Part shown: positions 1-64,000 of the stretch, one piece after another
Position numbering within the stretch: the first letter of the stretch is position 1
Layout: each line of letters begins with the position of its first letter
NCBI RefSeq assembly: GCF_003546865.1
Contig: NZ_CP023434.1
Coordinates: forward strand, 1,426,001 to 1,490,000
Source of the DNA: Suicoccus acidiformans
GTDB taxonomy: Bacteria; Bacillota; Bacilli; Lactobacillales; Aerococcaceae
Reading direction: 5' to 3'
Length of the DNA: 64,000 nucleotides
Translations under genes and position numbers: made by a program
The notes under the pieces: model-generated
The model's database searches: none
Told to the model about the DNA's origin: nothing
The model's input: the letters and a program-made list of their open reading frames with translations, nothing else

Positions 1-1505
1 GTTTGCTGCAAGCTGCTTGCCGGCAACTTAAGCGCCTCGGCCAAGGCTTCTACAGTCTCAGCTTGAATTACCACACCTTGTTCAACATCAACTTGCAGAG
101 ATTCTGCCGTCCACGCAGAACCTGGTGCTTCAATCGACGACTGACCGAAGATCATATAAGTTGGTCGACCGAATTGCTTTTCCTGCTGGAAAATAGCTCG
201 GTAGCCATATGCATACGTTGCATCCTCACAAACGAAACGCTCACCCCCCGCATTCACATAAATCATTGGCATACTTGGAATACGGTTATTTGTCGCATTA
301 CCTGTCTTACCATCAAAATCGATACAGCCGTGATTGCCACTAACTGCTGCACCAGCCTGCATGCCCATAAGAATTCCGTCGCCAGTATTCGTCTCTGCGC
401 TTAATATCGTACTGTAGTTCAAATCATGGAACTGCTGAGGATTCAAATCTTTAGCAAGCGCAGGATTGCGGTCAATACTCGCCGTTGCCAAAATAACTCC
501 CTGCTTGGCTTCAATGAAGATGTCTTGACCATCTTGTTGAATGAGAGCGCCTTTAACTGCACCTGACACCTTATCTTGAATCAAACTCGTTACTGGCGCA
601 TCATAGCGAATCTCACCACCAGCTTCTGCCAAGGCCTTCAAGAGCGCTTCGATAATAAAGGTTCCCGAACCCGATCCACCGCCATGCTTGTAGACATGAA
701 TCCGCTCAGCGTAATCTGCTTCATCCACGTAAGGAATAGGCGAATGACCATACATATCCTGCCACTCGATACCCATTTCAGCCAGCCACTCAATATTATC
801 TGGACTTCCTTGAGCTAAGTCACGTACCAACGCCTCATCCGCTAAGCCTTCACTTGCCCGAAGCCACAAATTCGCATGCTTTTCAGGGGTGTCATTCTGA
901 TAGTCTGTAAATTCCTTCTGATAGCGCGTGCCAGCTGCTTGCATAACTCCACCAGAATAATTCGTCGTCCCACCAGGAATTCCCGACTTCTCGCATACCA
1001 AGACTGACAAACCAGCTCGACTCGCCTCTACTGCAGCCGAAAGCCCCGCTCCACCAGAACCAGCAATAATCACATCATAACTCTCATCAAAAGCAAAATC
1101 CGCCGTATAAGCCACCGTTGCCTGAGTAATACTCGTATTCTCCTGCACCTGATTTGGATTCACAGAAGCAGACGACTCAGCATCCGTATCCGAAGCATTC
1201 AGCTTATAATCTGCATCCAGTGCCTGCTCTTGACTGATTTCACCTTCATAAGAAGCAATAGCTTTTCTAGCCGCCTCTAAGAGTGCTCCTGAACTGAAAC
1301 TTGCCCCCGTTACCGTATCCACTTCCAACGACTGCTTCGCGTGAATCTCCTCAACCATACGCTCAATCCCTAATTTGCCGACATAGGCTGTATCGCTATA
1401 ATCTGCCTCGACCTTGAGTACTTTGTCCCCTTCAAGGGTAACGTGCGCTGTCACTTCACCATGGAAACCTTGTGCTACCCCTTTTACGTTGACCGTTTGA
1501 GACAT
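1..1505 (-). CDS. FMN-binding/FAD-dependent reductase (fumarate reductase-like), cytoplasmic, C-terminus off window
   Basis: The reading frame is open from an ATG at 1505 to the left edge, giving about 501 residues. AGGAGG sits 8 nt before the ATG. Residues 1-90 form an FMN_bind domain with the flavin-attachment-like motif DTVTGAS; Ser stands where Thr is usual. At about residues 147-155 there is a Rossmann FAD motif (GSGGAGLSAAVEA), followed by the GG-rich active-site region of the fumarate reductase/succinate dehydrogenase flavoprotein family. There is no signal peptide, unlike the three paralogues in this window, so it should act in the cytoplasm, as soluble NADH:fumarate reductases do. 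The substrate is not known. The catalytic C-terminal motifs lie outside the window, so fumarate is only one candidate acceptor. Confidence 0.85.
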   Translation of the reverse strand, partial: MSQTVNVKGVAQGFHGEVTAHVTLEGDKVLKVEADYSDTAYVGKLGIERMVEEIHAKQSLEVDTVTGASFSSGALLEAARKAIASYEGEISQEQALDADYKLNASDTDAESSASVNPNQVQENTSITQATVAYTADFAFDESYDVIIAGSGGAGLSAAVEASRAGLSVLVCEKSGIPGGTTNYSGGVMQAAGTRYQKEFTDYQNDTPEKHANLWLRASEGLADEALVRDLAQGSPDNIEWLAEMGIEWQDMYGHSPIPYVDEADYAERIHVYKHGGGSGSGTFIIEALLKALAEAGGEIRYDAPVTSLIQDKVSGAVKGALIQQDGQDIFIEAKQGVILATASIDRNPALAKDLNPQQFHDLNYSTILSAETNTGDGILMGMQAGAAVSGNHGCIDFDGKTGNATNNRIPSMPMIYVNAGGERFVCEDATYAYGYRAIFQQEKQFGRPTYMIFGQSSIEAPGSAWTAESLQVDVEQGVVIQAETVEALAEALKLPASSLQQ

Positions 1506-1539
1506 ATTGATTCCTCCTTGATGTAATTGATATATGTAT

Positions 1540-1566
1540 ATTTTATCACAAAGTGATAAAATTATA
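1540..1566 (-). promoter_or_regulatory. Perfect 23-bp palindrome plus -10 box upstream of the flavoprotein
   Basis: ATTTTATCAC, a 3-nt centre, then GTGATAAAAT: two perfect 10-nt arms centred at 1551. A TATAAT (minus strand, 1561-1566) lies just upstream, so a bound protein would cover the start of transcription. It looks like an operator. The regulator is not identified. Confidence 0.5.
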
Positions 1567-1569
1567 AGT

Positions 1570-1926
1570 CTTGATTGTCTATTTAAGTTAGAAATTTTTA
1601 AACTATATTATTAGTGATTAAACTTGGTGACACACTTGTACTAACCACCTTAACCCCCCTTCATCAAACTCCTGACTAGTCAAGAGGAAAGGCGCTAGCG
1701 ACTCTGGAGGAGTCAGGTTCTTGATGAAACCATATTTCTTAAGTGGCTGGCATAATATCCAGGTGTTTGATTCAAAAGATGGGCCAAGAAAACCTCCAGG
1801 TGAGTGTAGTAGTTAAGAGATTTACGTGGAATGATATGTCGTTTGAAGGTTACTTCCTTAGGAAAGTCTTCATCCACTTCATTAAAATCAGTACCTTTAG
1901 GCAGACCATCTCTTCTTAACAATCCG
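1570..1926 (-). mobile_element. IS30-family remnant (3' end and transposase C-terminus)
   Basis: The frame at 1713-1922 encodes a transposase C-terminus (…KEVTFKRHIIPRKSLNYYT…LRNM) of the IS30 kind. Together with the sequence down to about 1570 it matches, base for base with scattered differences, the right part of the second IS30 derivative at 20661-21174. The 5' part of the transposase is missing and the copy ends abruptly near 1926. It is a dead remnant that now forms the upstream flank of the flavoprotein promoter. Confidence 0.7.
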
Positions 1927-1955
1927 TTAGTATGCTCATTCAGTCCTATTTGAGA

Positions 1956-2045
1956 GTAAACGGTCGATAATTAGGTGACTTGATAATTCTCTGACAACCT
2001 ACACACCAAAACCAAGGATCTCAAGCAATCTGTAGAAAGTCTAAA
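1956..2045 (-). mobile_element. IS66-family right-end remnant (3' exon of the intron)
   Basis: On the minus strand this stretch matches the right end of the intact IS66 element (31525-31613), from TTTAGACTTTCT through to a terminal inverted repeat here reading GTAAACGGTC (plus strand, 1956-1965). No IS66 genes are attached. It abuts the 3' end of the group II intron exactly. Confidence 0.7.
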
Positions 2046-3943
2046 ATCGAGTAGGAGACTAGCCATTAATTGGCTAGTCGACCTCTCCCACCACCGTACG
2101 TACGGTTCTCGTATACGGCAGTTCAACAATTGAATATTTCGTATGAACGAACTCATAGATGTGATTGATATCTTTCAATCCCCAAACGATGAGTCTTTTT
2201 GTAGGCAGGGCTAGGCTCATTTGATAGGGCTTTGACAGACGCCAGTATCCTTTTCTGCTATTGGCGTACTGAATGGCTATTTCGTGAGGTAGCGCATATT
2301 TCCTCAGCATTTGGTATCTGGTTTTGACTCTCTTCCATCGACTCCAACACAATTGTCGGAGTCGACGGTTAAACCATCCAGCTGTCTCCTGTATGAAATG
2401 TTTCATTTGACCAATCCCATGGTAATGTATCCATCCTTGCGTGTATTGATTAATCGCTCGCACGATGCCTTGGAACTTCCAGGTTGTTTGCGACTCGTCA
2501 GTTGCTTGAGTCGTCGTTTGAACTTTTGTTTAGCCGTCCGATGGGGGCGGTAACGTGCTTTCCCGCTATCATTGTAAAGCCAAACCTTAAGAGTTTCATA
2601 CGTGATATATGAACCACTTCACTCTTTTCTGTGTTGACTTTTAAGCAGAGCACTTTCTCAAGAAATGTCGTGATGCTTTTCATCACACGCTCACCTGAAC
2701 GTCGAGTTTTCACGTAAATACTAAAGTCATCCGCATAGCGAATAAACTTATGTCCTCGTTTCTCGACTTCCATATCCATTATATTAAGATAAATATTGGA
2801 TAATAGCGGTGAGATAACGTCCCCTTGAGGCGTGCCTTTCTTGGTTGGATGAACGAGACTGTCTTCCATATACCCTGCATCAAGGAATGATCAAAGTAGA
2901 TAATTCACGGTTTTATCTTTGACGTAGTACCCTACGTAACTCATAGTTTCTGATAATGTACCGTGTCGAAATATTTCGATAAATCACAATTCACGACATA
3001 TATATACCCCTCATTCGCATAGGCTTCTACTTGACGAATCGCGTCATGCGCATTGCGTCCTTTTCTGAAACCATAACTATAGTCTGAAAAGTGAGGGTCG
3101 ATATATGGGGTCTAAGATGTTTAATATCATCTGTTGGACGATATGGTCTCGAACTACCGGGATGCCTAACGCTCGTTTAGCCCCATTCTCTTTCGGGATA
3201 TATACCCCCTTTACAGGTAAGGGTTGATAGCTTCCATCCTTCACTTTCCGAAGAATAGCTGAGCCATATTCCGATATATGTTCTTCAATATCATCAACGG
3301 TCACCCCATCCATACCAGGAGCTCCTTTATTTGCATAAACCTTTTCGCACGCCAGTTGTAAGTTTTCTGGCGTTGCCATGAGATTTATTCATCGTTCAGA
3401 AATATTATCTTGGTTCTTGGTTCTCCATATTCTTAGTGTCGTCCTTGACCCCAATGCTTACTCTTTCGGCTTCCAGCCTTATCCCTCCACATTGGGTCGC
3501 CCCTTATTTGAACTTAATCGCGGGTGTTTTCGGTCATTGAGGAGTCAACGTCTACCTCCTTGTCTACTTCAAGATAAATTGTTGTTCAGCCCTTCAGTAA
3601 CTTTGTTACCTACTATGGCTTCTGCTGACTTCTCATGATTCGTTGTTACTACGTCTTATGACGCCCATGAGACCTCCCCGGGTAAGCGCGATAACTTTCT
3701 ACTCATGCCGCTGCTTTATTTACTGCTACAGATTTCGTGTAGTATCGGACTTCGCTTTGTTTAGCAAGCTCATCCATCTGCCTCAGCCTTGATATAAAGT
3801 TTCTGTTCGTCAGCGCAAGTATTTGCCTCCGGCTTCCTTCAGATTCCGCCTCACGGCGGACACCCTTGCCTTCGGCTAGCAGTTCCTACTACCAAGCCTG
3901 CAGTGGACTTTCTCCACCGAGTTATCGCCCATGCCGGGCGCAC
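2046..3943 (-). mobile_element. Group II intron, IIC type
   Basis: The intron reads on the minus strand, about 1898 nt. The 5' end is GTGCGCCCGG at 3943. Domain V is visible at about 2080-2120, with arms around GAACTGCCGTATAC and GTACGTACGGTGGTG. Domain VI (ACTAGCC/GGCTAGT) follows, and the 3' end is CTCGAT at 2046. It encodes a reverse transcriptase, now broken. The 5' exon is a transcription terminator stem, the typical target of IIC introns. The ribozyme core may still fold, but the protein needed for mobility is disrupted. Confidence 0.85.
2074..3379 (-). pseudogene. ltrA: Group II intron reverse transcriptase/maturase, broken
   Basis: The N-terminus starts at 3379 (NKGAPGMDG, VYIPKENGAKR, LGIPVVRD). 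The centre carries the catalytic IRYADDFSIY and GTPQGDVISPLL motifs in the 2498-2869 frame. The maturase part (GWIHYHG, RLCWSRWKRVKTR, ANSRKGYW) lies in the 2074-2463 frame. The pieces sit in different frames, with stops between about 2870 and 3110 and around 2463-2500, so no full protein can be made. Motif order matches the class C reverse transcriptases found in IIC introns (established family knowledge). Lengths and spacing suggest that the intact protein was about 420 residues. Confidence 0.85.
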
Positions 3944-3976
3944 TAAAAAACCATATTAACTTTTTGTTAATATGGG
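3944..3976 (-). terminator. Terminator of the alpha-glucoside operon
   Basis: On the minus strand CCATATTAAC, AAAAA loop, GTTAATATGG, then TTTTTTA. It ends the PTS operon and is also the stem after which the group II intron sits. Confidence 0.85.
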
Positions 3977-4016
3977 TTGCTCCTTTAATATCTGAGTAAA
4001 TAGAATTCTGACTCGA

Positions 4017-4526
4017 TCATTCTCTTCTCCTCAAAAATAAAAGTTCAGCTCCGATTTCTGTCTGTTCATTATCTATTTGTTTGATATTAGAAAAGTTATC
4101 TGTATTTGTAACTACAATCATTATTGTTGGGTCCAAATTATTTTCAATCAATGTCGAAATACTAAATTCAATGAGCTTTTGTCCTTGATTTATTCTTTCT
4201 CCTTCTTTTACGAGAACTTTAAAGCCTTCACCTCCTAATTCAACAGAATTAATACCTATATGAATTAATAATTCTACTCCCATACTATTCTTTACTCCTA
4301 TAGCATGGCCTGTAGGAAAGATAGTCATAACTTGACCATCAAATGGAGCGTGTACTGAACCTTCTTTAGGTATAATGGCAATTCCTTTGCCCATTGTTTC
4401 CGAGGCAAATACTTCATCAGAGACATTCTTCAAATCAAGAATATCACCATTAGCCGGTGAATAAACAATACAATCCTCATTTTCTTTTTTCGCTATATTG
4501 TTAAAGAAATTCTTAAAAATATTCAT
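4017..4526 (-). CDS. PTS glucose-family EIIA component
   Basis: About 169 residues, the usual length of a stand-alone EIIA of the glucose superfamily (Crr-like). Visible features are the phosphorylated-histidine region LLIHIGINSVEL near residue 90 and the second active-site histidine in GHAIG near residue 75. It would carry phosphate from HPr to the EIIB domain of the EIICB at 6754-8307, which lacks its own EIIA. The ATG at 4526 lies one base past the stop of the preceding regulator gene, with AGG about 9 nt upstream; an ATG at 4535 is also possible. It is the last gene of the operon and is followed by a strong terminator. Confidence 0.88.
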   Translation of the reverse strand: MNIFKNFFNNIAKKENEDCIVYSPANGDILDLKNVSDEVFASETMGKGIAIIPKEGSVHAPFDGQVMTIFPTGHAIGVKNSMGVELLIHIGINSVELGGEGFKVLVKEGERINQGQKLIEFSISTLIENNLDPTIMIVVTNTDNFSNIKQIDNEQTEIGAELLFLRRRE

Positions 4527-4527
4527 A

Positions 4528-5319
4528 CTAATCATCCTGCTCTCTTTCCTTTAATTTTAAATAATCAATATAACCAAAACAAAATGACTCAATAACTAAA
4601 TAAAAAGAGCTTGCTGACCTTATCCACCAATCTTTAGGCATTGGAGCTGTAGATGTATTAGCAAATAAATTGAAATCTGCTTTACCTGCTAAATAATTAG
4701 TCGTTGGTTGGGTTAAAGAAATTATTTTTGCACCACTATATTCTATTAATTCAAGATACTTCACAATTTTTAAGTTTTCTCCTGATAGAGAAATTATAAT
4801 TATAATATCTTCTGAAGTTATACGCTCTGATATCCGTCTGAACTCATTTGAATCAGCAGCGGTTGGAATATCGATAATCGGTTTTCCAATTAGCAAAAAT
4901 AACCGTTGAAATTCAGCAGCTTGATTCGATTGAGTTAGACCAGTATACAAAGTATATATCGACTTGCTTTTTAACACGGTTTCAAATATTTCGCTCCAAT
5001 CACTTTGTTTGATATACTCTATTGTGCTTTCATAATCTTTTATTACATTTGACTTTAGATTTTGAAAGTCTTGTAATGTTCTCGTAATTTTGTCATCATT
5101 AAGCCATTTCAAATAACTTTTAAGCTCTCCAAAACCTTTAAATCCAATCTTTTTACACATTCTAATTACTGATGTTTTTGACGTGTAATTCTTATCAGCA
5201 AATTCTTGAGCTGTCATCCTTGTAACATCATATCTATTTTGATTTATATACGTAGCCATTGAAAGCTCGTTTTCCGTTAGTTCATCATAATGTTTAATTA
5301 TTATTTCATTATAGTCCAT
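4528..5319 (-). CDS. RpiR/MurR-family transcriptional regulator
   Basis: About 263 residues. The N-terminal 80 residues form a helix-turn-helix of the RpiR type (MTAQEFADKNYTSKTSVIRM). Residues from about 120 to 250 form a SIS sugar-phosphate-binding domain (SLSGENLKIVKYLE). It lies between the 6-phospho-glucosidase and EIIA genes, so it most likely senses a phosphorylated alpha-glucoside and controls this operon. The ATG at 5319 is preferred over a GTG at 5328 because that GTG is part of the AGGTG ribosome site. Confidence 0.87.
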   Translation of the reverse strand: MDYNEIIIKHYDELTENELSMATYINQNRYDVTRMTAQEFADKNYTSKTSVIRMCKKIGFKGFGELKSYLKWLNDDKITRTLQDFQNLKSNVIKDYESTIEYIKQSDWSEIFETVLKSKSIYTLYTGLTQSNQAAEFQRLFLLIGKPIIDIPTAADSNEFRRISERITSEDIIIIISLSGENLKIVKYLELIEYSGAKIISLTQPTTNYLAGKADFNLFANTSTAPMPKDWWIRSASSFYLVIESFCFGYIDYLKLKEREQDD

Positions 5320-5398
5320 GTCAATCACCTAATTATAAGTCGCAAAGTACAAAAGAAGTTATAGCCAATTATAAGCTATAACTTCAAATTTTTAAATT

Positions 5399-6739
<1,341 letters not shown>

Positions 6740-6753
6740 TTATATTTTCCTTT

Positions 6754-8307
6754 CTAATCTAGTCCTAGTTCTTCAGATACTTTTTCTCTCAAAGTTTGAA
6801 CATTCATACCTATCACAACTTGAATATTATTCCCATTCTCAAAAATTCCTTTTTGTTCTGAAATCTTTTCCAGTGTTAAGACATTAACTTTTTCTGGGTC
6901 GTGTACATTCGCACGAATTCTACTAAAACAATTTGTCAATGTATCAATATTCTCTGGTCCGCCTAAACCTTCGATAACATAACGTATATTATCTTCTGTT
7001 GAAACTATCACTTCAGTGCTTTTATTATTTATACGATTCGTATCATTCGATGTAGCAACTAGTGCTTCTCGACCAGGAGTATTCATATCAAACTTGACTA
7101 TCATAAGTTTAAAGACGTAGTACCAAATTAAACTAAAAATTAATCCAACAATAATTGTAATATAAAACTTAGTGACTGATGGACTAAACACTGAGTTTAC
7201 AACCACTGAATCAATTATTCCATAGAGCATATAAGTACGTGATCCTAAAGCCCATAAAACAGTTTCGCCTATACCAGTTATTAGACTATGAACAAGCCAC
7301 AATAAAGGGGCCTGAAATGCAAATGTAAAATCTAAAGGTTCGGTTATTCCTGCTAATACTGCTACAAGAGCTGAAGGCATTAACTGTCCTTTAACCTCTT
7401 CGCGATTTTCCGGATAAGCTGTGTTCATAAAAGCCAGAGCAATTGGAATTGAAGCAAATATTTTTGCAAATCCAAACATTGCGAATCTCAATGAAGGATC
7501 CATTGAAGAAACTGTACCGGGATTCGACATTAGTGCATAAATAATATTAGCTCCACCAGCATATATCTCCCCGTTTATCTCTACTGTTCCACCTATTGCG
7601 GTAAAACAGAAAGGCATCCATAATAAATGATGAAGCCCAGTTGGGACTAAGAATCTATTACCGAATGCATACAGGAATACTCCTAATAGACCCGCTGTAT
7701 AAATGAAATCAGAAAGTGAAGCAATTAATCTATTTGCCCATGGCCAAATATAAGCCATTAATATCGCAAAGATTAAAATAACTGGAATTAAAATCATAAA
7801 TGAAAAGCGTGCATGACCATAGATACTTAACGCTGCAGGTAATTCTTTGTCAGAATATCTGTTATGGAAATAAGCAACTAATATACCAATAATGATTCCC
7901 AGAAACACATTCATATCTACGACTTGAAAACCTAAAACGATAGCTTGTCCGGTAGAGAATAGTCCCATCTCACCAGGTTCAGCTAGAGAATTTGTAATTG
8001 TTAACCATGTATTATTTGCGGCTAAGAATAATAAGAACATAATTAAAGCAGTTAAAGCTGCTTCTATTTTCTGCCTTTTTGCTAAAGATGAGGCAATACC
8101 AATAGCAAAGATTAATGATAAATTATTTAACATTGCATCCATCATGTTCTTTAATAAAAGCCCAAATGTTTGAATGAAATTGGGCATAAATTCTAGCTGG
8201 AGGATAACTGACACAGCTAAAACTAAACCCATAACAGCCATAAATTTAACAGGCGCTATTAGAGCGCGCGAAAAGTCTTGTAGAGCTTCAGTACTTCTTC
8301 CTTTCAT
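6754..8307 (-). CDS. PTS alpha-glucoside EIICB permease
   Basis: 517 residues. Residues 1 to about 410 form a ten-segment EIIC transport domain. The C-terminal 90 residues form an EIIB domain with the phosphorylated Cys in LTNCFSRIR. This is the MalP/GlvC layout, for uptake and phosphorylation of maltose-type sugars. There is no EIIA domain; the gene at 4017-4526 supplies it. It is first in a four-gene operon with a promoter and cre-like site upstream. The ribosome site GGGGAG is 7 nt before the ATG. Confidence 0.9.
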   Translation of the reverse strand: MKGRSTEALQDFSRALIAPVKFMAVMGLVLAVSVILQLEFMPNFIQTFGLLLKNMMDAMLNNLSLIFAIGIASSLAKRQKIEAALTALIMFLLFLAANNTWLTITNSLAEPGEMGLFSTGQAIVLGFQVVDMNVFLGIIIGILVAYFHNRYSDKELPAALSIYGHARFSFMILIPVILIFAILMAYIWPWANRLIASLSDFIYTAGLLGVFLYAFGNRFLVPTGLHHLLWMPFCFTAIGGTVEINGEIYAGGANIIYALMSNPGTVSSMDPSLRFAMFGFAKIFASIPIALAFMNTAYPENREEVKGQLMPSALVAVLAGITEPLDFTFAFQAPLLWLVHSLITGIGETVLWALGSRTYMLYGIIDSVVVNSVFSPSVTKFYITIIVGLIFSLIWYYVFKLMIVKFDMNTPGREALVATSNDTNRINNKSTEVIVSTEDNIRYVIEGLGGPENIDTLTNCFSRIRANVHDPEKVNVLTLEKISEQKGIFENGNNIQVVIGMNVQTLREKVSEELGLD

Positions 8308-8352
8308 TATTAAACTCCCCTTATAATTATACTGAATACGTATTCTACTTAT

Positions 8353-8382
8353 ATTCTATCCCCCTAATGATAGCGCTGTCAA
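8353..8382 (-). promoter_or_regulatory. Promoter with overlapping cre-like site for the alpha-glucoside operon
   Basis: Minus strand TTGACA (8377-8382), 18-nt spacer, TAGAAT (8353-8358). The 14-mer TGACAGCGCTATCA (8368-8381) fits the catabolite-responsive element with one mismatch and overlaps the -35 box, so CcpA binding would block transcription. Confidence 0.65.
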
Positions 8383-8506
8383 TTGAGCCAAAGAGCTTTG
8401 GACCAAGGTCCGGTTAATGGTCCAGAAAGCTACTAAAAAAAGAAACTGACTTTTAGCCTTACTTTTAGGAAATCCTATCTCTATATGTTTATGGTGAGTT
8501 CATACC

Positions 8507-8542
8507 AAAAAACGAGGATATACACTTCTCTGTATACCCTCG
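8507..8542 (-). terminator. Terminator of the secreted flavoprotein gene
   Basis: Minus strand CGAGGGTATAC, short loop, GTATATCCTCG, then a T run. It lies just after the stop at 8563. Confidence 0.85.
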
Positions 8543-8562
8543 AATTTATTACTGATATTCAA

Positions 8563-10476
8563 CTAATTCTGCTTAGCAAATGCCGCTGCATTTTGTCCTG
8601 AAATGCGACCAAAGACTACTGTATCAGGAATTGCATTCCCGCCTAAGCGGTTCTTACCATGAATTCCTCCCGTTACTTCACCACACGCATATAATCCAGG
8701 GATAATTTCACCAGCTTCATCTTTTACTTCAGCTTGAGTTGTAATTTCAACCCCGCCCATTGTATGATGAATTGTTGGAACTCGCAATGACGCATAAAAT
8801 GGCCCCTGATCTAATGGATCTTGTAGTAAAGTTTTGCCGAAATCATCAGCTTTCTCACCAGCGACTACGGTATTGTAGTCATTGACTGTTTCAACCAAGT
8901 TATTTGGATCTACACCCATTGCTTCAGCAAGTTCTTCGATTGTATCACCTGTAACAACTTTTCCATTATCAACCAATTGACCGATTGATTCGTTAAAGTC
9001 ATTCTTAACTTCTAAATCTGGATATTCGTGAGCATCATGGATAATCCACATTTCTTGATCTTCTTGTTCTAATAATCCAGCTGTTAAGGTATCTCGTCTG
9101 GCATCTTCAGCTACAAAACGTTTCCCTTCATTATTTACGAAAATTTGATTCGCAGCATTCTTACTAATGTTTCCTTGCATGCCACCTGTTTCAGGATCTC
9201 CAACTGGGAGTAACTGTATAAATTCCATTCCAACCAAATTTGCACCTGCTTCAACCGCCATATTAATACCATCACCTGTTGCTGAAACAGCATTGGTTGA
9301 TCCTAAGCCTTCTAAATCATTCCAAATTTCATCAAATTCAACAACCATTTCATTGTTACGAGCAAAGCCACCTGTAGCAAGAATAGTAGCGTCTGCATTT
9401 ACAGTAATCTTGCGTCCATCTTGCTCAGCGATAACTCCTACTACTTTCCCATCTTCGATGATTAATTCTTTGGCGGATGTATTTAAAAGAATTTGAGCGT
9501 CATCTCCCGCTTCTTCTAAATACGCTTGATACGCATCAAGTGGCCCAGTTACAAGTGGCTTAACAAATTGATGAGTTCTTTGCCAAAGGGCACCCGTAAC
9601 AATTGCAATCTCATCTTCAAATTCTACCCCTAAACTCTCTAGCCATGGAACAGTTTCTTCTGCTCCTAAGGCATAGGTTTCAATTAATTCAATATTACCT
9701 TCATAGTCCCCGCCTTTAAATGTTTGTAAAGCATGTAGTTGTGGCGAGTCAAATAGATGCTTACTATTACTTGATTCATATTCTTCAATTTGTTCGGCTA
9801 CTTCTCCCATCAATCTTTCATGGGTTTCATTTACTGCTTCCTCATTGGTAAGCGCCTTAATTTCCTCGATTAAAGCTGGATCCATTTCATATGCTTGTTG
9901 ACGATTTTGATCTACTGCATTGTATTGTCCTCCGGCAATAATTGTCGAACCACCAACCATCGGCATCTTCTCGAGAATAACTACTGAGGCACCATTTTCT
10001 ACAGCTGAAACTGCAGCTGCAAGTCCGGCGCCACCAGCACCGATAACTACAACGTCAGTATCTAGTTCTTCATCCTCTAATTCTTCTGCATCATCTTCTT
10101 TTGCTTTTAGTGCATCAACATCCGCACCTGATGATTCTAACGCAGCAGCAATCGCAGCCAATATTCCCTCAGATGAACCAGTTGCCCCTGATACCACATC
10201 AATATTAAGACTTTGTTTTTCAATCACATCATTGGTTATCGATTCAATCGCGGTATCACCGATACCTGCTGTTTCATTAGGCGCATCGACATCGATTGAA
10301 ACGATTCTATCCTCAGTAAGTGTTACTTCAACAGCAACATTACCCCCAAATCCTTCCGCCTGACCCTCATAATTCCCAGGCGTATAGCCTTGTGCAAGAA
10401 CATTTGGTAAAGGTCCAATGTGACTAATTCCCAAAGCAGCTGCTAAAACTAGCGTAATACATTTCTTTGAAAACAT
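8563..10476 (-). CDS. Secreted flavinylated FAD-dependent reductase (FMN_bind + FAD_binding_2)
   Basis: 637 residues. A type I signal peptide ends near residue 28 (NVLAQG). Residues 35-115 form an FMN_bind domain with covalent-FMN motif DVVSGATGSS. The flavoprotein domain starts with VVVIGAGGAGLAAA near residue 143. The fumarate-reductase-family active-site motifs TIHHTMGG and KNRLGGNA are present, but the HRP-type arginine motif reads THQF, so the substrate may not be fumarate. Related Gram-positive proteins are flavinylated outside the cell and reduce acceptors such as fumarate or urocanate with electrons from the membrane (family knowledge). The nearest paralogue here is 40655-42571, of almost equal length. 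It has its own promoter and terminator. Confidence 0.9.
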   Translation of the reverse strand: MFSKKCITLVLAAALGISHIGPLPNVLAQGYTPGNYEGQAEGFGGNVAVEVTLTEDRIVSIDVDAPNETAGIGDTAIESITNDVIEKQSLNIDVVSGATGSSEGILAAIAAALESSGADVDALKAKEDDAEELEDEELDTDVVVIGAGGAGLAAAVSAVENGASVVILEKMPMVGGSTIIAGGQYNAVDQNRQQAYEMDPALIEEIKALTNEEAVNETHERLMGEVAEQIEEYESSNSKHLFDSPQLHALQTFKGGDYEGNIELIETYALGAEETVPWLESLGVEFEDEIAIVTGALWQRTHQFVKPLVTGPLDAYQAYLEEAGDDAQILLNTSAKELIIEDGKVVGVIAEQDGRKITVNADATILATGGFARNNEMVVEFDEIWNDLEGLGSTNAVSATGDGINMAVEAGANLVGMEFIQLLPVGDPETGGMQGNISKNAANQIFVNNEGKRFVAEDARRDTLTAGLLEQEDQEMWIIHDAHEYPDLEVKNDFNESIGQLVDNGKVVTGDTIEELAEAMGVDPNNLVETVNDYNTVVAGEKADDFGKTLLQDPLDQGPFYASLRVPTIHHTMGGVEITTQAEVKDEAGEIIPGLYACGEVTGGIHGKNRLGGNAIPDTVVFGRISGQNAAAFAKQN

Positions 10477-10511
10477 ACCCTCTCTCCTCCATTTGTGATT
10501 TTAATAACATT

Positions 10512-10540
10512 ATAATAAACATTTAATTATTGAAAGTCAA
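10512..10540 (-). promoter_or_regulatory. Promoter of the secreted flavoprotein gene
   Basis: Minus strand TTGACT (10535-10540), 17-nt spacer, TATTAT (10512-10517). The leader contains ATTAAAATCACAAA, similar to ATTAAATCACAATA in the leader of the flavoprotein at 31718-33838. Confidence 0.6.
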
Positions 10541-10564
10541 TCCTCTGATAATAATTTTTAATAA

Positions 10565-10602
10565 GAAAAACTCAGACAATCATAGGGTGACTGTCTGAGT
10601 TC
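10565..10602 (-). terminator. Terminator of the first sucrose operon
   Basis: Minus strand AACTCAGACAG, loop, TTGTCTGAGTT followed by T residues. It is placed 30 nt after the stop of the LacI-family gene. Confidence 0.85.
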
Positions 10603-10633
10603 AAAAATAATATATACATCAGTTTAGGTAATT

Positions 10634-11623
10634 CTACACATTGCTGGGAAAAGTAGTTTTTCCTTGTATAAATTCTACGGGAATTATTATTTTCTTAGGG
10701 ACGAAATGATCTTCTTCAATTTGTAACATCAATTGTTGGACAGATTCTTTAGCTATCGCATTCACATTCTGGCGAATACTAGACAAGAATGTAGGTGTCT
10801 GTTGTGAAGATTTTGAGCCGTCAAATCCAATTATCTGGATATCTTCTGGGACCTTGAGACCTCGGTTCGATAGTTCATCAATGAGCATCCATGCGTGAGT
10901 ATCAGTATCCGTAAATACACCGATTGATTGATCCATTTCTTGTAAATCATCAGCGAATTCACTCAAATAATCAGCTGTGCTATGTCGACGGCCCTTTTGG
11001 TAGTAGACTTTATAATTTAGTGAGTATTGCTCACAGTAATCTTGAAAACCTTTTAATCTATTTATTGTTTCATTCTCTATTTTTGAGCCTTGCCCGAAGT
11101 AAAAGAGCTCAGAAGAACCTGCATCTTGTAGCTTTTGGGCAGCAATTTCTCCTCCCTTATAGTTATCACTTGTGATAAAGGTACTATGCTTAGAGAAAGA
11201 TCGATCAATACTAATGACTGGCAACTCGTCCGGCACATGCTCGTCAACGTTGCTGTATGTAATCGCAATGATGCCATCCACTTTATTCTGTCTAGCCATC
11301 GTGATAAATTTTAATTCTTTGTCTAAGTCATTCTTAGTATTACAAATAATTAATTTTGTATCATATTCTTCTAGATACTTTTCTATGTAATAAGTTAGTT
11401 CACTATAGAACGGATCCCATACAGTCGGTATGATTAATACAACAGAGAATGTACGGTTCGTCTTCAAGCCTTGTGCGTAAATATTGGGTTCATAATTTAA
11501 CGCATCAATTGCATTCTGAATGAGTTCAGCCGTAGTATCTTTTACTTTGTGACCATTAATATATTTAGACACACTACCTACTGAAACATTTGCTAATTTC
11601 GCTACATCTTTTATCGTCGCCAA
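10634..11623 (-). CDS. scrR: LacI-family sucrose operon repressor
   Basis: 329 residues with an N-terminal LacI helix-turn-helix (TIKDVAKLANVSVGSVSKYI) and a periplasmic-binding-like sensor domain (IIGFDGS, PVEFIQGKTT). The start is TTG at 11623, with GGGG about 8 nt upstream. It is third in an operon after a sucrose EIIBC gene and a GH32 hydrolase gene, so it probably senses a sucrose-derived sugar. Its likely operator is the palindrome at 14637-14650. It is a distant paralogue of the regulator at 19169-20155. Confidence 0.85.
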   Translation of the reverse strand: MATIKDVAKLANVSVGSVSKYINGHKVKDTTAELIQNAIDALNYEPNIYAQGLKTNRTFSVVLIIPTVWDPFYSELTYYIEKYLEEYDTKLIICNTKNDLDKELKFITMARQNKVDGIIAITYSNVDEHVPDELPVISIDRSFSKHSTFITSDNYKGGEIAAQKLQDAGSSELFYFGQGSKIENETINRLKGFQDYCEQYSLNYKVYYQKGRRHSTADYLSEFADDLQEMDQSIGVFTDTDTHAWMLIDELSNRGLKVPEDIQIIGFDGSKSSQQTPTFLSSIRQNVNAIAKESVQQLMLQIEEDHFVPKKIIIPVEFIQGKTTFPSNV

Positions 11624-11699
11624 AATTAATACCCCTTTTGACTTTTATTTCTGATTATATGCTAAAAGAGGTATTGTTTTCAATACCCCTTAAGCTATT

Positions 11700-13166
11700 T
11701 TATAATTCCCAAAGACTATATTCAATGAATGCGTGACCATTTTCAACAAAGATTTCAAAATCATTGCTACCTGGTTTATTGTAAATCCGACTAGAAAATA
11801 CTTCTTGTCCATCATTTACAAATATTTCAACAGAAGATTCGTCTAAGAACAAGTGTAGCCTCAACTCATTGCCACTAAAGTTGCATTTGCGTTTATCACC
11901 ATATTCTTTATTAATTACCTTATGTGTCTTTGACCGATCAAGCACTAGTTTACGTTCAGCTAAATTATAGTAAAAGAGTACTTCTTCTTTAGCGGATTTA
12001 CGGAATTTAATACCGACCTTATTGGCGTCAATTTCTGTAAAGTTTACTTTAGCCTCATAGCATCTTGGTAAAGTCATTGATGTAGAAGTTTTATTCAGCT
12101 TTGCTACTTCTACAAGGGTATGCTTTCTCAGAGCTTCTAGTTCTTGCACTGGATTTTGATAAAGTTTATTATCTCGTAACTCCAGTTCTCTTGGTATTGT
12201 TAAGCAATGAGCCCAGCCATCTTCTTCCGTGCCTGCAAGTACACCCGGCAAGCCAAACCATGCGATTAATATCCGTCGACCATCTGGTGTTTGAATCGTT
12301 TGCGGTGCATAGAATTCAAAGCCACGGTCGAATTCTTTAAATGCCTGATGCTTAAAAGTACCTTCTTTAAAATCAATTGGTTCACCTATAAGGTAACCAG
12401 ATTGGAATATATTGTTGAATTGATCACCCTCTACTTCCATTCCTTGAGGTGATATAACCAAGACTCCCTGACCTTCTAATTCGAAATAATCTGGACACTC
12501 CCACATGTAACCCTCATTTTCGCTTTTGATTGTTTGGATTTCTCCACGAAATTTCCATTTTTTTAAATCCTCAGATTCATAATATACTACTCGACCTTGA
12601 TGTTTTTCTGTTTCCGCACCGATTAAGCAAATATATTTATCTCCTGATTTAAACACTTTAGGATCTCGATAGTTATCAGTATATCCTTCTTCAGAATCAA
12701 TAATTAAAGGGTCAGAATGCTTCTCAATATTTCCGTCTTTGTCCATAATTGCTAAACATTGATATGGGATACGCATCCAATCTTCAGTTCGCGTATTACC
12801 CGTATAGAAAAGTAATAGTTTATCTTCTAATGGAAGGCCAGTACCAGAGAAAACACCATGACTATCGTACTTTGTGTCAGGTCGCATTCCAATACCTACA
12901 TTCTCCCAATGAACTAAGTCCTTAGATTGGACATGATACCAATATTTCACACCATGAACAGGTCCTAATGGATACCACTGGTAAAATAAATGATACTCGC
13001 CATCAAAGTAACTAAAACCATTTGGATCATTTAATAATCCTGAAATTGGTTGAATGTGAAAGGTCTGCCGATATTGAGAAGCACTTACGGTATTCAGTAA
13101 ATCTTGATATTCAGCTTGGTCAGCCTCTTCAAGACGACGATAACGCTGTCCTCTTGTCCATTCCAT
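11700..13166 (-). CDS. scrB: GH32 sucrose-6-phosphate hydrolase (copy 1)
   Basis: 488 residues, normal family length. The GH32 signatures are all visible: LNDPNGF with the nucleophile Asp near residue 46, FSGTG, YRDPKVF (transition-state stabiliser) and MWECPDYFE with the acid/base Glu near 223. The C-terminal beta-sandwich includes SSVEIFVNDG. There is no signal peptide, so it acts inside the cell on sucrose-6-phosphate, giving glucose-6-phosphate and fructose. It starts 4 nt after the scrA stop and is translationally close-coupled to it. The enzyme looks intact although the upstream permease gene is interrupted. Confidence 0.9.
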   Translation of the reverse strand: MEWTRGQRYRRLEEADQAEYQDLLNTVSASQYRQTFHIQPISGLLNDPNGFSYFDGEYHLFYQWYPLGPVHGVKYWYHVQSKDLVHWENVGIGMRPDTKYDSHGVFSGTGLPLEDKLLLFYTGNTRTEDWMRIPYQCLAIMDKDGNIEKHSDPLIIDSEEGYTDNYRDPKVFKSGDKYICLIGAETEKHQGRVVYYESEDLKKWKFRGEIQTIKSENEGYMWECPDYFELEGQGVLVISPQGMEVEGDQFNNIFQSGYLIGEPIDFKEGTFKHQAFKEFDRGFEFYAPQTIQTPDGRRILIAWFGLPGVLAGTEEDGWAHCLTIPRELELRDNKLYQNPVQELEALRKHTLVEVAKLNKTSTSMTLPRCYEAKVNFTEIDANKVGIKFRKSAKEEVLFYYNLAERKLVLDRSKTHKVINKEYGDKRKCNFSGNELRLHLFLDESSVEIFVNDGQEVFSSRIYNKPGSNDFEIFVENGHAFIEYSLWEL

Positions 13167-13169
13167 GCG

Positions 13170-14612
13170 TTATCCCTCCACTTGATTCTTATTCCACGCC
13201 ATTCGATGAAGAATTGATGTAGCAAGGAATGTAACGATAAAGCCAATAGTGATTGACACCATAAACTGTCCAGTAGATTCTGGTCGCATGACTATGACAC
13301 CAGGAATACCGGCAGGTCCTTGCGATACTGATAATACTTTCATAGCAGTAGCATAGCCTGACCCTACTGCAGAACCGATTAAAGCTGCAATAAATGGTTA
13401 TCTATATCTTAAGTTGATACCAAATAGAGCAGGTTCAGTAATACCTAGTAAAGCCGAAAGGCCTGAAGCTGGTGCGATACTTCTAACTTTCTCATCATGC
13501 TTCATCAGGAAGAACATGGCTAGGGCAGCCGCCCCTTGACATACATTTGATACGGATACAACCGCAAATGTTGGTGAACCACCTAGAGTTTCTATATTTG
13601 CTAAAATTTGTATTTCCGTAGCCGCTAAACTATGATGCATTCCCGTAATTACGAGTATCGGATAAATAACGCCATAAATTGCGCCACCTATTGCACCTAA
13701 GTCATTGAACAACCAAAGCACAACATTGGTCATCCAATCCCCTACAGTTCTTAATAAAGGTCCAATGACTGTAAAAGTTAAGAAAGCGGTCACTAATACA
13801 GAAACAAGCGGCGTTACAATAATATCTAGAATATTTGGCACTACTTTTCGTAGGTTCTTTTCAATCAGTGAAAGAATATAAGTTGAACCAATCACAGGTA
13901 ATACTGTACCTTGATACCCTACTTTTGCTACACTTAATTCTAAAATATTCCAATAAGGCACTGAATCTGTTGCAACAGCTTCACCATAACCATACCCATT
14001 CAGTAACTCTGGATGAACCATAATCGCTCCAATAACGGCACCCAAAACCGGTGTTGCTCCGAATATATTAGCTGATGAGTAGCCTATTAGAATCGGTAAG
14101 AAGGTAAATGCCGCATTAGAGAATAGATTTAGCATATTTGCTAAATCAGCTATTTGAGGATATAAATCAATGACAGATTGTCCAGCAACGAATAAACCTT
14201 CAGCTGTAAGAACATTGTTCAGACCCATCATCAAACCTGATGCTACTAAGGCAGGCAAGATCGGCACAAAAACATCTGCAAGATTTTTTACAATTTTTTG
14301 TACAGGATTTAAGTTATCTTCAGCCGCCTTCTTGACATCATCTTTATTAGCTTCTTCAATACCAGTAATGTCCTTAAATTCATTATAAACCCCATTAACA
14401 ACACCAGTTCCTAGTATAATTTGAAACTGACCTGCATTATTGAAATGACCTTTCACCAGATCAATTGCTTCTAAATGATTCGTATCAATAGCTTTCTCAT
14501 TATTTAGCACAAGTCGTAACCTTGTAGCACAATGCGTCGCCGTACGAATATTATCCTTGCCACCAAGAGCCTCCACAATTTCGGCTGCTGTTTGTCTATA
14601 ATTATTCTCCAT
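13170..14612 (-). pseudogene. scrA: PTS sucrose EIIBC, interrupted by an in-frame TAA
   Basis: The N-terminal EIIB domain (phospho-Cys in THCATRLRL) and most of EIIC are intact from 14612. After NLRYR there is a TAA at 13398-13400, where family members carry Tyr before PF. The same frame then continues (PFIAALIGSAVGSGYATAMK) to a natural stop at 13170-13172, next to scrB. One base change (TAC to TAA) explains it. Truncation removes about 75 residues of EIIC, so transport is probably lost; readthrough or a sequencing error is the alternative. The full product would be 480 residues with no EIIA domain. Confidence 0.8.
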
Positions 14613-14636
14613 AATCTTTTCCCCTTAATTTTATAA

Positions 14637-14685
14637 ATGAAACGTTTCATATATGTATGAAAAAACGCTTTCCTTTTGTTGTCAA
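14637..14685 (-). promoter_or_regulatory. Promoter and LacI-type operator of the first sucrose operon
   Basis: The perfect palindrome ATGAAACGTTTCAT (14637-14650) lies downstream of TTGACA (minus, 14680-14685); the -10 is around TCATAC/TACATA. A half-site ATGAAACGTTAT occurs further upstream near 14737. This arrangement suits repression by the scrR at 10634-11623. Confidence 0.55.
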
Positions 14686-14789
14686 GCTTTATTTGTATTT
14701 TCCATATAATTATAAGCAGATAATAGGTGTGAAATATGAAACGTTATATTTTCAATCATTACTTAAATACTTTTCAAATTTTATATTCC

Positions 14790-14829
14790 AAAAAAAGCTT
14801 CCTTTAAGAAATCTCTTAAAAGGAAGCTC
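14790..14829 (-). terminator. Terminator of the second sucrose operon
   Basis: Minus strand GAGCTTCCTTTTAAGAG, loop, CTTAAAGGAAGCTTTTTTT. It sits just after scrK. Confidence 0.9.
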
Positions 14830-14845
14830 CTATAAACTTATATAT

Positions 14846-15712
14846 CTAAACAGTCGCCAATTCTTTCGCCATCAATAAGTTTCCTAAAGTCGCCGCATCG
14901 TCTTCCAATTTCGGCAACACAATATACTCATCTAAGTCAGGGACCTGTAAATATTCATTCAATATTTCAGCAAAGGCCACTTTCACCTTATCAAGTAAAC
15001 CAGGTACTTTCATGACCCCACCACCTAAAATCACAATATTAGGTGATAAATAAAGCGTCGCATTGTAAACACTTTGAGCAATATAATATGCTTCTATCTC
15101 CCAATAAGGATGATCAGATCCTAAGGTTTCAGCCCGCACACCAAGTCTGTCTTCAATCGCCACACCAGACGCCATACCTTCAATGCAATCACCGTGGAAT
15201 GGACAATAGCCCGCGTAATCATCATCTAGATGACGCCGTACAAGGGCATGGCCCATTTCCGGATGTGAATGACCTTGTGTGAAGCGTCCCTTATAAATAG
15301 ACCCTCCACCGAAACCAGTGCCGACGGTGTAATAGAGAACATGGTCTAAGTCCACCCCAGCACCGAGCTTAGCTTCGCCGTATACCGATGAATTCACATC
15401 TGTCGTCCACATCATAGGTACGTCTAAGTACTTCTTCATCGCGCCAATAAAATCGAAATCAACCCAATGCGTCTTTGGTGTCTTGGTAATATAACCATAA
15501 GTTGCTGAATCTTCCTGAATATCAATCGGACCAAAAGAGCCAATACCAAAGGCTTTGATTTCATCTTTATATTGGTCGAAGAACGCGAAGACATGATTCA
15601 TGGTTTCTTCCGGGGTTGTTGTTGGAAATGACACCCGTTCGATTATTTCCAAGTCGCTATTGCCTACAGCACAGACAAATTTTGTGCCTCCTGCTTCAAT
15701 TGATGCGTACAT
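14846..15712 (-). CDS. scrK: Fructokinase, ROK family
   Basis: 288 residues. The N-terminus has the phosphate-binding motif IEAGGTKFVCAVG. The ROK zinc site is visible (HPEMGHALV… and GYCPFHGDCIEG), typical of fructokinases in sucrose operons. It phosphorylates the fructose released from sucrose-6-phosphate to fructose-6-phosphate. It follows scrB by about 55 nt and closes the scrA-scrB-scrK transcript. AGGAGG lies 6 nt before the ATG. The motif set leaves little doubt on the family; sugar specificity is inferred from the operon. Confidence 0.92.
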   Translation of the reverse strand: MYASIEAGGTKFVCAVGNSDLEIIERVSFPTTTPEETMNHVFAFFDQYKDEIKAFGIGSFGPIDIQEDSATYGYITKTPKTHWVDFDFIGAMKKYLDVPMMWTTDVNSSVYGEAKLGAGVDLDHVLYYTVGTGFGGGSIYKGRFTQGHSHPEMGHALVRRHLDDDYAGYCPFHGDCIEGMASGVAIEDRLGVRAETLGSDHPYWEIEAYYIAQSVYNATLYLSPNIVILGGGVMKVPGLLDKVKVAFAEILNEYLQVPDLDEYIVLPKLEDDAATLGNLLMAKELATV

Positions 15713-15766
15713 TTTTACCCTCCTAATAGTGTTGCAATTGTGAAATAGATTTTTTCTGTGTAATAG

Positions 15767-17170
15767 TTAGGTCTCAGATAATGGCCAATACGTGGCCTTT
15801 ACTTCTTGGTCAGCTTCTATGCGAATACTTAAATCGCTACGTGTTGGATAAATTCGTGTCGTTAACACATATTCTCCGTCATTAATGAATATCTCAAGTG
15901 ATGAATAATCGCCAAACACTTGAATGCGATTTATCGCTGGAATCTTCACTTGTCGCTTTTTGCGCCCAAAGCCACTTACACCATGCCTAAGTGTCAGAAT
16001 CTCACCGTCATAAGTTAGCTGGCTATCTTGGGATAGTTCAAGTTGTAAAACTTGAAGGTTTTCCCCTGCGATATTCAGCTCATAAAGTGCGCTTCTCTCG
16101 TATGATTTATCGGTCTCCAGGTTAACCGCATCACCTCTTAAGGCTTGGTATTCTTCGATTGGTTTTTGATAAAGTTTGTGATTTCTCACTTCGATTTCTC
16201 GCGGTAAAGCTAAGCAATGTTGCCAGCCATAACTGATGGTAGGATTAGTATATTCCGGTTCAATATCTGGCATTCCCATCCAACCAATTAGAATATGTCG
16301 GCCTTTAGCATCTTTGAAAGTTTGCGGTGCATAGAAATCAAAGCCATAATCCAGCTCTTGGAAATCCTCCGTGGGAAGAAATCTACCCATATCCCAATCA
16401 ACATTACCAATCAAGTAGCCTGCACTATATGGATTCTGGAAGCTAAAGTGATCTCCTATTACACCTTGAGGTGAGAAGATGAGTACGCTATGTTCCCCAT
16501 GATCTGAATAATCAGGGCATTCCCACATAAATCCTTGGTCTTCATCACCAGCTAAGAAATCACCTAAGAAGGTCCAATTATCTAAATCTTGTGATTCGTA
16601 CAAAATAATGGCGCCCTTATTATCATCGGTCCGTGCCCCAAGTAGCATATAGAATTTATCGTTCTGACTGAAAACATTCGGATCACGGATGTGATCCGAG
16701 TATCCTGGTGGAAAATCTTCGTGAGCGATGACAACTTCTCGTGATTGAATTTCAAAGCCATCAGGGCTAACGACATGGACCACATTCTGTTCGCGCCCAC
16801 TGTAAATATAATCATAATGGCCTGGTTTTTTGACATTGCCAGTATAGAAGAAATGCAATTGGCCATCGACTTCAATGGCGCTACCGGAGTAGACACCATC
16901 TTGATCGAAAGGTTGATCCGGTGAAAGAAAGATGACTTCTTCTTGGAAATGGACTAAATCCTCGGAAGTTTTATGGCCCCAGTGGGTTGCGCCCCCGGTT
17001 GCTTTATAGGGTTCATATTGATGATAAATATGATACGTATCTTGGAAATAAGCTAAGCCATTGGGATCATTTAGCCAACCCGTTTGAGGCATCATATGAT
17101 AGCCCTGTCGCCACTGCTTATCTTCCTGGACTTGTGCTTTCATTTGCTTAATACTTGCTTTATCTAACAT
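15767..17170 (-). CDS. scrB: GH32 sucrose-6-phosphate hydrolase (copy 2)
   Basis: 467 residues with the GH32 motifs GWLNDPNGLAYF, YSGSA, IRDPNVF and MWECPDYS; the catalytic Asp and Glu are in place. No signal peptide. It starts 9 nt after the stop of the EIIBCA permease gene. It is only moderately similar to copy 1 at 11700-13166, so the two systems look independently acquired rather than recently duplicated. As the neighbouring permease is intact, this is the set likely to sustain sucrose growth. Confidence 0.92.
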   Translation of the reverse strand: MLDKASIKQMKAQVQEDKQWRQGYHMMPQTGWLNDPNGLAYFQDTYHIYHQYEPYKATGGATHWGHKTSEDLVHFQEEVIFLSPDQPFDQDGVYSGSAIEVDGQLHFFYTGNVKKPGHYDYIYSGREQNVVHVVSPDGFEIQSREVVIAHEDFPPGYSDHIRDPNVFSQNDKFYMLLGARTDDNKGAIILYESQDLDNWTFLGDFLAGDEDQGFMWECPDYSDHGEHSVLIFSPQGVIGDHFSFQNPYSAGYLIGNVDWDMGRFLPTEDFQELDYGFDFYAPQTFKDAKGRHILIGWMGMPDIEPEYTNPTISYGWQHCLALPREIEVRNHKLYQKPIEEYQALRGDAVNLETDKSYERSALYELNIAGENLQVLQLELSQDSQLTYDGEILTLRHGVSGFGRKKRQVKIPAINRIQVFGDYSSLEIFINDGEYVLTTRIYPTRSDLSIRIEADQEVKATYWPLSET

Positions 17171-17178
17171 ATGAATGC

Positions 17179-19059
17179 TTACTCCTCCACTTCGAATAAA
17201 GACTGACCATTAATCTTAGGTGTTACCTTGCTATAAGCTTGACCATTGGTCATCACAATCGGTGTAATCGTAGACTTCCCGGCTGCTTTAATTGCATCCA
17301 AATCAGCTTGCATTAAGGTTTGCCCTTTACTTACACGGTCCCCTTGGCGGACACGTACATCAAATGGGGTTCCGTTCAACTCGACCGTATCCAGCCCCAC
17401 ATGAATCAAGATTTCAATCCCTTCATCAGAGCGAAGGCCAATCGCATGTTTCGTATCTGCAACTAACATTACTTCACCGTCAAATGGGGCAACAACCTCG
17501 CCATTAGCAGGCTCAATCGCTACCGCTGGTCCCATTGCACCTGAAGCAAAGACAGGATCAGGAATTTCTGACATACTCAAACGTTGGCCTTCTAGAGGTG
17601 CGCCAATAATTACAGCATCAAGTGCTTCTCCACTAGCATAAACATTCTCATTCTCCTCCAGAATGCTTTCAACAACTTCCTCCTCACGATCATACACAGG
17701 TCGAATCGATTTCGCTTGCCCTCGAACGATTAAGAAAGCCGTAAGCATTGCCGCGGCAATAACTGCTAAATAACCTAGAAGTGAACTCATGCTATCCGTA
17801 TATAAAAGTAAGCCAGGAATAAAGGTAATCCCCATACCACTTGCGGACACATTCAAGAAGTAAGTCAAGAAGCCACCTATGACACCACCAATAACACCTG
17901 CAAATAATACATTCATCGATCTTAAGTTAACCCCGAATAAAAGAGGCTCCGTAATTCCGAATAGAGTTGAACTGGCTGAACCTAATAAGTTGGATTTCTT
18001 GACCTTGTCTTTGACAATCGTTGCTACCGCAAGTGCAGCACCAAATTGCCCAGCCATCGAAGCTGTCATTAGAGTATTCAACACATTACGTCCTGTATCA
18101 TCTAATAAGCTCAACTCGATAATCGAAAGCGAGTGATGCAAACCTGTGACAACTAATAATTGCTGTAAACCACCAAAGATCGCATAACCAATCCCGAATG
18201 GCGCATTAATCACTCGGACGATAAAGTTAATCACAATATCTTCTACCAAGGAAATAACTGGTCCTAAACCAAATAACATTACCAGAAGTGTCAGGGTAAT
18301 CGTTAAGAACGGTGTGACAATCAAATCCATCGCTTGAGGTACAAACTTACGGAATTGACGTTCTAGCCACGAAATTAACCAACCCGCAATAATCCCTGGG
18401 AAGATAGACCCTTGATAACCTTGAATATTAATTCCCAAAATATTTAAAGGCGTCGCATCGCCACTTGCTACTTGATAGGCATTCGGCAAGACTGGTGATA
18501 CCAACATGATTCCTACAGCAATCCCCAGAATTGGATTCCCACCAAACTTACGGGTTGCACTATAGGTAATAAATACAGGCAGAAAGGCAAAAGCCGTATC
18601 CGTCAGTACCGTAAAAAGACCCATCGCATCATCCGATAATTCCATACCCAGCTCTAATAAGAGACCTCTTATCCCCATTAACAGCCCAGTCGTTACTAAG
18701 ACCGGAATAAGTGGTAAGAGAATATCTGCCAAGACCCGTACCACCCGTTGCACCGGATTCATATTCGCATAAGCATCTTCTTTGACTGACTTCGATGTAT
18801 CAATATCCGCCGTGCCTAACTCATTCGCAAAAGCATTATACACTTCATTGACTTTACCGGTACCAAAGACAAATTGATGTTGCCCCGTCGAGAAAAAGTA
18901 ACCTTGCAATCCCGTAATATTCTCTGCCTTATCCTTATCTAGTAAGGAATCATCCTTAAGCACAATTCTTAAACGTGTCGCGCAATGCTCAAAATTCTTA
19001 ACATTGCTTCCCCCACCAATCGCATCCAGTAATTGACCCACAATTCTTTCGTTTTCCAT
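17179..19059 (-). CDS. scrA: PTS sucrose/beta-glucoside-family EIIBCA permease
   Basis: 626 residues in the order EIIB (phospho-Cys in EHCATRLRI near residue 26), EIIC (about residues 100-450) and EIIA (about 480-626; KHAIGL and LIHVGLDTVEL histidine motifs). The triple fusion is typical of sucrose or beta-glucoside permeases. Its operon partners scrB and scrK point to sucrose. It transports and phosphorylates sucrose to sucrose-6-phosphate. The gene has AGAGGG before its ATG and a promoter with operators in the 109-bp gap to scrR. Confidence 0.92.
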   Translation of the reverse strand: MENERIVGQLLDAIGGGSNVKNFEHCATRLRIVLKDDSLLDKDKAENITGLQGYFFSTGQHQFVFGTGKVNEVYNAFANELGTADIDTSKSVKEDAYANMNPVQRVVRVLADILLPLIPVLVTTGLLMGIRGLLLELGMELSDDAMGLFTVLTDTAFAFLPVFITYSATRKFGGNPILGIAVGIMLVSPVLPNAYQVASGDATPLNILGINIQGYQGSIFPGIIAGWLISWLERQFRKFVPQAMDLIVTPFLTITLTLLVMLFGLGPVISLVEDIVINFIVRVINAPFGIGYAIFGGLQQLLVVTGLHHSLSIIELSLLDDTGRNVLNTLMTASMAGQFGAALAVATIVKDKVKKSNLLGSASSTLFGITEPLLFGVNLRSMNVLFAGVIGGVIGGFLTYFLNVSASGMGITFIPGLLLYTDSMSSLLGYLAVIAAAMLTAFLIVRGQAKSIRPVYDREEEVVESILEENENVYASGEALDAVIIGAPLEGQRLSMSEIPDPVFASGAMGPAVAIEPANGEVVAPFDGEVMLVADTKHAIGLRSDEGIEILIHVGLDTVELNGTPFDVRVRQGDRVSKGQTLMQADLDAIKAAGKSTITPIVMTNGQAYSKVTPKINGQSLFEVEE

Positions 19060-19081
19060 CAGTTTCCCTCTTTTCTTTTAT

Positions 19082-19135
19082 TGTAAACGTTTGCCGGTAC
19101 CGGTTCCAGTATAGCACAATTTATCCCCCAAGCAA
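19082..19135 (-). promoter_or_regulatory. Promoter, ScrR-type operator and cre-like site of the second sucrose operon
   Basis: Minus strand TTGCTT (19130-19135), 16-nt spacer, TATACT (19108-19113). Just downstream are the palindrome CCGGTACCGG (19094-19103) and a cre-like TGTAAACGTTTGCC (plus strand, 19082-19095). A repressor at either would block the start of transcription. Confidence 0.65.
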
Positions 19136-19169
19136 ATAAAAAACACAAACTATTATTTAAGTTTGTGCT
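19136..19169 (-). terminator. Terminator of scrR (copy 2)
   Basis: Minus strand GCACAAAC, AT-rich loop, GTTTGTG, then TTTTTT. It insulates scrR from the scrA promoter. Confidence 0.75.
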
Positions 19170-20155
19170 TAACTCTTCTTGGGTCCAGTGCTTTTGCCTT
19201 GTAAAAGCTCTACACCCAGTGTTATTTGTTTCAGCTCTTCCGTTTGATCTTCAATGCCCTCCAAGAGGCTCTGCATAGCAACTTGCCCTGCCTCTTTAAA
19301 AGGATATTTCACCGTTGTCAAATTCGGATGAACAAACTGTCCATCATTATAACCGCCAAAGCCACTCAAGGATAACTGGCTAGGTACCTCAATCTCCAGT
19401 TCAATAGCAGCTTTCAGGAAAGATATTGCCATGCGGTCCGTTGCACACGCGATGTAAGTCGCCGTTATATCAGGTAATATTTGGTGGGCCAAGCGATAGT
19501 TATCCAAGCGATCGAAACTCGACGAGATAACTTGGTACTTAACCGGATATTGCTCTACCCAATCAATAAAGCCGTGTGCCCTCACTTTACCGACCGCTTC
19601 ATCCTCTTCGGATGGATTAATATAAAGTAAATCTTTATGGCCTAAATCAATCGCATGTTGCGCAATGAGTTTCCCTGCTTGATAGTCATCATAGGTTGTA
19701 TAATTGAATCGTTCAAAACTTTGTCCTAGTATCATAATCTTAGCCTTAGTTTTCGAGACAATATCAAGCAAAGCTGGGTGGAACTTCTGAGAGAAAAGAA
19801 TAATCCCAGCCACATTCTGCCGGTCAAGGGTCTGAATATGTTCCATCTCTTGCTGGAGATTTTGATTTGAATTGAGAATTAGTAAGTTGTAGCCCTCCTT
19901 CATCGCCACTTCGTCAATACCAGCTAGAACTTCTGAAGTTGAGCTCGAATTAAAGCGTGGTATTATCACACCTATGAGTTGACTAGATGTCGCCTTAAGG
20001 CTGCGGGCCAAGGCATTAGGTTCATAGCCAGTTTCAGCAATAACCTGTTCAATTTTCTTAGCAGTCTTTTCACTTACTTGACCATTGTTTAAATAGCGTG
20101 AAACGGTACTCTTAGAAACTTGGGCCAGTTGGGCAATGTCTTTTAGTGTTGTCAT
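19169..20155 (-). CDS. scrR: LacI-family sucrose operon repressor
   Basis: 328 residues. The LacI helix-turn-helix (LKDIAQLAQVSKSTVSRYLN) and hinge are at the N-terminus. The sugar-sensing domain ends with LGVELLQGKSTG. It is transcribed toward scrA in the same direction but separated from it by a terminator and a new promoter. It should bind the CCGGTACCGG palindrome at 19094-19103. Ribosome site GAGG, ATG start at 20155. Confidence 0.88.
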   Translation of the reverse strand: MTTLKDIAQLAQVSKSTVSRYLNNGQVSEKTAKKIEQVIAETGYEPNALARSLKATSSQLIGVIIPRFNSSSTSEVLAGIDEVAMKEGYNLLILNSNQNLQQEMEHIQTLDRQNVAGIILFSQKFHPALLDIVSKTKAKIMILGQSFERFNYTTYDDYQAGKLIAQHAIDLGHKDLLYINPSEEDEAVGKVRAHGFIDWVEQYPVKYQVISSSFDRLDNYRLAHQILPDITATYIACATDRMAISFLKAAIELEIEVPSQLSLSGFGGYNDGQFVHPNLTTVKYPFKEAGQVAMQSLLEGIEDQTEELKQITLGVELLQGKSTGPKKS

Positions 20156-20660
20156 TGGGTTACCTCGTCTTAAATTATTGTCAACAGAAACAGTGAATTT
20201 GATAAACTTCCTATCAACTTTTTAGTTAGATCTATGTAAAAAAGCAGAACACACTTCGGGATACCATCATCAATTGAATTTATGCTCTTGATGATTTTAT
20301 TATGAGGTAAGAATTCGACGCAGATGTCTCTAAACGTCTTCGCTACAGCAATATAGAGCATTTCATAACTAGTGGAAGCAGCAATTGTGCGACTCTACTG
20401 GTCATACAATATAGACCACTTTCTTTTGCCTTCTTGGGTACAATCAGAACATAAGGAAAGCAAGCACCCCACGAAGGTATGTGGACATCTGAAGATTTAA
20501 GCTCTCCCCATTGATACGTCATTATTCTGATCCTTTAACGATTGATGTTCCTTTAGACATATTCAAGACTGAGAGATTTTTGCCGTGCCTTTAATCTAGC
20601 TTGTTCAATTTTCAGCGCATTTTGTTGCAGTTCTTTCTCAGGAATTTGCTCCCTGAATTG
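20156..20660. other. Intergenic stretch without an intact gene
   Basis: No convincing reading frame. On the minus strand there are short open stretches (IPEKELQQNALKIEQARLK near 20560-20650; YQWGELKSSDVHIPSWG near 20440-20510) cut by stops. They look like the wreck of one or more genes that I do not recognise. The region ends at the IS30 derivative. Confidence 0.4.
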
Positions 20661-21174
20661 TAAAATTAAGCTAGAAAAATAAATAAGACACTTTGTGCTA
20701 CGCTATTTATGAGAGCAATCACAAATAAAGGAGTAGACACAAAATGGCCTACACACATCTTACCACGAAAGAACTGACTTGGATAGAAAACTATTACGAA
20801 ATTGGCGAAAAAGCTTACATAGTCGCAAAAAAGTTAAAAGAGATGGTCTGCCTAAAGGTACTGATTTTAATGAAGTAGATGAAGACTTTCTTAAGGAAGT
20901 AACCTTCAAGCGACATATCATTCCACGTAAATCTCTTAACGAATACACTCCCCTGGAGGTTTTCTTGGCCTTTCTTTTGGATCAAATACCTGGATATTAT
21001 GCCAGCCACTTAAGAAATATAGTTTCATCAAGCACCTGACTCCTGCAGAGTCGCTAGCGCTTTTCCTCTTGACCAGTCAGGAGTTTGATAAAGGGGGCTG
21101 TTTAAGGTGGTTAGCACAAGTATGTCACCAAGTTCAATCACTAATCATATAGTGTAAAAATTTCTAACTTAAAT
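20661..21174 (+). mobile_element. Internally deleted IS30-family element (non-autonomous)
   Basis: About 0.5 kb against roughly 1 kb for an intact IS30. Imperfect terminal repeats can be seen: AATTAAGCTAGAAAAAT at the left and, inverted, GATTTAAGTTAGAAATTTTT at the right. Inside, the first 32 codons of a transposase (from ATG at 20744: AYTHLTTKELTWIENYYEIG) are joined out of frame to its last 65 codons (frame ending at 21039). The 3' part matches the remnant at 1570-1926. Confidence 0.75.
20744..21039 (+). pseudogene. IS30 transposase, internal deletion
   Basis: The N-terminal helix-turn-helix region (KELTWIENYYEIGEKAYIVA) is in one frame and the C-terminal end (GTDFNEVDED…FKRHIIPRKSL) in another. 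The catalytic DDE core is missing. It cannot encode a working transposase. Mobility would need a full-length relative elsewhere. Confidence 0.75.
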
Positions 21175-21438
21175 CGACAATCAAGAAAATAAAAAAAGAA
21201 ATATCCGCAAAAGAATCTATCAATTTATCGTTTTCTTTAGTTTCAATTGCTCACAAAATCTCTATTATCTTAATACATATCCCTTGATTGACAAATTTTT
21301 GACTTGGTAGGCTCAACCTCTCAACAATCGTTGCAAATCATATTTTTGGAGCTAGGAGCAGTATTAATAAACATTCAGTTAATCTATCTATTTTATGATT
21401 ATCAATAATGACTTCATGTACTAAATACTTACCTTCTC

Positions 21439-22746
21439 TTACAACTCACTCACAATTACTTTAAATTGGCTCATACTGCTATCTAAATCGCTTCGAATGG
21501 TTCTTAAGTCATGCTGGGCTAGTTGCTTTTGAAGAACTCGCTGCGCACCATTTATCCAAACAGCTTCAACATTACCCGCATTTGCTGAATAAACAAGGGC
21601 AGAATATGGGTCAAACACCGGGAACATATTCACCGATTGCGTTTCAACTAAACAGATATCAGCTTTTTTGCCTACTTCAAGGCTGCCGATTTCATCTGCC
21701 ATATTTAAAACTCTTGCTCCTCCGATAGTAGCAAGCCCAACTATTTCTTGTGCTGCAAAAGCAGAGCGATCTCTGTTATAGGTTTTATGGAAATTTGCTA
21801 CCATTCGCATCTGAGTAAACATATCTAATGTATTTCCACTACTAGGTCCATCTGTACCTAGACCTACATTCACTTCTTGATTAATTAGTTCTTTTACGGG
21901 CGCGACCCCCTTGGCGGATTTAGTATTTGCTCCGATACAATGAGCAACGCCTACCTGATTATGTTTCAATATTTGAATGTCTTCTGAATTCAAATGAATA
22001 CAATGCGCTGCGATAAAACGATTATTTAATAAGCCAATACTATCTAAATAAGCAACTGGTGACATTTGATACTGTTCAGCATAATATACCATTTCATGTT
22101 CCATTTCGCTAACATGCATCATGATTGGAACGTTATATTTATGTGAAATAGCTGCGGCTTTCTGTAAGCTTTCAGTCGAATTTGTATACGGTGCATGGGG
22201 AGCAATTCCTGGTGTAATCAAATCATCTTCTAACCACCTTTGAATGAAATATTCAGCATAGTCTAAAGTCTCATAGTCCGCTGTTGTATCAGGTGATTTC
22301 TTAATAATCGTCTCAGCAAGAATAGCCCGACTCCCCATCTCTTTAACTGCGCTTGCAATATCATCTTCAAAGTAATACATATCACTACAAGTGGTCACAC
22401 CTGCTAACTGCATTTCAGCCGCAGCATATTTAGCAGAAGCGTAAGCCAAATCAGCCGTCATGGCTCGATTTTCTAATGGAAACAAAAAGCGTTCCAAACG
22501 ATTCGGCACATCATCTGCTAAAGATCGGAAAGGTATCATTCCAACATGCGTATGAGTATTAACCATACCTGGTATAAGAATACCTTGCCCACAGTCATAT
22601 TTCTCATTATACGTATGATAACCTGCAGGCAGCCCTTCACCCAGTTCTTGAATCACATTATCCTGAATTACTAAATAACCATTCTCATAAGCGTCATAAT
22701 TATCATTCATCGTTAAGATATTTGCATTATAAAGTAACTGCTTCAC
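21439..22746 (-). CDS. Amidohydrolase of the MTA/SAH deaminase (TRZ/ATZ) family
   Basis: 435 residues. Metal-binding motifs of the amidohydrolase superfamily are clear: VNTHTHVGM near residue 65, MHVSEMEHE near 205, AHCIHL near 237, and LGTDGPSSGNTLDMF near 285. This subgroup includes 5'-methylthioadenosine/S-adenosylhomocysteine deaminases and related aminohydrolases. The start is GTG at 22746 with GGAGGG 6 nt upstream. It lies downstream of a polyamine-type ABC transporter and is probably read through a weak terminator from it, so its substrate may be what that transporter imports. Exact substrate unknown. Confidence 0.82.
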   Translation of the reverse strand: MKQLLYNANILTMNDNYDAYENGYLVIQDNVIQELGEGLPAGYHTYNEKYDCGQGILIPGMVNTHTHVGMIPFRSLADDVPNRLERFLFPLENRAMTADLAYASAKYAAAEMQLAGVTTCSDMYYFEDDIASAVKEMGSRAILAETIIKKSPDTTADYETLDYAEYFIQRWLEDDLITPGIAPHAPYTNSTESLQKAAAISHKYNVPIMMHVSEMEHEMVYYAEQYQMSPVAYLDSIGLLNNRFIAAHCIHLNSEDIQILKHNQVGVAHCIGANTKSAKGVAPVKELINQEVNVGLGTDGPSSGNTLDMFTQMRMVANFHKTYNRDRSAFAAQEIVGLATIGGARVLNMADEIGSLEVGKKADICLVETQSVNMFPVFDPYSALVYSANAGNVEAVWINGAQRVLQKQLAQHDLRTIRSDLDSSMSQFKVIVSEL

Positions 22747-22758
22747 ATTGATCCCTCC

Positions 22759-22788
22759 AAAAAAGGAGGCGATAAATACTCGCCCCCT
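22759..22788 (-). terminator. Terminator or attenuator between potD and the amidohydrolase gene
   Basis: Minus strand GGGGGCGA, loop GTATTTA, TCGCCTCC then TTTTTT. It lies 12 nt before the amidohydrolase start and would reduce its expression relative to the transporter. Confidence 0.7.
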
Positions 22789-22799
22789 AGTCCAAATAA

Positions 22800-23831
22800 T
22801 TATTGATTAATAATGGTATTCCATTGTTGAATCCAAGTTTCCAAGTTACTATCAATAAAGTCAAAGTCAACTGGTTTAGCACGCTCTGCTACTTCACCAT
22901 ATGTCTTATTCGCTGCTACATCTTCAGATAATTCAACATTTGCATTAGTTGGTGACTCATTTAAAGATGAAGCTACTTGGGTTTGTAACACTTGATCGAT
23001 ACGCCAGTTAACATAGTCGTAAGCCGCCTCTTTGTTTTCAGAATTTGCTAGGACATTAACTGTGTTGTAGTTAGCATATGTACCACTTTCTGGAACAATG
23101 TATTGAACGCTTGAATTACCTTCCATGATCATAGGCACCGCGAAGTCACCTACAACAGCTGCTACAATTTCTCCAGATTGGAATAAGTTAGCTAAGTCCG
23201 AAGACTTTGAGTAAGTACGTAGGATATTTGGTTTTAATTCTTCTAAACCTTGGAAAGCTGCCTCTCCATTATCTTCTGTAATATCCACACCCTTATAGTC
23301 ACTTACCGTATGCATGAAGATTGGTCCGAAGGTTGCAGTGATATCAGGAATCGCAATTTTGCCTTCAAGAGCTGGATTCCATAAATCAGACCATTCTTTA
23401 ATCTCGAAATCAATTGCTTCTGGATTATAGATAATTCCTAACGAGTTGACAGCATATGGCACACCTGCTTCGTCAACAATTGCTTTACCATTCTCGATTA
23501 ATTGATCTATATTCTCAACTTTTGATGCATCTAATGGCTCAAATAAACCTTCTTTGACGCCTTGCGTTGAGTGAGATTGTGATAGCTCAATCACATCAAT
23601 TTGGGCATTCGGATTATTCTGTAATTTAGTGAAGCGTTCACCAGAGTTACCTGCTTCATTAACAATTTCAACGCCTGTTTGTTCTGTGAAAGGTTCAAAG
23701 ATATCTGACTTAATGATATCTTCATTGATTGCAAATGTTGATACAACTAGTTGATCAGCTGCTCCTACTTGAGAACTTGCAAATAATAATCCAGCTGCAG
23801 CAAGTGATAATAAAGCTTTACGTAATTTCAT
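22800..23831 (-). CDS. potD: Polyamine-type ABC transporter substrate-binding protein
   Basis: 343 residues with a signal peptide (KALLSLAAAGLLFASSQVGA) and the fold signatures of PotD-like binding proteins (VSTFAINED, YAVNSLGIIYNPEAID, VVGDFAVPMI). It captures the substrate outside the cell for the permease encoded upstream. There is no lipobox cysteine, which is unusual for a binding protein in a monoderm; see findings. Last transporter gene in potB-potC-potA-potD order, 3 nt after potA. Spermidine/putrescine is the family default, but the linked deaminase suggests another nitrogenous ligand is possible. Confidence 0.85.
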   Translation of the reverse strand: MKLRKALLSLAAAGLLFASSQVGAADQLVVSTFAINEDIIKSDIFEPFTEQTGVEIVNEAGNSGERFTKLQNNPNAQIDVIELSQSHSTQGVKEGLFEPLDASKVENIDQLIENGKAIVDEAGVPYAVNSLGIIYNPEAIDFEIKEWSDLWNPALEGKIAIPDITATFGPIFMHTVSDYKGVDITEDNGEAAFQGLEELKPNILRTYSKSSDLANLFQSGEIVAAVVGDFAVPMIMEGNSSVQYIVPESGTYANYNTVNVLANSENKEAAYDYVNWRIDQVLQTQVASSLNESPTNANVELSEDVAANKTYGEVAERAKPVDFDFIDSNLETWIQQWNTIINQ

Positions 23832-23834
23832 CGT

Positions 23835-24869
23835 TTAATCCTCCAATATAATCATTGACTCTTCAGGGAATTGAAGATACACAGCTTGAGATATTTCAAG
23901 TGGAACTACTCGATCGTCATTGACAATGATTTCCCCATCGGCCGTCCTTACAACGTACTGATATGATTTTCCCAGGAATGTTACAAGTTCAATTGTACCC
24001 TTCAAAGCATTCGTTGACGCTGACGTTTCTAGTATTATATCATCCGGGCGTATCGTCATCAATACCGAACTTTTATCTGATTCTACTTGCCCAACTGTGA
24101 ACCCACTCTGTGTCTGATAAACTCTACTTGAGCCTTTTGTTAAGGTTAGGAAGTTTTCAAAACCAATAAATCGCGCAACAAATTCAGTTTTTGGTTTGCG
24201 GTAAATAACTTCTGGTCGATCAAATTGCTCAATTTCACCTTTATTCATTACTGCAACTTTATCAGAAATAGAGAAGCACTCTTCTTGATCATGAGTTACA
24301 AAGAGCGTGGTTATTTTCAACTCTTGTTGAATCCGACGAATTTCGTTTCGTAACTGAACACGCAATTTGGCATCCAAATTACTTAAAGGTTCATCAAGTA
24401 ATAATAATTTCGGCTCAATGACTAGAGCTCTTGCCAAAGCAACACGTTGTCTTTGACCTCCAGATAAATCTTCAGGATAACGATCTGCTAAGCCTTCAAG
24501 ACCTACCACAGTTACCATTCTGTTTACCTTTTCATCTATTTCTGCTTCATTTACTTTTCTTAATTTAAGCCCATAAGCAATATTCTCCCGAACAGTCATA
24601 TGAGGAAATAATGCGTAAGATTGAAAAACCATCCCAAAATTTCTTTGATGAACAGGTGTGTTAATCATATTATTCCCATCCACATTAAGCTTACCTGCTT
24701 GCGCTTCAACTAAACCTGCAACTACCCGGAGAGTCGTCGTTTTACCACAACCAGACGGTCCTAACAAAGACACTAGTTCCCCTTCTTGGATATAAAGATT
24801 CAAGTCCTCTAGAATTTTTGTTTGGCCGTCATAACTAACCGAAACATTTTCTAAACTTATAAACGTCAC
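23835..24869 (-). CDS. potA: ABC transporter ATPase, PotA type
   Basis: 344 residues. Walker A GPSGCGKTT near residue 37, signature LSGGQRQRVALARAL near 135, Walker B LLLLDEPLSNLD near 155 and the H-loop VTHDQEE are all intact. The C-terminal 100 residues form the TOBE regulatory domain of the spermidine/putrescine subfamily. GTG start at 24869, with AAGGAGGG upstream. It powers import through the PotB/PotC channel. Confidence 0.92.
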   Translation of the reverse strand: MTFISLENVSVSYDGQTKILEDLNLYIQEGELVSLLGPSGCGKTTTLRVVAGLVEAQAGKLNVDGNNMINTPVHQRNFGMVFQSYALFPHMTVRENIAYGLKLRKVNEAEIDEKVNRMVTVVGLEGLADRYPEDLSGGQRQRVALARALVIEPKLLLLDEPLSNLDAKLRVQLRNEIRRIQQELKITTLFVTHDQEECFSISDKVAVMNKGEIEQFDRPEVIYRKPKTEFVARFIGFENFLTLTKGSSRVYQTQSGFTVGQVESDKSSVLMTIRPDDIILETSASTNALKGTIELVTFLGKSYQYVVRTADGEIIVNDDRVVPLEISQAVYLQFPEESMIILED

Positions 24870-24887
24870 TTACTTGCCCTCCTTCAA

Positions 24888-25667
24888 TTACATAATTTTG
24901 GATAAGCCTAATGCTTTCTCAATAAGAAACATTAAGAATATCGTTAAGAGCATTAACATCACTGATAATGCTGATACGGTTGGATCGTAGTTATATTCAA
25001 TATAACCCATTAACTGAGTAGGTAATAACGTCACACCTGGTCCAGATAAAAACTGTGAAACAGGAATATTATTGAAAGAGTTAATAAACGCTAACATGAA
25101 CGACGCAAATATACCATTTCGTATATTAGGTAATATAATTTGGAAGAATGTTTGTATCTTTGTTGCACCCAATGTCCAAGCTGCTTCTTCCATTGAGTAA
25201 TCCAATTGATCTAAATTAGAGCCCACAACTCGGATAACATAAGGTAAACTAATAAGAAAATGACCAATATATAATCCGGTCAGTACATCCATTTGCATTT
25301 GAACTACGATAAATTTGAAAAGTGAAAAACCAACCACAATCCCAGGAATAACTGTTGGTGATAGAAAGAAATCTTTCATCATCGTTTTGCCAGGGAAGGA
25401 ATATTTAGTAAGTGCGTAAGCTGCAGGAATCCCAATGATTAAAGCTGCAAGCGTAGCAATTAAGGATACTTGAACACTTAGTAGAAATGAATTTATAAAC
25501 GCATCATTGGTTAATGCATTCTCATACCACTTAAAGGTAAAACCTGAAATGGGAAATTCAATCACAGAGTTTTCTCCAAAACTCGTAACCAAAACAATAA
25601 CTAATGGGAAGAATAGAAAGAAAAACACAAGGTAAGCAATCCATCGTACACCTTTAAAATTATTCAT
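24888..25667 (-). CDS. potC: ABC transporter permease, PotC type
   Basis: 259 residues with six predicted membrane segments and the permease EAA loop (EEAAWTLGATKIQTFFQIILP). The ATG at 25667 is chosen because GGAGGT lies 8 nt before it and because it begins one base after the PotB stop; an in-frame ATG further upstream lacks a ribosome site. It pairs with PotB to form the membrane channel. Confidence 0.9.
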   Translation of the reverse strand: MNNFKGVRWIAYLVFFFLFFPLVIVLVTSFGENSVIEFPISGFTFKWYENALTNDAFINSFLLSVQVSLIATLAALIIGIPAAYALTKYSFPGKTMMKDFFLSPTVIPGIVVGFSLFKFIVVQMQMDVLTGLYIGHFLISLPYVIRVVGSNLDQLDYSMEEAAWTLGATKIQTFFQIILPNIRNGIFASFMLAFINSFNNIPVSQFLSGPGVTLLPTQLMGYIEYNYDPTVSALSVMLMLLTIFLMFLIEKALGLSKIM

Positions 25668-25668
25668 A

Positions 25669-26499
25669 CTAGGCACCTCCACTTCTTCTATCTAATCGTC
25701 CCGCAACATAATTTAGCCCTTGCATAACAAGATAGGTAATAGCAATCATTACTAAAGCGATTATACCAGCATCTTGCCAATTTCCTAAGGTCATAGCATT
25801 CTGGTAAAGTAAGGTAGATAACATCATTCTCTGATTTCCACCTAACATTTGAGGTGTAGTATAAGCTGTTAGCGTGCCTGTAAATACCAGGATTGATCCA
25901 ACAATAATTCCAGGAACACTTAAAGGAATCACAACATCCTTAAATGCACGACTTGGTGTTGCTCCAAGTGTGGAAGAAGCTTCTAATAATTCTCCAGGAA
26001 TATTATCCAACACACCAATCAGTGTAGTAATCATTAATGGAAGAAAAAGATACATTGAGCCAATAATAACTGAGAATTCTGTATAAAGAATCTGAATCGG
26101 TTCATCAACAATACGTAAATTTACCAGAATATTATTGATAATTCCGTTGTTTCCTAGAATATTAATCCAGGAGAAACTGCGAACTACCGAATTAATAAGC
26201 ATAGGAAAGAGCACCAGAGCCATGAGGATACCTTTCGTCTTCGCACTTTTCCTTGAAATATAAAAACTTGTTGGTAAGCCAAACAAAATACATAATAGGG
26301 TCACTAATAATGAAACACGAATTGTTCTCCATAAAACAGACCGATTGAATGAATCCCCAAAAAAATCAATGTATCCAGATAGTGTCAACTGACCATCGTA
26401 AAACGTTGGCCATAAAATAGAAATAAGTGGCAGGATTAGGAATACTAGTAGTAAGACAGTTCCCGGTAATACAAACCACCACTTTCGCTGCGATATCAT
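25669..26499 (-). CDS. potB: ABC transporter permease, PotB type
   Basis: 276 residues with six membrane segments and the EAA loop (LEASSTLGATPSRAFKDVVIP). The ATG at 26499 has AAGGAGG 6 nt upstream and is preferred to an upstream in-frame ATG at 26529. First gene of the transporter operon, with a promoter at 26542-26569. Confidence 0.9.
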   Translation of the reverse strand: MISQRKWWFVLPGTVLLLVFLILPLISILWPTFYDGQLTLSGYIDFFGDSFNRSVLWRTIRVSLLVTLLCILFGLPTSFYISRKSAKTKGILMALVLFPMLINSVVRSFSWINILGNNGIINNILVNLRIVDEPIQILYTEFSVIIGSMYLFLPLMITTLIGVLDNIPGELLEASSTLGATPSRAFKDVVIPLSVPGIIVGSILVFTGTLTAYTTPQMLGGNQRMMLSTLLYQNAMTLGNWQDAGIIALVMIAITYLVMQGLNYVAGRLDRRSGGA

Positions 26500-26541
26500 T
26501 AGAACCTCCTTACAAAAAAACATGCGCACAAAACAAATTTG

Positions 26542-26569
26542 ATTCTAGCACAATAAATGAAATTGTAAA
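26542..26569 (-). promoter_or_regulatory. Promoter of the pot operon
   Basis: Minus strand TTTACA (26564-26569), 16-nt spacer, TAGAAT (26542-26547). It lies 43 nt before the potB start. Confidence 0.6.
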
Positions 26570-26982
26570 CATAAACTTCCGAATAATTATTGAATAGCAG
26601 GGTTAATGTTCGGGAATTTTGTGATTTTTTAAAAACTGTTTTTCCATACAATGTCAACTTGATTGAACGAAGAAAAAGTTCGGCAGATTTATAGAGATTA
26701 CTTAAATCTACCTAAGTGTTTATTTGGTTTATTTGTTTAATACATCATTAAATCTTCTCAACATGTCCTTGAATAAACTAACTATTTATCATCCTAACAA
26801 TCAAGACTTTCTTATGGATAATACGCAGGAATTCTTTTAAGTTTTTGCAAGTTATTAATGTATAAATTAGCTACTTTTGAATGCTTGACAAAAACCGGAC
26901 CTGAAACAGTCGAAATCTAAGTCAATTAATGATTTGACCTGCCTCCAAACTGAGGACCACAGCCTTATGCTAAACCTACGCC
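26570..26982. other. AT-rich intergenic region
   Basis: About 410 bp between the pot promoter and the broken aldehyde dehydrogenase gene. I see no gene, terminator or repeat that I can support. Confidence 0.5.
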
Positions 26983-28265
26983 CTACATAAACCACCCCAC
27001 CAGCCGCTCTTTCAAGCTTGTATACGGCGGGTAGCGCAGGGGGATGTCAAAGGCGTCGGTCTTCTCCATGATGCCCTTCGGATGCGAGAAGGTCTCGAGG
27101 CTATGCTTGCCGTGATATTGGCCCATCCCGCTGGCTCCCACGCCACCAAAAGGCAAGTTGTGATTGGTGAAGTGGATGAGAGTATCGTTAATCGTCCCGC
27201 CCCCAAAGGCCACGTATTTAACAATATCATGCTTGGTCGCCTCATCCCGGCTAAAGAGATACAAGGCCAAAGGCTTGTCCTTGCTCTGAATATAAACCAC
27301 CGCTTCCACCAAGTCCTGATACGTCAATACTGGCAAAATAGGTCCAAAAATCTCTTCCTGCATTAACTCCTCATCTAGCGGCGGATTCAATACGACCGTC
27401 GGGGCAATGACCCGCTCCGTGTCATCGCTTTGGCCACCAAAGTAAACGTCGTTATGCTCCACCAAGTTCTTCAAACGCCAATAATGCTCTTCATTAATAA
27501 TCTTCGGGAAATCCGAATTCGTAATCGGCGACATGCCCCATACATCTCATGGACCGCATTCTTAAAGGCGGCTAAGAAAGGCTTCAAGACAGCTTCATCA
27601 ATCAGAACATAATCCGGTGCAATACAGGTTTGCCCGGCATTGGTAAATTTGCCCCAAGCAATCCGCTGGGCAGCATGGCGTAAATCCACGTTGTCTGTGA
27701 CAATCGCGGGGCTCTTGCCACCCAACTCTAAGGTCACGGGCGTCAAGCTTTCGCTAGCCGGCTTCATAATTTCACGGCCCACCGCGGTACTGCCGGTGAA
27801 GAAGCAATAATCCACGCCGGCTTTCAAAAGGTCTTGGCTGACATGGCCGTCCCCTTCCATGACTTTAATATAGTACTCTGGGAAAGTGCTGGTAATTAAC
27901 TCATTGAGCACCCGGGAGACGTTGGTCGCCATTTCCGAGGGTTTGAGAATGACGCCGTTCCCAGCAGCTAGGGCACCAATTACGGGAATGAGGCTCAGTT
28001 GCACTGGGTAATTCCAAGGCGCAATGACGAGCACTACCCCATAAGGCTCCTGATGGATGTGGCTTTTCGAGTAGAAATGCATGAGGCTAGTAGGGACCTT
28101 TTTGGGGCGGAGGAATTTGGGTAATTCCCGCTTCAGCTTCTTAATTTCCGCATAGATCATGCCTATTTCCATAATATAGCTCTCCATGGGGACCTTGTTC
28201 AAATCCTGCTTCAAGGCTTCAATGAGGTCGAAATAATAGTAATCCACGGCCGCTTTCAGCCGGTC
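26983..28265 (-). pseudogene. Aldehyde dehydrogenase, 5'-truncated and frameshifted
   Basis: The N-terminal homology begins abruptly at about 28265 (SRTDRLKAAVDYYYFDLIEA); the first 20-30 codons and any promoter are missing. The body carries VIAPWNYP, FFTGSTAVG, the catalytic Glu in LELGGKSPA and the catalytic Cys in NAGQTCIAP. Near 27535 the frame shifts by one base; the rest (SPITNSDFPKIINEEHYW… GGVGASGMGQYHG) runs in another frame to 26983. The intact protein would be of the class 3 aldehyde dehydrogenase type, about 460 residues. The break and the lost start make it non-functional. Confidence 0.85.
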
Positions 28266-28269
28266 TGTC

Positions 28270-29082
28270 CGGGATAGCTTCCATTATTTGCGTACCGTGC
28301 AGAAAGAGCAAGTGACCAATCTGTACCGCCTGCCGGAAATAAGTGAGCCAGAGCTGAAGGCGCTGGACCGGCCGCTGAAGATTGCCTATAGCCGCCAGCA
28401 TCCCCGGGGCGGTGCTCTCTCTAAGGATGCAGCAAATGCTTTGGAGACGAGCCATGGCGCCTTGCGTGCCCTGGGCCACACCCTTGAGGAAGTGGCGCTG
28501 GATGTGGACCAGGAAGCAATTTTGCACTATTATTATTTGGTGATGGGCTTGGAGTCGGGCAAATTAGTGCGCGAAGCTGAAGCAACGGGCAAAAAGGTGC
28601 GCTGGGGCGAGGTTGACCCGCTCGTGTGGGTGGCCTACCAATTAGCACCCCATGTGCCAGCGACTGCCTACTCCGACTTTAACGCCTTCCAAGACCAGCT
28701 GTTTGAGTATATGGAGCTGCTCTATCAGGACTACGATATTTATTTAACGCCAACAGTTTCGGACGTCGCCATGAAAAATGCGGATTTAGCCTACCCGCCA
28801 GCTTTATTGGCGCGCATTCAGGAGATGGACTCCTTACATGCGTCTGAAGTGTGGGACGTGACCAAGGCGACCTTTGACTATACCTATTTGCGCACGTCCT
28901 ATAATCAGTTGATGAACATCACCGGCCAACCAGCCATCTCCCTGCCTTTGTTCGAGAATGCGGACGGCTTACCGTTGGGTACACAGCTGGCCGCCAAGCG
29001 CGGGGATGAGTATGTGTTGCTGCAGTTAGCCGCGCAGTTGGAAGCGGCTGGATATTTGAAGGCGGGGAATGTGGAGATGTGA
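28270..29082 (+). pseudogene. Amidase C-terminal half
   Basis: About 265 residues match the C-terminal half of amidase-signature enzymes (LTPTVSDVA, NITGQPAISLPLF, GLPLGTQLAAKRGDEYVLLQLAAQLE). The N-terminal half with the catalytic Ser-cisSer-Lys triad and GGSSGG motif is absent. The homology starts at about 28270, directly against the truncated aldehyde dehydrogenase on the other strand. It is more GC-rich than the pot and PTS operons. No start codon with a ribosome site is seen. Confidence 0.8.
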
Positions 29083-29110
29083 TGGGAATTGGATGATGAG
29101 GAGAGGATAA

Positions 29111-29400
29111 GCCACGGCTGGGATGCTGTGGCTTATTTGTTGTTTGGTGAAAGGTATCCAAGCAATAGTTTGCTTGGGGCAATCCAATACGCTGTTGGCA
29201 AAGTTTCACTTGGCGAAGGCTAGAACTAATTTTTCCCCAAAGAAATCCAATCCAGTTTGTCCACTCGATCGCTGCTCAGATGCTCTGATTCCGCGGGAAT
29301 CAGTTCTCACGAAAGGATTTTCGTACCATATTCCGTCGGAGCACCTCCCCACGGAATTTTCGGCGGATTTTATTCCGTCGAGACCACTTCCCACGGAATC
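29111..29400 (+). repeat. Composite intergenic repeat, copy A (split by IS66)
   Basis: It opens with a hairpin, GCCACGGCTGGGATGCTGTGGC (22 nt, 29111-29132), then a second hairpin CCAAGCAA-TAG-TTTGCTTGG (29158-29177), and ends with tail units of the form ATTCCGTCG…CCACGGAAT at 29330-29357 and 29372-29399. After removal of IS66 and one target copy the tail runs on into CAGACATATATAAG (31622 on), like copy C. See copies B and C. Confidence 0.75.
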
Positions 29401-29479
29401 GTAAGCGGTCTATTATGAGGTATCTATCAAATTTAAATCATCTCCATTATTCTATAAGTAATAGAAAGGAGATGATTTT

Positions 29480-29830
29480 TTGATTCGACTAACTGAAGAA
29501 GACAGTTATTACATCGTCTATGGTAAGACTGACCTGCGTAAAGGGATCGACACCTTAGCAATTCTCCTTCAACATGATTTTAATCACGACCCTTTTGATG
29601 GGGCTTACTACTTCTTTTGCGGTAGTCGCTCCGATCGTTTCAAAATTCTACATTGGGATGGTGAAGGCTTTCAGTTAATCTATAAACGATTGGAGAATGG
29701 TAAGGTCCACTGGCCCAGAGCTAATCAAGCCTGCTTAGAGCCCATGAGTTTGATGGAGGTGACCAGGTTATTAAAGGGCTTTCCCCTTAAATCTTCAATC
29801 TCAGTTTCGTCAAAAAAGTTATTTTATTAG
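29480..29830 (+). CDS. tnpB: IS66-family accessory protein TnpB
   Basis: 116 residues of the IS66 Orf2-like family (VYGKTDLRKGIDTLA near the N-terminus, FFCGSRSDRFKILHWDGEGF, ENGKVHWPR). The start is TTG at 29480, with GGAGATG just upstream. In IS66 elements this small protein is needed for transposition along with TnpC (family knowledge). The usual first gene, tnpA, is missing and there is no room for it. Confidence 0.88.
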   Translation: MIRLTEEDSYYIVYGKTDLRKGIDTLAILLQHDFNHDPFDGAYYFFCGSRSDRFKILHWDGEGFQLIYKRLENGKVHWPRANQACLEPMSLMEVTRLLKGFPLKSSISVSSKKLFY

Positions 29831-29904
29831 TGTTTTAGTGGCTGCTTTTTGGAAGCAAATCTAGTAGAATAGGGGTATCTATTTAAGGAGGAGGTGCCCC
29901 AGAT

Positions 29905-31473
29905 ATGGTTGATACCTTAACACGCGAGGAATTGCTTTCAGAACGAGAAGAATTACTTGTCCGTCATGAACAACTCGCTAAGCAATTAGAGTTACTCCAA
30001 CAAGAACTCCACTTGAAGAATGAGGAGAATCAGTACCTGCGCCACAAACTCTTTGGCCGGTCCAAAGAGACCCATCAGGTCGCAGACGGTCAGCTATCTT
30101 TATTTGATGGGGTGCCTCCCATTGAAGAATCTCCAGACTTGCCAGATGAAGAAGACCTGGTAGTTCCTAAAAAGAGAAAGAAACAAAAAGGACAAAAGCG
30201 CAAAGTCTTGGAACAGTTCGAAGAAGTTCCAGTGGTCCATAAGTTAGAGGATAAGACCTGTCCTTGTTGTCAAGACGAAATGGTGGAAATTGGCAAGACC
30301 AAGGTCCGGGAAGAAGTAGTCTACCAGCCTGCTCATTATGAAAAACAAGTCCATTATGGGACCTCTTACAAGTGCTTAACTTGCTCAGAAGAGGAGCCTC
30401 AAGATGTAATCGTCAAAGCTCCTGTTCCAAAAGCCCCGATTCAAAATAGTCTGGGGTCTGCTTCGGTGATCGCTCAAACCATTCAACAGAAGTATGTCCT
30501 CAAAGTTCCCGCTTATCGGCAAGAAAAGGTCTGGAAAGAGGGAGGGCTACCGATTAATCGCCAACAGATTAATCGGTGGCATATTCTGTGTGCCCAATAT
30601 TACTTTGGTTATCTTTGGGAAGAATTGGCCAAGGAGCTTCTATCCCAAGACATTATTCATGCCGATGAAACCAGCTATCGAGTGATTGAAAGCGATAAAA
30701 CCAATACTTATTATTGGCTCTTTCAATCTGGCCGTCATGAGGCCCACCCCGTGGCAATCTATCTACACGATGAATCACGAGCTCATCGGGTGCCTCAGGA
30801 ATTCTTAGCTGATTTCAAGGGCCATCTCCATTCGGACATGTACAGCGCCTATTTGAATCTGCCGGATGAGATCACGGTAGTGGGATGCTTTGCCCACCTT
30901 CGTCGCAAGTTCTATGAGAGCCTGCCCAGCAATGCCCCTCCTGATTCAGTTGCGGCTCAAGCGGTTGCCTACTGCGACCAAGCTTTTGCCTTAGAGAAAT
31001 CTTGGAGAGATTTGCCGGCTGAAGAAAGGTTTCAATTACGCCAAGAGGAACTGTCTGTGGTGTTGACCAACTTGTTCGATTTAATCGAACCCTACAGTTA
31101 CCAAGCGACAACAGGCAAACTCTCCAAAGCCATTGCTTATGCGACCAAGCATAAAGAATACTTTATGAATGTCCTCAAGGACAGTCGCTTAGAGCTAAGC
31201 AATAATCTGGCAGAAAGGTCCATCAAAGAACTGGTCATCGGCAGGAAGAATTGGCTCTTTTCATCCAGCCTGCAAGGAGCTCAAGCTTCTGGCATCATCC
31301 TATCTTTGAAAGTGACAGCTGACTTGAACGGCCTCTCTCCGGTGGCTTATTTCCAACTGCTCTTAGAAGAATTACCCACCCTGTATGCCGAGGGAACTTT
31401 ACTCGACCGTCTACAGGCTTATTTACCATGGTCTGATTATGTAAAAGAAAAACTCGGTAAAAAAGAATCATAA
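29905..31473 (+). CDS. tnpC: IS66-family transposase TnpC
   Basis: 522 residues, full length. An N-terminal coiled coil (residues 5-45) is followed by the zinc-binding cysteines CPCC and CLTC (residues about 115-160). The DDE catalytic core shows HADETSYRV, HSDMYSAYL and NNLAERSIKELVIGRKNW. GGAGGAGG lies shortly before the ATG. It appears intact and could be active. Confidence 0.93.
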   Translation: MVDTLTREELLSEREELLVRHEQLAKQLELLQQELHLKNEENQYLRHKLFGRSKETHQVADGQLSLFDGVPPIEESPDLPDEEDLVVPKKRKKQKGQKRKVLEQFEEVPVVHKLEDKTCPCCQDEMVEIGKTKVREEVVYQPAHYEKQVHYGTSYKCLTCSEEEPQDVIVKAPVPKAPIQNSLGSASVIAQTIQQKYVLKVPAYRQEKVWKEGGLPINRQQINRWHILCAQYYFGYLWEELAKELLSQDIIHADETSYRVIESDKTNTYYWLFQSGRHEAHPVAIYLHDESRAHRVPQEFLADFKGHLHSDMYSAYLNLPDEITVVGCFAHLRRKFYESLPSNAPPDSVAAQAVAYCDQAFALEKSWRDLPAEERFQLRQEELSVVLTNLFDLIEPYSYQATTGKLSKAIAYATKHKEYFMNVLKDSRLELSNNLAERSIKELVIGRKNWLFSSSLQGAQASGIILSLKVTADLNGLSPVAYFQLLLEELPTLYAEGTLLDRLQAYLPWSDYVKEKLGKKES

Positions 31474-31485
31474 TAACAAAGCAAT

Positions 31486-31523
31486 GCCCGTTAGAGAGCT
31501 TAACTTTCTAACGGGCAATTTTA
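31486..31523 (+). terminator. IS66 internal terminator
   Basis: GCCCGTTAGAGAGC, short loop, TTTCTAACGGGC followed by a T run. It ends tnpC transcription; in the related remnant near 1956-2045 the group II intron occupies the equivalent position. Confidence 0.85.
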
Positions 31524-31661
31524 TTTAGACTTTCTGTAAATTGCTTGAGATCCTTGGTTTTGGTGTCCAGGTTGTCAGAGAATTATCAAGTTACCTGATT
31601 ATCGACCGCTTACACGGAATCCAGACATATATAAGCAACAATCACACACCCCTTAAAGACA

Positions 31662-31695
31662 TAGAAACACCCATCCGCACATGACGGATGGGTGC
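31662..31695 (-). terminator. Terminator of the double-FMN reductase gene
   Basis: Minus strand CACCCATCCG, loop TCATG, CGGATGGGTG then TTTCTAT. Confidence 0.8.
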
Positions 31696-31717
31696 ACACA
31701 TTCATTTTATGATTGAA

Positions 31718-33838
31718 TTAGTTATTAGCGGCGTAATTGGCAGCGGTCTTTCCGGAGATGTAGCCCATGTGAGAGGCGATGCCTAGGGCTTGGCGTCCTG
31801 GGTAGTAGTCGCCGAAGATGTCGCCGGATGAGATGATGCCGCTGGCGAAGAGGCCTGGGATTGGGTTGCCCTCTTCGTCGACAACGGCTGTGTCGTTGTT
31901 GGTAACGATGCCGCCGTAGTTACCACGGGTGTTGTCGTAGAGATATGCCGCGTAGTATGGGCCTTCGTCGATGGCTTGGAGGAATTCTGGTTTCTTATCG
32001 AAATCTGTGTCCTCGCCTTGTTCGGCTAATTCGTTGTAGCGGTCAATTTCTGCTTGAACGACATCCGCTGGCAGTTCCATGAGTTCGGCGAGTTCTTCAA
32101 TACTGTCTGCTTCGTAGACGCGAATGTACGGGTCGCCTTCTTCGGTTTTTTGGACGTATTCTTGTAAGTTGACGAAGTTTTCGGCGATTGGGGCGTCCAT
32201 GATGGCCCAGGCCGAGTTCGGTCCGTTGGCATTGACGAATTGGAATTTCTGCGGGTGGCTGCCGCCGTCTTCAGCGTAGACGCGTTTGCCTTCCAAATTC
32301 AACAATACCGCCTCGAATGGGTAGCCGTTGGTTGGGTCGCCGATCATTGGCATGTCGAATGGGTTCGCGTTGAAGACACCCGACATGGATTCTTGATAGT
32401 CGTGCACGGCTGCTCCGGCTTCAACGGCCATCAAGAAGCCGTCTCCCGTGTTGCCGATTGCGGTTGCTGACATTTCGCCAGCTGCCGTATCACTCAATTC
32501 AGCCGTCAATTCTTCATTGCGGGCATAATCCCCCGTCGCCAAAATAGTGGCGTCTGCATTGAACACCTTGTGGCCATATTTCTCAGAGTCACTGATCAGG
32601 CCAAGGACGGTGCCATCTTCGTCTTGAATCATTTCCGTTGCAGGTGTATTCAAGTAAACGTCCACACCAGCTTCTTCTACGGCCGCCATCAAGGTTTCGA
32701 TCCACTGGGCACCACCTTTTTTGTTAGCGTCTTTCGATGGAATCGTAATAGCTTCCGCATTCTTCACGGATTTATCATTCGGTGCTGCGCGGAAGGTTTG
32801 GAAATTCTTCTCCTCATCCACTTCCAGATTGAATTCAACCCCGACTGAATCGTACAAGGCCATAACTTCCGGCGAAGCTTCCACAATCGTGCGCAACTTC
32901 TCCTCATCAATCGGATCTTGTTCCTGCGACTTACTGCGCGCCTGCCAAGCCTCATACATCGGCTCCACATACTCCTCAGCATTCGCTCCCAAAATATTTC
33001 CTGACGCTGTAATACTCGTTCCACCGAGCATGCCCGTCTTCTCAATCAGCGCAACGTTAGCGCCTTCTTCCGCCGCCTTCAGCGCTGCCGTTAAACCAGC
33101 CAGACCGCCCCCAGCGACCACTACGTCATAGTCATACTCACCGTCTTCTTTATAAGCATCGGTTGGTACCTCGTGCAAGGAATCAATATCCGCCCCAGCT
33201 TGTTGCAAGGCGTCTTCCGTTGCTAGTTTCACAGCCACAGACGTAATCGTTGCTCCACTGACCGTATCCACATCTAGCGATTGGTATTCCACAATTTGTG
33301 CCGGAATTGTATTGAAGACCTGCTCACCAATTCCAGAACTTTCATTCTCCTCGCCAATTTCAACAGCTTCAATCTTATCTTCCGAAACCGTTACAATCAC
33401 TTCCACCGGCCCCATCATACCTTCGTAACTACCTGTATAAGTACCCGGCTCAAACGTAACCTTACCTGCCTCTGACACTGTCTCCTCGGCTACTTCACCC
33501 TGGGCTTGACTGAGCGCATCATTGAGCGCATCTTGCAAGGCCTCTGAAGTTACCGTAGCGCCTGTGATTACGGCTAAATCTGTATTCTGCTCAGCGACAA
33601 TATCGGCCTCCAGATCTTCGATGGCCTTTCCACCAATATCCGGCGTTTCCGCATGGGTAATTACAATATCTGTAATTTGCTCAGCATCCACCGTCAACTG
33701 AACGTGAACATCCCCACCAAAACCAGCAGCCTTCCCTTCATAAGTTCCTGGTTGATAAGTTTGTGCAGCAACTGGCGTGACCAATGAAGACAACATTAAG
33801 CCAACTGCACCCAGTTGAATGCTTTTTCTAAGATTCAT
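31718..33838 (-). CDS. Secreted flavoprotein reductase with two FMN-binding domains
   Basis: 706 residues. A type I signal peptide ends near residue 25 (PVAAQT). Two FMN_bind domains follow (about residues 30-120 and 130-220), with attachment motifs AVITGATVTS and DTVSGATITS. The FAD domain starts with VVVAGGGLAGLTAAL near residue 238. It lacks the HHTMGG and NRLGGNA motifs present in the paralogues at 8563 and 40655; instead it has NYGGIVTNN and YYPGRQALG, so the substrate should differ. It acts outside the membrane, if signal peptide and flavinylation motifs are read correctly. Own promoter and terminator. Confidence 0.88.
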   Translation of the reverse strand: MNLRKSIQLGAVGLMLSSLVTPVAAQTYQPGTYEGKAAGFGGDVHVQLTVDAEQITDIVITHAETPDIGGKAIEDLEADIVAEQNTDLAVITGATVTSEALQDALNDALSQAQGEVAEETVSEAGKVTFEPGTYTGSYEGMMGPVEVIVTVSEDKIEAVEIGEENESSGIGEQVFNTIPAQIVEYQSLDVDTVSGATITSVAVKLATEDALQQAGADIDSLHEVPTDAYKEDGEYDYDVVVAGGGLAGLTAALKAAEEGANVALIEKTGMLGGTSITASGNILGANAEEYVEPMYEAWQARSKSQEQDPIDEEKLRTIVEASPEVMALYDSVGVEFNLEVDEEKNFQTFRAAPNDKSVKNAEAITIPSKDANKKGGAQWIETLMAAVEEAGVDVYLNTPATEMIQDEDGTVLGLISDSEKYGHKVFNADATILATGDYARNEELTAELSDTAAGEMSATAIGNTGDGFLMAVEAGAAVHDYQESMSGVFNANPFDMPMIGDPTNGYPFEAVLLNLEGKRVYAEDGGSHPQKFQFVNANGPNSAWAIMDAPIAENFVNLQEYVQKTEEGDPYIRVYEADSIEELAELMELPADVVQAEIDRYNELAEQGEDTDFDKKPEFLQAIDEGPYYAAYLYDNTRGNYGGIVTNNDTAVVDEEGNPIPGLFASGIISSGDIFGDYYPGRQALGIASHMGYISGKTAANYAANN

Positions 33839-33875
33839 TAAAATACATTCCCCTTTATTGTGATTTAATGCACTT

Positions 33876-33904
33876 ATTATAATAGAAGGCGCTTACTGTG
33901 TCAA
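33876..33904 (-). promoter_or_regulatory. Promoter of the double-FMN reductase gene
   Basis: Minus strand TTGACA (33899-33904), 17-nt spacer, TATAAT (33876-33881): a near-perfect sigma-A promoter. The leader carries ATTAAATCACAATAAAGG, resembling that of the gene at 8563-10476. Confidence 0.8.
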
Positions 33905-34018
33905 ATGCATAATGGCCTGTAATTTGATAACATCAACATGTTTATCCCTATTTTAGAATTGCTGAATGACCCACGTAAGTCTCATAAAGTGCCCTTGCGT
34001 GGCCTTCTAGCACAGAAG

Positions 34019-34807
34019 TTAATGCCCCTTTTGACGAAACTCCCACAATGCCCGAGTCCAATCCGTCTGAATCGCATTGAAACCATAATCCAGCATGACT
34101 TGCCAATCCTTGCCCGCGTTCATCAGCGCCCCGTCATCATGATAAGACCCAAATAGCGGCTTAGTCGGCCCCAAATTTTCCGCATTAACCAGTCGCAAGG
34201 GGTAAATCTGGTGCATTTGTTGCAAGAAGGCCGGCTCCAACAAATCCGTTGCCTGCCAATCCGCGATCACAAATTCTGCCCCGACCAGCTTTATTGGCGG
34301 TACGTTCAGCACTTTTTGGAAATCGGCTTGGGACTTAATAATCGGGAAGTAGGCCACTTCTGTGTCTGGCAGACGATACTCGGCTGGTGCTTTTAGCAGT
34401 AACTGACCATTTTTGCCAGAATTATTCAGAATTTGCCAGAAAGTGTGATCCTGCCAGTAGGGCCAAGTGCGGTCCAAGTTGACCCTATAAGTCGCCGGCA
34501 GCCAGGCCAAGAAATCAACCAGACGATTGACACGGTAACCGGACGGCTGACGCGTCGCATTCAACAGCTCCAAAGCGTCAATCTCCGCAGACGTCAGCTG
34601 GTCAAAAGGCGTTGCCACGCCCAGAAGATCCATTTCCGCCCCATCATGAAAGAGGTAATACTCCCCGTCCTTACTGCGACAGACATCAATTTCTACAATA
34701 TCCGCCCCCGCCTGCTGGGCCAGCTGAGCGGCCTCCTTCGTATTCTGCACAATATTCCCCGCCCAAACCCCGCGGTGGGCAACAATATAAAAATTCACAT
34801 CCGACAT
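34019..34807 (-). CDS. Glycerophosphodiester phosphodiesterase-like protein
   Basis: 262 residues with the GDPD-family N-terminal motifs AHRGVW, EIDVCRSKDG and LFHDG, which supply the metal ligands and catalytic His pair. The expected end of the TIM barrel (NAIQTDWT) is also visible. No signal peptide or membrane segment, so a cytoplasmic enzyme is likely. The middle of the protein diverges from characterised GlpQ/UgpQ enzymes, so the phosphodiester substrate is open. AAGGAGG before the ATG. It appears to stand alone. Confidence 0.78.
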   Translation of the reverse strand: MSDVNFYIVAHRGVWAGNIVQNTKEAAQLAQQAGADIVEIDVCRSKDGEYYLFHDGAEMDLLGVATPFDQLTSAEIDALELLNATRQPSGYRVNRLVDFLAWLPATYRVNLDRTWPYWQDHTFWQILNNSGKNGQLLLKAPAEYRLPDTEVAYFPIIKSQADFQKVLNVPPIKLVGAEFVIADWQATDLLEPAFLQQMHQIYPLRLVNAENLGPTKPLFGSYHDDGALMNAGKDWQVMLDYGFNAIQTDWTRALWEFRQKGH

Positions 34808-34866
34808 ACCATCAGCCTCCTTTGCTTAAGCATATTATACGCGATTTAACCCACCTCAGTATAGGC

Positions 34867-34894
34867 AAAAAAAGCCACGGCTGCCAGCCGTGAC
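34867..34894 (-). terminator. Terminator of the metal ATPase gene
   Basis: Minus strand GTCACGGCTG-G-CAGCCGTGGC then TTTTTTT. The stem is the same sequence as the head hairpin of the composite repeats (29111, 37120, 44947). Confidence 0.85.
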
Positions 34895-34902
34895 TTGTAA
34901 CC

Positions 34903-36867
34903 TTATTCAGTTTGTCGCAACAAACGCAAGCCATTAACAATCACCAGAATCGTCGAGCCTTCGTGGAAGATAATTGACGTCGCCAACTTCAAGCCACCCA
35001 GCAAGTTCGACAGATTCAGCACCACAACTACGAAGAGCGCAATCGCAATATTTTGCAGGACGACGCGGTTCATTTTGCGGGCGATTCGATGGGCGTAAAT
35101 CAGCTTGCTCAAGCGATTATTGGTAATAATCCCGTCCGCGACCTCAATCGCCACGTCCGTGCCCTCGCCCATGGCAAAGCCAATATCCGCCGTGACCAGG
35201 GCCGGCGCGTCATTAACCCCGTCACCAACCATGGCCGTCAACCCGCTCTCAACGCGGATTTCCTCAATGCGCACCGCCTTCTCCTCAGGCAAAATATCGG
35301 CGTAATAGTGCTCGATACCCAAGTCCTCCGCCACTGCCTGTGCCGTCCCGGCGTTGTCCCCGGTCAGCATATAGGTTTGGATGTCCTGGTCGTTGAGGTA
35401 GTGTATCGTTTGGCGGGCTTCCTCGGTTGGCAGGTCCAAGAAAGCAAATAGCCCCGCCACTTCACCGTCCACCCGGAAGAGGACCGGTGTTTTGCCACTT
35501 TGGGCATAGTTTGCATAATGCTCTGCCAACTCAGGGGACAGCTCATCTTCATCCGTGCGCTTGCCGATGGAATAGTGTCGACCTTGATAGTCTGCGTTCA
35601 AGCCAGATCCGATTTGGTTCTCCACATCCAGGGTCAACTGGTGATCCCGCAGGTGGCCAAAGGCTTCAACCACCGCTTCTGCTAGCGGATGGTTGGACGA
35701 AGATTCCATGGCTACAATAATCGGCAAATAAGTTTCGGCCAGCTCCCCTTGTTCGAAGTGGTAGTCCGTTACTTGCGGCCGGCCCTCCGTTAGGGTTCCG
35801 GTTTTGTCAAAGGCGATGGCATGAATATCCGCAAAATTCGCAATGTCGTCGCCCCCACGAAAGAGGATGCCATTGCGGGCCAAGTTGGAGATGGCTGACA
35901 GATTCGTCGGAATCGATGCAGCCGCCAAGGCACACGGTGATGACGACACCAGCACTACCACCGCGCGGTAAAGCGATTCCTGCAAGGTCCAGTCCGTCAC
36001 CAAACGGGACACCACAAAGACCAGGGGCACTGCCAGAAGAACCGTCGTAACGTAACGCGGTTCCCATTGCTTCAACTTTTGAGCAACGGGGGAGAGATTT
36101 TTTTGCGAGCTTTCGACGACCTTGAGAATTTGGCTAAAGACCGTTTCCTCACTCGAAGTGGTCACCCGCATATCAAACGCCTCGCCCACATTAATCGTCC
36201 CACCGTAAATCGCCGAGCCCGGACTGGTCTCCTCCGGCACACTCTCGCCGGTAATCGACATCGTATCCAAAACCGCCAGCCCCCGCGTCACCTCACCATC
36301 CACCGGCACCTGGTCACCCCGGAGCACCCGCACCATGTCCCCCTTAGCCAAGGCGCTCACATCCACTTCCTCCAGCTCACCATTCGCTTGAATACGGCGC
36401 GCACTGGACGGATTCAACCGCAAAAGACTGGTAATCTCCTTCTGACTCTGCTCCTTCGCATAATTCTCCAAATAATGCGCCCCAGCGAAAATCAAGACCA
36501 CCAAAGACGCCTCCGAGAACTCCCCAATCAAAATAGCCGCAGTCGCAGCCAACGCCACCAACAAATGCGTATTCGGCCGAAACGTCCCTGCCGCCTTACT
36601 ATCGCGGTAAGTGTCTACAAAGCCCTCATACATCACATGGTAGCCGGCCAGAAACACCGTCGCCACATGCAAACTCGCAGCCAACCACGCCGGCACTGGC
36701 ACAAACCGGGCCAGCACAAAGGCAACCACAGCCGCAATAAAAAGTCGCACCTCAGTGGTATGGTCATGCGCGTGACCGTGGTCATGGTCGTGCACCTCAT
36801 TGCCACGGTAATGCTTCTGCACACCCCCATCCTTGTGATTCAGCCTACCCTTTCGATACTCGTTCAT
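34903..36867 (-). CDS. P1B-4-type heavy-metal ATPase with His-rich N-terminus
   Basis: 654 residues. The N-terminus carries a His/Asp tract (HDHDHGHAHDH). The P-type motifs are TGES, SSSPCA in the transport helix (SPC, not CPC), DKTGTLTEG, and GDGVNDAPAL. HEGST near the C-terminus completes the P1B-4 signature, the group that exports Co2+, Fe2+ or Zn2+ (PfeT/CoaT/ZosA-like). The ATG at 36867 has GGAGGAGG upstream and is chosen over an in-frame ATG at 36903. No metalloregulator gene lies next to it, but an inverted repeat sits over the promoter. Confidence 0.9.
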   Translation of the reverse strand: MNEYRKGRLNHKDGGVQKHYRGNEVHDHDHGHAHDHTTEVRLFIAAVVAFVLARFVPVPAWLAASLHVATVFLAGYHVMYEGFVDTYRDSKAAGTFRPNTHLLVALAATAAILIGEFSEASLVVLIFAGAHYLENYAKEQSQKEITSLLRLNPSSARRIQANGELEEVDVSALAKGDMVRVLRGDQVPVDGEVTRGLAVLDTMSITGESVPEETSPGSAIYGGTINVGEAFDMRVTTSSEETVFSQILKVVESSQKNLSPVAQKLKQWEPRYVTTVLLAVPLVFVVSRLVTDWTLQESLYRAVVVLVSSSPCALAAASIPTNLSAISNLARNGILFRGGDDIANFADIHAIAFDKTGTLTEGRPQVTDYHFEQGELAETYLPIIVAMESSSNHPLAEAVVEAFGHLRDHQLTLDVENQIGSGLNADYQGRHYSIGKRTDEDELSPELAEHYANYAQSGKTPVLFRVDGEVAGLFAFLDLPTEEARQTIHYLNDQDIQTYMLTGDNAGTAQAVAEDLGIEHYYADILPEEKAVRIEEIRVESGLTAMVGDGVNDAPALVTADIGFAMGEGTDVAIEVADGIITNNRLSKLIYAHRIARKMNRVVLQNIAIALFVVVVLNLSNLLGGLKLATSIIFHEGSTILVIVNGLRLLRQTE

Positions 36868-36907
36868 CGCTAATCCTCCTCCAATATATTGATGACTCTT
36901 CACATGA

Positions 36908-36959
36908 ATAAACTTTCACCTGTTAACTCTACTATACGAAGTTTATCGCAGGAAGTCAA
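36908..36959 (-). promoter_or_regulatory. Promoter of the metal ATPase gene with flanking inverted repeat
   Basis: Minus strand TTGACT (36954-36959), 17-nt spacer, TATAGT (36931-36936). The arms ATAAACTT (36908-36915) and AAGTTTAT (36939-36946) are exact inverse complements bracketing the -10 box, a possible metalloregulator site. Confidence 0.6.
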
Positions 36960-37047
36960 GCAAAAAGTTAAGTTCGGCTAAATTATTGCTATGGAGGAGT
37001 TCAGTTGGCGGATTTGGATGCTGATTGACCGGTTAAAGTCAGCGCGA

Positions 37048-37097
37048 ATACCGTCGAGACCGTTCCCCACGGAATCCGGTCGCATATAGACGACCGG
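37048..37097 (+). repeat. Solo tail unit of the composite repeat
   Basis: AATACCGTCGAGACC…CCACGGAAT (37048-37075) followed at once by the hairpin CCGGTCG-CATATAGA-CGACCGG (37076-37097). This is the end structure of copy B without its head. Confidence 0.65.
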
Positions 37098-37119
37098 ACG
37101 CAAAACAGTATATCGATTA

Positions 37120-37448
37120 GCCACGGCTGGCAGCCGTGGCTTCCTTATTGATCTCGATAAGGTAACCTAAAACAACCAGTGCTTTGGATTATTCAATCCA
37201 CCAATCTGCTTTGACGTCTTTAGATGACGAAACGACTTGCCCCAAACAGACATCTGCACAATCGCTACTGGCCGATTCCGTCGAGACCACCGCCCACGGA
37301 ATACATTCCGCCGATTATTCCGTCGGAAGAAGCCCCTACGGAAGTTTCCGCGATTTTTCTTCCATTTAACTACTTCTCCACGGAATTTTCACCCAATTTT
37401 ATTCCGTCAGACCACTTCCCCACGGAATCCTGTCGTATTTATACGACA
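37120..37448 (+). repeat. Composite intergenic repeat, copy B
   Basis: The head GCCACGGCTG-G-CAGCCGTGGC is a perfect 10-bp stem (37120-37140). TTCCTTATTGA and a weaker second hairpin (CCTAAAACA/TGCTTTGG) follow. Tail units ATTCCGT…ACGGAAT lie at 37275-37302, about 37317-37342 and 37401-37428. The element closes with the hairpin TGTCGTATTTATACGACA (37431-37448). Head, linker and tails align with copy C over their whole length. Any reading frames inside are products of the repeat, not genes. Confidence 0.8.
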
Positions 37449-37488
37449 CTCGCCCGCAAAGCAGAATCCTCACCATCCCCAACAACTT

Positions 37489-37518
37489 AAAAAAACCGCC
37501 CAACTGAAGTTGAGCGGG
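37489..37518 (-). terminator. Terminator of the symporter gene
   Basis: Minus strand CCCGCTCAACTT, loop, AGTTGGGCGG then TTTTTTT. Confidence 0.85.
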
Positions 37519-37559
37519 CAGCGAGCCAATCTATCATTTAATCAAACTTTATCTAAACC

Positions 37560-38864
37560 TTACTCATTCGCAAACTCGGTCCGCTCCTTGCGTTTATACT
37601 TCGCCTGGTCCAGCTCGGCTTCTAAGGCGGCGACGATGACACCGGTTGAACCACCGGCTTGGACGTTGGTTGCGGTGCGTGCCATATCAGCGATGGCAGA
37701 GATTGGTGTCATGAGAATGACCATCTCAGCTGGGAAGCCGACGGCGAGGAAGAAGGTTGTAGCAACAACGGTTGCGATACCTGGGACGCCAACAGTACCA
37801 ATGGATACGAGCAGGGCTACTAGAATCATGTAGAAGTAGAAGCCGAAGCTAACTTCAATACCTAGGGCGTTAATTGTGAACATGGCGATGGTCACTGGCC
37901 AGATGGCTGCACATCCTGGCATACCGAAGACGGTTGAAATTGGTCCGGCGAAGGATGCAATGCGTTCTGGTACGCCCATGTCGATTTGGGCCTCCATATT
38001 AGCGGACACAGAACCGACCGAAGATTGGGTCGTAAAGGCTAACATGAAGACGGGGAAGAATTTTTTGATGAAATGGATGGGGTTAACTCGGGCAATGAGC
38101 GCCAAGATGATGGGGGTGGTGATGAAGGCGTGGAAGAAAGCTGCCACAAACACCGCCACGAGTACCATCAGAATAGATCCGACCGAGCTGAGGTCCATGC
38201 CACCTACTTTGGAAGCTAGTAGCGATAGAACCGCGTAAGGCGTGAACTGGGTGACCACACTGATGACCTTGAACATCACTTCGTTGGTCGCATTAACCAC
38301 GTCCGTAAAGGGCTTGATCTTTGCCTTATCAGGATAAAGCAGAACCCCCAGACCTAGAATAATTGCAAAGATAATAATCGGTACGACCCGGTTGTTGGCC
38401 GCATCGTCAATAATATTCGTCGGGAAGAAGCTGACAATCGTCTCCAAGACGGTCGGCACTTCCGCAATTTCGGTCCCAGCCGGAATTTCAATGTCTGCAC
38501 CCTGCCCCAAGCCCATCACAAAGGCAACGATAATGGCGATGACGGAGCCGAGCACATTATGCAAACTTAAAACCCCAATACTTTTTGCGCCGATGGATCG
38601 CAAGGTTTTCAAATCTTCCAAGGAAGTAACCGTGTGCAAAATCGATACCAGTAATAGAGGCACAACCAGGGCTTTTAGAAGATTAATATATATTTGGCCT
38701 ATCGTACCCAAATAAGTTGTCTGTTCACCAAAGATGAGACCGATAACGGCTCCGACGGCGGTTGCGACCAATACCCGAACAAGGAAGGATTGGTCACGTT
38801 TCTTGAGATAATAAATTAAGGCGAACCCGATGAGTCCGATAAGTAAAGCGATAAATTCTTGCAT
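37560..38864 (-). CDS. Dicarboxylate/amino acid:cation symporter (DAACS family)
   Basis: 434 residues with about eight membrane segments plus re-entrant loops. Family motifs are visible: the serine-rich loop AFTTQSSVGSVSANME near residue 280 and the ligand/cation region near residues 300-400 (PGCAAIWPV, GVPGIATV). The sequence is closer in feel to the TcyP/cystine branch than to GltP. Its 300-nt leader contains a T-box with a methionine-type specifier, so the transported amino acid is probably methionine or a sulphur relative. Ribosome site weak; ATG at 38864. Confidence 0.85.
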   Translation of the reverse strand: MQEFIALLIGLIGFALIYYLKKRDQSFLVRVLVATAVGAVIGLIFGEQTTYLGTIGQIYINLLKALVVPLLLVSILHTVTSLEDLKTLRSIGAKSIGVLSLHNVLGSVIAIIVAFVMGLGQGADIEIPAGTEIAEVPTVLETIVSFFPTNIIDDAANNRVVPIIIFAIILGLGVLLYPDKAKIKPFTDVVNATNEVMFKVISVVTQFTPYAVLSLLASKVGGMDLSSVGSILMVLVAVFVAAFFHAFITTPIILALIARVNPIHFIKKFFPVFMLAFTTQSSVGSVSANMEAQIDMGVPERIASFAGPISTVFGMPGCAAIWPVTIAMFTINALGIEVSFGFYFYMILVALLVSIGTVGVPGIATVVATTFFLAVGFPAEMVILMTPISAIADMARTATNVQAGGSTGVIVAALEAELDQAKYKRKERTEFANE

Positions 38865-39020
38865 GGTTTAACCAACTTTCTTTATTTGACGTGGAGTAGC
38901 TAACGATACAGTGCCATACTCCAACAACAGATTTCTGCCATATAAACCCCTCCTTCAACTTGGTTACAAATGTAATTCTACAACGTTCAATCTTTTCTGT
39001 CAAAGAATTGAACCAACAGA

Positions 39021-39303
39021 CAAAAAAAGACCCCCGTCCTAGCTAAAAGGACGAGAGTCTGCTCGTGTTACCACCTTTATTCGCTTCAACCTCACGGCTA
39101 AAGCCTCTGCCAGTACGGACTTAAAGGTCGATACTGCGGCGCTTGTAACGGGCGCTTCCGTTCACCCCTTCTGCAAATCAGTCGGAGTGACCGCTCTGTG
39201 GCCATTTTCGGTGGGGATTCCTTACTTGCTTTCACCTGACGCAAGCTCTCTACAAAGGACTCTCCACTTACTTTCCACATCACTGCGTTTATCTGTTGGA
39301 GTC
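39021..39303 (-). promoter_or_regulatory. T-box leader, predicted methionine specifier
   Basis: On the minus strand all T-box parts are present. Stem I has an AGTA S-turn, the AGAGA bulge and GGTGAAAG apex. The specifier loop CGAAA-ATG-GCC has ATG at 39203-39205. The T-box sequence AAAGGTGGTAACACGAG is at 39062-39078, and the terminator GACTCTCGTCC…GGACGGGGGTC then T residues at about 39021-39060. Uncharged tRNA-Met should switch on the symporter gene. The bulge TGGT matches a tRNA with discriminator A, as in tRNA-Met. Near-identical to the leader at 59695-59980. Confidence 0.9.
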
Positions 39304-39332
39304 ATTCTACAAGGACTGGGAGCCTTTGTCAA
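39304..39332 (-). promoter_or_regulatory. Promoter of the symporter T-box transcript
   Basis: Minus strand TTGACA (39327-39332), 17-nt spacer, TAGAAT (39304-39309). Confidence 0.8.
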
Positions 39333-39499
39333 GTTTTTATGAGAATTCAATGTGAGTAAACAATTTTAGTTCTCACGCACATGTTCACCTGTTCCGTCCG
39401 ATAACAGCAGTCTTATCTGTGTTATTTGGGTGTATTTAAGCTCCGATATAAATACCCTCTGCACGAAATTTGTTATAATTTAATTAGTAAAATGGATCC

Positions 39500-40486
39500 A
39501 AGGGAGGAGCTAAAAAACGATTCTGAAAATCACAACGTGTGCCTAGCTTCTTTATCAAACTGCCCTTCCCATCGCATCAGTACAAGCAAGTGATTTGAAT
39601 ATTCCTAAGCCGAATCCAGCCATGCCCCTTCCGGACACCGAAGAACCTGCCGAAGTTATCCAGAAAGAATTCCCTACCAAGACACTTTGCAAGCCTATGC
39701 GGAAGTCGAAGCACTCACTGGTCTGATTGAAATCGACTACGAGAATGGCCGGGTTGAAATTCCGCTGAATGCGCATTTCCAGCCCAACGTTGCCATGAGC
39801 ATTGATATAATGTCGCGCCAAAACCCTATGAGTCAACTTGGTAGGGTGGCTTATATTTCGTTGATGACACCCTTTACAGCTATCACAGGGACTATCCTGA
39901 TGAAGAGCTGGAGAACCCTCTCCAGAATTATTTAGACAATCTCGACTAGTTCCTCCCACAAACCCGCAAAACATGGCGTGCCTTCTGGGATATTGCTGAC
40001 AAAGACGATTTTATCGTCTATAAGGGCCGCGACGGGGATTTAGATCAGTATTTGCTTAAGCTTCAATTAAGTGGCACCGATATATTGACCCTCATCAGTA
40101 TGCTGCACACCACCTTGAACACAAGTTTGAAAGTTGATGATACTGTTACCAATATCCTTTATATGATAGCATTCTATGACGAATTGCTGAATGAGAGCAC
40201 CTTGCCCATCGATTTAGTCATTTATCACGATCCCAAAACGTATTTCATCGACAGCCTCACTTTAACAATGAACAATGATTATCTGGCAAATAGCTACCTT
40301 GGCGATATGTTGATGTATTATTCTTACGCCGATGAGCCAATTGCCCTTCACGTCCAATTCGACAACTTCAACAGCGCCCCTGAAGTCGATCCAGAGCAAG
40401 GGAAAGAATATGCTAAATTTTACCGGCAACCCTGTCAGGATCCGACAACCTTCCCAGTGACAATTAAAGCCCGACCCCTAATTTAG
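39500..40486 (+). pseudogene. Decayed secreted protein of unknown function
   Basis: Several frames must be joined to read one protein. A possible signal-peptide end ALPIASVQA is followed by SDLNIPKPNPAMPLP; then DTLQAYAEVEALTGLIEIDY (39690-39850), ELENPLQNYLDNLD with a stop near 39947, and a last open part from about 40000 to 40486 (LDQYLLKLQLSGTDILTL… PVTIKARPLI). At least two frameshifts and one stop separate them. A -10-like TATAAT is near 39474 and GGAGGAG near 39502. I do not recognise the family. It was probably an extracytoplasmic protein of about 310 residues. Confidence 0.6.
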
Positions 40487-40599
40487 TCACCTAACCTAAA
40501 TGGACTGCGATGCCTGAAGCGTACAGGCTGGGGCTTCAAATCTGTAGAGAACGGCTCATTTGTTAGATTCCTATACCATAATTATCTTCCAACTAGCAC

Positions 40600-40634
40600 A
40601 AAGACACCAGCCTGCTTTTGAGGACTGGTGTCTT
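40600..40634 (-). terminator. Terminator of the third secreted flavoprotein gene
   Basis: Minus strand AAGACACCAGTCC, loop, GGCTGGTGTCTT. Confidence 0.8.
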
Positions 40635-40654
40635 GTTTGGTTTTTTAGATTGGT

Positions 40655-42571
40655 TTATTCACCGCTACCGGCATTGGCTGCATTAGCTCCAGCAATGCGC
40701 CCATAGACCATAATATCAGCTAAGGCATTTCCGCCCAGACGGTTACTTCCGTGAATACCACCGGTTACTTCACCGGCTGCGAATAGCCCTTCGATTGGTT
40801 CGCCAGCTTCGTTCAAGACTTGCGCTGCTTTGTTAATTTGCAGACCACCCATCGTGTGGTGAACGGTTGGCTTGCGGGCAGCCGCATAGAATGGTGCTGT
40901 ATCAAGCTTGTTGTCGAATAAAGTACGGCCGAATGGGTCTTCAATTTCACCTTCAACGGCTTGGTTGAATTCCTCAACGGTTGCTACTAGATTCTCTGGG
41001 TCAACCCCAATCTGCTCCGCCAATTCTTCCAAGGTATCTCCCTTGTAAGCCCGACCTGCTTCAATTAACTCATCAATCGTTTCATTGAAGTTATTCTTCG
41101 TGTCACCGGTTGGGTAAGAATGTTGGTCCACAATCGTCCACATCATTGCATCTTCTTGGTCAAATAAGGCCTCCGTCATCACATCGCGACGCTCACCCTC
41201 ATTGACGAAGCGTTTCCCTTCACTATTGACAAAGATACGGTCCTGTACCCCTTGCTCAATATTACCACTCAAGCTACCCGTTTCTGGGTCTCCCATTGGC
41301 AGTAACTGGATATGCTCCATACCAACAAGGTTGGCCGAAGCTTGTTGACCAAGGCGAATACCGTCACCGGTCGCACCGGTTTGGTTCGTTGTCTTAATGT
41401 CTTTCAGCGATGGCCAATGTTCATTGAACTCTTCACGCATCTCTACGTTAGCACCAAAACCACCTGCTGCAACAATAACCGCATTATTAGCCCGCAATTC
41501 CACATCTTCGCCATTTGATGAGACAACAACACCGACAACTTTGTCATCTTCGATAATTAAATCAGTTGCTTCCGTATTTAAGAAGTACTGCATCTCATCA
41601 CTATGCTCCTCGAAGTATTCAGTCAACGTATCAACATAACCAGTTCCCAAAGGTTTGGCTGGTTTATGGGCACGAGACCAAAGTCCTCCTAAGACAGTAA
41701 ACATGTGGTCATTAAATTCCATACCATGGCCTTCCAACCACTCAATGGCTTCATAAGCTTGATCACCAAATTGGTCCACTAAGACAGGGTCTGCCTGCTT
41801 ATCGCCGCCATTGTAAGTTTGAAGTTTATGTAAAGAAGGCGAGTCAAAAAGGTAGGTTTCCCCAGACGCCTGATAAGCTTCCCACTCCTCAGCAAGGGTC
41901 GCTTGCCATTCTTTAACTAGCTCATCGTCCTGCACCTCAGCAATAATTGCTTCGACCGTTTCCTTCTCCAAATCAGTCATTTCAATACTTTGCTGGCGGT
42001 CTGGATCGGCGGCGTTATACGCTGCTCCTGAAATAATCGTATTTCCACCTAAGCGTGGCATCTTCTCCACAAGAATCACTTGGGCACCATTTTCATGCGC
42101 GCTCACTGCTGCAGCAAGTCCTGCCCCACCCCCGCCAATAATAATGACGTCGGTCGTTTGCGCTTCAATCGTTTCACCAGTATCTGCTTCAACATCTTTT
42201 TCTTCAAGGGCTGCTACGTCTACACCCGCTGCTTCTAAAGCTGCCGTTAAAGCTGCTAGGAAACCAGTTGAAGAACCTGTCGCCCCAGAGACAACGTCCA
42301 CATTGAGCGACTGACTAGCAATCACTTGCTCAGTCAACGTCTCAATCGCATCATCCCCAATACCAGCTGTTTCATTCGGAGCATCCGTCTCAATACCTAC
42401 AATCCGGTCTTCGCTGAGGGTCACCTCAACCTTCACGTCTCCACCATAACCTTCGGCTGTCCCCTCATAGGTTCCAGCTGTGAAGTCCTGAGCTTTTGCC
42501 ACCGGTGACAGACCCGTCAGCACGCTCAAACTCATCGCTGCGGCCAGCGATATCTTAATAAATTTCTTCAT
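40655..42571 (-). CDS. Secreted flavinylated FAD-dependent reductase (paralogue of 8563-10476)
   Basis: 638 residues from the ATG at 42571 (AGGAG 9 nt upstream); an in-frame ATG at 42640 overlaps the promoter and is rejected. A type I signal peptide ends near residue 26 (PVAKAQD). It has one FMN_bind domain with DVVSGATGSS and a FAD domain beginning VIIIGGGGAGLAAAV near residue 144. The motifs TVHHTMGG and SNRLGGNA are in place, and the arginine loop reads SRAHKPAKP. It is very similar in length and layout to the product of 8563-10476, so they are duplicates that may use different acceptors. Own promoter and terminator. Confidence 0.9.
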   Translation of the reverse strand: MKKFIKISLAAAMSLSVLTGLSPVAKAQDFTAGTYEGTAEGYGGDVKVEVTLSEDRIVGIETDAPNETAGIGDDAIETLTEQVIASQSLNVDVVSGATGSSTGFLAALTAALEAAGVDVAALEEKDVEADTGETIEAQTTDVIIIGGGGAGLAAAVSAHENGAQVILVEKMPRLGGNTIISGAAYNAADPDRQQSIEMTDLEKETVEAIIAEVQDDELVKEWQATLAEEWEAYQASGETYLFDSPSLHKLQTYNGGDKQADPVLVDQFGDQAYEAIEWLEGHGMEFNDHMFTVLGGLWSRAHKPAKPLGTGYVDTLTEYFEEHSDEMQYFLNTEATDLIIEDDKVVGVVVSSNGEDVELRANNAVIVAAGGFGANVEMREEFNEHWPSLKDIKTTNQTGATGDGIRLGQQASANLVGMEHIQLLPMGDPETGSLSGNIEQGVQDRIFVNSEGKRFVNEGERRDVMTEALFDQEDAMMWTIVDQHSYPTGDTKNNFNETIDELIEAGRAYKGDTLEELAEQIGVDPENLVATVEEFNQAVEGEIEDPFGRTLFDNKLDTAPFYAAARKPTVHHTMGGLQINKAAQVLNEAGEPIEGLFAAGEVTGGIHGSNRLGGNALADIMVYGRIAGANAANAGSGE

Positions 42572-42611
42572 CCATCGCACTCCTATCTCATTATTGTGTT
42601 GCCATAATATA

Positions 42612-42640
42612 ACTATACCATATTGTGAATTACAAAACAA
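42612..42640 (-). promoter_or_regulatory. Promoter of the third flavoprotein gene with Rex-like site
   Basis: Minus strand TTGTTT (42635-42640), 17-nt spacer, TATAGT (42612-42617). On the plus strand TTGTGAATTACAAAACAA (42623-42640) matches the Rex consensus TTGTGAA-N4-TTCACAA at 11 of 14 positions and overlaps the -35 box. Control by the NADH-sensing repressor Rex is possible but unproven. Confidence 0.45.
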
Positions 42641-42746
42641 TAAGTATTACTTATCAAATACTCAGAAATGCTCCAGGATAACGATCTGTTCATCCATTTT
42701 TCCAACTAAGCGCTAACCAAGCAAGTATTTTGAAGGCGAGTCGTCC

Positions 42747-43607
42747 TTAATCCCCCTCCTTACGCTTCACCCATCTTAGCAACTTCCGCACCAGGAGATA
42801 GGTCACAACCGCCACAATAATATAAGGAATCACGAAGAACAGACTTACCAAACTCAAAGCCAAGGTTGGAATCGCAAAGCTAAAGAAACCGCTAAAAGCC
42901 CGCTGGAACTGATGGCCAAGACTTGCGGATTCATCGGTGTAGCGCAAGACTTCAAAGACACTCACATCGATTTGCGCATCAGCCACGTCCTTCCGCAACT
43001 CTTCGATATTTTGTACTAAACTCCGCTGCTCTAATTCCAAATCTTGCTGCTCCTCCCGCAAGGTCGATTTCTCAAGACTCGATACATCCTCACTTGCGAG
43101 AGCTCCATCAATCTCGGCCATACGTGCTGCAATTTCCGCTAATCGCTTTTCATCTGTCGCCAGCTCATCCCCCACATCATAAGAATTCACCGCGAAACGG
43201 CGCAAGGCATATTTTTCCTGAATATCCGTCAGCAATGTCTCCACCTGATCACTGGGAATCCGCACCGAAAAGTGCGTCCAGCGCAACTTCTGATGCGTAT
43301 ATTCATCAAAGGTATGGGACGCATCCTGGCTCGTCACCTTCCCATCATAGGACTGAATCAAGGTCCGCAGCTCGTCCAAAGTCTGTGAATACTGCTTACT
43401 CTCCACTTCAGCAAAGCCAGACACCACCACCTCTTGCCCCGCTTCATCGGCCCCATAATCGGCCGTCTCATATGCCTCCTGCCAGGTATAATCAGGCAGC
43501 GACTCCTCAACATTCGAACCCATCGCAAAAGGATCAAAGACCGCCCCACATCCGGAAAGCACCCACACACTCATCACAAACAAGCCCAACAATCGCCACT
43601 GCTTCAT
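42747..43607 (-). CDS. DUF4349 lipoprotein
   Basis: 286 residues from the ATG at 43607, with a clear lipobox (VWVLSGCG). The DUF4349 domain covers about residues 50-250, with a central coiled coil (LAEIAARMAEIDGALA… LREEQQDLELEQRSL). A C-terminal membrane segment (ALSLVSLFFVIPYIIVAVV) is followed by a basic tail. The family is anchored at the cell surface and has no firm function. It is the only extracytoplasmic protein in this window with a good lipobox, which makes the lack of one in the binding proteins stand out. Confidence 0.85.
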   Translation of the reverse strand: MKQWRLLGLFVMSVWVLSGCGAVFDPFAMGSNVEESLPDYTWQEAYETADYGADEAGQEVVVSGFAEVESKQYSQTLDELRTLIQSYDGKVTSQDASHTFDEYTHQKLRWTHFSVRIPSDQVETLLTDIQEKYALRRFAVNSYDVGDELATDEKRLAEIAARMAEIDGALASEDVSSLEKSTLREEQQDLELEQRSLVQNIEELRKDVADAQIDVSVFEVLRYTDESASLGHQFQRAFSGFFSFAIPTLALSLVSLFFVIPYIIVAVVTYLLVRKLLRWVKRKEGD

Positions 43608-43720
43608 CGCAATCACCCTTTCTCGAACCACGTCTCACCCCATTATAACGGAAAGCTTGCCCATACAGAAAGCCTTTTCAAAATAATCATTCTGCCAAAA
43701 AAACACTTCACCAACCAAGC

Positions 43721-43757
43721 AAAAAAGCCTGCCCGCAACATTTGCGAACAAGCCATT
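43721..43757 (-). terminator. Terminator of fabK-like gene
   Basis: Minus strand GGCTTGTTCGCAA, ATG loop, TTGCGGGCAGGC with wobble pairs, then TTTTTT. Confidence 0.75.
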
Positions 43758-43771
43758 TTTCCTTAAGATGG

Positions 43772-44703
43772 TTAATATTTAATTTGCAGATTGGCTGCCA
43801 CAGCTTCGGCCTCCGCGAACAAATCCACAATAATCTGGCGCGCCGGGCGCATTTCGGTAAACATGCCCGCAATTTCCCCGGCCATAGCAGAACCCGTCTC
43901 CATATCACCTTCATAAACTGCCCGGGCCAAGGAATCTAGGGTTAACTGCTCCAATTCTTCATGCGGGGCATTCGCGGCCTCCAATTGGGCAAACTCCACC
44001 AACATCGGATTCGTCAAAGAACGCACCGAATCCTTTGCCTTGCGGCCAGTCACAATCGTCCCCGTGTCCGTGGCCGCCAAGACCGCTTGCTGGTAATTCG
44101 CGTGAATTGGGCACTCTTCCGCCGTCAGAAAAATCGTGCCCGCTTGAATCCCCGCTGCACCTAAGGCATACATGGCTGCCACACTGCGCCCATCGCCAAT
44201 TCCGGCCGCGCCTAAGACCGGAATATTCACACTATCCACAACTTGCGGCAAGAGAGCCATTGTTGAGGTTTGGCCGATATGACCGCCCGCCTCTTGCCCT
44301 TCTGCCACAACCGCGTCCACACCCAATTCCTCCATCTTTCTGGCATGTTTCACTGAAGCAATAACCGGAATGACCACAACCCCTGCTTCCTTCAAACGTG
44401 GGAAAATATTCTTAGGCGTCCCTGCCCCGGTCGTGACCACCTTCACGCCCATTTCAATCACCACATCCGCCTGAGCTTCCACATTCGGATCTGGCATCAT
44501 CAAATTCACCCCGAATGGCTTATCCGTCAAAGCCTGCGCTTGCCGAATCTCCTCCCGCAGAATATCCAGCGGCACCCCACCGGCAGCAATTAAGCCCAAA
44601 CCACCAGCATTCGACACCGCAACCGCCAACTGATGCGTCGCAACCCGCGCTATGCCCCTTGAATAATCGGATACTCAATCTGCAACAATTCACAAATACT
44701 CAT
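43772..44703 (-). pseudogene. fabK: Enoyl-ACP reductase II / nitronate monooxygenase-like, frameshifted near start
   Basis: The start ATG at 44703 has AAAGGAG upstream and encodes MSICELLQIEYPIIQGA. The next codon is TAG; a one-base deletion near 44652 moves the frame, after which ARVATHQLAVAVSNAGGLG continues to 43772. The rest is an intact FMN-dependent FabK/2-nitropropane dioxygenase barrel (VVTTGAGTP, VAEGQEAGGHIG, GAAGIGDGRSVAA). A restart at the ATG at 44629 would lose the N-terminal strand and substrate loop. It is either a fresh pseudogene or a sequencing error. The family reduces enoyl-ACP in fatty-acid synthesis or oxidises nitronates. Confidence 0.75.
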
Positions 44704-44946
44704 AACACTACACTCCTTTGCTGTATTTACTTAAGCATACGCTTTCACCAAGCAAAAATCCATTGCAAAAACCGCAACATCCCCTTGCCAAAAAAGCAAC
44801 AAAAGGCTAAAGGCTGGGTGCGCCAAAAACACTTACTGTAGACCAACGTCTCGCAGAGTACTGATTAGGCGTAGACAGTGGAGGGGATAAGAATCACGGA
44901 CGAACGCTATTCATTTGCCGGTAGCTGAAACTACAGATACAAATAC

Positions 44947-45230
44947 GCCACGGCTGGCGGCCGTGGCTTCCTTATTGAACTAGATAAGATAACCTAAAGC
45001 AGCAAATGCTTTAAGTTATTCAATACGCCAATCGGCTTTGTCGTCAATAGAAAACAGAACGACGTGACTCAGGCAAACGTCTGCGCAAACCTTGCTACTG
45101 CATTCCGTGGGGACCACCGCCCACTGAATAAATTTCGCCGGTTATTCCGCCGGACACCTTTCCCACGAAATTTTCACCCAATTTTATTCCGTCGGACTCA
45201 GTTCCCACGGAATTTAGACATATATGAGAC
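44947..45230 (+). repeat. Composite intergenic repeat, copy C
   Basis: Head hairpin GCCACGGCTGGCGGCCGTGGC (21 nt, 44947-44967), then TTCCTTATTGA as in copy B, then the hairpin TAAAGCA-GCAAA-TGCTTTA (44994-45012). Tail units lie at 45102-45129, 45144-45171 and 45186-45213 (ATTCCGTCGG…CCCACGGAAT), ending with AGACATATATGAGA. It lies between fabK and the promoter of the formate channel gene. Confidence 0.8.
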
Positions 45231-45330
45231 TCCGCTAGCATTCATCCACCACCGCCCACGCACCAACACCCCCACCACAACCACCAACTCGAACATTCCC
45301 CAATTCACCCACCAATACACCGAATTTGTT

Positions 45331-45359
45331 TTGACAATCCTGCAGCACTCACCTATAAT
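45331..45359 (+). promoter_or_regulatory. Promoter of the formate/nitrite channel gene
   Basis: TTGACA (45331-45336), 17-nt spacer, TATAAT (45354-45359): consensus sigma-A promoter. Confidence 0.9.
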
Positions 45360-45398
45360 TCGACTAAACAACAATATTATACAAGAGGAGTGTGTCCC

Positions 45399-46184
45399 GT
45401 GTCACAAACTGGTCCATTTATGCAAGCTTTACAAGGCGGGGTTGAGCGCAAAACCAAGCTTTACGAAACCGCCCACAGCAAATACTTCGTCCGCACCATC
45501 TACGCCGGCTTCCTGCTGACGATTGGCTGCCTGGTCGGTGGCGTCATCGCTGGTCATTTTCAAGCCATGTCACCCGTCCTTGGCAAAATTATTTACTCGC
45601 TAATTTTCCCGATCGGGCTGATTGTTGTCGTCTTCCTCAATGGTGAGTTAGCGACGTCCAATATGATGTACCTCACCGCAGGAGCCAAACAAGGCTGGGT
45701 CTCTTACCAGAAAGCCTTCCAAATAATGCTTGAATGCGGCGTCGGCAATTGGATTGGTACCGCCCTCCTCGTCGGCCTCGCCAGTCTGACCATCGACTTT
45801 TCTGCTAGCCCTTACGGCGACTTTTATTTGGCTGCCACTGCTACTAAGCTAGCCAAGCCACTACTGAACGTATTCATTGATGGTATCCTCGCCAACGTTT
45901 TTGTCAACATTGCCATTATGGGCCAAATGCGTATGAAAGACGACACAGCCAAGATGCTCTTTATCGCTGCCCTCATTACATCTTTCGTCTTCCTCGGCTA
46001 TGACCACGTGGTCGCCAACTACGCCCTGTTTCTCTTCGGCCAATTAGCTGGTGGCGGCTTCGCCTGGAGCACTATCCTCCTGCACTGGCTCACTAGCTTT
46101 ATCGGCAATATCGTTGGCGGAGGCTTCGTCATGGGCTGGGGCTACAGCTGGCTCAACTCAGACCAAACTGTCTACCACGACTAA
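45399..46184 (+). CDS. Formate/nitrite transporter family channel (FNT)
   Basis: 261 residues with six membrane segments and the FNT motifs (FLNGELATSNMMY in the first half-repeat, GNWIGT and ILANVFVNIA). The family forms pentameric channels for small monovalent anions such as formate, nitrite or hydrosulphide. The start is GTG at 45399, 8 nt after GAGGAG; the GTG at 45390 overlaps the ribosome site. Its own consensus promoter and a two-way terminator make it a single-gene unit. Formate export in mixed-acid fermentation is the likeliest role (inference). Confidence 0.88.
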   Translation: MSQTGPFMQALQGGVERKTKLYETAHSKYFVRTIYAGFLLTIGCLVGGVIAGHFQAMSPVLGKIIYSLIFPIGLIVVVFLNGELATSNMMYLTAGAKQGWVSYQKAFQIMLECGVGNWIGTALLVGLASLTIDFSASPYGDFYLAATATKLAKPLLNVFIDGILANVFVNIAIMGQMRMKDDTAKMLFIAALITSFVFLGYDHVVANYALFLFGQLAGGGFAWSTILLHWLTSFIGNIVGGGFVMGWGYSWLNSDQTVYHD

Positions 46185-46212
46185 GTAATCAACGCCTCAT
46201 TAAATATTCGCC

Positions 46213-46259
46213 AAAAACGCACCCAACTTACAAGTACAAGCGCGGTTGGGTGCGTTTTT
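46213..46259. terminator. Bidirectional terminator after the FNT channel gene
   Basis: AAAAACGCACCCAAC, long loop, GTTGGGTGCGTTTTT: a 15-bp perfect stem with A and T runs on its two sides. Confidence 0.9.
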
Positions 46260-46326
46260 GGGTCATGATAAAGATTATTGCAATTAAATTCATTTGGCGT
46301 ACAATAGGCCTAAAGGAGTGAATCGA

Positions 46327-47508
46327 ATGAAACAATTTACTGAAGAAGAACATGTGTCGATACTTGCGGATTTGATTGCCATAGCTTCGGTCAATGAAGG
46401 TGAGCATGAGGTTGCCCTCTACCTCCAAAAGCTACTGGCAGCGCATGACATTGATAGTGATGTGATCCCCGTTGATGGTTCCACCACTCGTTCTAATCTC
46501 TTTGCTAAAATCGGCTCAGGTAAGCCGACCATTGCCCTGTCGGGCCACATGGACGTTGTCTCTGCTGGGAATATCGATGCGTGGACCTCGGACCCGTTTA
46601 CCTTGCGTGAAGCAGACGGCAAGCTTTACGGGCGGGGAACCAACGATATGAAGGCCGGCTTGTTGAACCTTGTCTTTGCCATGATTGAACTGAAAAGCGA
46701 GGGCTTTTTTAACGAGCATGAGGGGACAATTCAACTCATGGCGACGGTTGGGGAAGAAGTCGGTGGGGCCGGTGCCCGTCAATTCTATCAAGAGGGTTAT
46801 ATGGATGATGTTGACGCTTTGTGGGTGACGGAACCGTCGGTGAATGACATTATTTATGCCCATAAAGGCTCGATGAATTTCCGCGTTGACAGCTACGGCG
46901 AAGCGGCCCACTCTTCCTTGCCGGAACTCGGCTATAACGCAATCGATAAGCTAGCGGAATTTATCAATACTATGAATGAACGCTTCCGCAGCTTAGGACG
47001 GACGAATGATATTTTGGGTGATTTTGTAATTAATACCACTGTCATTGAAGGTGGTCAACAAGTCAACTCTATCCCGGAATCGGCTCATATTGAAATCAAT
47101 GCCCGCACCGTGCCGGAACTGGATAATCCTGAAGTGAAACAAATATTCCAAGAACTTGAAGAAGCAGCCAACGCCGGTGAAGAGAGCCAAAGAATCAAAG
47201 TCACCTGCACCATGGACCTGCCTTCCGTCTTCACAGACGGCGCGTCCAACTTCATCCGCATCATGCAGCGAGTGGGCCAAGAAGCCTTGGGCTACAAAGA
47301 ATTGCCATTGATTGCCTCTACCGGCGTTACCGATGCAGCCAGCTTACTGCAAGGCAAGGACGAAAGCTTCCCCTTCGCCATGTTCGGTCCTGGCGAAACC
47401 CGCCTAGCCCACAAAGTCGACGAATATGTCACCAAAGATACTTATATCACCTTCACTCAAATCGTCAAACAAGTCTGCCAACAAGCCCTCCAAGAAGGCT
47501 TGCACTAA
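46327..47508 (+). CDS. M20 peptidase (ArgE/DapE family)
   Basis: 393 residues from the ATG at 46327 (AAAGGAG upstream). Zinc-binding and catalytic motifs are intact: SGHMDVVSAG near residue 68, GRGTNDMKAG near 100 and ATVGEEVGGAGA near 137. The dimerisation domain contains YGEAAHSSLPELGYNAI. In Lactobacillales such proteins are annotated as succinyl-diaminopimelate desuccinylases or acetylornithine deacetylases; sequence alone does not separate these. Single gene between two terminators. Confidence 0.88.
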   Translation: MKQFTEEEHVSILADLIAIASVNEGEHEVALYLQKLLAAHDIDSDVIPVDGSTTRSNLFAKIGSGKPTIALSGHMDVVSAGNIDAWTSDPFTLREADGKLYGRGTNDMKAGLLNLVFAMIELKSEGFFNEHEGTIQLMATVGEEVGGAGARQFYQEGYMDDVDALWVTEPSVNDIIYAHKGSMNFRVDSYGEAAHSSLPELGYNAIDKLAEFINTMNERFRSLGRTNDILGDFVINTTVIEGGQQVNSIPESAHIEINARTVPELDNPEVKQIFQELEEAANAGEESQRIKVTCTMDLPSVFTDGASNFIRIMQRVGQEALGYKELPLIASTGVTDAASLLQGKDESFPFAMFGPGETRLAHKVDEYVTKDTYITFTQIVKQVCQQALQEGLH

Positions 47509-47617
47509 TCGTCCGACATGCCATTCGTTACAAAAAACCTCATTGGACAAGATCTCAGCCAATAACCAAACCCTATGAATCGCGCATTTCGAATTCAGCT
47601 TAAACTCAGTCCTGCAC

Positions 47618-47651
47618 AAAAGCCTGCAAGCAATCATCCTTGCAGGCTTTT
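47618..47651. terminator. Bidirectional terminator between the M20 gene and hutG
   Basis: AAAAGCCTGCAAG, short loop, CTTGCAGGCTTTT serves both converging genes. Confidence 0.85.
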
Positions 47652-47697
47652 CCTTTGGCCAAGTGTGGCTAGCTACCCTCACAATAGATCAGCTCAT

Positions 47698-48699
47698 CTA
47701 GGCATCCTTACCCTGCTCAACCTCTGCCCAAATTTGCATGAGGTAATACAACAAGACAGCCGCCAGTTGGGCCGTCTGGCCGTTCGCTTGATCATTTTCA
47801 GGTGACACTTCCACCACATCAATGGAGGCAACTTTGCCGCTTTTCAACAAGTGTGTCAAATAAGGCATAATATCCTGCGGAAAGATGCCAAAGGGCTGGG
47901 TTGCACTCACACCTGGCGCTAGGGCCACATTGAAGACATCCATATCGATGGTCAAGTGCACCTTGGCTAAATCAGCCAACCAACTATCCAGGACGTTATA
48001 AATCCCATTCGATTGCCCGCCTAACAAGTCTTGGGCAGAGAAGTAGACGGTTCCCGTTTCATCGGCGAAATTAAAGAGTTCCTGGGTGTTGCCATGGTCT
48101 TGTATCCCTAGAACAAAATATGCATAAGGCCAATCTTGGCTTTCGGTCATATCATAAATTTGACGGAACATCGTCCCTGAAGTTGGCCCGTCGGCTTCAT
48201 AGGGCCGGTTATCGAAATGGGCATCAATATTGACGATTCCTAGGCTGGCTTCCTTATTGAACCAATGGCCATAATAGCTGGCTAAAGCGGTCTCATGACC
48301 CCCACCTAATATAATCGGTAAGAAGCCTTCTTGCAGCAACTGGGCGACAATTTCACCCAACGCCTTTTGAGCCCGGGTCAAGTCGTCTGTGGCGTAAATA
48401 TTCCCTACGTCCACAAAGCCGACATCGTCGAATTTTAAAGGCAGGGACGCCAGTTTTTGGCGAATGGCATGTGGCGCTGCGGCTGCCCCGGGACGGCCTT
48501 TGTTCAAGCGGACGCCCAAATCTGATTCAAAGCCCACAAAGGCGAAGTTTAGCCCTTTTTTGACATAATGCTTCAGGGCTTGGGTCTCTGCTAAATTAAT
48601 TCTTTCAACGGCTTGATGCAGGCGGAAGGCAGCGAAATCTTCAAGCGAATCCGTCCGGCCCGTCCAAGCGTCTGCTGGTGTCATACGGTAATTGTACAT
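47698..48699 (-). CDS. hutG: Formimidoylglutamase (arginase family)
   Basis: 333 residues, ureohydrolase fold with Mn-binding motifs LGGGHETALA, NIDAHFDNRP and LTIDMDVFN. The layout and N-terminus match the HutG type seen in streptococci. It splits N-formimino-L-glutamate into glutamate and formamide, the last step of one histidine degradation route. Co-transcribed with gltS upstream (12-nt gap). The earlier genes hutH, hutU and hutI are not in this window. Agmatinase or another ureohydrolase is the main alternative. Confidence 0.82.
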   Translation of the reverse strand: MYNYRMTPADAWTGRTDSLEDFAAFRLHQAVERINLAETQALKHYVKKGLNFAFVGFESDLGVRLNKGRPGAAAAPHAIRQKLASLPLKFDDVGFVDVGNIYATDDLTRAQKALGEIVAQLLQEGFLPIILGGGHETALASYYGHWFNKEASLGIVNIDAHFDNRPYEADGPTSGTMFRQIYDMTESQDWPYAYFVLGIQDHGNTQELFNFADETGTVYFSAQDLLGGQSNGIYNVLDSWLADLAKVHLTIDMDVFNVALAPGVSATQPFGIFPQDIMPYLTHLLKSGKVASIDVVEVSPENDQANGQTAQLAAVLLYYLMQIWAEVEQGKDA

Positions 48700-48711
48700 C
48701 GTTTCCCTCCA

Positions 48712-49941
48712 TTACTGAACAAACTGCGAAATAAACCAAATCGTAACCGGCTGATAAATTATATCCACCAGGAAGGCCCCAACAATTGGCACGATAATGT
48801 AAGCTTTATGCGACGGACCATACCGTTGGGTGATGGTATTCATATTGACCATCGCTGTCGGGGTAGCACCTAAACCGTGGCCAATTTGCCCTGCAATCAT
48901 AACCGCTGCATCATAATCTTTGCCGAGTACCTTAAAGGACAGGAAGTAAACAAGTAAGACGGTAACAATCGTATTAACGACCAATACGATAATTACGCCG
49001 CCGAACAAGCCACTCAACTCCCATAGGGCCATGGAAATCATCGCCATGGATAAATATAGATTTAAGGCGACATCGCCAATGCGATCGATCAAATCATAGT
49101 TAAAGTTAAAGAATTCGAACCGGTCGTAAACATTGCGCACGATCACCGCCACCAGCATCGCACCCACATACTCCGGAAACTGCATGCCTATCAAATCACC
49201 AATCCATTGGCTAATAATTTGCCCCAAGCCCATCGAAAGCAAGATCATCGTCACATTCGCCAGTATATCAAAGGCCGTCAGAGTCTTTTCTCCTTGGTTC
49301 ACCTCAAGTACATCTTCATGCATCGTCTCCAGCACACCCGATGGCTTCAAGCGATATTTCTCAATTAAATGACGGGCCAGTGGTCCACCAATTAAGACAG
49401 CTGAAATCAAGCCATAGGTTGCACTCGCAGCCCCGACTAGTGGTCCCGCCTCGTAACCCATCTCTTGGAAGGTGGTCCCATAAGACAAGGCAGCTCCGTG
49501 GCCGCCCACCAAAGGAATGGCACTAGCTAGGAGCGAATAAGCAGCATCCAGGCCAATCGCATTGCCGACAGTGACACCGACCGTATTTTGCATGACGGCT
49601 AGGAAACTGGATAGAAGCCAATAAATAATTAAGGCTTTACCACCGATCTTGAGTAAATTAAAGCTCGCCCCCAGTCCGACCGTCGTAAAGAAGGCCAACA
49701 TGAAGAAACTTTGATACGCATTATCGAAATTAATTACGAAAGTATTGGTAGAATGCCCCAGTAAATTAATTAACATAACAATAAAGCCACCGACAACAGG
49801 AGCTGGAATACAATACTTCCGCAAGAAGCCCACCCGCTCAACAATCTTGTAACCAATTAATGCCATAATCCCGGCAATAGCCAAGGTCAAGACACTAGAA
49901 ATATTCATATGCCACATCGTGTCAACATATTCTATATTCAT
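48712..49941 (-). CDS. gltS: Sodium/glutamate symporter
   Basis: 409 residues with ten or more membrane segments in two inverted halves. GltS-family motifs are visible (PLVGGHGAALSYG and AGQIGHGLGATPTAMVNM). It exchanges or imports glutamate with sodium. First gene before hutG, so it may export the glutamate made from histidine or import it. ATG at 49941 with GAGGTG upstream. Confidence 0.9.
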   Translation of the reverse strand: MNIEYVDTMWHMNISSVLTLAIAGIMALIGYKIVERVGFLRKYCIPAPVVGGFIVMLINLLGHSTNTFVINFDNAYQSFFMLAFFTTVGLGASFNLLKIGGKALIIYWLLSSFLAVMQNTVGVTVGNAIGLDAAYSLLASAIPLVGGHGAALSYGTTFQEMGYEAGPLVGAASATYGLISAVLIGGPLARHLIEKYRLKPSGVLETMHEDVLEVNQGEKTLTAFDILANVTMILLSMGLGQIISQWIGDLIGMQFPEYVGAMLVAVIVRNVYDRFEFFNFNYDLIDRIGDVALNLYLSMAMISMALWELSGLFGGVIIVLVVNTIVTVLLVYFLSFKVLGKDYDAAVMIAGQIGHGLGATPTAMVNMNTITQRYGPSHKAYIIVPIVGAFLVDIIYQPVTIWFISQFVQ

Positions 49942-49971
49942 TTTATCACCTCATTTTAATCTGTTAATCCA

Positions 49972-50027
49972 ATCATAGCTGATAAAGAGGGGATAAACAA
50001 GATAATTGTACATTATTATGAACAATT
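49972..50027 (-). promoter_or_regulatory. Promoter and palindromic operator of gltS-hutG
   Basis: Minus strand TTGTTT (49995-50000), 17-nt spacer, TATGAT (49972-49977). Just upstream, AATTGTACAT…ATGAACAATT (50004-50027) is a near-palindrome that could bind a regulator. Confidence 0.55.
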
Positions 50028-50072
50028 CTTTTTACAGGATGATTAAGATGATAATTTGACATCCGCCTCATG

Positions 50073-50100
50073 CAAAAAAGCAAACGCACGCTGCGTCTGC
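50073..50100 (-). terminator. Terminator of the dioxygenase relic operon
   Basis: Minus strand GCAGACGC, loop, GCGTTTGC, then TTTTTT. Confidence 0.75.
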
Positions 50101-50112
50101 TCCTGTCAGCTT

Positions 50113-50788
50113 CTATAAATTCACTACATAAGTCTGCGCCAATCCTACCCTACTCGGTAAAGTTGCAGGGTCTGCCTCCTTTTCCACAGGGTCATAGGCT
50201 AACAAGGCCGAATTGCCGGTCAGCATCACATTAATTTCATAAACCGCCACGCCACTTCCTCACCAATACGCTTGGCCAGCAAGGTCGCAGCCTCTTCAGG
50301 TGCTAAGGCCATAATAAAGGCATCATCCTGGGCTTCATCTTCAAAGTAGACCCGAACATAGACAGGCAGCGCCAGCCCCCGCATGTGAAGCAATAAAACG
50401 ACATTCGGATTTTGCAGGACTCCTGCGCGTTCTATTGTCCCTGGCTTAACCGTCTCGAAGCGGTAGAAACCTTTCGGTCAGTGGTCGTGCACCCAAAGCC
50501 AAAGAAATTAGGATCAAAGTCCTCCAGCTCGGCTTCAGCCGGATGGTTGTACACCCCGGCGCTATTGGCCTACCACAATTCAACAAAGACATTAAAGAGT
50601 GGCAATTTCTCCTTCAACGTAAACATATACACCTGAAAAACAATCGCTTCTCCTGGCATTTCCGCATAACACAAGTCGTGATTCACCTTAACTTGACTTT
50701 GTCTGCCTTCAAGAAAAAGGCCTAGCGTTGGATAGGGGGCAGACGTCTGCTTGGAGATCGCATGTTGGTGCAATTGTGAATCGGTCAT
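50113..50788 (-). pseudogene. pcaG: Intradiol dioxygenase alpha subunit relic (protocatechuate 3,4-dioxygenase type)
   Basis: Starts at ATG 50788 (DSQLHQHAISKQTSAPYPTL) and reads to LFNVFVELW, where TAG replaces the usual Gln codon before ANSAGVYNHPAEAE. Further frameshifts follow (DFDPNFFGFG, then FYRFETVKPGTIERAG, then INVMLTGNSALLAYD) down to a stop at 50113. The order of segments matches the non-catalytic alpha subunit of protocatechuate 3,4-dioxygenase. It lies directly behind the beta-like gene, as in pcaHG operons. At least three lesions, so it is dead. Confidence 0.75.
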
Positions 50789-50797
50789 CTACATCCC

Positions 50798-51524
50798 CTA
50801 CTTTCTCCCGTAAGGCTCTGCTTCTTCAACAGTCAACATATGCGTATTCGGCATCGATGGCAAACCTTCGCTACCCCTCAAGACAATATCAAATCGATAG
50901 CCCAGGGCAACATCTGGAATCGTCAAATAATGGTGATAATGGGCAATCACCCGCTTTCGGTTAGCTTCAGGCAACTTAAGAAAGACCGTCTCATCACAAT
51001 CCAACAAGGGATTCCTTGCGGAATACAGTTGCGTCACCAGACAATCAGCCAGCCGGGGACCCATGACCGAATAATGAATATGCGCCGGACGTCACCGATT
51101 CTCAGACGGCCGGAAGGAGTAATTGCCCGGCTTAATCGCAATAAACTCATAATGCCCTGCCTCGTCTGTATAAGACCAGCCGCTGCCTACGAAATTCGGG
51201 TTCAAAGGCGCATCTCGGGTATACAATTGATGCACATAGCACCCGCCGTATTGGCCTGCCAAATTTCAATAAAAGCCTGTGATACCGGCTTGCCGGCTTC
51301 ATCCGTCACCTTCCCTTGAATCACAATCCGCTGCCCGATGGCTTCCTGGCCTGTCCCAGCATTAGTCGCCAGGTTATTGTTCTTTCCATACTTCGCCGCT
51401 AGCGCTGGCCCGGTCCAGGCTCAAATAAGGGAAATAATTTTTTGAAATCCTGTTTATTCAACTCCGCCCCGTGGTCACGAACATACTCCCAAGATGCATA
51501 ACTCGTAATGTCTTCTGGCTTCAT
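50798..51524 (-). pseudogene. pcaH: Intradiol dioxygenase beta subunit relic (iron-binding)
   Basis: Starts at ATG 51524 (KPEDITSYASWEYVRD), with GGAGGAG upstream. Later segments in shifting frames are VIQGKVTDEAGKPVSQAFIE, IWQANTAG, HQLYTRDAPLNPNFVGSGW, GHYEFIAIKPGNY and RPAHIHYSVMGP, then an open stretch 50798-51064 (LVTQLYSARNPLLDCDE). The iron ligands of the family are recognisable: Tyr in LYTRDAP, Tyr in KPGNY, both His in HIH. Stops after GPGQR and before RPAHIH, and several frameshifts, inactivate it. The family cleaves protocatechuate or related catechols between the hydroxyls. Confidence 0.8.
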
Positions 51525-51547
51525 TGCACTCGTCTCCTCCGCACAAT

Positions 51548-51595
51548 AATGCATTAATATATTGATATTAACGGTGCATCAATGCATTAATATAT
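51548..51595. promoter_or_regulatory. Two direct 15-nt repeats upstream of the dioxygenase relics
   Basis: AATGCATTAATATAT occurs at 51548-51562 and again, exactly, at 51581-51595, 33 bp apart (about three helix turns). It lies 24 bp upstream of the pcaH start and may be a leftover operator. Confidence 0.5.
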
Positions 51596-51747
51596 ATCAC
51601 TAAATAAATGACTTACTTAGCTAGGTAATCAAATACTGCAGGTCCAAAAATTCAGACCCCTAAAAGTCCCTATCCCAGCAAAGTCTGTTCAATAAAGCAT
51701 GTAAGTCATAATTAAAGCGCATCCCACAAGTCTGCCTCCCACTTTAA

Positions 51748-51776
51748 TTGACAAGTCAAGCGAAACTTGCTATTCT
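51748..51776 (+). promoter_or_regulatory. Promoter of the solute-binding protein gene
   Basis: TTGACA (51748-51753), 17-nt spacer, TATTCT (51771-51776). Confidence 0.75.
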
Positions 51777-51822
51777 ATTAACAAATAACACCCTCGACAA
51801 AGCGCGCCATGAAGCAGATTTT

Positions 51823-51870
51823 GGTGTAGGGCTTCCCCCTCGATCTACACCTGTGGATGGGGGCATTTTT
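51823..51870 (+). promoter_or_regulatory. Candidate pseudoknot/attenuator in the leader of the binding protein gene
   Basis: GGTGTAG (51823-51829) pairs perfectly with CTACACC (51845-51851). The enclosed loop contains CCCCC (51835-51839), which can pair with GGGGG (51859-51863), just before TTTTT (51866-51870). This is the geometry of an H-type pseudoknot or a terminator/antiterminator switch. The ligand is unknown. Confidence 0.4.
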
Positions 51871-51897
51871 GCTCTAAGGGTAAATGGAGGAATGAAG

Positions 51898-52710
51898 ATG
51901 AAGAAATGGTTGAAAATTGCTTTAGCAGGTGCGGTTGCCCTGGGGCTTATCGCGCAACCTGCAACAGCTGAGGCTCTTACGGTGCAAGAAGTCCAAGACA
52001 AAGGCGAAATTGTCCTGGGAACTAGTGCGGATTTTCCGCCCTTTGAATGGGTGAAGATGGTTGACGGTCAAGAAACAACTTTAGGGGCGGATATTGAGCT
52101 AGCCCAAGCTATTGCGGACGAGTTGGGTGTGGAGTTAGTAATTCGCAACTCGAGTTTCGATAGTTTGATTACCCAAGTGCAAACGGGGAAAGTTGATATG
52201 GTTATTGCGGGGATGTCCTATACGCCTGAACGGGCTGAACAAGCGCTCTTCTCAGACGTTTACTTTACTGGAACGAACTACTTCTTAACTAATCACGACA
52301 TCGCTGCCACAATCCAATCCTTGGACGACGTCCATAACTTACGTCTCGGCGTGCAAAGAGGATCGATTCAAGAGGCACTTCTGAAAGAGCACGTACCGGA
52401 AGCTACTGATTTGACAATGATTCCTGATAATGGCGACCTTGTTCAAAGTCTTCTGACCAACCGAATTGACGCGATTTTATTCGACCACATTGTGGCCACC
52501 CAATTTGCAGCCCAACATGAAGGAAAACTACAAATTGTTGAAGGTGTCGAAGTGCCTAACGGCGATGACGGAGGAATGTCGATTGTCGTATCCAATGATA
52601 GTCAAGAATTGCTCGATGTCATCAACAAAGTCATTGGCGAATTGACGGAAAGCGGCCAATACGAGGCATGGATTGAAGAGTACATTCCTCAAATTGACCA
52701 AATTAGCTAA
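51898..52710 (+). CDS. Amino-acid ABC transporter solute-binding protein (SBP_bac_3)
   Basis: 270 residues. The signal peptide (KKWLKIALAGAVALGLIAQP) ends at ATAEA, with no lipobox Cys. The mature protein shows the family-3 amino-acid-binding pattern (LGTSADFPPFEW, DIELAQAIADELG, VDMVIAGMSYTPER, LGVQRGS). The ATG at 51898 is 7 nt after GGAGG; longer in-frame starts have no ribosome site. No permease or ATPase gene adjoins it; the next gene is a broken ABC-2 permease on the other strand. It therefore looks like an orphan binding protein that must share a transporter encoded elsewhere. Confidence 0.85.
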   Translation: MKKWLKIALAGAVALGLIAQPATAEALTVQEVQDKGEIVLGTSADFPPFEWVKMVDGQETTLGADIELAQAIADELGVELVIRNSSFDSLITQVQTGKVDMVIAGMSYTPERAEQALFSDVYFTGTNYFLTNHDIAATIQSLDDVHNLRLGVQRGSIQEALLKEHVPEATDLTMIPDNGDLVQSLLTNRIDAILFDHIVATQFAAQHEGKLQIVEGVEVPNGDDGGMSIVVSNDSQELLDVINKVIGELTESGQYEAWIEEYIPQIDQIS

Positions 52711-52726
52711 AACCACACATTATCTC

Positions 52727-52772
52727 AAAAAAGCATCCAAGTAACTGAATGTGCGTTACTTGGATGCTTTTT
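52727..52772. terminator. Bidirectional terminator after the binding protein gene
   Basis: AAAAAAGCATCCAAGTAAC, loop, GTTACTTGGATGCTTTTT: a perfect 15-bp stem or longer. Confidence 0.9.
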
Positions 52773-52803
52773 GTCTGTGCCTAATACACCTTGAACAACT
52801 ACC

Positions 52804-53733
52804 TTATAGATCCCGGTATCGGCTGCGATAGTAGAAGACGCCTAGCCTCAAGGCATAATAAGCAAGCCCAATGAGCACCATGATGAATTGGTGCATACCT
52901 ACAGTGCGCTGGTGATCTTCGGTCATTTCTGATACAGTGACGACAATTTCAGCTGTCTTCACCAACCAAATCGGTGAAAAGATGGAGGCAATGGTCTGCA
53001 TGACCGGATGGACGAAGTCGCGGGTGACGAAAATACCACTCCCAAAGGCGATTAACAAGCTCAACAAGGTCTGCACGAAAGTGACCATATTCTTATTCTG
53101 CATAACGGTAGCAACGAAGAAGCTCATACCGGTAATACCAATTAAGTCGCAGAAACTTGCTAAAGTCATGAGCAAAGCGGCCTTATTCTGGAAGGTGGTC
53201 CAGCCATAGAAGAAGCCGCCAAATAGGATAAAACCTAACCACAGATCTAGAGCACAGGTTGTACTTGCCCAGAAGTATGACTGCGGACGTTAGCGGTCGG
53301 TCAAGCCAGACGAAGCTTCGCACATCGCAACTGCTGGTTGCCGACTAGCAACCATAGGTTTGCTGTATAAACTCACCAGCATGGCTATCAAGCTGTAACA
53401 AATAACGGGCAAATGCCAAACACTATAGGAATACAGCGTGATATTCACATCCTGTTCTAGCGGACGAATCGCCATGTGTGCGGACTGGGCCTGACTTAAC
53501 TCTACCAAGGCACTCTCAAAGGCACTATCATCATGTAGATTGGTCGCTGACGCTGTAATGATTTGTAAATTGCGCCAGTAGCCATCTAAGAAACTATCCA
53601 CAAAAGCACTGGCTTGGGGCTTTTGGGCTGAGACTTCTTTAACTAAGCGGGGAAAAGATTCTCTTTCACCGGCCAAGTATTGCCAGACCGCTTGGCTGAA
53701 ACCAGCCGGAATCGTCAGTCTCGACTTGTATAA
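52804..53733 (-). pseudogene. ABC-2 type membrane transporter, truncated with an in-frame stop
   Basis: The frame opens near 53733 (SRLTIPAGFSQAVWQYLAGE) without a start codon or ribosome site. It runs through an extracellular part and a first membrane segment, then meets TAA at 53290-53292 after SSGLTDR. The same frame continues (RPQSYFWASTTCALDLWLG) through five more hydrophobic segments to 52804. The pattern fits ABC2_membrane_3-type permeases such as YhgE/drug exporters. The N-terminal half with the first helix is missing, and the stop divides the rest, so it is not functional. Confidence 0.75.
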
Positions 53734-53812
53734 TTAAGTGAGACCATAAAAAAAGCCCATCGGCTTCTCTGCTATACTGATTTTAAGCACAAAATATAGA
53801 GGAGAGATTTCG

Positions 53813-53980
53813 ATGAACTATACCTACTCTACCATAGTTCGGAAAAAATACTCACATATGACCTATGAAATGAGTAGAACGATGGAAAAGTTACTAATTG
53901 AGAATGCCAAAGGCGAAGAAAAAACTAACAAAGAGATTTATGAATCTTTAGGTATCTCAAAAGCCTCCAACTGCCACTGA
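53813..53980 (+). pseudogene. Transposase N-terminal fragment (IS30-like)
   Basis: A good ribosome site (GGAGAG) precedes an ATG and 55 codons beginning NYTYSTIVRKKYSHMTYE, with a helix-turn-helix-like stretch TNKEIYESLGISKAS. The frame then stops. Layout suggests the DNA-binding start of an IS30-family transposase whose remainder is lost. The family call is tentative. Confidence 0.45.
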
Positions 53981-54780
53981 GACCCTTCATCCAACGCAAC
54001 ACGCTCTGCTAAAACTTCCATAAATTCTAACTCAAGATAAATCATAGAATCTCTCTTTCATAATACTTTACGCAAAAACCCCATTTCCATCTAACATATT
54101 ACAAAAAAGTGAAAATTCCCGGACTCATCAAGCAAAAAGACCTATAACACAAACCTAACTCCATAAAGCAATAAGCAAATTGACTGCAATTAATACCACC
54201 AAAAACACCGCACCTAAACCCATTCAGCCACACCCAACATAAGCATCCTATCGGCTCAAAACCAAAGCAAACTACCTTCCTAAGCCCGATAACTTTTCTG
54301 CACAATCCCTCCCACAGCCTTCATCCTCCGCCCCCAAATCAATCTTGACATAATTAACTTCTCAGCACTTACCCCTACTCCGAACACGTTCCCCCTCTCA
54401 CGTACACTTACAGATAAAGCCCTCCCACCGCAAAGCACTTCAGCACCCACTTCCCTAAACTCACCCCATCCCAAACACCCCCACTACATCAACCCATGAA
54501 CCTGCTCTCCCCAAATCCCGAACATTCCCCGTCTTTTCCATTAGAAACTTCTCATATTCACCCAATCTTCCACAAATGTGCTATATTAAATCCCTAATCA
54601 TCAAACGAAGCGCTGGAAATCAAAGGAGAGCAGAGATTTAGGCAAAAGTCAAATAGAAACCAGAACAAATTCCAAAGCAGTTACCCAGCAGAAACCCTAT
54701 AAAGCAAATCACCCTGCCTACAGCCCTCTGCCCCGGCAACTTTCCAGCCGCTTCGAACAAATAAACAGGAGGAGATTATT
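53981..54780. other. Gene-free stretch with strong strand asymmetry
   Basis: No supportable gene over 800 bp. Between about 54070 and 54600 the plus strand is markedly poor in G and rich in C and A. Short open frames on the minus strand follow from this skew and show no protein motifs. A ribosome site GGAGGAG at the right end belongs to the gene at 54781. Confidence 0.55.
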
Positions 54781-56061
54781 GTGAGCTATTTTGAAAGAAA
54801 CTTCGCCAAGATGCAGGACATTGCCGCGGATCTCTTCGCTCACCCAGAACTTGGCTACAAAGAGTTCTACACCAAGAGTCGCGTGGAAGACTTTATCCAC
54901 GATGTGACGCCTGAGACAGAAATTCATTATTTCTCAACGACAGGGATGCGAGTCAACCTCAACACCGGCCAAAAAATGACCCTCGCCTTTGTTGCTGAAC
55001 TCGACGCCGTCAAAGTTCCCGGCCACTTTCAAGCGGACCCGGAGACAGGCGCGGCCCATGCTTGTGGCCACTTTACACAAGTGACGACCGCCTTATCCCT
55101 TTACGGCTATCTCACCGAAGACAAGCGTTATCAATACTATGACTTCAACTTCGCCTTTATCTTCGTGCCGGCGGAGGAATTTATTGATTTGGAATACCGC
55201 CAAAGTCTGATTGACGAAGGTGTCATCACCTATATGGGCGGTAAGCCTGAAGCGATGAAGTTAGGTGTTTTTGACGACGTGGATTTTGCGATGTGTGTGC
55301 ATACCATTGGGGGTGCCGAGGAGAAACTCGTTGAGATTAATTGCGACTTGGCTGGCTTTTTGTACAAGCATTACCGCTTTGAAGGTAAGGCAAGTCACGC
55401 GGGATGGGATCCCTTTAGTGGGGTCAATGCTTACAGCATGTCAACTCTTTTTAACACCGGCTTAGGACTTATGCGCCAACAGCTTCGTGAAGATGTATAC
55501 GTGCGGATTAATCCGGTCATTGACCACGGTAACTTCTCAACCAATGTCATTCCAGATGAAGTGCAAGTGGGTAGCGATTTGCGAACCGTGGACGTGGAAT
55601 ATATGAAGGTCGTGGCTGAGCGCATGGACAAGGTAGCCAAAGGCGCTGCTTATGCCTTGGAAGGCAAGGTGCAGATTCAAACGCAAATGGGGTACTTGCC
55701 TTTTGTGCAAGCCCGTTACTTATCCAATTTCGTCCGCGAAGCCTTTCAAGCCCAAGACACTATCCCACACTGGTTGGAAGACCGCGGAGCCGTGGCAGCA
55801 GCTGGGGATATCGGCGACTTATCTTACATGATTCCTAGCATCCAAATCAGCTATGGCGGCTTTACAGGGACAATTCACGGCAATGATCTGCGTATGGTCG
55901 ACGAACCATTCGTCCTCCAAGAATTCCCTGAATTTCTCGTCAGCGTCTTAGACCAAATGAACGGACGCATCGACCCAGACCAGTTATACCGCCGCTCCTA
56001 CGACGACTATGCTACTTATATCCAATCCATCGTGCACGAAGGAGAAACACATGAAGAATAA
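54781..56061 (+). CDS. M20D-type amidohydrolase
   Basis: 426 residues, GTG start at 54781 with CAGGAGGAG upstream. M20 motifs are altered but readable: AELDAVKVPGH, AAHACGHFTQVT, FVPAEEFIDLE, and GKASHAGWDPFSGVNA in the dimerisation domain. The HACGH metal motif is that of the M20D group (aminoacyl/aminobenzoyl-glutamate hydrolases). It overlaps the following DUF3100 gene by 11 bp, and a third small membrane gene follows, so the three form one operon. The membrane proteins may import its amide substrate (inference). Confidence 0.82.
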   Translation: MSYFERNFAKMQDIAADLFAHPELGYKEFYTKSRVEDFIHDVTPETEIHYFSTTGMRVNLNTGQKMTLAFVAELDAVKVPGHFQADPETGAAHACGHFTQVTTALSLYGYLTEDKRYQYYDFNFAFIFVPAEEFIDLEYRQSLIDEGVITYMGGKPEAMKLGVFDDVDFAMCVHTIGGAEEKLVEINCDLAGFLYKHYRFEGKASHAGWDPFSGVNAYSMSTLFNTGLGLMRQQLREDVYVRINPVIDHGNFSTNVIPDEVQVGSDLRTVDVEYMKVVAERMDKVAKGAAYALEGKVQIQTQMGYLPFVQARYLSNFVREAFQAQDTIPHWLEDRGAVAAAGDIGDLSYMIPSIQISYGGFTGTIHGNDLRMVDEPFVLQEFPEFLVSVLDQMNGRIDPDQLYRRSYDDYATYIQSIVHEGETHEE

Positions 56062-56857
56062 ATATTTACCCTATTTGATCGGCTTTATCTTTCTCGTCAT
56101 TTTGGCTGCAGAAATGATTGGGTTTCAATCACTTCAATTCGGAAGCTTCAAAGTATCCATTCTGCCCCTCGTATTTGCAGTATTTATTGCCATGATATTT
56201 GCGATTCCGGCTTTACGTAAAGGCATTATCGCCAAAATATACCACAAAGATAACGTGGACTTTGCCGCGAAGAACTTGCTATTCATTATGTTGCCGCTGA
56301 TGGCCTACTATGGTGCCACCGTTGCCCCGCAAATCCGGGAAATCCTTTCCGTCGGCTGGGTCTTTCTACTGCAAGAAGTTGGAAACTTGGGAACCATCTT
56401 CTTCGGCCTACCGGTAGCCCTCCTACTCGGTCTGCGTCGTGAAGCAATCGGCTCAACCCTTGGCTTGTCGCGTGAAGGAGAACTCGCTTATATTACCGAG
56501 AAATATACACTCGAATCCCCTGAAGGACGCGGGGTATTATCCATGTACTTAATCGGGACTCTTTTTGGATCGATCTTCTTCAGCCTATTCGCACCGTTCT
56601 TATTGAACTTCGGCTTTGACGTACGCGCCTTAGGGATGGCCGCCGGGATGGGCTCAGCGTCCATGATGACCGCCGCTTCCTCAGCTGTGGCCGCCATTCA
56701 TCCGGAACACGAAGAAATCATCCTCGCCTACGCCTCAGCCAGCCAGCTATTAACCAGCTTCCTCGGCACCTATACAATGGTCTTTCTAGCCATTCCATTG
56801 CAAAGATTCCTTTACAACTTACTAACCAAAGGAGACAACTATGATCATGGCAAATAA
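56051..56857 (+). CDS. DUF3100 membrane protein
   Basis: 268 residues from the ATG at 56051 (GGAG 6 nt upstream), seven to eight membrane segments. The glycine/alanine-rich part MAAGMGSASMMTAASSAVAA near residue 195 resembles the conserved core of DUF3100 proteins. Such proteins are often next to M20 peptidase genes, as here, and are thought to be transporters without proven substrate. The start overlaps the end of the amidohydrolase gene, which indicates coupled translation. Confidence 0.78.
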   Translation: MKNKYLPYLIGFIFLVILAAEMIGFQSLQFGSFKVSILPLVFAVFIAMIFAIPALRKGIIAKIYHKDNVDFAAKNLLFIMLPLMAYYGATVAPQIREILSVGWVFLLQEVGNLGTIFFGLPVALLLGLRREAIGSTLGLSREGELAYITEKYTLESPEGRGVLSMYLIGTLFGSIFFSLFAPFLLNFGFDVRALGMAAGMGSASMMTAASSAVAAIHPEHEEIILAYASASQLLTSFLGTYTMVFLAIPLQRFLYNLLTKGDNYDHGK

Positions 56858-57335
56858 GCAAGGTTTAAATAAATACATCCAATTCGCGCTCATTATCGCG
56901 CTCAGCCTCGTCTTTATCCTATTCACTCAACAAGTCAAAATATGGCGCTACCCTGACGCAGCCCCCATCACCGGCATGACCTTCGTCGGCCTGTTCTTCC
57001 TCTGGCTGTTCAGCCTGCTAGGCATCATGATTTCTGACTTAACCCGCAAGACCAATATCGGCTTCCTCCAAGACTTCCCTATTCTTGGCTGGGTGTCCAT
57101 TGTCTCAATGATTGTCTGCCTTATCAGCGACTTCGCCGTTAACGCCATCTTAGCCGTTGACTTCCTCTCCATTACAACACCAATTCTAGCCTTTGCTGGG
57201 GTTTCAGTTGCCAACCAATTAACCGACCTCACCAAAACCTCCTGGAAAATCCTTATTGTTGCGATTTTCGTCTTCTCAGGAGCCTACCTACTGACAACCA
57301 TCGTTGCCCAATTCGGCCTTTGGATTGCAGGCTAA
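56841..57335 (+). CDS. Small membrane protein, partner of DUF3100
   Basis: 164 residues, four to five membrane segments (ALIIALSLVFILFTQQ; MTFVGLFFLWLFSLLGIMI; VSIVSMIVCLISDFAV; ILIVAIFVFSGAYLLTTI). It overlaps the DUF3100 gene by 17 bp and has AAGGAG before the ATG. I do not recognise a named family. Co-translation suggests that it forms a two-component membrane carrier with the DUF3100 protein. A strong terminator follows. Confidence 0.72.
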   Translation: MIMANKQGLNKYIQFALIIALSLVFILFTQQVKIWRYPDAAPITGMTFVGLFFLWLFSLLGIMISDLTRKTNIGFLQDFPILGWVSIVSMIVCLISDFAVNAILAVDFLSITTPILAFAGVSVANQLTDLTKTSWKILIVAIFVFSGAYLLTTIVAQFGLWIAG

Positions 57336-57348
57336 TTTAATTAAGGTT

Positions 57349-57386
57349 AACTCCCCCGTTTGAACTATACAAACGGGGGAGTTTTT
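57349..57386 (+). terminator. Terminator of the M20D-DUF3100 operon
   Basis: AACTCCCCCGTTTG, loop, CAAACGGGGGAGTTTTT. Confidence 0.92.
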
Positions 57387-57522
57387 GGGACTGAGCGACA
57401 TAAGCCTGTCTACATTTTGCTCATTTAGAAAGTGTTTTTTTGTTCTAGGTAATACCGAGTAGTCATCAGTCATTATTTAGTGGGTTTTCTTCCGTCACAT
57501 GCGTAAAGGCTTCCACGCAACC

Positions 57523-57556
57523 AAAAAGAGCACACTCCATCGCAAAGTGTGCTCTT
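57523..57556 (-). terminator. Terminator of the metQ-amidohydrolase operon
   Basis: Minus strand AAGAGCACACT, loop, AGTGTGCTCTTTTT. Confidence 0.88.
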
Positions 57557-57578
57557 CGATACTTAATTTATATCAAAC

Positions 57579-58766
57579 CTACGCCCCTTCCGCCAAATAA
57601 TCCAAAGCATAGCGCACATGCAGACTCGCCATAATCGGCAAGGCCGCCTCATCCAAATCAAACTTTTCATGGTGCAAGCCATAAGACGTCTCCGGCGACG
57701 AGCTGACCCCGACGCGGATATATACACCCGGTACTACTTTTAGAATGTCCGCAAAGTCATCTGAGCCCATCGACGGTTCCTGATAGGTCACAACCTTCTC
57801 AGGCCCAACCACTTCACCAGCAATCCGCTGAATGCGTTCTGTCGCTTCAACGTCATTAATATTTGGCGCTGCAGCGGCATAATTACTGAAATTCACCGTT
57901 GCCCCAAATTGCTTGGCCACATTCTCAGCCGTCTCTTCAATCAAGGCTAGAAATTGCGCGCGCCTTTCGTGGTTCAAAGTACGCAAAGTGCCTTCAATCC
58001 GCGCTGTATTAGCTACAATATTGTAACGCGTCCCGGCTTCGAATTTACCGATCCCAATCACCGCTGGTTCCAAGGGATCCAGGCGACGGGCGACAATATT
58101 TTGCAAGGAGCTGACGATTTCTGCGCCAGCGGCTAAGGCGTCAATCCCTTCGTGGGGCCGGGCGACGTGGGAGCTACGGCCGTGGACGTCTATGGTGAAG
58201 ATGTCACAAGAGGCCATGGTTGCTCCAGGTACAGCAACCACAGTCCCCAGGGGCAAGGCCGGCTCAACGTGGATGCCAAAGGCGCTGTCCACCCCGGCTA
58301 AGACACCGGCTTCAACAAATTGCCCAGCACCTGCCCCTATCTCCTCCGCCTGTTGGAAGGCGATGAGAACCGTGCCAGCAAAGTCGTCTCGGTGACCTTG
58401 TAAATAGCGGGCTGCCCCTAGCAAGGCTGTCGTATGAGCATCATGCCCGCAGGCATGCATAATCCCATCTTTTTGGGAACGGTATGCATGTTCCGTTGCT
58501 TCGCGAATTTCCAAGGCATCAATATCCGCCCGCAATAAGACGGTGCGCTCACGGCCTTTCTCATCCGCTTTCTGCCCGACAATTCGTCCTAAGGTGCCTG
58601 TCTCACCGATGGTTTCAAAGGAAATGCCCCACTCCGTCAGCAACTGGCGAATAAATGCTGCCGTTTCATATTCTTGCAGACTCGGCTCCGGATGCTGATG
58701 CAAATGCCTCCGCCATTGACTCAATTGCGCCGCTTGTGCGGCAATCTCAGGTATTAACGCTGCCAT
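57579..58766 (-). CDS. M20D amidohydrolase (N-acyl-amino-acid type)
   Basis: 395 residues with LHQHPEPSLQEYET near residue 24, RADIDALEI, MHACGHDAHT near 105, EEIGAGAGQF near 140 and HGRSSHVARPHEGIDA: an intact M20D enzyme of the HipO/N-acyl-L-amino acid amidohydrolase group. It starts 18 nt after the metQ stop, so both share the methionine-type T-box leader. This places it in methionine supply, perhaps freeing methionine from an N-acyl form (inference). Diaminopimelate deacetylation is the usual alternative for this family. Confidence 0.87.
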   Translation of the reverse strand: MAALIPEIAAQAAQLSQWRRHLHQHPEPSLQEYETAAFIRQLLTEWGISFETIGETGTLGRIVGQKADEKGRERTVLLRADIDALEIREATEHAYRSQKDGIMHACGHDAHTTALLGAARYLQGHRDDFAGTVLIAFQQAEEIGAGAGQFVEAGVLAGVDSAFGIHVEPALPLGTVVAVPGATMASCDIFTIDVHGRSSHVARPHEGIDALAAGAEIVSSLQNIVARRLDPLEPAVIGIGKFEAGTRYNIVANTARIEGTLRTLNHERRAQFLALIEETAENVAKQFGATVNFSNYAAAAPNINDVEATERIQRIAGEVVGPEKVVTYQEPSMGSDDFADILKVVPGVYIRVGVSSSPETSYGLHHEKFDLDEAALPIMASLHVRYALDYLAEGA

Positions 58767-58784
58767 ACTTCTTCACCTTTCCTA

Positions 58785-59645
58785 CTAGGACTCAGCCGGT
58801 TCGTAACCATCCCACGCCGGCACACTACCTCCATTACTTTGCTCAATGAGAATTTCCGCCACCTCAGGCGTTTGATATAATTCCACAATCTTCAAATAAA
58901 GTTCCTTATCCACATCTTCCCCACGCACCGCGATAATATTCTTGTAGGCATCGTTAAACAATTCCGGCGCATCCGTATCAGAGAAAATCGCGTCGTCCTG
59001 GTTCAAGCCCGCATCATTCGCGAACCCAACATTAATAAAAGCCCCATCCACATCAGGCAAGGAAATCGCTGTTTGTGACGCATCTACCGGTGTAATTTCC
59101 AAATTCTTCGGATTATCCGTAATATCCCTCACCTCTGGCAAAATACCGGCCTCATCATCAATTTCAATCAAGCCCGCAATCTCCAAAGCGAGAAGTGCCC
59201 GGCCCCCATTGGTTGGATCGTCCGGAATAATAATTTGTGCCCCATCTGGCAAATCATCAATCGAATCGTGCTTATCCGAGAAGAGTGACAACTTATTCAC
59301 AGACGTGAAGCCAATCGACTGCAAGTCCTCGCCATTCTCCTCATTCCAATTCTCCAAGAAGACAATATGCTGGAAGGAATTCAAATCCAGTGAACCATCC
59401 GCCAAAGCCGTATTCGGCGTATTATAATCTGTAAAGAGCACCGTTTCAATCTCAATGCCTTCCTGCTCCAAAGCCACTTCCGCCACATGTTGCCACGTTT
59501 CCTCCGCGGAATCTCCCACAACACCCACTTTCACCTGCTCCCCTGCAAAGGGCTTATCTTGGGCCACAACCGCCTGAAAACCTGAAGAGAAGACCAAGCC
59601 GCCCAATACAACACTTGAAACCAAAGCTTTAACAAATTTATTCAT
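58785..59645 (-). CDS. metQ: MetQ/NlpA-family methionine-binding protein
   Basis: 286 residues. A signal peptide (SSVVLGGLVFSSGFQAVVAQ) is followed by the NlpA-family core (VKVGVVGDSAEETWQHV, LNSFQHIVFLENW, IIIPDDPTNGGRALLALE, FINVGFANDAGLNQ). The normal lipobox Cys is missing and the cleavage site looks like type I. It binds methionine or a related compound outside the cell. No metN or metP genes are adjacent. A T-box leader with ATG specifier precedes it, which supports methionine. Confidence 0.87.
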   Translation of the reverse strand: MNKFVKALVSSVVLGGLVFSSGFQAVVAQDKPFAGEQVKVGVVGDSAEETWQHVAEVALEQEGIEIETVLFTDYNTPNTALADGSLDLNSFQHIVFLENWNEENGEDLQSIGFTSVNKLSLFSDKHDSIDDLPDGAQIIIPDDPTNGGRALLALEIAGLIEIDDEAGILPEVRDITDNPKNLEITPVDASQTAISLPDVDGAFINVGFANDAGLNQDDAIFSDTDAPELFNDAYKNIIAVRGEDVDKELYLKIVELYQTPEVAEILIEQSNGGSVPAWDGYEPAES

Positions 59646-59694
59646 GATACATTCCGCTTTCTTCTATGTGATACAAGCAACGAACGTCAACAGA

Positions 59695-59980
59695 CAAAAA
59701 CTCCCGCCCCTATAAAAAGGACGAGAGTTCTACTTCGTGTTACCACCTTTATTCGCTCTACCATTGCTGATAAAACCTCAATCAGTACGGACCGCTCAAG
59801 AAAAGATCGATACTGTGGCGTACGTAACGGGCGCTTCCGTTCACCCCTCTTGACTGATCAATCGGAGTGACCGCTCAGTGGCCATTTTCGGTTGAACATC
59901 CCTTACTTGCTTTCACCAAGCGCAAGCTCTCTACAAAGTTCGTTCCACTTACTTTCCACGTCATTGCGTTTCATCTGTTA
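59695..59980 (-). promoter_or_regulatory. T-box leader, predicted methionine specifier
   Basis: Minus strand: AGTA S-turn, AGAGA bulge, GGTGAAAG apex, specifier loop CGAAA-ATG-GCC with ATG at 59883-59885, T-box sequence AAAGGTGGTAACACGAA, and terminator AACTCTCGTCC…GGGGCGGGAGTT then T residues (about 59695-59730). It is aligned almost throughout with the leader at 39021-39303. It should induce metQ and the amidohydrolase gene when tRNA-Met is uncharged. Confidence 0.92.
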
Positions 59981-59986
59981 TCTTGT

Positions 59987-60015
59987 ATATTACATGGATG
60001 AATAGAGAATGTCAA
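59987..60015 (-). promoter_or_regulatory. Promoter of the metQ T-box transcript
   Basis: Minus strand TTGACA (60010-60015), 17-nt spacer, TAATAT (59987-59992). Confidence 0.82.
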
Positions 60016-60389
60016 GAGGGAAATGAGTTAACTTTAATTCTCCAAGGCAAAAAAACATCGGAGATACCTTCATATGAACTCAACTTCGAAGGAAAGTATT
60101 TACTTTCATCCACATTGTCCCCAAGCCTCAAACAGGAAAAAACTCATATATGTAACACAAGCATCACCCCATCATCTTCCATCCATATCAAAAAGCAGAT
60201 TTACCTTAATTTTTTAAGTTAACCATAATTATATTGTGAAAAATCTCATCTAATTATTCTATATCGCTCCTACCAGCATCAGACTTTCCCAAAAAACTTG
60301 GTATTTTTATTTTCTATATAATGCTTATCATTTCATATCCTTTCTAAACAATGTTACAATAGGGCTATCATGAGTAAAGGAGCAATTCT
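60016..60389 (+). promoter_or_regulatory. Intergenic region with Rex-like site and promoter of the PplA-like gene
   Basis: No gene seen. TTGTGAAAAATCTCATCT (60234-60251) has a full Rex-type left arm and a degenerate right arm. A -10 TACAAT (60355-60360) with TTTCAT (60331-60336) 18 nt upstream may be the promoter. AAAGGAG lies 7 nt before the ATG at 60390. Confidence 0.45.
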
Positions 60390-61436
60390 ATGAAAAAAAC
60401 TCGTTTAATGTCTATGGTGCTCTTATCTGCTAGCGCTTTAGCTTTAGCAGTCCCAACCCCTTCAGCTGGACCTGCAGCCGAAGCGATGACCGTGGTTCAA
60501 GCTCAAGAAGCTGGCACAAGCCTTAAATTAGGCTACCAAGCACCTCACGGTGACAAAGCCTTTGCTAGCGTTGTGGTTGCTTTAGATGGAGACACTATCA
60601 CTGATGTTGTCTTGGACGAATACCAATTCTCAGATGCGGAAGGCTTTGAAGCCGTGCCGAACGCTGATGCTGGTGTAGGTAACGGTTTTGCCGAAGGCCA
60701 AAGACTATTCAGCAAACGTGAGAACTCTGATGAGTACTCTGCGATGATGACCGAGCACGCTGATTCAACCGTTTCATACGATGATAACCTTGAAGCGATT
60801 GAAGATGCTGTCAAAGGCAAGACCATCGAAGAAGTCGAAGCTTTAATTGAAGAAGTCAATGCCCTAGGTGAAGACGGCAACATTTCTGACGTTGTCACTG
60901 GTGCAACTTTAGTGGACGCTGCTGGCTACTTACAAGCTATCGTTGACACGGCTAAAGACGGCTTCACATTCAGCTTAAATGCAGGTGCAAACGTTGAATT
61001 AGAACAAGAACTTACGCAAGGTAGCGATGAGAATAGTTTCATGCTCGTTACCGTTGCCACTGAAGACGATACCGTCCTAGGTGTTGCAATTGATGAATTC
61101 CAATTTTTACAAGGCGAAGATTGGGAAGGCGTACCAAACTCTGACGCTGGCTTTGGTGAAGGCTATGCCGAAGGCAATGTTCTTGCCTCTAAACTCGTTA
61201 ACGACGAAGCTTACTCTGCAAAGATAGCTGAATATGCTGAATCAACCACAAATTACGCCGCCAGCATCCAAGCAATCGCTGACTTTGCAGCTGGCAAAAC
61301 AGTGGACGAACTCAAAGCAGCTGTCGAGGAATTAAACGGCTTAGGTGAAGACGGAAGTGTAGCGGACGTTATTACCGGTGCAACCCTTGAGAAAGCGCCT
61401 GTTTACCTTCAAGCAATCATTGACGCAGCAGACTAA
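60390..61436 (+). CDS. Secreted protein with two FMN-binding domains (PplA-like)
   Basis: 348 residues: signal peptide (about 1-35), then two tandem domains of about 150 residues sharing the order GYQAPHGDKA/ …, DEYQFSD/DEFQFLQ, GVPNSDAG/AVPNADAG, and the flavin-attachment motifs DVVTGAT (near residue 170) and DVITGAT (near residue 325), each followed by YLQAI. This matches PplA of Listeria, the flavinylated extracellular protein that passes electrons from the membrane to acceptors. Unlike PplA there is no lipobox Cys, so the protein would be freed after cleavage or held otherwise. Single gene with its own terminator. Confidence 0.85.
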   Translation: MKKTRLMSMVLLSASALALAVPTPSAGPAAEAMTVVQAQEAGTSLKLGYQAPHGDKAFASVVVALDGDTITDVVLDEYQFSDAEGFEAVPNADAGVGNGFAEGQRLFSKRENSDEYSAMMTEHADSTVSYDDNLEAIEDAVKGKTIEEVEALIEEVNALGEDGNISDVVTGATLVDAAGYLQAIVDTAKDGFTFSLNAGANVELEQELTQGSDENSFMLVTVATEDDTVLGVAIDEFQFLQGEDWEGVPNSDAGFGEGYAEGNVLASKLVNDEAYSAKIAEYAESTTNYAASIQAIADFAAGKTVDELKAAVEELNGLGEDGSVADVITGATLEKAPVYLQAIIDAAD

Positions 61437-61450
61437 GAAGTATCATTCAC

Positions 61451-61479
61451 GCGCATTGACTCGTTCAATGCGCTTTTTT
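61451..61479 (+). terminator. Terminator of the PplA-like gene
   Basis: GCGCATTGA-CTCGT-TCAATGCGC followed by TTTTTT. Confidence 0.92.
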
Positions 61480-61500
61480 GACCTAGAGGAGGCCTTAGCT

Positions 61501-61869
61501 ATGGAAACGCATCAAGACTTTATCGACCAACTGCCAACAGCTGAGCAACAGAAACGGGTACACGAGGTGCTCACCTGGATTCACAGTAGCTTCCCAAATT
61601 TGGAGCCGGTCATCAAATGGAATCAGCCCATGTTCTCCCATGAAGATACTTACATTATCGGCCTCTCGACTGCTAAAGGACATTTATCTATTTCTCCTGA
61701 AGTGAAGGCTCTCGAGACTTTTGCAGGTGCTATTGACCAGGCCGGTTATAGCCGGGCGAAAGGAATCTTCCGCATTAAATGGGATGAACCGGTTGATTAC
61801 ACCTTGTTAGAAGCAATCATCCAATATAATATTGACGATAAGGCGGGCTATAAGAAGTTCTGGCGCTAG
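61501..61869 (+). CDS. DUF1801/YdhG-like protein
   Basis: 122 residues from the ATG at 61501, with AGAGGAGG upstream. The protein shows the DUF1801 pattern (LTWIHSSFPNLEPVIKWNQPMFSH… FRIKWDEPVDYTLLEAIIQYNI). Cytoplasmic, no membrane segment. One Bacillus member is described as a frataxin-like iron chaperone, but the family is broad and function here is open. It lies directly after the terminator of the PplA-like gene. Confidence 0.8.
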   Translation: METHQDFIDQLPTAEQQKRVHEVLTWIHSSFPNLEPVIKWNQPMFSHEDTYIIGLSTAKGHLSISPEVKALETFAGAIDQAGYSRAKGIFRIKWDEPVDYTLLEAIIQYNIDDKAGYKKFWR

Positions 61870-61945
61870 CAAAACTCACGACAAGTGTGTGCATCCTCCT
61901 AGGAAGATTAATTTCCAACTATCCCACCCTACTCTCAATATGATA

Positions 61946-61992
61946 AAGTCCATAATATTGTGTAAAATTTACTAGCACAATATCATGGACTT
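61946..61992. repeat. Long imperfect inverted repeat next to the mob remnant
   Basis: AAGTCCATAATATTGTG and CACAATATCATGGACTT form a 17-position stem with one mismatch around a 13-nt AT-rich loop. There is no long T run on either side. It may be a terminator of the relaxase gene or a mobile-element feature. Confidence 0.55.
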
Positions 61993-61993
61993 G

Positions 61994-62607
61994 TTATAAG
62001 CTGTTAAGGCTCTTTTTTTCTTCCTCTTTGAATAGTAATTTACCCCGAAGGTGGTCCCTTTTTAGATTACAACAAACAACTTTTCTTGTCTTAGGTTTTC
62101 CATTTTTGTTTAATACTTTTTCTCCTTTTTCATCTAGGATATATTCTTTTTTACTTTTTTGCCCCCATCTTCCATCTTCATTTATTGGTCTTACTATGGT
62201 CATTATATGAGCATGAATGTTTTGATTTTCCTCTCTACTTTCATCATGAATTGCTAGGTCTACTATCATTCCCTCTTTTGCAAAGTTGGTTTGAACATAT
62301 TCTTCTATGCTTAACTCTTTTGGTAAAGATATGATAAAGTTTCTTGCAAGTTGGGCATTAGAATTTTTTCAAATAGTTCTACCGAGTTCCACAAGGTTTT
62401 TCGGTCTTTATATTCTTCTGGTGCGTGATCTGGTAAATATATTTCTTTGCTAATTACTCCTTGTTTTTTGGTGTAGTCATGGGTTACTCCGTCCCATTCA
62501 TTTTTTATTTTTTCTCCACTTATATATGCTGCACTTTTGCCTTTTTCTCTTGATATTATGTTTACTGAAAAATGAAACTGTCTGCCATTTTTATCACTTC
62601 CTTTCAT
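61994..62607 (-). pseudogene. MobA/MobL-family relaxase, frameshifted and truncated
   Basis: Begins at ATG 62607 (KGSDKNGRQFHFSVNIISRE, then SAAYISGEKI, typical MobA/MobL start). Near 62350 the frame shifts, and continues as FIISLPKELSIEEYVQ with the metal-binding HUH-type motif NIHAHIM. It stops at 61994, well short of a full relaxase. It is a relic of a mobilisable plasmid or integrated element. The coding is AT-rich compared with the flanking chromosome. Confidence 0.8.
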
Positions 62608-62793
62608 TTTTTGTTGTTTTAGGTGGAGGCTTAATAGTTTTTTTTATATCCACTTTGTGAATGAGCGTTTTGAAATGATAGAATTAAAAAAAGCAGACTA
62701 CTGAATTAATTTTGTTGTTTCAGTATGTCGGCTTAATTGTTACTTTCATTTCAAATTTTAAAAGCCAAGGGCGAGCGTTAGCGAGTTTATTTA

Positions 62794-64000
62794 GGTTCTA
62801 AAATAAATACGGTTGATGGAAATTTCTCGACCGTTTTTAAGTGCAAAAAACGCAGATGTTCTTTAATATTAAAGTTGACCCAATAATAAAGGAGAACATC
62901 TACGTATGAATCATTTTATCGAAAAAACCTTCCAATTAAAAGACAAAAACATTGAAATCGATATGGATTATTGTGAAGAGATAGAATTCAAAGGGCGAAC
63001 ATCGCTCTTTTATCGAGGAACATTGGCATATAAACCGGAGGCTTGTCCTCATTGTGGCATTGCCAATAATGATTATGTCATTGTCAGTAATGGAAAACGC
63101 TCCTCTCGTCTGACATTAACAGCCAAATCAGGCTTACCTGCTTACTTAATCCTAGCTAAGCAACGCTTTTTATGCAAAGCCTGTGGGCGGTCATTTACAG
63201 CGAAGACATCCATCGTTAATCCTGACTGCTATATTACGAATCAAGTCAAACAACAGATTATGGACCGCGCCACAAGAGTCACTTGTGAAACAGATATCGC
63301 CAAAGATACTTTTGTATCACCAAATACAGTCCGACGGGTGATTCATGAAACCGCTCGAGCTATTCGAATACGGTCCACTGAACAGTTGCCTAAGCATCTA
63401 TCCTTTGATGAATTTAAAAGCGTTAAGTCGGTTAAAGCAGCGATGAGCTTCATCTGTTGTGATACACTGTCACATAAAATCGTAGATGTGGTCGAAGACA
63501 GAAAAACACACTCACTCAGTGCTTATTTCTCAAGGTTTAGTCGCCAAGCACGTTACCAAGTTCAAACCATTACGATAGATATGTACGAACCATACATGCA
63601 CCTGGCAAAGCGATGGTTTCCAAATGCAAAGATTATTCTTGATCCGTTCCATTTAATTCAAGCCTTAAATCGCGAATTAGATCGGACACGAATTCGTTAC
63701 ATGAACGAGGTTCGTTATAAAGATTCAAGACTCTATAATAAACTTAAGCGTTATTGGAAATTAATACTCAAACCAAAAAGCGACTTAATGTCTACTGAAT
63801 ACCATCGCTTCCCACTGTTTGATTGGTTAACCAATACTCGTAGCATTGTGGACTATCTCATTCAGCACGACGACGTCTTGAAGGATACCTATCAAATGGT
63901 GCATCAATTGGGCGATGCCTTAAGGGATAGGAACTGGCAACGATATCAAGAGATTTTGGCACAAAGCCGGTCCATGACACTTTCAAAAGGCTTAAGGCGT
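62794..64000 (+). mobile_element. ISL3-family element, right end off window
   Basis: The left end is probably near 62794 (GGTTCTAAAATAAATACGG), 112 bp before the transposase start. The right end and target duplication are beyond the window. Confidence 0.7.
62906..64000 (+). CDS. ISL3-family transposase, C-terminus off window
   Basis: 365 codons are open from the ATG at 62906 (AAAGGAG upstream) to the edge. An N-terminal zinc-binding region has CPHC and CKAC near residues 49-90, followed by a helix-turn-helix (DTFVSPNTVRRVIHE) and the ISL3 catalytic core (LSFDEFKSVKS, ITIDMYEPYMHLAKRWFPNA, LDPFHLIQALNRELD). Full ISL3 transposases have about 400-430 residues, so most is present. No lesion is seen. 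Confidence 0.92.
   Translation, partial: MNHFIEKTFQLKDKNIEIDMDYCEEIEFKGRTSLFYRGTLAYKPEACPHCGIANNDYVIVSNGKRSSRLTLTAKSGLPAYLILAKQRFLCKACGRSFTAKTSIVNPDCYITNQVKQQIMDRATRVTCETDIAKDTFVSPNTVRRVIHETARAIRIRSTEQLPKHLSFDEFKSVKSVKAAMSFICCDTLSHKIVDVVEDRKTHSLSAYFSRFSRQARYQVQTITIDMYEPYMHLAKRWFPNAKIILDPFHLIQALNRELDRTRIRYMNEVRYKDSRLYNKLKRYWKLILKPKSDLMSTEYHRFPLFDWLTNTRSIVDYLIQHDDVLKDTYQMVHQLGDALRDRNWQRYQEILAQSRSMTLSKGLRR

Follow-up and report, generated by a model that had tools for sequence, protein, structure and literature searches.

Aromatic ring cleavage is, to our knowledge, not usually credited to Lactobacillales. Two adjacent dioxygenase remnants in the genome of Suicoccus acidiformans raise the question of what was lost there: a complete protocatechuate pathway, or something smaller. 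The decayed pcaH-pcaG pair occupies the minus strand from 50113 to 51524 of the 64,000-nucleotide stretch of contig NZ_CP023434.1 that we analyzed (hereafter, the window). An earlier sequence-only reading had described it as a two-subunit protocatechuate-type dioxygenase in a host of Lactobacillales type, a placement of the host that is supported, and had taken the lesions to mean that a pathway was once present and then lost. Among the matches listed in literature searches on protocatechuate and intradiol dioxygenases (Aerococcus, Lactobacillales, active site), Suicoccus, and Hutsoniella, and as far as the text of those matches goes, none concerns this unit.

When read in three frames from 51524 to 50113, the minus strand yields one pcaH-like and one pcaG-like protein, scattered across several frames (Table 1). 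A PF00775 profile search of the whole 2.57-Mb genome returned three stretches (2.5e-19, 6.8e-12, and 1.0e-6), all over the curated cut-off of 27.3 bits, and no match elsewhere in the genome outside this locus. Among five window pieces compared with NCBIfam, the beta-subunit model TIGR02422 matched two (9.3e-13 and 4e-18) and the alpha-subunit model TIGR02423 matched one (3.6e-6); the other two, namely the leading piece of each gene, matched no NCBIfam dioxygenase model. These results agree with the sequence-only reading on the presence of both subunits and on their order, and the profile search that it had proposed as a check of family places the fragments in PF00775 and in the beta- and alpha-type models. 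The pcaH remnant begins at an ATG that aligns with the start of a relative (a further ATG lies at 51554), and its original-frame stop codon is 50798-50800; pcaG starts 9 nt after this stop and ends, by eye, at an original-frame stop codon at 50113-50115. Amino acid identity to five intact relatives is 57-62% for the pcaH remnant and 34-41% for the pcaG remnant. The window thus holds what marks the two-subunit intradiol dioxygenases of the PcaHG type, namely the domain, adjacent co-directional genes, and four iron ligands, while open reading frames for both subunits are absent from it, each gene carrying two frameshifts and one stop.

Table 1. Features of the decayed pcaH-pcaG locus, in window coordinates.
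Feature	Position	Strand	Basis or comment
15-nt direct repeat AATGCATTAATATAT, copy 2	51581..51595		exact match, 33 nt start to start
15-nt direct repeat AATGCATTAATATAT, copy 1	51548..51562		exact match, upstream of pcaH
pcaH remnant (beta, iron-binding subunit)	50798..51524	-	PF00775 matches over cut-off; TIGR02422; alignment to relatives
Frameshift 1 in pcaH	51409..51413 (near 51410)	-	alignment to five intact beta subunits
Frameshift 2 in pcaH	51239..51240	-	same position against 5/5 references
In-frame TGA in pcaH	51092..51094	-	immediately precedes RPAHIH, which carries His460 and His462
pcaG remnant (alpha subunit)	50113..50788	-	PF00775 1.0e-6, over cut-off; TIGR02423; alignment to relatives
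In-frame TAG in pcaG	50570..50572	-	frame-aware alignment
Frameshift 1 in pcaG	50472..50476 (near 50476)	-	so placed by five references
Frameshift 2 in pcaG	50251..50261 (about 50258)	-	exact position and type vary with reference
Terminator hairpin and T run, downstream of pcaG	50076..50104	-	-17.9 kcal/mol, z -2.93

To call lesions, we aligned the window in a frame-aware manner with five intact beta and five intact alpha subunits. The result bears out the earlier view that the genes have decayed, and all three pcaH lesions recur against each of the five intact beta references. An extra shift near the gene end, seen in three of the ten alignments (the L019 and L015 beta subunits at 50814-50821 and the L019 alpha subunit at 50750), we take as poor alignment there. 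Although the window still spells all four iron ligands (two Tyr and two His), split by a stop, the first pcaH frameshift lies about 39 codons in and precedes every one of them, so the unit is dead in the window. It is dead in this genome.

A second line of evidence concerns the sites that relatives keep constant. In pcaH (242 codons), six intact genes all agree at 124 sites, of which the window changes 19; in pcaG (203 codons), it changes 13 of 55. As a leave-one-out control, the intact L016, L017, and L019 genes were treated in the same way. For pcaH they were changed at 13/137, 13/137, and 10/134 sites, compared with 22, 27, and 24 for the window, respectively; for pcaG the values were 12/67, 11/66, and 9/64, compared with 20, 22, and 17. 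For L015, L018, and L021 this control yields almost nothing (0-3 changes), because a closer relative of each stays in the set. The excess in the window is about twofold and not overwhelming. A two-omega codon model did not separate the branches for either gene (pcaH, 0.050 for the window versus 0.023 for the background, 2dlnL 0.91; pcaG, 0.322 versus 0.051, 2dlnL 0.47). An omega of 1 across the whole window branch was rejected for pcaH (2dlnL 15.2) and not for pcaG (1.54), which indicates that most of the pcaH branch passed under purifying selection. We read this as a gene that stayed under constraint for the greater part of the time since it separated and that decayed during a later, undated part of that time. 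The sequence-only reading had called for an age from dN/dS; none results, since synonymous sites are saturated, several branches carrying more than 10 neutral changes per codon. Nor can synteny set the time at which the pair arrived, as relatives of the neighboring GltS within the host family are only 31-38% identical.

With both lines in hand, we considered whether the genes might be intact in the organism, with the frameshifts and stops arising from errors of sequencing or assembly. The genome is a single contig for which the technology is not stated, single indels could be assembly errors, the omega of the window is not significantly raised, and the remaining letters keep all four ligands. 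However, some 1.4 kb contains six lesions, of which two are stop codons interrupting frames that can otherwise be read, and long neighboring genes (e.g., GltS and an arginase-family gene) are open. The four indels lie, by eye, in runs of at most three equal bases, unlike typical homopolymer errors. The six lesions, together with the excess of changes at conserved sites, favor a pseudogene, and we regard an error of this kind as very unlikely. Even harder to credit is the suggestion that the remnants still encode small working proteins or specify an RNA. Fragments of 51-97 codons without a stop persist, as do the upstream repeat and the terminator, but the breaks fall inside the conserved domain and the iron ligands are split between two pieces with a stop codon in between. 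We conclude that the pcaH-pcaG locus of S. acidiformans is very probably a pseudogene pair, the remains of a two-gene unit of the PcaHG type.

The flanks of the pair retain the terminator and the upstream pair of 15-nt repeats that had been noted from the letters, and both are real, as judged by hairpin energy and by exact copies. When the window was shuffled 100 times, 8 of the products contained at least two matches to AATGCATTAATATAT (allowing up to two mismatches); taken by itself, the pair is therefore weak support for an operator. Visual inspection of the sequences preceding five intact pcaH genes, drawn from four genomes, did not reveal the repeat. A hairpin as good as that of the terminator arose in 3 of 200 shuffles, and the list from a simple terminator pattern scan does not contain it.

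Several other features of the window and genome were recorded along the way. An aldehyde dehydrogenase (PF00171) at 26983-28247 is split across two overlapping minus-strand frames and is probably another pseudogene; it adjoins a C-terminal amidase piece (28288-29082) and two ORFs that resemble IS66 transposases by eye (29480-31473). Repeats belonging to dispersed families of 112 and 208 nt, with copies that resemble the reference at 63-78%, occur at 29288-29399, 37120-37428, and 44947-45213, where they overlap plus-strand ORFs that look spurious. A 260-nt inverted repeat, 94% complementary, lies at 1655-1914 and 20838-21097, 19 kb apart, and the adjoining segment 1956-2045 also matches 31524-31613. 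Outside the window, a second copy of a GltS-type symporter (C1:2285772-2286937) is in two pieces, one with an internal TAG, a hint that gene decay extends more widely through this genome.

Intact counterparts, which the sequence-only reading had proposed to seek in close relatives, were found in 5 of 75 other Aerococcaceae genomes. These are G044 (Aerococcus sp. HMSC062A02), G101, and G055, which belong to one genus, together with G032 and G019 (Hutsoniella sourekii ATCC 700629), the last with two pairs. Across the family, 7 of 76 genomes match PF00775 (S. acidiformans included), six of them over the cut-off. In a sample of 395 genomes from the order, eight match and six exceed the cut-off (again including S. 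acidiformans), all six being Aerococcaceae, which fits the earlier remark that a ring-cleavage enzyme is rare in Lactobacillales. The matches in G030 and G298 were set aside as weak and below the cut-off; by eye, the former sits among genes for a cell-wall-anchored protein and a sortase. With an intact beta subunit as query, 12 of 398 genomes sampled from the class matched, namely S. acidiformans and 11 from other orders; since the matches listed for the class contain none of the five relatives with pairs, this sample did not include them. The 11 are single ORFs of about 260-285 residues, single-subunit intradiol dioxygenases of other Bacilli that share the domain core at 34-44% identity and can be aligned only over about 120 residues.

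The intact pairs resemble the window in gene order (the same in all six loci looked at), in an N-terminal stretch FPLF[EQ]PG.GPA (6/6), and in clade membership; unlike the window, their frames are open and their flanking genes differ. The six pairs occupy five different neighborhoods, one of which is shared by G044 and G101. A permease that looks KdgT-like by eye is found near the second G019 pair and the G055 pair, directly beside the pair in one case and about 6 kb away in the other.

Enzymes of this type hold Fe(III) and insert O2 between two hydroxyl-bearing carbons. Numbered as in PDB chain 2pcd_M, Tyr408, Tyr447, His460, His462, Arg457, and Gln477 are invariant in a 22-row beta alignment (A1) of the six Aerococcaceae sequences and 16 of 31 outgroup sequences. 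Of the ligand motifs that the sequence-only reading had assigned, KPGNY and HIH stand and LYTRDAP does not, the first Tyr ligand lying instead in a YVH stretch. A structure model of the beta subunit of an intact relative (pLDDT 68.5), rather than of the broken protein itself, scored Z 18.7-19.2 against 13 PcaH chains. Some rows of the fold search align the first residues of the model, but none of those for PcaH extends to chain residue 324; the model before about residue 34 is barely tested by this search. At this modest model confidence, the beta subunit of this relative is predicted to have the intradiol dioxygenase fold.

How close, then, are these proteins to the classical protocatechuate 3,4-dioxygenases? 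Like PcaHG of Pseudomonas (2pcd) and Acinetobacter ADP1 (1eo2), the pair consists of adjacent beta and alpha genes with PF00775 domains, and the intact relatives share the six residues named above. PcaHG is also their best match in the PDB by sequence and, for beta, by fold. Beyond the broken state of the window copy, the Aerococcaceae proteins as a group differ from PcaHG. The outgroup came from 36 loci that had been retrieved by patterns based on an Aerococcus protein; beta was extracted in 31 of them and alpha in 33, and the alpha alignment (A2) used 17 of the 33. In a 38-sequence tree with all 31 outgroup beta sequences, mostly from Alphaproteobacteria and Actinobacteria, the seven from Aerococcaceae, that of the window among them, group together on a long branch as a single clade (support 1.0). 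The N-terminal arm motif Y.ST..R.P, present in 31/31 outgroup beta sequences, occurs in 0/6 intact Aerococcaceae ones. Its Tyr is chain residue 24 (Tyr324), which we take to help hold the substrate carboxylate; among the six, only L018 carries a Tyr at this alignment column. At alpha Arg133, which presumably has a substrate-related role in the classical enzyme, five of the six intact Aerococcaceae proteins have Ser; L017 and the remnant in the window have Arg. The outgroup has Arg in 32 of 33 (29 by pattern, three by eye), the exception looking frameshifted. The alpha C-terminus is longer in Aerococcaceae and lacks ETVFF (0/6 versus 32/33 in the outgroup). Finally, for the one of six intact pairs that was scored (L015), beta reached 255 bits and missed the TIGR02422 equivalog cut-off of 296.4, and alpha passed that of TIGR02423 (154.1 versus 126.25). 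Given the missing arm motif, Ser at alpha 133 in five of six, and the one scored beta subunit under its equivalog cut-off, protocatechuate is doubtful as the substrate on these sequence features and should not be assumed.

We then return to the pathway. The possibility that the lineage had a complete protocatechuate (beta-ketoadipate) pathway and lost it after a change of habitat draws on the PcaHG type of the pair, and was examined by a search that spanned pcaB, pobA, UbiD, and CMD. In the six genomes comprising S. acidiformans and the five with intact pairs, pcaB (TIGR02426) exceeded the cut-off in 0/6 (control, 2 of 14 named genomes), pobA in 0/6 with one weak match in S. acidiformans (control, 1/14), and UbiD gave no match (control, 9/14). 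The CMD family (PF02627, the family of pcaC) exceeded the cut-off in two of the six through partial matches, S. acidiformans not among them (control, 12/14). The check for other aromatic catabolic genes in the S. acidiformans genome thus returned none over cut-off among the four searched.

The top pcaB-like matches of three genomes, all below the cut-off, do not point to a pathway either. Those of G019 and G101 sit among purine genes, and by eye they look like adenylosuccinate lyase. The highest score of all, 275 bits against a cut-off of 355.75, belongs to a pcaB-like lyase that G055 carries among amino-acid transporter genes (L069 7464-10146); by eye, one neighbor is MmgE/PrpD-like and others are amino-acid ABC transporter genes. 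Other matches include three in G044 and a weak one in S. acidiformans. By eye, no gene of the beta-ketoadipate pathway was recognized beside any of the six intact pairs. Set against the two genomes with CMD-family genes, the lack of pcaB, pobA, and UbiD over the cut-off even where the pair is intact makes a complete former pathway very unlikely, and the sequence-only claim that one was present and then lost is not upheld. What was lost is the two-gene unit, without sign of a lost protocatechuate pathway, and a change of habitat as the cause is speculation.

For the two-gene unit itself, we propose that the ancestral genes were transcribed together and encoded a PcaHG-type intradiol dioxygenase with two subunits and a non-haem Fe(III) center. 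Its beta subunit would have held the iron via two tyrosines and two histidines, with the alpha subunit completing the active site, and O2 would have been used to open the ring of an ortho-diphenol between its two hydroxyls. The substrate was probably such an ortho-diphenol, and protocatechuate is not required. Operation without a downstream beta-ketoadipate pathway may be the normal state in Aerococcaceae, and the unit would have been lost from S. acidiformans after becoming dispensable. We suggest, tentatively and with rather less confidence than for the pseudogene itself, that the Aerococcaceae pairs could form a separate, uncharacterized subfamily that stands alone without the beta-ketoadipate pathway and acts on a carboxylate-free catechol (e.g., of host or plant origin) for detoxification or signaling rather than carbon gain, the window coming from a genome where the unit died.

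Together, these findings describe a dead copy that is a genuine, ordinary gene loss and in itself of low interest. The intact lineage, rare in the family, divergent, and apparently without a pathway, is moderately interesting, and the pseudogene serves to point to its few members in Aerococcus and Hutsoniella. These intact enzymes lack features that presumably bind the classical substrate, and the pathway genes searched for were not found with them, so an assay could reveal a new substrate.
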